Source: Tannerella sp.
Lineage (GTDB): Bacteria; Bacteroidota; Bacteroidia; Bacteroidales; Tannerellaceae
NCBI GenBank assembly: GCA_031282485.1
Contig: JAITDQ010000032.1
Span: 1 to 16,590 of the forward strand
Direction of reading: 5' to 3'
Length of the DNA: 16,590 nucleotides
The position numbers and the translations under genes are program-made. The notes below the pieces were generated by a model. The model did not search any database. It saw only the letters and a list, made by a program, of their open reading frames with translations, and was not told the origin of the DNA. Positions 1 through 16,590 of the stretch are shown here, one piece after another. Positions within the stretch are counted from its first letter, which is position 1. The number at the start of each line of letters is the position of its first letter.

Positions 1-2
1 TT

Positions 3-71
3 GCCGAAGCATATCCCGAATCAACATTCCGAGTCATTCATCGCGACAATTTCGATGAATGGTTGCTGTAA
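3..71 (+). CDS. C-terminal end of an unidentified protein, cut by the left edge
   Basis: Frame 3 is open from the left edge for 22 codons and ends with TAA at 69-71; the peptide is AEAYPESTFRVIHRDN followed by FDEWLL. The composition (mixed charged and aromatic residues) looks like a normal protein tail. The gene would converge on the VOC gene ending at 108, leaving 36 bp between the two stops. There is too little sequence to assign a family. It could be chance, since 22 open codons alone are weak evidence. Confidence 0.5.
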   Translation, partial: AEAYPESTFRVIHRDNFDEWLL

Positions 72-107
72 GGGTGATTTTCGATAAATTTACGTTATCT
101 TTCCTCA

Positions 108-974
108 TTATTTTATGCAATAAGGTTCCGTAAATTCGACTTTAGTTTCATCGGGAGTGGTCATGTTTAACAGCCACCGCTTTGTTTTGCCTATTGAGGG
201 GCGGCCTATTTTTTGTTCTCCGCGTCGTTCTTTGAGCGTGTAGATGGTTTCCTGCATATCATCTACAAGGAAACAGGGGTGGCTGAAATTTTCGTTGCCG
301 GGTGAATAGTGTTCTATACTCTCCGTACATTCTGCGAAATTCAGATATTGAATTACTCCGGGTTCGCTTTTGTCTAAGGGATATCTCAATACTTCCCCGC
401 ATTTCATGATGCCAACCCAGAAAGGATCCTTATCGTCGATTTTTCCGGCGTACAGCCCTACATGGTGGATACGTTTTGAGATTCGTCTTTCCGACAGGAA
501 ATATCCTTTAGATTTACGGTGTAACCCTTCTTTTTTAAGATCAATAAATTCAATGTTGTTTCCCCACGTATCCCGTACGATAAATGTTTCATTTCCGGCT
601 CCGTCGATCATGACTTTTGATGTTTCGATTCCTTGTGATTCAAGATATTGTTGCATTCCGGCAATGGATTCCGTCTCAAGCGAAACGGAAACAAGACGCT
701 TTTTTTCTTTAGCCTGTTTATCTACTATAAATTCGATAAACTGACGGTCATTTACTTTGAAAGAAACTACGGTTCCCAAGGTCGACGGATAAGAAAAAGC
801 TTCATCAAAGCCAAGAAACCTGCCGTAATATTCCCTTGCCATATCCATATCGCTCACGAGAAAAGTCATTTTAGCTATTCCCCATATCGCCGGGGGACGT
901 TTTGTTTCCTGTGCAATAACCTGACTTATGGTCATCAAACTTGTCAATAAGACGATTAATCTTTTTCCGTACAT
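108..974 (-). CDS. Secreted two-domain VOC (glyoxalase/bleomycin-resistance fold) protein
   Basis: The product is 288 aa. Residues 1-21 form a Sec signal peptide (positive MYGKR, hydrophobic LIVLL stretch, cleavage likely after VIA or VIAQ). Two VOC modules follow, roughly residues 33-146 and 168-284. The first ends in the typical strand VRDTWGNNIEFID (133-145), which carries the usual C-terminal metal-ligand Glu; the second begins with IHHVGLY (169-175) and ends TPDETKVEFTE (273-283). VOC proteins are metal-dependent isomerases, lyases, dioxygenases or binding proteins; the actual reaction cannot be read here. The ATG at 972-974 is preferred over an in-frame TTG at 981-983, which would overlap the upstream stop; with ATG the gene starts 5 nt after the DUF2264 stop (980-982), so the two are tightly coupled. 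A secreted VOC protein as the last gene of a SusCD operon suggests a role in processing the imported sugar or an oxidised derivative (inference). Confidence 0.85.
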   Translation of the reverse strand: MYGKRLIVLLTSLMTISQVIAQETKRPPAIWGIAKMTFLVSDMDMAREYYGRFLGFDEAFSYPSTLGTVVSFKVNDRQFIEFIVDKQAKEKKRLVSVSLETESIAGMQQYLESQGIETSKVMIDGAGNETFIVRDTWGNNIEFIDLKKEGLHRKSKGYFLSERRISKRIHHVGLYAGKIDDKDPFWVGIMKCGEVLRYPLDKSEPGVIQYLNFAECTESIEHYSPGNENFSHPCFLVDDMQETIYTLKERRGEQKIGRPSIGKTKRWLLNMTTPDETKVEFTEPYCIK

Positions 975-979
975 GATTT

Positions 980-2977
980 TCAATTAATTATTTTAATCTG
1001 ATATTGTTTTCCTTCAAAAGTAACGATTAACCCTCCGGGCATTTTTTCCACTTTCACATCCACTCTTGCCGGGACGCGTTTTTTTGTGCCGTTAACGTAT
1101 ACTGCAACAGGCGTATGAGGCGCTATTCCTTCCGAACTTTGCCATGAGCAGTATGCTCCCAATCCGCCGAAAAGATGCGTGTTTGTCCAACCTTCACGAG
1201 GCTTTAATAAAGTTGCATGAAGTACGCCCTCCGGTGTTTCTATCGTTTGAAGCGTAGCATAATAGTCATCGCCGTGTATTAGTAATCGGTCCGCTGTTCT
1301 ATCTTCTTTCGGAACCGTGTTGTGCGGGATGTTTATACCATATCCTCCTATCGACAGGTATAGCGGGTCGGGATAGTTATGCCAGAAAACGTGCACTTCG
1401 CCGTCGTTTCCTATCAATGTGTGGGTGATTAATTCATCTTTTTGAAATTCCGGGGTTTGGTCGTCTTTATTCACGGAGCGCAGATGATAAACGCTGGCCA
1501 CATGGTCTGCTTCGGTAAAAAGCGTACGGGAGCAAAACCGGTACAACCACTGTTTACCGTCGTAGGAGTATCCCGTACGTCCGGCGCCTGTATCTTCGGC
1601 ACCTTCGCCGGTAATGCAAAATCCGAGCATTGAAGAGTAGGCATGTTGGTTATATTTGACGGGACTTTGCCAGATTGTGCGGCTGAAAGGTTGGCCTGCA
1701 GGATATAGGCGGGCATCTCCGTCCACAGGACTTACATTGAGGGAAAACTGCGCCCCTCTTACGGCAATTTTTCCGCCTGCCGCATCGGCAGGCATGGGTT
1801 CTTCCGTTGTTGTCCAGAACGGATGGCCGGCCGGCAATAAAAGACAAGCCAGACCATGCATTGCAAAATAAGGATCTCCGGGAACAATATACGGCTCGGC
1901 AACACTTTGATTTTTACCCAAGTAACCAATATCCAACAATCCGTTTTCGCTTATACACCCATTGTCCCAAAAATATTTCATATTACCGGACAAGATTCTT
2001 CTTGCCATACCCGGAGACATTGATTTGTTGTCGTTTATCATCGCCCAACCAATTGCGGCATTGCTGGAAAAACGGTATGTGAGCGAGCGACCCCATGGAA
2101 TTTGCCCTCCTTCGCGCGAATAATTATAACGGACAACTTCAAGAAAACGTGATGTCGTTTCCTGTATCCTGTCTCCGAATTGCGCTCTCCATACAGGATC
2201 ATATTTATATATCATCTGGTTAAACAGCTGGAATCCCCAGAAGTTATAATAATCAAATCCACGGTTATTACCGTCAATAAACCAGCCGTCACCTCTATAC
2301 CAGCCTAAAAGTCTTTTTATCATCTTTGTGTGATGCGCACGGTTGGAATCGATTCCGTCACCGTATTTTTCAATGAGAGAGGTCGCAAAAAGGTGAAAGA
2401 AATAATGATTGTTATGATAAGTAACGTTAAACGATTGTTTCCGGAAAAAGCGAATAAGGTTTTCCTGTTGTTTTTTTGACAACGGATCCCAGAATTTCTC
2501 AGGACACATGTATATTCCCATGGCAAATGATACTCCTATCTGGTCGTTCGGATCAGGATCGCCCCAGTAACCGTCGCTTTGCGGATCGGTGCCTCTTGTT
2601 ACGGCATTTATAAAAGGTTTGGTTATGGAACCTTTATATCCCGGAATTTCATCTTTTCCCGTGGCCGTAGTATAAATGATTACGCCGACCATTATCCGTT
2701 CCATTATCCTTGCTTGGTTTTCGTTACGAAAATCTTCCAGTTCGAGGTAAGCTCCCGTTGATTTCGGCAAATTGAATATACCCGTTTCCGGGTTAACGTA
2801 AGATAACGCTCCGGAAATAAGTTTTTCTGCGATTTCAAGCCAGTGGGCTTTTGTATATCCGGTATAAGGACTTGTCCGGAAGTCATCTTTTGCGTTCAAT
2901 TTATTGACGGCGCCTGCATTTACCGGTAAAAACAGGCCTGCGGAAAAAACAGAGAAATAGATAATGAACTTTTTCAT
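980..2977 (-). CDS. DUF2264 family protein, putative secreted glycoside hydrolase (GH154-like)
   Basis: The product is 665 aa with a signal peptide at residues 1-23 (MKKFIIYFSVFSAGLF, cleavage near NAGA). The ATG at 2975-2977 is chosen because it starts this leader; an upstream in-frame Met at 3016 would overlap the aldo/keto reductase gene and add 13 residues before the leader. Residues about 40-390 match the DUF2264 (alpha/alpha-toroid) pattern: GWYRGDGWFIDG (225-236), FDYYNFWGFQLF (241-252), GRSLTYRF (296-303) and AEPYIVPGDPYFAMHG to GHPFW (360-388). A C-terminal beta-rich part (about 400-665) completes the family's usual length. From memory, DUF2264 proteins were placed in CAZy family GH154, with beta-glucuronidase activity in characterised members; substrate and residues are not proven here. 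It starts 17 nt after the aldo/keto reductase stop, so the two are very probably co-transcribed. It is the likeliest glycan-cleaving enzyme of this operon. Confidence 0.88.
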   Translation of the reverse strand: MKKFIIYFSVFSAGLFLPVNAGAVNKLNAKDDFRTSPYTGYTKAHWLEIAEKLISGALSYVNPETGIFNLPKSTGAYLELEDFRNENQARIMERIMVGVIIYTTATGKDEIPGYKGSITKPFINAVTRGTDPQSDGYWGDPDPNDQIGVSFAMGIYMCPEKFWDPLSKKQQENLIRFFRKQSFNVTYHNNHYFFHLFATSLIEKYGDGIDSNRAHHTKMIKRLLGWYRGDGWFIDGNNRGFDYYNFWGFQLFNQMIYKYDPVWRAQFGDRIQETTSRFLEVVRYNYSREGGQIPWGRSLTYRFSSNAAIGWAMINDNKSMSPGMARRILSGNMKYFWDNGCISENGLLDIGYLGKNQSVAEPYIVPGDPYFAMHGLACLLLPAGHPFWTTTEEPMPADAAGGKIAVRGAQFSLNVSPVDGDARLYPAGQPFSRTIWQSPVKYNQHAYSSMLGFCITGEGAEDTGAGRTGYSYDGKQWLYRFCSRTLFTEADHVASVYHLRSVNKDDQTPEFQKDELITHTLIGNDGEVHVFWHNYPDPLYLSIGGYGINIPHNTVPKEDRTADRLLIHGDDYYATLQTIETPEGVLHATLLKPREGWTNTHLFGGLGAYCSWQSSEGIAPHTPVAVYVNGTKKRVPARVDVKVEKMPGGLIVTFEGKQYQIKIIN

Positions 2978-2994
2978 GATGTTTGATAGATGAT

Positions 2995-4041
2995 TTATAC
3001 CGATGCATTTTGCCACAAGCCGTCAATGTAATTGTCGTGCATCCATGGCAGGTTTTCGTGTTTGTAGAATGGTTCAAGCTGCACGGCCAGTTCTTTCATC
3101 CGTTTAGCCGATAGCTTTTTGAAGTTGCGCAATATTTCCAGATTAGAATCTACGACAGCTATACTGTCCATCCCGATGACAACGGCATCCGGGCCTTTCA
3201 ATGACATGGCGTATCGGATAAGATCCGGAACGTTCAGACCGGGAATCGTTTCCTTAGGGCGAACGGCTTTCATCAGCAGAATACCCATTTTATTTTTTTT
3301 CCCGGCAGGCATGGCGATTTCTTCGCGCCGTGACGGTTGTTTCGGGTTCCAGTGGTTCATGGCAATAAGCATACTGTCGAAATTCCCTCTGTTTGCCATT
3401 TCTTTTAAGGCCTGCGCATCCCCGTGTCCCGAAAATCCGATAAAACGCGTAACACCTTCTTCCTTCAGCTTATGCAGGATGTCTATCAAATGTCCTTTCC
3501 GGCTCATCCGGTCGACGTCTTCGATAGACTGTACATCGTGAATTTTCAGCATATCCAATTTGTCGGTATTCAGCCGTTTCAGGCTAAGCTCGATTTGTTT
3601 CATCGCGTCTTTGGGTTCGCGTTCCGTTACTTTGGTAGAGAGGAAGATTTCTCTACGCCGGTATTTTACTACTTCACCGACGCGAACTTCGCTTATTATA
3701 TGCCTTGGAGATTTTTCTTTTCCGGGGGGCAGACCAATCGAATTATCGTAAATATGCGCCGTATCCCAGTAGTATAAACCATTGTCGAGCGTATAGTGAA
3801 GCATTTCACAAGCTTCTTCGTCATCATCAATATGACAGAAACGACTGCCTAATCCGGTCACTATTTTAGGGATTTGTACGCCGGTACTTCCAAGTTCCGT
3901 CAGAGGTAGACCTTTTGCATCATAAGGATTTTCAATTTTCGGCACGTTTGCGTTTATCGAAGCCCTGCCGTCTGCCGCCACAAGTGATATACCTGCGCCT
4001 ATAACTCCTTTTATAAAATCCCTTCTGTTCAAATCTTCCAT
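2995..4041 (-). CDS. Tat-exported aldo/keto reductase
   Basis: The product is 348 aa. The N-terminus has a twin-arginine signal, NRRDFIKG (residues 5-12), followed by a hydrophobic stretch to about residue 25, so the protein should be exported folded, probably with its nicotinamide cofactor. The AKR catalytic tetrad is visible: Asp93 and Tyr98 in YYWDTAHIYDN, Lys137 in STKV, His168 in KIHD. The barrel strand RFIGFSGHGD (199-208) and the late FKKLSAKRM helix also fit the family. There is no C-terminal Cys-rich 4Fe-4S segment, which some related AKRs carry. AKRs reduce or oxidise carbonyl/alcohol groups of sugars or aldehydes with NAD(P)H; the substrate is unknown. The gene is the first of the three downstream of the susCD pair, separated from susD by a strong stem-loop. 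ATG at 4039-4041 follows an A-rich leader. Confidence 0.9.
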   Translation of the reverse strand: MEDLNRRDFIKGVIGAGISLVAADGRASINANVPKIENPYDAKGLPLTELGSTGVQIPKIVTGLGSRFCHIDDDEEACEMLHYTLDNGLYYWDTAHIYDNSIGLPPGKEKSPRHIISEVRVGEVVKYRRREIFLSTKVTEREPKDAMKQIELSLKRLNTDKLDMLKIHDVQSIEDVDRMSRKGHLIDILHKLKEEGVTRFIGFSGHGDAQALKEMANRGNFDSMLIAMNHWNPKQPSRREEIAMPAGKKNKMGILLMKAVRPKETIPGLNVPDLIRYAMSLKGPDAVVIGMDSIAVVDSNLEILRNFKKLSAKRMKELAVQLEPFYKHENLPWMHDNYIDGLWQNASV

Positions 4042-4069
4042 ATTTTTCGTTTTTTATTAACGTTAAATA

Positions 4070-4121
4070 AAAGGCGTCCAAAAAGTCAATGAATTGTTCC
4101 TGATGATTTTTGGACGCCTTT
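4070..4121 (-). terminator. 15-bp stem-loop between susD and the aldo/keto reductase gene
   Basis: Positions 4070-4084 and 4107-4121 are perfect inverted complements (15 bp, core AAGGCGTCCAAAAA), with a 22-nt loop at 4085-4106. On the minus strand the hairpin begins 12 nt after the susD stop and is followed by an AT-rich stretch (TTATTTAACG), not a clean U-run. It could be a partial terminator or an mRNA-stabilising 3' structure giving more susCD than downstream enzyme mRNA. The stem is directly seen; the function is inferred. The adjacent genes share strand and have no clear promoter between them, so read-through is expected. Confidence 0.65.
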
Positions 4122-4133
4122 ATACCAATAATT

Positions 4134-5642
4134 TTATTTCCACAGCGGGTGCTGTTCAAGATTGATATTCCGTCCCAATTCATTTACAGGAATAGGGTAT
4201 ACGTAATATTTTTTGTTTGTACCGATGTTTATTCCTTTGAGCGCCACGCGTTCTTCCATACAATTCATTCGCTTATAATCGTACCAGAGATGACCTTCAA
4301 AGCATAACTCAACCACTCGCTCCCATATAAGCGCCTTATTAAACGCATCTTTATCCAAACCGGCGAGACCTTCAAGCCCGGCGCGTTCCCTTACGAGGTT
4401 TATACCGTAATATTTGTCGTACGTCCCGCCTGAACCTGCATTATTCACCGCTTCGGAATGCATCAGTAATACATCCGAATAACGCGTAAAATGGTAGTTG
4501 AGATTGGAATTTTGATCGCCTACGCCTGTTTCGTCGGGATCGGTATACTTCCATGTATGAACCATACCCTTGTTCAGGTCGAAATCTTCACCCCAAACTT
4601 TTATTTCTCCGGTTTGTGTATCTTTGAAAGATAAGATTATATTTGTCGCCAGACGTTTGTCGCCGGGATTCAGGGCAAGCATGTCTTCATAAAAATTCAT
4701 GGTTCCCCCGAATGAAGACCAGCCGGCCATGCCGCAAACATTTTGGTCGCGGATACTTGACATGTTAACCCAGTTTGATCCGTTCAGGTTTTGGTGAAAT
4801 TCCGCGTCAAAGATATATTCTCTGTTATGTTCTCCCGCCTCTTTGAAGTTAATACCATAGTTGGGGTCAAGCCCGTAAGTGCCGGATTTGATAATTTCTT
4901 CACATTTGGAAGCGGCCGATGCGTAGTTCTCTGTTTTATTCCATGGATATCCTGCCATTGTAAGATATGTTTTTGCCAGAAAAGTTTGGGCAGCGCCTTT
5001 CGTCGCACGTCCGACATCTTTTCCCGAATGGCTGACGGGAAGCGCGGATTCTGCAAATTGAAAATCTTCAATGATTTGCGCAAACACATCATCGCTTGTT
5101 CCCATGTTGGGAAGGTTCTGATCATTCTGTTCGGACGATGTCGTTAAGGGGATATTGTCGAACAGGCGTATCAGGTAAAGATAGGCCAGTCCGCGTACAA
5201 AACGCGCTTCGCCTTCTAATTGTTTGATTCTTGCCGGATCTCCGTCTTTGATGCCGGGTATTTTTTCGATTGTTATATTTGCCCGGAAAATCACTTGATA
5301 AAAGAATTTCCATACAAATTCGATACCGTCCGTATTCGCTGTCCACGTGTAATCCTGAAAGGCTAAACGATATGGGACGGTGGATGCTTGCGCCGAAGAA
5401 CATTCCGCCGGATATTCGCCGATCATTAATGCTGCACGGTGAAAGGATATGTCGCCGTCTTCCGCACTGACAAGCCGGCTGTATATGGCATTTACGGCAG
5501 CTTCCGCATCTGCTTCCGTTTTGTAAAAGTTGTTGGGCGATATAAAGTCGTACACTCTTTCCTCAAGGAAAGCATCAAAACAGGATGTGAACATTCCGGT
5601 AAACAGGAATCCCGCAAATAATATTTTATATATTGATTTCAT
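4134..5642 (-). CDS. susD-like: SusD/RagB family outer-membrane glycan-binding lipoprotein
   Basis: The product is 502 aa, normal for SusD. Residues 1-20 are a lipoprotein signal peptide ending in GMFTS before Cys21, the expected lipidation site. SusD hallmarks are present: FYKTEADAEAAVNAIYSRL (39-57), EARFVRGLAYLYLIRLFDNIPL (145-166), the C-terminal HFTRYSDVLLMHSEAVN, then ERVVELCFEGHLWYDYKRMN, and a final YPIPVNELGRN. It sits on the cell surface as the lid of the SusC transporter, capturing oligosaccharides. It begins 28 nt after the susC stop, so it is translated from the same mRNA. The glycan specificity cannot be read from the sequence. Confidence 0.97.
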   Translation of the reverse strand: MKSIYKILFAGFLFTGMFTSCFDAFLEERVYDFISPNNFYKTEADAEAAVNAIYSRLVSAEDGDISFHRAALMIGEYPAECSSAQASTVPYRLAFQDYTWTANTDGIEFVWKFFYQVIFRANITIEKIPGIKDGDPARIKQLEGEARFVRGLAYLYLIRLFDNIPLTTSSEQNDQNLPNMGTSDDVFAQIIEDFQFAESALPVSHSGKDVGRATKGAAQTFLAKTYLTMAGYPWNKTENYASAASKCEEIIKSGTYGLDPNYGINFKEAGEHNREYIFDAEFHQNLNGSNWVNMSSIRDQNVCGMAGWSSFGGTMNFYEDMLALNPGDKRLATNIILSFKDTQTGEIKVWGEDFDLNKGMVHTWKYTDPDETGVGDQNSNLNYHFTRYSDVLLMHSEAVNNAGSGGTYDKYYGINLVRERAGLEGLAGLDKDAFNKALIWERVVELCFEGHLWYDYKRMNCMEERVALKGINIGTNKKYYVYPIPVNELGRNINLEQHPLWK

Positions 5643-5670
5643 AATGATTTTTATTTAAAATGTTAGTAAA

Positions 5671-8600
5671 CTAAAATACGATATTTACTCCCAACGTGAA
5701 TACACGGCTTACTGGATACGGGTTCCAGTCAACACCCGGTTGCAGGTTGCTTCCGCCTTTACTGCTTACTTCGGGATCAAAACCCGAATAATCGGTCAGG
5801 GTAAGCAGGTTTTGCGCGCTCATGTAAAGCCGGAGGGATTCGATAGATTTTTTTATCGGGAAACGATAACCCAGCACAACATTCTTTAAACGAATATAAG
5901 AGCCGTCTTCAATCATCCACGAAGAAAGAGGCAGATAAGCATGTGCGGCCGTACGCGGAGCAGGGATATTGGTTTGGGTATTTGTCGGCGTCCAGTAGTT
6001 CAGCATATCGCGGCGTTGTGAAGAAGAAGGCACTATCATCGCATATTCGCCCCGTCCGAGTTGCAGAATGTCGTTGCCGTAACTTCCGTTTATAAAGATA
6101 TTAAAGTCGAAGTTTTTATAAGAAAAATTGTTTGTCCAGCTGAAAATAAAGTCGGGATTGGGGTCTCCGATAATTGCCCAGTCTTCGCGGTCAATTTTAC
6201 CGTCCTGATTCAAGTCTTTGAATTTCGGCGAGCCTAAACCGTCATTTGTTAATGCTTTAGGATGTTTGGCAACCGTTTCTCCGCTGGAATTTACAATGGT
6301 AGCGTCTAACATTTCCTGCGTTTCGAACACTCCGTCATATACATAATAATTCCATATCCCGACGGGATAACCTTCTTCCAGCCAGCTTCCGTCGACCCTC
6401 AAGTGGCCGGACAGATAACCTCCCGGTCTTCCCGGCGTAAAGTCCGGTAAACTTACCACTTTATTCCTGTTCATGGAATACATCAAACCGGTGTTCCACG
6501 TAAAAGCTCCCGGATTATTGTTTGTTATCAGGTCGTAGTTTAGTCCGAGTTCAATACCCCAGTTTCGTATGGTTCCATTATTGCTGAAAATTGAACCGAA
6601 ACCGGAAGATAAAGGTATGGATACATCCCATAACAGATTATCCGTATTCTTATTGTAAAAATCGGCCGTAAGGGTCAGGCGATTGTTAAACATTCCGAAA
6701 TCCAGTCCGGCGTCGAATGTAGAAGTTGTTTCCCATTTAAGGTTTGAATTTGGAATTTTATTCGGAGCGAAGCCGGTCGCTTTCACTCCTCCCAGATTGT
6801 AGGAATACTGTGCCAGACTGGCCAGCGAAGCGAAGTTGCTGAATTCCTGATTTCCGGCTAATCCGTAGCTCACACGCAGTTTTAAATTGTTTAACCAATC
6901 GGCGTCTTCCATAAAAGCTTCTTCGGAGACGCGCCATGCCACTGCGGCAGAAGGGAAAAATCCCCATTTATTATTAGCGCCGAATTTCGATGAACCGTCG
7001 GCACGCCCTGTCAGTGTGACCAGATAGCGGTCTGCATAATTATAATTGATGCGTCCCAGCCACGATGCCTGCCGCGGAGTATTTCGCCAAGACGAAGGAA
7101 CGCCCATCACCACACCGGCCGAACCCATGCTGTTATCTTCAAGCAAATCGTTTACAAATCCGGAAACAGTGCTTTGTCCGCCTAAATACTCAAACGTTTG
7201 TAGCGTTAACCCGCCTGTTGCGTTAATCGAGTGGTCGCCGATCCGGGCGCTGTATGTCAAAAGATTTTCGTTCAAATAGGACGTAGACCGGTTCCACGAT
7301 TTGGATGCAACGCCATTAAAACTTTCACCCTGGAGTACGGTAGAAGGATAATACACATCGCGAAACGCATTTGAATAATCCGTACCGCCGCGAATTTCCA
7401 GACCTAAGCCTTTGAGGATCATATTCAGGTTGAATTTGACGGATACATTCGCCATTACCCTGTCTATTGTTGAATAGTCTTTGGATAGTTTTGCCAACCC
7501 GTAAGGATTGCCCGTTGTAGTGCCATAAGGCGTCTGGTTCATGGTCGAGAGACTGCCGTCATCATTATATACATACATGGTGGGCGGGAGCGCCAATGCC
7601 CCGTTAATGACACCGCCGGCCGTGCCGCCTCCGTCACCTTCCGAAAATGCTACGTTCGAAAATGTGCGGCCGGCCGTCAACGAGGTCTGGACGGTTACCC
7701 AATGGGATAGCTTCGTATCAACATTGGCGCGTAGAGATGCACGTTTTAAATCCGAATTGATCACGATTCCTTCCTGATCGAAATAATTACCGGTGATTGC
7801 GAACTGCGTGCTTTCGGAACCGCCGTTTATACTCACTTGGTGATTATGCATCAACGCTTCACGGAAAATAAGATCCTGCCAGTCGGTACTGTTATTGCGA
7901 TAATAGGACGGGTCTTTCCATTTTTCGTCGGCGCCGCCGTATAAAGGCGCTAAACCTGCGTTTGCCGCGGCGATGTTGGACATTGTTGCAAATTCTTCTC
8001 CGTTCATCATATCCATTTTCTTTGTGATGTTTTGCACACCGAAATAACCGTCGTACGAAACTTTTGTTTTGCCGGTTTTTCCTCTTTTTGTTGTTATCAG
8101 AACAACACCGTTAGCTCCTCTGGAGCCATAGATTGCCGTTGCCGAGGCATCTTTAAGGATTTCGATGGATTCGACGTCGTTCGGGTTAATCGTAGCCATG
8201 CCGTTATTAGCCAGCGATCCGCTTTGGTATGCGGAGGCCATACTTCCGGCGGCAATCGGGAATCCGTCGATTACGAAGAGAGGCCCGTTTCCGCTTGAAA
8301 GGGAATTGCCGCCGCGTACGCGTATGGAAATTTGTGCCCCCGGAGCGCCGGATGCGCTTACTACCTGAACGCCGGCCGCCCGTCCCTGAATCCCCTGGTC
8401 GAGCGATGTCATAGGCAGTTTCTGCAGTTCTTCCGATTTGATGGACGACACAGAGCCTGTAAGGTCGCTTTTCTTCACCGTACCGTATCCTACAACCACG
8501 ATCTCTTCGAGTGCACGGGTATCTTCTTCCATTGTGACATTAATTACGGTCTGATTGCCTGCCGTGATTTGTTGCGGGACGAAACCGATATAGGTAAATT

Positions 8601-8829
8601 CCAATACGGAATTGCTTCCCGCTACTTCAATCGTATATGCGCCGGTTATGTCGGTGACAGTTCCTTTGGTTGTTCCTTTTATGGTAACCGTTACTCCTGC
8701 CAAAGGGTCGTTTAACGCATCCCTTACCACTCCTGTGATTTTTTGTTGAGCAAATATTGCTGTCGTACTCAACAGAAATACGGACATTAATACCGCCCGT
8801 TTCCTTAATAAACCAATGATTTTTTTCAT
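5671..8829 (-). CDS. susC-like: SusC/RagA family TonB-dependent outer-membrane transporter
   Basis: The product is 1052 aa, typical length. Residues 1-28 are a signal peptide (LLSTTAIFAQ). Residues about 29-102 are the carboxypeptidase-regulatory-like domain (ITGVVRDALNDPLAGVTVTI). There is a TonB-box-like segment EEIVVVGYGT (108-117), then the plug domain, including SIRVRGGNS (168-176) and FVIDGFP (185-191), with ESIEILKDASATAIYGSRG typical of SusC. The 22-strand barrel fills the rest and ends in the aromatic terminal strand FTLGVNIVF used for barrel assembly. There is no N-terminal STN domain, so it is not expected to signal to a FecR anti-sigma factor. This fits control by the upstream HTCS, not by the sigma/FecR pair at the right. 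It imports oligosaccharides with SusD, energised by TonB-ExbBD. Confidence 0.97.
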   Translation of the reverse strand: MKKIIGLLRKRAVLMSVFLLSTTAIFAQQKITGVVRDALNDPLAGVTVTIKGTTKGTVTDITGAYTIEVAGSNSVLEFTYIGFVPQQITAGNQTVINVTMEEDTRALEEIVVVGYGTVKKSDLTGSVSSIKSEELQKLPMTSLDQGIQGRAAGVQVVSASGAPGAQISIRVRGGNSLSSGNGPLFVIDGFPIAAGSMASAYQSGSLANNGMATINPNDVESIEILKDASATAIYGSRGANGVVLITTKRGKTGKTKVSYDGYFGVQNITKKMDMMNGEEFATMSNIAAANAGLAPLYGGADEKWKDPSYYRNNSTDWQDLIFREALMHNHQVSINGGSESTQFAITGNYFDQEGIVINSDLKRASLRANVDTKLSHWVTVQTSLTAGRTFSNVAFSEGDGGGTAGGVINGALALPPTMYVYNDDGSLSTMNQTPYGTTTGNPYGLAKLSKDYSTIDRVMANVSVKFNLNMILKGLGLEIRGGTDYSNAFRDVYYPSTVLQGESFNGVASKSWNRSTSYLNENLLTYSARIGDHSINATGGLTLQTFEYLGGQSTVSGFVNDLLEDNSMGSAGVVMGVPSSWRNTPRQASWLGRINYNYADRYLVTLTGRADGSSKFGANNKWGFFPSAAVAWRVSEEAFMEDADWLNNLKLRVSYGLAGNQEFSNFASLASLAQYSYNLGGVKATGFAPNKIPNSNLKWETTSTFDAGLDFGMFNNRLTLTADFYNKNTDNLLWDVSIPLSSGFGSIFSNNGTIRNWGIELGLNYDLITNNNPGAFTWNTGLMYSMNRNKVVSLPDFTPGRPGGYLSGHLRVDGSWLEEGYPVGIWNYYVYDGVFETQEMLDATIVNSSGETVAKHPKALTNDGLGSPKFKDLNQDGKIDREDWAIIGDPNPDFIFSWTNNFSYKNFDFNIFINGSYGNDILQLGRGEYAMIVPSSSQRRDMLNYWTPTNTQTNIPAPRTAAHAYLPLSSWMIEDGSYIRLKNVVLGYRFPIKKSIESLRLYMSAQNLLTLTDYSGFDPEVSSKGGSNLQPGVDWNPYPVSRVFTLGVNIVF

Positions 8830-8873
8830 GAAACCGATTTGTTTTTAATTAATAAAATAAATAATTGTCGGCG

Positions 8874-8881
8874 CAAAGATA
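8874..8881 (-). promoter_or_regulatory. Probable susC promoter, -7 box without a recognisable -33 box
   Basis: On the minus strand TATCTTTG matches the Bacteroidota -7 consensus TAnnTTTG and lies 44 nt upstream of the susC ATG. At the expected distance (19-20 nt upstream) the sequence is CTAT-like, not TTTG; the nearest TTTTG is 26 nt away. A good -7 with a poor -33 is what an activator-dependent promoter would look like, in line with HTCS control (inference). Confidence 0.55.
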
Positions 8882-8907
8882 TTCGTTTCTATTTTTCGCA
8901 GATAGAA

Positions 8908-8945
8908 CAAAATGGCTATTAACTAACACTTTTTCGCAAAATGGC
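8908..8945 (-). promoter_or_regulatory. Paired 9-bp direct repeat, candidate HTCS operator
   Basis: GCCATTTTG (minus strand) occurs exactly at 8916-8908 and again at 8945-8937, 29 bp apart, close to three helical turns. If the start point is near 8870, the repeats lie around -38 to -46 and -67 to -75, the usual zone for an activator touching RNA polymerase. Binding by the HTCS AraC domain is an inference; a 9-bp match in an AT-rich gap could be chance. Confidence 0.35.
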
Positions 8946-8967
8946 GGGTGAGTGTAATAAAATACCG

Positions 8968-8982
8968 ATTTGTACAACAAAT
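8968..8982. promoter_or_regulatory. Short palindrome upstream of susC
   Basis: ATTTGT-ACA-ACAAAT is a perfect 6-bp inverted repeat around a 3-nt centre, about 100 bp upstream of the predicted susC start point. It could be a protein-binding site; nothing identifies the ligand, and a 6-bp arm can arise by chance. Confidence 0.25.
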
Positions 8983-9068
8983 ATGCACGCGGAGAAAACT
9001 TAACGTTTATTTTCTACGTTCTTTCTGTTCCGTTCAGATGATTTATAACCATTCGAAACAGAGTTTTT

Positions 9069-9437
9069 ATTCCGTCCTTCCGGGTTCCGGCTGTTCGGAA
9101 TTTAATTTGGATTCCGTCCTTCCGGGTTCCGGCTGTTCAGAATTAATTTAACATTCCGTTCTTCCGGGTTCCGGCTGTTCAGAATTTATTTAACATTCCG
9201 TCTTTCCGGATTCCGGCTGTTTAGAATTTATTTAACATTCCGTTCTTCCGGGTTCCGGCTATTCAGAATTTATTTAACATTCCGACCTTCCGGGTTCCGG
9301 CTGTTCGGAATTTACTTAACATTCCGACCTTCCGGGTTCCGGCTGGTCAGAATTTATTTAACATTCCGTTCTTCCGGGTTCCGGCTGGTCGGAATTAATT
9401 TAACATTCCGACCTTCCGGGTTCCGGCTATTCGGATT
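9069..9437. repeat. 42-bp tandem repeat array, eight full copies plus one degenerate copy
   Basis: Copies start at 9069, 9111, 9153, 9195, 9237, 9279, 9321, 9363 and 9405, with exactly 42 bp between starts and no indels. Each unit on the plus strand reads ATTCCG, 5 nt, CCGG, 3 nt (GTT, or ATT in copy 4), CCGG, 5 nt, then C(A/G)GAAT (TAGAAT in copy 4, CGGATT in copy 9), then a 9-nt AT-rich linker usually ending TTTAAC. The ATTCCG arm and both CCGG blocks are identical in all nine copies. The outermost copies are the most worn (copy 1 linker ends TTTGG, copy 9 fades at about 9437), as usual in tandem arrays. Every minus-strand frame is stopped in each unit, and the plus-strand frames are stopped by TAA in the linker, so it is not protein-coding. 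It lies 4-5 nt past the HTCS stop codon. I do not recognise the family. Confidence 0.97.
9381..9419 (-). other. Longest hairpin in the repeat array, just after the HTCS stop
   Basis: At the junction of copies 8 and 9, GGTCGGAAT (9387-9395) and ATTCCGACC (9405-9413) form a perfect 9-bp stem around a 9-nt AT loop. Past a 2x2 mismatch, CCGG (9381-9384) pairs with CCGG (9416-9419), giving 13 pairs in total. It starts about 23 nt after the HTCS stop codon on that transcript. It has no following U-run, so it is not a classical intrinsic terminator; a role in 3'-end protection or termination is inferred. Confidence 0.5.
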
Positions 9438-9441
9438 TTTC

Positions 9442-12400
9442 CTATGACCTGTGGCGTTCGGAAAGAAACTCGGACGGCGATTTTCCAAATTCTTTCTTAA
9501 ATATGCGTGAAAAGTAAGAAGCATTGTCAAAACCTGTCCGTATCATAACATCGTTGATAGACGTGTTTTCTTCGCTAAGTATCCGTGCCGCTTTGCGCAG
9601 GCGGTAGTTGCGTATAAATTCCACGACCGATTGCCCGGTCATAGCCTTAATTTTACCATAAAGCGTACGCCGGCTCATCGCTAATGACGAGGCGATATAG
9701 AATACATCTATCTCGGTATTCGACAGGTTTTTCTCTATCAGATCCACCAGTTGTTTCATAAAATCGGCGTCGCGTTTGTTCACGTGAGTTTCACCGTTAC
9801 CGGTATTTGAAAAATAATGTTTGGAATAATATTCCCGGATCCTCATCTGCTGGTTTAAAATGTTTGATAACGTGAGCAAGAGGATTTGTTTGTTTACCGG
9901 TTTTTCAAGAAAAGCATCCGCTCCGGACTGTAAGCCTTCTATCTGGTTCTCCGAGCCTGTTTTGGCCGTTAACATAATAACCGGGATATGGGACGTTTCG
10001 ATATTTCCTTTAATCGTTGTACTCAATTCGACGCCATTCATTCCGGGCATCATAATATCCGTAATTATTATGTCGGCATAATCTTCTTCGAGTATTTTCA
10101 ACGCTTCAAGCCCGTTTGCAGCCTTTTTCAGATTGTAGTATTCGCCAAGCAATTCGGCCAACAATTCCCTGAAGTCGTCATTGTCTTCGACGAGCAGTAT
10201 TTTCTTTTTATTTTGAATCGCCGGTTCCTGTTGCGTACCGGTTATGTTTTTTTCGTTATTTGCAAGCTCATGAATTACGGAGGTATCGGATAAATAAATG
10301 TTTGATTTGCCGTTGTCAAAATCTTCTTTTTTGTAGATGGAAGTATCCGGCGAAAAACCGATAACGATATCCGAGCCGGTATACCGTTCACTGTAAATAG
10401 CGATATAGCCCCTGTGCAGTTCGATCAGGCTTTTCACCAAAGTCAGTCCTATACCGGAACCTAAGTGCCGGGCGCCGTCGGATTCGTTTACCCTGTAATA
10501 ACGCTCAAAAACAAAACCGATAGATTCGCCCGAAATGCCGACTCCGCTGTCGCTGATGACCATTCCGAACATTTTTCCCGGATTTTCATTCGCTCGTACA
10601 ACAATGTTGTTGGCGTATGAACTTTTGAATTTACTTATGTCCGCCAAAGTGGAAATCTTTATTATTCCGTTGGCGGAAGTATACTTGAATGCATTATTCA
10701 GCAGGTTAAGGACAATTTTTTCCATTACTTTCACATCAAAATAAAGTCCGTCGGGCACATCCGGGTCAATTTCCGTTGTGAAATCAATTTCTTTCTGCCG
10801 GGCATATTCGTAGAAATCGGAACTGTTGTCTATTATGAATTTATTCCAGTCTCCTTGTCGGAGGTTCAGCTTGATTTTATTATTCTGGAGCGAACGAAAA
10901 TCCATTAATTCGTTAATCAGTGCAAGCAGTCGTTTCGTGTTGTTTTCGAGTACGGGTAAATACCGGGTGACAGGATTACCGGATTTCACGGTTTCCAATG
11001 TTGCCAAAATTAAAGATAACGGTGTTCGGAAATCATGCGACACATTGGTAAAGAATTTAAGTTGTTCCTGATGAGCTTCCTCCTTTTGTTTCTTTTCCTG
11101 TTCTTCCAGATAGAATTGCAGTTTCAGTTTCCTCTGGTAGTTATAATATCTTATAATTGTATATATAACGGCGGAAAGCAGCAGGATATATCCCGTTATT
11201 GCCTGAAAGCTGAACCATGGCGCAGGTTTTATAATCACCGGAACAGATGAAAGTTCACCCCATACTCCGTCGTTGTTTGCCGTCATTATCTCGAACATAT
11301 ATTTACCTCCCGGTACTTTGGCATAGGACGCAATTCTATGATTTGCATCCGTTTCGATCCATCTGTCGTCATAGCCTCTGAGGCGGTATTTGAAGCGGTT
11401 TTTATCCGGGTTAAGATAGTTTGAAGATGTAAATTCGAACGAAAAGTTATTCCGGTTGTAATTTAACTTTATTTCTTTTGTCTGAAAAATAGATGTTTTA
11501 AGAGGCGAATCTTTTGTACTGGGGAGCACAGGGTAATTGTCAAGTAAAAAATCCGAAAGGATAACTTGTGGCTTATATTCGTTGTAAGCGTTTTTTACGG
11601 AATCAATGACCGTAAACCCTTCGTTGCCGCCGAAATACAGTTTTCCGGTTTTTGATTTGAAGGTGGAATACAGATAATAGGTATCTCCCTGCACCCCGTC
11701 CGATTTGTTAAATTTGTATATTCTGTTTGTTTCAATATCAAGACAAAATAATCCGTTATCGGTACCCATCCACAAATTCCCCGTCGCGTCTTCGTTCAGA
11801 CTTGATATGGCGTGTACGTCATATTTTGACAAATCGGCTTTACACGTCAGGCTTCGACTTGATATGTCGTACATGAGCAGACCGTTCCCGTTTGTACCTA
11901 TCCAGATAATGTTTTTTTTGTTGTTTGTTAATATGGTACAAATGTTAATGTTCTGGAAATCGGGAACATCGGAATGTTCGTAATCGGCAAAATATACGTT
12001 TTTGGTGCGAACGTCCATTATCAACAGTTGATAGGAGGATGTAATCCATAAAGTGTCGCCGTTACCCCTGTTAATATCGTTGATGTCCCCGTTTGACTGA
12101 ATCGTCGGCGCGAGGAGATCAAAATGTTTCGTTTTGTTGTCTTTCAACGAAAGATATGTAATCATGTCCCTGTTCAGAAGGTACTTGATCCAAATGCCGG
12201 AATCCGCTTCGGCTACGATTCTTGTAACATGATCCTCCTCCAGCATGTTGTTGTCGACCGTATAATGCGTGAATTGCAGGGTTTTGGTATCCAAACAATC
12301 CATTCCTCCGCGCGACGTTCCTATCCAAAGTTTATGGTTTGCGGTAAATAACAGGCTTTGTATGTTGTCGTACGTCAGGCTGTTTTTGCCGGGAGAATGT

Positions 12401-13563
12401 CTGAAATTTGTGAACTTGTTTGTTTTTTTGTCGTACCGGTTAAGGCCTCCGCCTTCCGTGCCAATCCACAGATAATCGTCGTCTTCTTCAAAGCAGCTGA
12501 CAACGGGATAACTCAATTCGTCGGTCATGGCATTGAACGATTTCAGTTTTTTTTGCTCATCCAAATTGATGAAACAGATGCCGCCGGAATAGGTTCCAAA
12601 CCATAAATTGCCCTGATTATCTTCCGAGATTCTCCAAACGGAACTGCTCGGTAAACCATAAGGATCGGTTCTATCGTAATAATAATGGGTATACTCGTCG
12701 TTTTCCGGGTTTAATATGTAAATTCCCCGCTGACTTGTTATCCAGATATGGCGGAATTTGTCAATAAACAGCGCTCTGGCGGAAACCCTCGTATCTCCGT
12801 CGGGATAAAAAAAGTCGTATCGTTTTATTTCCTTATAATTCCCGGTAGAAAGTACGATAAGACCTTTATTTTCGGTCAGTACATAAAGGAAAGAATCCGT
12901 ATGCGTCATGTCCGCAATATTATTGTATTGAGGATGAAGAAAAACATGATTGAACAAACCGTCGTCTTCATTATACATATATATATCACCGCTTAAAGTT
13001 CCTACGTAAATTCTGTTGTCTTTTGTGCAAATCGCGGAAGCGTCGTGTATCCGGCCTTTGTCGGATTCGACAGGGAAAAATTCAAAAGTTTTCCGGTCAA
13101 ATAAGCCGATGGAATGAGCGGTTGATATCCATAATCTATCATTTGAATCTTCTTTTACAAGATTAACATTACTCTGAAATAATAAATCAAAATTGTCCGT
13201 CAGCGGATTATACCTCAGTAAACCGAAATTTGATGTAATGTAAATATCCCCGTTTTTATCAAGTTCCAGTCTTCCGAATCCCCATGTTGCCGCAGATTCG
13301 GGTTTCTTCAGTTTATGCGTGTAATGCTTGAAGGTATAACCGTCAAACCGGTACAGGTCACGAACCGTAATGACCCATATAAAGCCCCATTTATCCTGTT
13401 TCACATCCCTCTGCCCGTTTGTACCGAGCCCCCCATAAGGCGATACACGCCTTATCTTATAATGCGTAGAACTTTCATTAGCCGATAACCCGGTCAGTGA
13501 AGCAAGTGTTAAAATCAATATGAACAGGAAATAATTCCGCGGATTTAATTTTGTGTTGTCCAT
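9442..13563 (-). CDS. Hybrid two-component system sensor/regulator (HTCS) with AraC-type DNA-binding domain
   Basis: The product is 1373 aa, the usual size. Order of parts: N-terminal signal/anchor (about 10-28, YFLFILILTLASLTG); two seven-bladed-type periplasmic propellers made of Reg_prop repeats (motifs such as LWIGTEGGGLNRYD, NLWMGTDNGLFCLD) to about 690; Y_Y_Y domain (about 698-774); one membrane helix (about 786-807); HisKA with phospho-acceptor His843 in NVSHDFRTPL; HATPase with N-box NLLNNAFKY (about 955) and G-boxes SDSGVGIS and GSGIGLTLV (about 1006 and 1038); receiver domain (about 1118-1235) with Asp1169 in TDIMMPGMNG; AraC HTH (about 1270-1369, ending FSRIFKKEFGKSPSEFL). All key residues are present. 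HTCS proteins bind PUL oligosaccharides and activate the adjacent susC. ATG 13561-13563 is chosen because it lies downstream of the promoter; an upstream in-frame Met at 13617 falls inside the -33 box. Confidence 0.97.
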   Translation of the reverse strand: MDNTKLNPRNYFLFILILTLASLTGLSANESSTHYKIRRVSPYGGLGTNGQRDVKQDKWGFIWVITVRDLYRFDGYTFKHYTHKLKKPESAATWGFGRLELDKNGDIYITSNFGLLRYNPLTDNFDLLFQSNVNLVKEDSNDRLWISTAHSIGLFDRKTFEFFPVESDKGRIHDASAICTKDNRIYVGTLSGDIYMYNEDDGLFNHVFLHPQYNNIADMTHTDSFLYVLTENKGLIVLSTGNYKEIKRYDFFYPDGDTRVSARALFIDKFRHIWITSQRGIYILNPENDEYTHYYYDRTDPYGLPSSSVWRISEDNQGNLWFGTYSGGICFINLDEQKKLKSFNAMTDELSYPVVSCFEEDDDYLWIGTEGGGLNRYDKKTNKFTNFRHSPGKNSLTYDNIQSLLFTANHKLWIGTSRGGMDCLDTKTLQFTHYTVDNNMLEEDHVTRIVAEADSGIWIKYLLNRDMITYLSLKDNKTKHFDLLAPTIQSNGDINDINRGNGDTLWITSSYQLLIMDVRTKNVYFADYEHSDVPDFQNINICTILTNNKKNIIWIGTNGNGLLMYDISSRSLTCKADLSKYDVHAISSLNEDATGNLWMGTDNGLFCLDIETNRIYKFNKSDGVQGDTYYLYSTFKSKTGKLYFGGNEGFTVIDSVKNAYNEYKPQVILSDFLLDNYPVLPSTKDSPLKTSIFQTKEIKLNYNRNNFSFEFTSSNYLNPDKNRFKYRLRGYDDRWIETDANHRIASYAKVPGGKYMFEIMTANNDGVWGELSSVPVIIKPAPWFSFQAITGYILLLSAVIYTIIRYYNYQRKLKLQFYLEEQEKKQKEEAHQEQLKFFTNVSHDFRTPLSLILATLETVKSGNPVTRYLPVLENNTKRLLALINELMDFRSLQNNKIKLNLRQGDWNKFIIDNSSDFYEYARQKEIDFTTEIDPDVPDGLYFDVKVMEKIVLNLLNNAFKYTSANGIIKISTLADISKFKSSYANNIVVRANENPGKMFGMVISDSGVGISGESIGFVFERYYRVNESDGARHLGSGIGLTLVKSLIELHRGYIAIYSERYTGSDIVIGFSPDTSIYKKEDFDNGKSNIYLSDTSVIHELANNEKNITGTQQEPAIQNKKKILLVEDNDDFRELLAELLGEYYNLKKAANGLEALKILEEDYADIIITDIMMPGMNGVELSTTIKGNIETSHIPVIMLTAKTGSENQIEGLQSGADAFLEKPVNKQILLLTLSNILNQQMRIREYYSKHYFSNTGNGETHVNKRDADFMKQLVDLIEKNLSNTEIDVFYIASSLAMSRRTLYGKIKAMTGQSVVEFIRNYRLRKAARILSEENTSINDVMIRTGFDNASYFSRIFKKEFGKSPSEFLSERHRS

Positions 13564-13586
13564 TTCGTTATTGTTTATTATTGCGA

Positions 13587-13618
13587 CAAATATAATCCTA
13601 TTTTGGCGATACGGCAAA
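13587..13618 (-). promoter_or_regulatory. HTCS promoter with both Bacteroidota boxes
   Basis: On the minus strand TTTG (13618-13615) is followed after 20 nt by TATATTTG (13594-13587), an exact fit to TTTG-N(19-21)-TAnnTTTG. It lies 23 nt upstream of the HTCS ATG and so rules out the longer start. A full-consensus promoter suggests steady expression of the sensor, unlike susC. Confidence 0.75.
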
Positions 13619-13690
13619 TTTTTTGACGTCCGAACCGGTCATTTTTTTTCAATTTGAAATCATGGAGGCGTGAAGGCATCACTGTCTCAT

Positions 13691-13710
13691 CCTCTGAATT
13701 TCTTTAGAGG
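13691..13710. other. Small hairpin in the HTCS/GH99-like divergent region
   Basis: CCTCTGAA and TTTAGAGG form an 8-bp stem with one G-T wobble and a 4-nt loop (TTTC). It lies between the two divergent promoters, about 60 bp upstream of the predicted -33 box of the GH99-like gene. It could be an operator or chance. The rest of 13619-13747 shows nothing I recognise. Confidence 0.3.
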
Positions 13711-13747
13711 CCGGGGAGTTTGAATTTTGCGAAAAAACGCAGAGTCA

Positions 13748-13779
13748 TGTGAGGATATTAAAATAAATGCGTATCTTGG
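13748..13779 (+). promoter_or_regulatory. Probable promoter of the GH99-like gene
   Basis: TGTG (13748-13751), 20 nt, then TATCTTGG (13772-13779): each box has one mismatch to TTTG and TAnnTTTG, with correct spacing, 32 nt before the ATG. It resembles the susC -7 region (both read TATCTT followed by T/G and GGCGC/GCGCC-like bases). A weak promoter needing help from an activator is plausible. Confidence 0.45.
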
Positions 13780-13811
13780 CGCGAAATTTAAACGTATAAT
13801 AACTAATTCCT

Positions 13812-14972
13812 ATGAAAAAGATTTTGATTGTTTTTGCAGCCGTTTGTTTGTGTTTGGGGATGCAGGCTCAAAAAAAGAGTTATGATGTGGCGGCGTTTTT
13901 ATATCCTGCATACGCGGCGGACGATCCGCGATTGCGACCTTTCTGGCCGCATGGAATGGGGGAGTGGGAGACCGTGGCTAATATGCAGGAGCGTTATCCG
14001 GGACATTACTGGAACAGGAAACCGCTTTGGGGATATATCAACGAGGCGGATCCCGTCGTTATGGCCATGGAAATAGAGGCGGCTACGAAACATGGCGTCA
14101 ACGTATTTATCTTTGACTGGTACTGGTACGACGGGCGCCCGTTTATGGAAACGACGCTCGACAATGGATTCCTGAAGGCCGAAAATGTCGACAAAATGCG
14201 GTTTTACCTGATGTGGGCCAATCATGAAGTCGTGAATGTGTGGGACACTCGCTTGGCCGGTATCAACGAGCATAACGTGATATGGACGGGTCAGGTAGAC
14301 CGGCAGGAGTTTGAAAAGATTTGCCGGCGGAACATTGAAAAATATTTCAAACATCCGCAGTATTACAGGATTGACGGCAAACCGGTATTTATGATATATG
14401 ACGTACCGCAGCTTATTGCCGGGTTGGGAGGACCGGAGCAAACCGCAGATGCGCTCAGGTGGTTTGACGCCGAAACCCGGAAAGCCGGCTTCCCGGGACT
14501 TGACCTGCAACTGACGATGTGGTCGATCAATGTGAATTACAGCGGCGTCGACGGCAGTAAAACCCAAAACCCCGAACGGGACTTCGTGAAAAAACTCGGC
14601 TTTACCAGCGCTACACACTACCAGTTTGTGCATTTCACGGATGTCAACCGCGACTATCCTGAAATAATGAAAGACGTAAAAAAAGAATGGGCGCGCATAG
14701 ACACCACATTCGATCTGGTGTATTATCCCCACATCAGCGTGGGATGGGACAACAGCCCGCGTACGGGAAAGAGCGCCGTTATGAAAAACAACACGCCCGC
14801 GAATTTCGAAAAAGCGCTTCGCGAAGCCAAAGCCTACGCCGACGCACATCCCGCGCAAGTCCCGCTCATCACCATAAACAGCTGGAACGAATGGACGGAA
14901 ACAAGCTTCCTGCAACCCTGTAACATGTTCGGGTACGGCTATCTCGAAGCCGTCAGGAACGTTTTTAAGTGA
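13812..14972 (+). CDS. Secreted WbsX / GH99-like domain protein
   Basis: The product is 386 aa. Residues 1-19 or 20 form a signal peptide (MKKILIVFAAVCLCLGMQAQ). The rest matches the WbsX/GH99-like TIM-barrel family: YDVAAFLYPAY (24-34), RYPGHYWNRKPLWGY (61-75), HGVNVFIFDWYWYDGRPF (94-111), FYLMWANHE (131-139), YYRIDGKPVFMIYD (184-197), SVGWDNSPR (309-317) and ITINSWNEWTE (353-363) with Glu360 and Glu363, which resemble the acidic pair of GH99 endo-mannosidases. Many homologues were named glycosyltransferase because they occur in O-antigen clusters. The signal peptide and PUL setting here point to a periplasmic or surface glycoside hydrolase acting on an alpha-linked sugar, but no activity is proven. 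It is transcribed divergently from the HTCS and may be part of its regulon. Its second half looks richer in G/C-ending codons than the minus-strand genes by eye. Confidence 0.88.
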   Translation: MKKILIVFAAVCLCLGMQAQKKSYDVAAFLYPAYAADDPRLRPFWPHGMGEWETVANMQERYPGHYWNRKPLWGYINEADPVVMAMEIEAATKHGVNVFIFDWYWYDGRPFMETTLDNGFLKAENVDKMRFYLMWANHEVVNVWDTRLAGINEHNVIWTGQVDRQEFEKICRRNIEKYFKHPQYYRIDGKPVFMIYDVPQLIAGLGGPEQTADALRWFDAETRKAGFPGLDLQLTMWSINVNYSGVDGSKTQNPERDFVKKLGFTSATHYQFVHFTDVNRDYPEIMKDVKKEWARIDTTFDLVYYPHISVGWDNSPRTGKSAVMKNNTPANFEKALREAKAYADAHPAQVPLITINSWNEWTETSFLQPCNMFGYGYLEAVRNVFK

Positions 14973-15012
14973 TGAGTTCTCTCTCTTTTGAGTAAATTTT
15001 CTTTTTTTAGAA

Positions 15013-15040
15013 GGTTGAAACAACATTTTTTGTACATTTG
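15013..15040 (+). promoter_or_regulatory. Promoter of the ECF sigma gene
   Basis: TACATTTG (15033-15040) is an exact match to TAnnTTTG, 20 nt before the sigma ATG. The -33 part is less clear: TTG at 15015-15017 is only 15 nt upstream. The leader would be very short. No convincing terminator for the GH99-like gene is seen in 14973-15030, only T-rich runs. Confidence 0.55.
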
Positions 15041-15060
15041 CACGAAAGAAACATATTTGT

Positions 15061-15618
15061 ATGAAAGTTTCGTCAACATCGGATCATCAGTTAAACGGCA
15101 ATTTTGATGCCGTATATGTGACCTATTATCCCCGGATGGTACGGTTTGCAAGGGACTATGTGTTGCTGGAAGAGGATGCGGAGAACATTGTTCAGGATAT
15201 CTTTGTTATGCTCTGGGAGAAACGGGATGTTTTGGACATCAAAGTAAGTCTGGTACCTTATCTGTTTACTTTGGTTAAAAACAGATGCCTTGATTTTCTC
15301 CGTCATAAGACGGCCGAGGAGGCGTTTGCCAAAGAATATGAAGCGAAGCAGATGGCTCTCGAACAGCTCAATTATGCTTTTTCTTCCGACGAAGACATAG
15401 AAGAAATACTCAATGCAGCCCTTAATTCGTTGCCGGAACGCTGCCGCGAAATATTCATCAAAAGCCGTGTGGAAGGGAAAAAATACCGGGAGATTGCCGG
15501 CGAACTGAACATTTCCGTTAATACGGTCGAAACCCAGATGTCCGTAGCGCTCAGGAAATTGCAGATAAGCCTGAAAGATTATTTGCCATTGCTTTTATTC
15601 CTCTTGGATGTTAAATAA
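15061..15618 (+). CDS. ECF-type RNA polymerase sigma-70 factor (Bacteroidota FecI-like)
   Basis: The product is 185 aa, normal for ECF sigma factors. Region 2 spans about 13-83 (FDAVYVTYYPRMVRFARDYV, then AENIVQDIFVMLWEKRD, core-binding and -10 recognition). Region 4 spans about 115-168 (LNSLPERCREIFIKSRVEG, then the HTH KYREIAGELNISVNTVETQM). It ends in a hydrophobic LPLLLFLLDVK tail, common in these Bacteroidota sigma factors. It is followed 70 bp later by a FecR anti-sigma gene on the same strand, the standard pair. In this phylum such pairs control a downstream susC with an STN domain; the susC in this window lacks STN, so the target is probably beyond the right edge. Confidence 0.95.
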   Translation: MKVSSTSDHQLNGNFDAVYVTYYPRMVRFARDYVLLEEDAENIVQDIFVMLWEKRDVLDIKVSLVPYLFTLVKNRCLDFLRHKTAEEAFAKEYEAKQMALEQLNYAFSSDEDIEEILNAALNSLPERCREIFIKSRVEGKKYREIAGELNISVNTVETQMSVALRKLQISLKDYLPLLLFLLDVK

Positions 15619-15688
15619 ATATAATTTCGGAGTTGCCTTTGGCGGTAAGTGAAAACTCAATCGTTCTTTATTCAAAGGTCGATTACAA

Positions 15689-16590
15689 ATGCAGAATTTA
15701 ATAACAAAATATTTTGAAGGACAGATAAGCCCGGAAGAAAAACGGGAGTTGTTTTCACGTGTTCACACCGATGAGGAATGTCGGAAAGAATTTATCGCGA
15801 TACAAAACATACGTGGCCTGACGTCTTGGATGCCTTCCGATGCGGACAACGCCGCGGCAATCGGGAAACTGTTACTTTTCAAACAGTCACGCAGGAGGAA
15901 ACAGGCGAAATCCCTGTACAGGCAATGGATCGGATATGCTGCGGCCGTCGTTATATCGGTCTGTTCCACATGGGCTGTTCTCCATTTCTCAATGCGGGAG
16001 ACGGAACCGGCGGAGCAGACGGCAGAGGTCTATTACGAGGAATTTACAACTCCCGCAGGCCAGCGTGCATTGCTCAAGTTGCAGGATGGAACGACCGTCT
16101 GGTTAAACGCCCGGACAACCCTGCGCTATCCGAACCGTTTCTCAAAAAACGAACGCCGGGTAGAATTAGACGGGGAAGCGTTCTTTGAAGTAAAGGAAAA
16201 TAAAGAATGTCCTTTCATTGTAAACATGGAAACACTGTCGGTGAAAGTAACGGGAACAAAGTTCAACGTGTTTGCATACCGTGGGAACGACGAATATTCA
16301 GTTTCATTAACAGAAGGCGCCGTCAGGGTATTCGATTCGAAAAACGAAAAACTCGGTATGGATTTAAAGCACAACGAACGGGCTGTCCTGAAAGGAACCC
16401 GCTTGCGGAAAGAAACTTTCAACAGTATGAATTTTCTTCTGTGGAAAGACGGCGTCTATGCTTTTGATAATGTACCTTTCGGTGAAATGGTAAAAAAGCT
16501 GGAACTCTATTATGATGTAACAATAACAGTCAAAAACAAATCGCTCGAAAACTACCGTTTCAACGGCAAATTCCGCCAGCGCGACGGCAT
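15689..16590 (+). CDS. FecR-type anti-sigma factor, cut by the right edge
   Basis: The frame is open from ATG 15689 through the last base (300 codons seen, no stop). Residues 1-78 are the cytoplasmic anti-sigma part (ITKYFEGQISPEEKRELF). One membrane helix lies at about 79-100 (QWIGYAAAVVISVCSTWAVL). The FecR domain runs about 118-235: TTPAGQRALLKLQDGTTVWL (120-139), then ELDGEAFFEVKEN (159-171) and VKVTGTKFNVFAY (185-197). The C-terminal DUF4974 begins at about 250 (LWKDGVYAFDNVPFGEMVKK, LELYYDVTI). It should hold the preceding ECF sigma factor inactive until a TonB-dependent transporter with an STN domain signals through its periplasmic part. Roughly 15-40 residues are missing, judged from the usual 310-340 aa. 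Confidence 0.95.
   Translation, partial: MQNLITKYFEGQISPEEKRELFSRVHTDEECRKEFIAIQNIRGLTSWMPSDADNAAAIGKLLLFKQSRRRKQAKSLYRQWIGYAAAVVISVCSTWAVLHFSMRETEPAEQTAEVYYEEFTTPAGQRALLKLQDGTTVWLNARTTLRYPNRFSKNERRVELDGEAFFEVKENKECPFIVNMETLSVKVTGTKFNVFAYRGNDEYSVSLTEGAVRVFDSKNEKLGMDLKHNERAVLKGTRLRKETFNSMNFLLWKDGVYAFDNVPFGEMVKKLELYYDVTITVKNKSLENYRFNGKFRQRDG

Follow-up and report, generated by a model that had tools for sequence, protein, structure and literature searches.

A 42-bp hairpin minisatellite between an HTCS gene and susC in Tannerella, probably an orphan of a dispersed array class often found upstream of DUF6261 genes

The MIRU-VNTR minisatellites of mycobacteria are dispersed intergenic tandem repeats, one of which lies beside a two-component system, and in type III toxin-antitoxin loci a short structured repeat array is found directly upstream of a gene, an arrangement that the DUF6261 loci described below resemble. 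Within the Bacteroidales, BrickBuilt is a MITE-borne 23-nt minisatellite of Porphyromonas gingivalis, whose repeat number varies between strains at one locus (PMC4596501). The array studied here is like BrickBuilt in being an intergenic, spacerless tandem array with predicted stem-loops and, more specifically, like BrickBuilt_13, which consists of internal repeats only (PMC4596501). REPIN/RAYT systems combine dispersed extragenic hairpin repeats with a repeat-flanked gene, and tandem REP arrays exist as well (PMC3116915); here, too, dispersed hairpin repeats recur beside a gene family.

The array between the HTCS gene and susC

The window analyzed here, a stretch of 16,590 nucleotides, is the whole of contig C222 of a Tannerella sp. 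MAG (G000), which is 80% complete and consists of 384 contigs. TRF located a tandem array at positions 9069..9439, with a period of 42 bp, 8.8 copies, 89% matches, 0% indels, and a score of 567; the single other row in the window at a score of at least 40 scored 40. The unit, with the consensus ATTCCGTCCTTCCGGGTTCCGGCTGTTCAGAATTTATTTAAC, is quasi-palindromic, and the strand of the array is therefore not meaningful. With a second repeat finder, start-to-start spacing was 42 throughout. The 8 full units were all distinct, sharing pairwise 34 to 41 of 42 positions, and since spacing was constant and indels were absent, the copies vary by point changes only. Both the constant head-to-tail layout and the restriction to point changes had been proposed in the initial annotation and were confirmed; of its proposed extent (nine copies at 9069..9437), the start held, but the true end is 9439, and of the ninth copy only a part is present.

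With its 42-bp unit repeated head to tail, the array agrees with a bacterial minisatellite, whose units measure 10-100 bp. A protein-coding repeat was rejected: no ORF of at least 80 aa was listed over the array, and the 40- and 41-bp periods of its relatives are not multiples of 3. A CRISPR array was rejected as well, because the repeats abut at constant 42-bp spacing without unique spacers. A 16-base core of the unit (up to 2 mismatches) occurred 9 times in the array and elsewhere in the MAG as 3 single 2-mismatch matches on other contigs, and no second array of this unit was found in the MAG (80% complete). Given this completeness and the number of contigs, both copy number and uniqueness of the array rest on one short contig.

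The array lies in a polysaccharide utilization locus (PUL) whose genes are on the minus strand. The HTCS gene (9442..13566; Pfam Reg_prop, Y_Y_Y, HisKA, HATPase_c, Response_reg, and HTH_18) has its stop codon 2 bp from the array, and the gene for a SusC-like TonB-dependent receptor (5671..8829, minus strand; Plug, TonB_dep_Rec_b-barrel, and CarbopepD_reg_2) starts 239 bp from the other end. It is followed on the same strand by a susD-like gene (4134..5642; SusD_RagB and SusD-like_3), an aldo/keto reductase gene, a DUF2264 gene, and a glyoxalase-like gene. In the 612-bp gap between HTCS gene and susC, the array occupies the HTCS-proximal part. It had been thought to fill the space from the HTCS stop to the susC promoter region, which holds on the HTCS side; on the susC side, 239 bp separate it from the ATG and 125 bp from a conserved susC upstream box (8901..8943, minus strand).

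This box was recognized by comparison with Parabacteroides acidifaciens, which has an orthologous gene pair (HTCS 65% and SusC 76% identical). There the gap measures 184 bp, the array is absent, and the box is kept at 93% identity over 43 bp (blastn against L014). Since that gap contains the box without the array, the array is not part of a conserved susC promoter and lies outside the conserved upstream region of susC. The box itself is strongly conserved and a candidate HTCS or promoter site. A closer HTCS ortholog (83%) in G008 was followed by neither array nor susC; as this locus is a contig end lacking both, it is uninformative on the junction. In place of susC, an ATPase-like frame was recognized by eye after this ortholog (L013:10092-10806, G008:C314), which suggests a rearranged PUL.

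Related arrays, their period, and their hairpin stems

A blastn search with the window array against 61 genomes, one per species, matched 6, all of one genus: the own MAG, G004, G008, G015, G029, and G031. In the five sister species, homologous arrays were found on many contigs and at unrelated loci. Their Pfam neighbors varied (TrkH, GFO/IDH/MocA oxidoreductase, ROK, AcrB-type pump, GH95, rhamnosidase, ABC transporter, alanine dehydrogenase, DUF6807, and DUF6261), and several neighboring genes had no Pfam match. The initial annotation had placed the array in the PUL as a device between HTCS and target and had named scattering of the unit over unrelated loci as the observation that would speak against it. 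Such scattering was observed in the sister species but not in the own MAG, with its single array of the window unit.

CCGG-type arrays were searched for with a pattern requiring two CCGGNNNCCGG cores at a distance of 27-33 bp. It matched 11 of 41 genus genomes, with the highest forward counts in G004 (68), G031 (46), G015 (20), and G029 (11), against 9 forward matches in three genomes for the reversed pattern used as a control; the few matches in G021, G024, G027, and G005 seem to be due to coding sequence or chance. Across the order, 21 of 393 genomes matched, and most of the listed places were single matches or 7-bp repeats. At G235:C1:2937117-2937254, CCGG-type units 42 bp apart were seen in another genus (g96), a member of which (G133) has 18 DUF6261 matches. 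Separately, 7- and 8-bp tandem repeats (AATGGTT, TTAATGG, AATGAGCA, and CGTTCAT) were noticed close to 42-bp arrays at L093, L098, L101, and L102 of G029 and G015.

In G004, arrays have common flanks of 75-95 bp with terminal inverted repeats (TIRs) of ~45 bp. Among 18 fetched loci of this genome, TRF reported an array in 14, and the TIR motif stood beside the array in 11 of these 14. Seven elements were recovered with both ends; four of them had TA outside each end and the other three outside a single end, which suggests a TA target. The motif (up to 3 mismatches) was present in 22 of 41 genus genomes, with up to 132 occurrences per genome and one to three in several, and the reversed control gave 1. 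The element itself, with the TIR TACTTCGCGCGGYAYGGTTTTGTGCATGGC, is an abundant miniature element (L137-L149, L152, G004). The own MAG has two TIR motifs, one of them beside an unrelated second array on C359 (41 bp, 3.4 copies, L220:8246-8384). No TIR motif was found in the window at 5 mismatches, and no inverted repeat was found between the 350-bp flanks of the window array at an E value of 0.01.

The period of the window array is common in the genus. In the single-contig congeneric genome G030, 20 evenly spaced stretches (400 kb; TRF score of at least 60) contained 94 arrays with a period of at least 12 bp: 49 at 40-43 bp, 7 at 20-23 bp, and 14 at 80-86 or 120-127 bp. This was the highest density of 40-43 bp arrays among the samples. 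Outgroup loci, which were flanks of HTCS-like genes and not random stretches, contained 7 arrays in 548 kb from mostly other Bacteroidota (1 at 40-43 bp) and 14 in 322 kb from other or unassigned phyla (0 at 40-43 bp). Thirteen other genus genomes, sampled on contigs picked for their known length (395 kb), yielded 26 arrays, 6 at 40-43 bp and 8 at 20-23 bp; in G000, G031, and G015, sampled on contigs at even steps, 1, 1, and 2 arrays were found at 40-43 bp and 2, 10, and 9 at 20-23 bp. The many 20-23 bp arrays of G015 and G031 (L240-L259, L280-L299) have half of the 42-bp period, and their dyads are longer than in shuffled units. Contigs of MAGs are probably depleted of arrays. For 20 of 36 arrays (fetched MAG loci plus the window), no gene was found on one side before the end of the stretch, and many arrays lay at contig ends. 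Short-read MAGs of the genus thus tend to break at 41/42-bp arrays, which should be kept in mind when such assemblies are used.

Units in G030 were mostly dissimilar, as 63 arrays (score of at least 50; 39-43 or 80-86 bp) fell into 44 sequence clusters; 7 of the 63 lay inside ORFs of at least 150 aa. A period near four helical turns, claimed initially for the window array alone, therefore recurs over the genus in arrays that are unrelated in sequence. Gaps carrying arrays in G030 were same-strand in 31 cases, divergent in 13, and convergent in 6, compared to a background of 142, 38, and 32; the arrays track the background of gene-pair orientation without clear preference.

Hairpin formation was assessed by permutation. 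Taken over its 8 full units, folding of the window array was better on each strand than in arrays with permuted columns (z of -3.5 and -3.8; 0 and 1 of 200 permutations as low); the z of -7.8 obtained by shuffling is inflated, because shuffles destroy the repetition. Consensus dyads were reached by at most 5% of shuffled units in 30 of 35 arrays (fetched sister loci and the window), although dyads were partly selected for at the G004, G031, G015, G029, G018, and G008 loci, which had been retrieved with the palindromic CCGG pattern or for their similarity to the window array. This array is among the five exceptions, as 15% of shuffled units attain its best consensus dyad. The G030 sample was unselected; there, the longest stem had a mean of 5.21, compared to 3.42 in shuffled units, and in 19 of 60 arrays the two top dyads were at least 19 bp apart (11% in shuffles).

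Changes in stems tended to preserve pairing. In some arrays, whole stems had been swapped with pairing kept, for instance from CCGG/CCGG to CCAC/GTGG in G031 and from GTCCGG/CCGGAC to AGTTAG/CTAACT in G029. Over 36 arrays with 203 units, 1238 of 1421 stem cells were Watson-Crick paired, the stem phase having been selected to maximize pairing; a shift by 1-3 columns left 164 to 650. Two-sided changes were found in 69 cells of this set, as many as in none of 500 shuffles (30.3 ± 3.6), and affected 24 pairs, a number reached by 1 of 500 shuffles; in G030, there were 9 such cells, compared to a mean of 3.75 and a maximum of 8 in 300 shuffles. Related units are not independent, so these shuffle counts are not probabilities. 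The window array had 0 two-sided compensatory changes. Among arrays of at least 3.5 copies with a stem of at least 5 (34 of 60 in G030 and 23 of 36 at other loci), divergence in G030 was 0.033 in stems, compared to 0.081 elsewhere in the unit, with stems diverging less in 29 of the 34; at the other loci, the values were 0.040 and 0.078, with stems diverging less in 18 of the 23.

DUF6261 genes as recurrent neighbors

DUF6261 (PF19775) first emerged as a repeated neighbor of the arrays. It is present in 31 of 41 genus genomes, with 55 matches in G030 (a 3.0-Mb genome), 15 in G013, 10 in the own MAG, and 0 in G026. Arrays were assigned to the 41/42 class if their period was 38-46, 80-90, or 120-128 bp, and were counted as upstream if they lay within 450 bp; loci with at least 350 bp upstream were considered. 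Such an array stood upstream of 24 of 31 Tannerella DUF6261 loci (22 of 29 unique loci after removal of two duplicates) and downstream of 1 of 34 (1 of 32 unique). Outside Tannerella, 14 genomes, each of a different genus, were covered; the array was upstream at 18 of 27 loci, which represent 10 of these genera, and downstream at 0 of 26. As a background, 42 of 293 genes had an array within 300 bp upstream, a rate that comes from G030 only. Eight Tannerella genomes contributed 34 unique loci out of 108 matches and the 14 others 27 out of 73; these had been selected among the best matches or because they fell in the G030 samples. With the simple ORF calling used, array-driven frames may be mistaken for genes. 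Outside the genus, 6 of the 18 upstream arrays had fewer than 2.5 copies (L357, L363, L364, L371, L380, and L381), as did 3 of the 22 in Tannerella (L339, L346, and L354).

In G026 (99% complete, 0 DUF6261), no array with a period of 20-23, 40-43, 80-86, or 120-127 bp was found in 160 kb, and CCGG-array matches were present in 0 of 10 genus genomes without DUF6261, compared to 11 of 31 that have the gene. Families of DUF6261-linked arrays also include orphans: the array of L326 has 8 such siblings among the sampled G030 stretches, and in G004, 9 of 13 other arrays were at least 87% identical to the DUF6261-linked array of G004:C3. If the 400-kb sample is typical, G030 carries several hundred orphan arrays. 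The window array, too, resembles DUF6261-linked arrays, in G004 (L150; 74% over 180 bp, 1e-29) and in G008 (L339; 76% over 96 bp, 6e-14). With a period of about 41-42 bp, hairpin dyads, and an intergenic position, it belongs to the same class, its consensus dyads being weak. Its neighbors are the HTCS and SusC genes, with no DUF6261 gene adjoining, and it is for this reason termed an orphan.

Several further features of these loci were noted. The two species G004 and G031 have the same array-DUF6261-DUF6807 locus (L136, G004:C3; L155, G031:C21), with units of 41 and 42 bp that have diverged. DUF6261 is greatly expanded in G030 (L260-L279, L326, L333, L341, and L349) and others, often with a 41/42-bp array in front, and several G030 paralogs have a common Pro/Lys-rich tail ending in DI-x-LPEE. 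The predicted model of the protein is a helical bundle, to which one subgroup adds a C-terminal beta domain.

These findings raise the question of whether DUF6261 genes and arrays form one functional system, in which the upstream array would be a control or target site, as DNA or RNA, and the orphans would be trans targets for regulation and/or amplification. The bias toward upstream positions in Tannerella and in other genera, the joint abundance of genes and arrays in G030, the absence of the gene from G026 and of arrays from the 160 kb sampled there, and the orphan siblings argue for it. Against it, the array is missing at 7 of 29 Tannerella and 9 of 27 other loci, the window contains no DUF6261 gene, and G022, which is without DUF6261, has one 20-23 bp array in 20 kb. 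Of the 31 genomes with DUF6261, 20 (G030 included) have 0 CCGG-array matches, as the pattern sees one kind of unit only. Binding of the arrays by the protein is hypothetical: 20 of 32 DUF6261 proteins have a pI below 7 (range, 5.2-9.3), there was no significant structural or fold match, and nothing scored above cut-off in PADLOC, NCBIfam, or PHROGs, the protein's own Pfam entry alone matching. In the parts of the literature accessible to us (including PMC7014623, PMC3925233, PMC10969869, and PMC5771137), neither 41/42-bp Tannerella arrays nor a function of DUF6261 are reported, and the single paper found with the name DUF6261 appears, from its accessible part, unrelated. We consider such a functional system rather unlikely as an account of the window array. 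In its widest form, which we put forward tentatively as a possibility, DUF6261 genes and 41/42-bp arrays would constitute one previously undescribed Bacteroidales system: each DUF6261 lineage would own an upstream array type, sequence would diversify with dyads and four-turn period kept, and the protein or locus would drive or use the orphans, including the window array.

Interpretation and comparison with known systems

With moderate confidence, we favor the reading that the window array is an orphan of a dispersed, mostly intergenic, and probably neutral class of hairpin minisatellites and has no dedicated role for susC. The class is carried by Tannerella and, beside DUF6261 genes, by other Bacteroidales. 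Its members have a period near 41-42 bp, array-specific unit sequences, and short-loop dyads longer than in shuffled units, in many cases joined by another dyad at roughly half a period; stems are less variable than the rest of the unit and compensated, most fetched G004 arrays lie inside the TIR-bearing miniature element, and many arrays are found just upstream of a DUF6261 gene. Because the class is scattered between genes, and often precedes DUF6261 genes, the window array is probably not a switch built for susC. A neutral minisatellite was among the options of the initial annotation, and it is now the best of them.

Slippage or template switching at the hairpins may both lengthen and shorten arrays of the class and, by copying one arm onto the other, would keep stems matched. 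They could spread partly as cargo of miniature elements, and the window copy would have landed just behind the HTCS stop, disturbing neither gene and being neutral or nearly so for susC. Several observations go against this reading: the window array has no inverted repeat between its flanks, no two-sided change, a best consensus dyad that 15% of shuffled units attain, and no second copy found in its own MAG. The constraint on stems could equally reflect selection for function, and the link to DUF6261 is not predicted by a purely neutral satellite.

A role as RNA seems improbable. HTCS read-through would here yield a chain of hairpins by which the HTCS message is stabilized or terminated and susC is shielded from much of the transcription, in agreement with the array's start 2 bp past the HTCS stop, its good folding on both strands, and the five terminator-like sites in 8600-9700 (1.7 expected), four of which lie within the array. 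These four are on the plus strand, however, opposite to HTCS and susC, and no Rfam family reached the gathering score in the window. Nor do arrays in general prefer the 3' ends of genes: in same-strand gaps of G030, 13 were nearer the 3' end of the upstream gene and 18 nearer the 5' end of the downstream gene, with another 13 in divergent gaps, and the respective numbers at other loci were 7 and 5. A PUL-specific role in tuning susC, as an insulator or as a phased array bound by protein, to which the exact 42-bp phasing and the position between regulator and target would be suited, is highly improbable given that related arrays lie beside unrelated genes, that P. acidifaciens keeps the susC box without an array, that arrays follow the gene-pair background, and that the G008 ortholog has no array after it, although it also lacks an adjoining susC. 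The proposal of a PUL device is not supported, and for PUL biology one candidate susC control element is removed.

Considering the minisatellite as an orphan of this class, we compared it and its relatives with the systems introduced above. MIRU-VNTRs belong to another phylum, are unrelated in sequence, and have, to our knowledge, no recurrent partner gene. Type III toxin-antitoxin loci differ in that DUF6261 has no match above cut-off in PADLOC, NCBIfam, or PHROGs and that many arrays have no DUF6261 neighbor; for the window array itself this assignment was rejected, as SusC and no known toxin gene lies downstream. The G004 arrays are like BrickBuilt in being inside a TIR-bearing miniature element. 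BrickBuilt has one 23-nt unit in one species, whereas the arrays here have 41/42 bp, many unrelated units, several species and genera, and a partner gene. A BrickBuilt-like element was rejected for the window array, which has no leader or tail TIRs and no multiple copies in its own MAG (80% complete), whereas TIRs flank most fetched G004 arrays. Unlike in REPIN/RAYT systems, the partner is DUF6261 and the arrays are long and tandem, of varied sequence and fixed period (PMC3116915). No RAYT gene (PF01797, E ≤ 0.001) was found in the own MAG (80% complete), G004, or G015; a PF01797 gene is present in 17 of 41 genus genomes. Extragenic palindromic repeats are dispersed, as in REPIN/RAYT systems, in the sister species, and the own MAG has a single array of the window unit.

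Dispersed tandem repeats are usually of one sequence family, whereas here mostly unrelated sequences have a common period and hairpin layout, and they recur before one uncharacterized gene family in several Bacteroidales genera. From this follow two testable questions: what fixes the period at 41-42 bp and what DUF6261 does. If a DUF6261-array system does exist, it would parallel REPIN/RAYT with a non-transposase partner and with a target defined by geometry instead of sequence.
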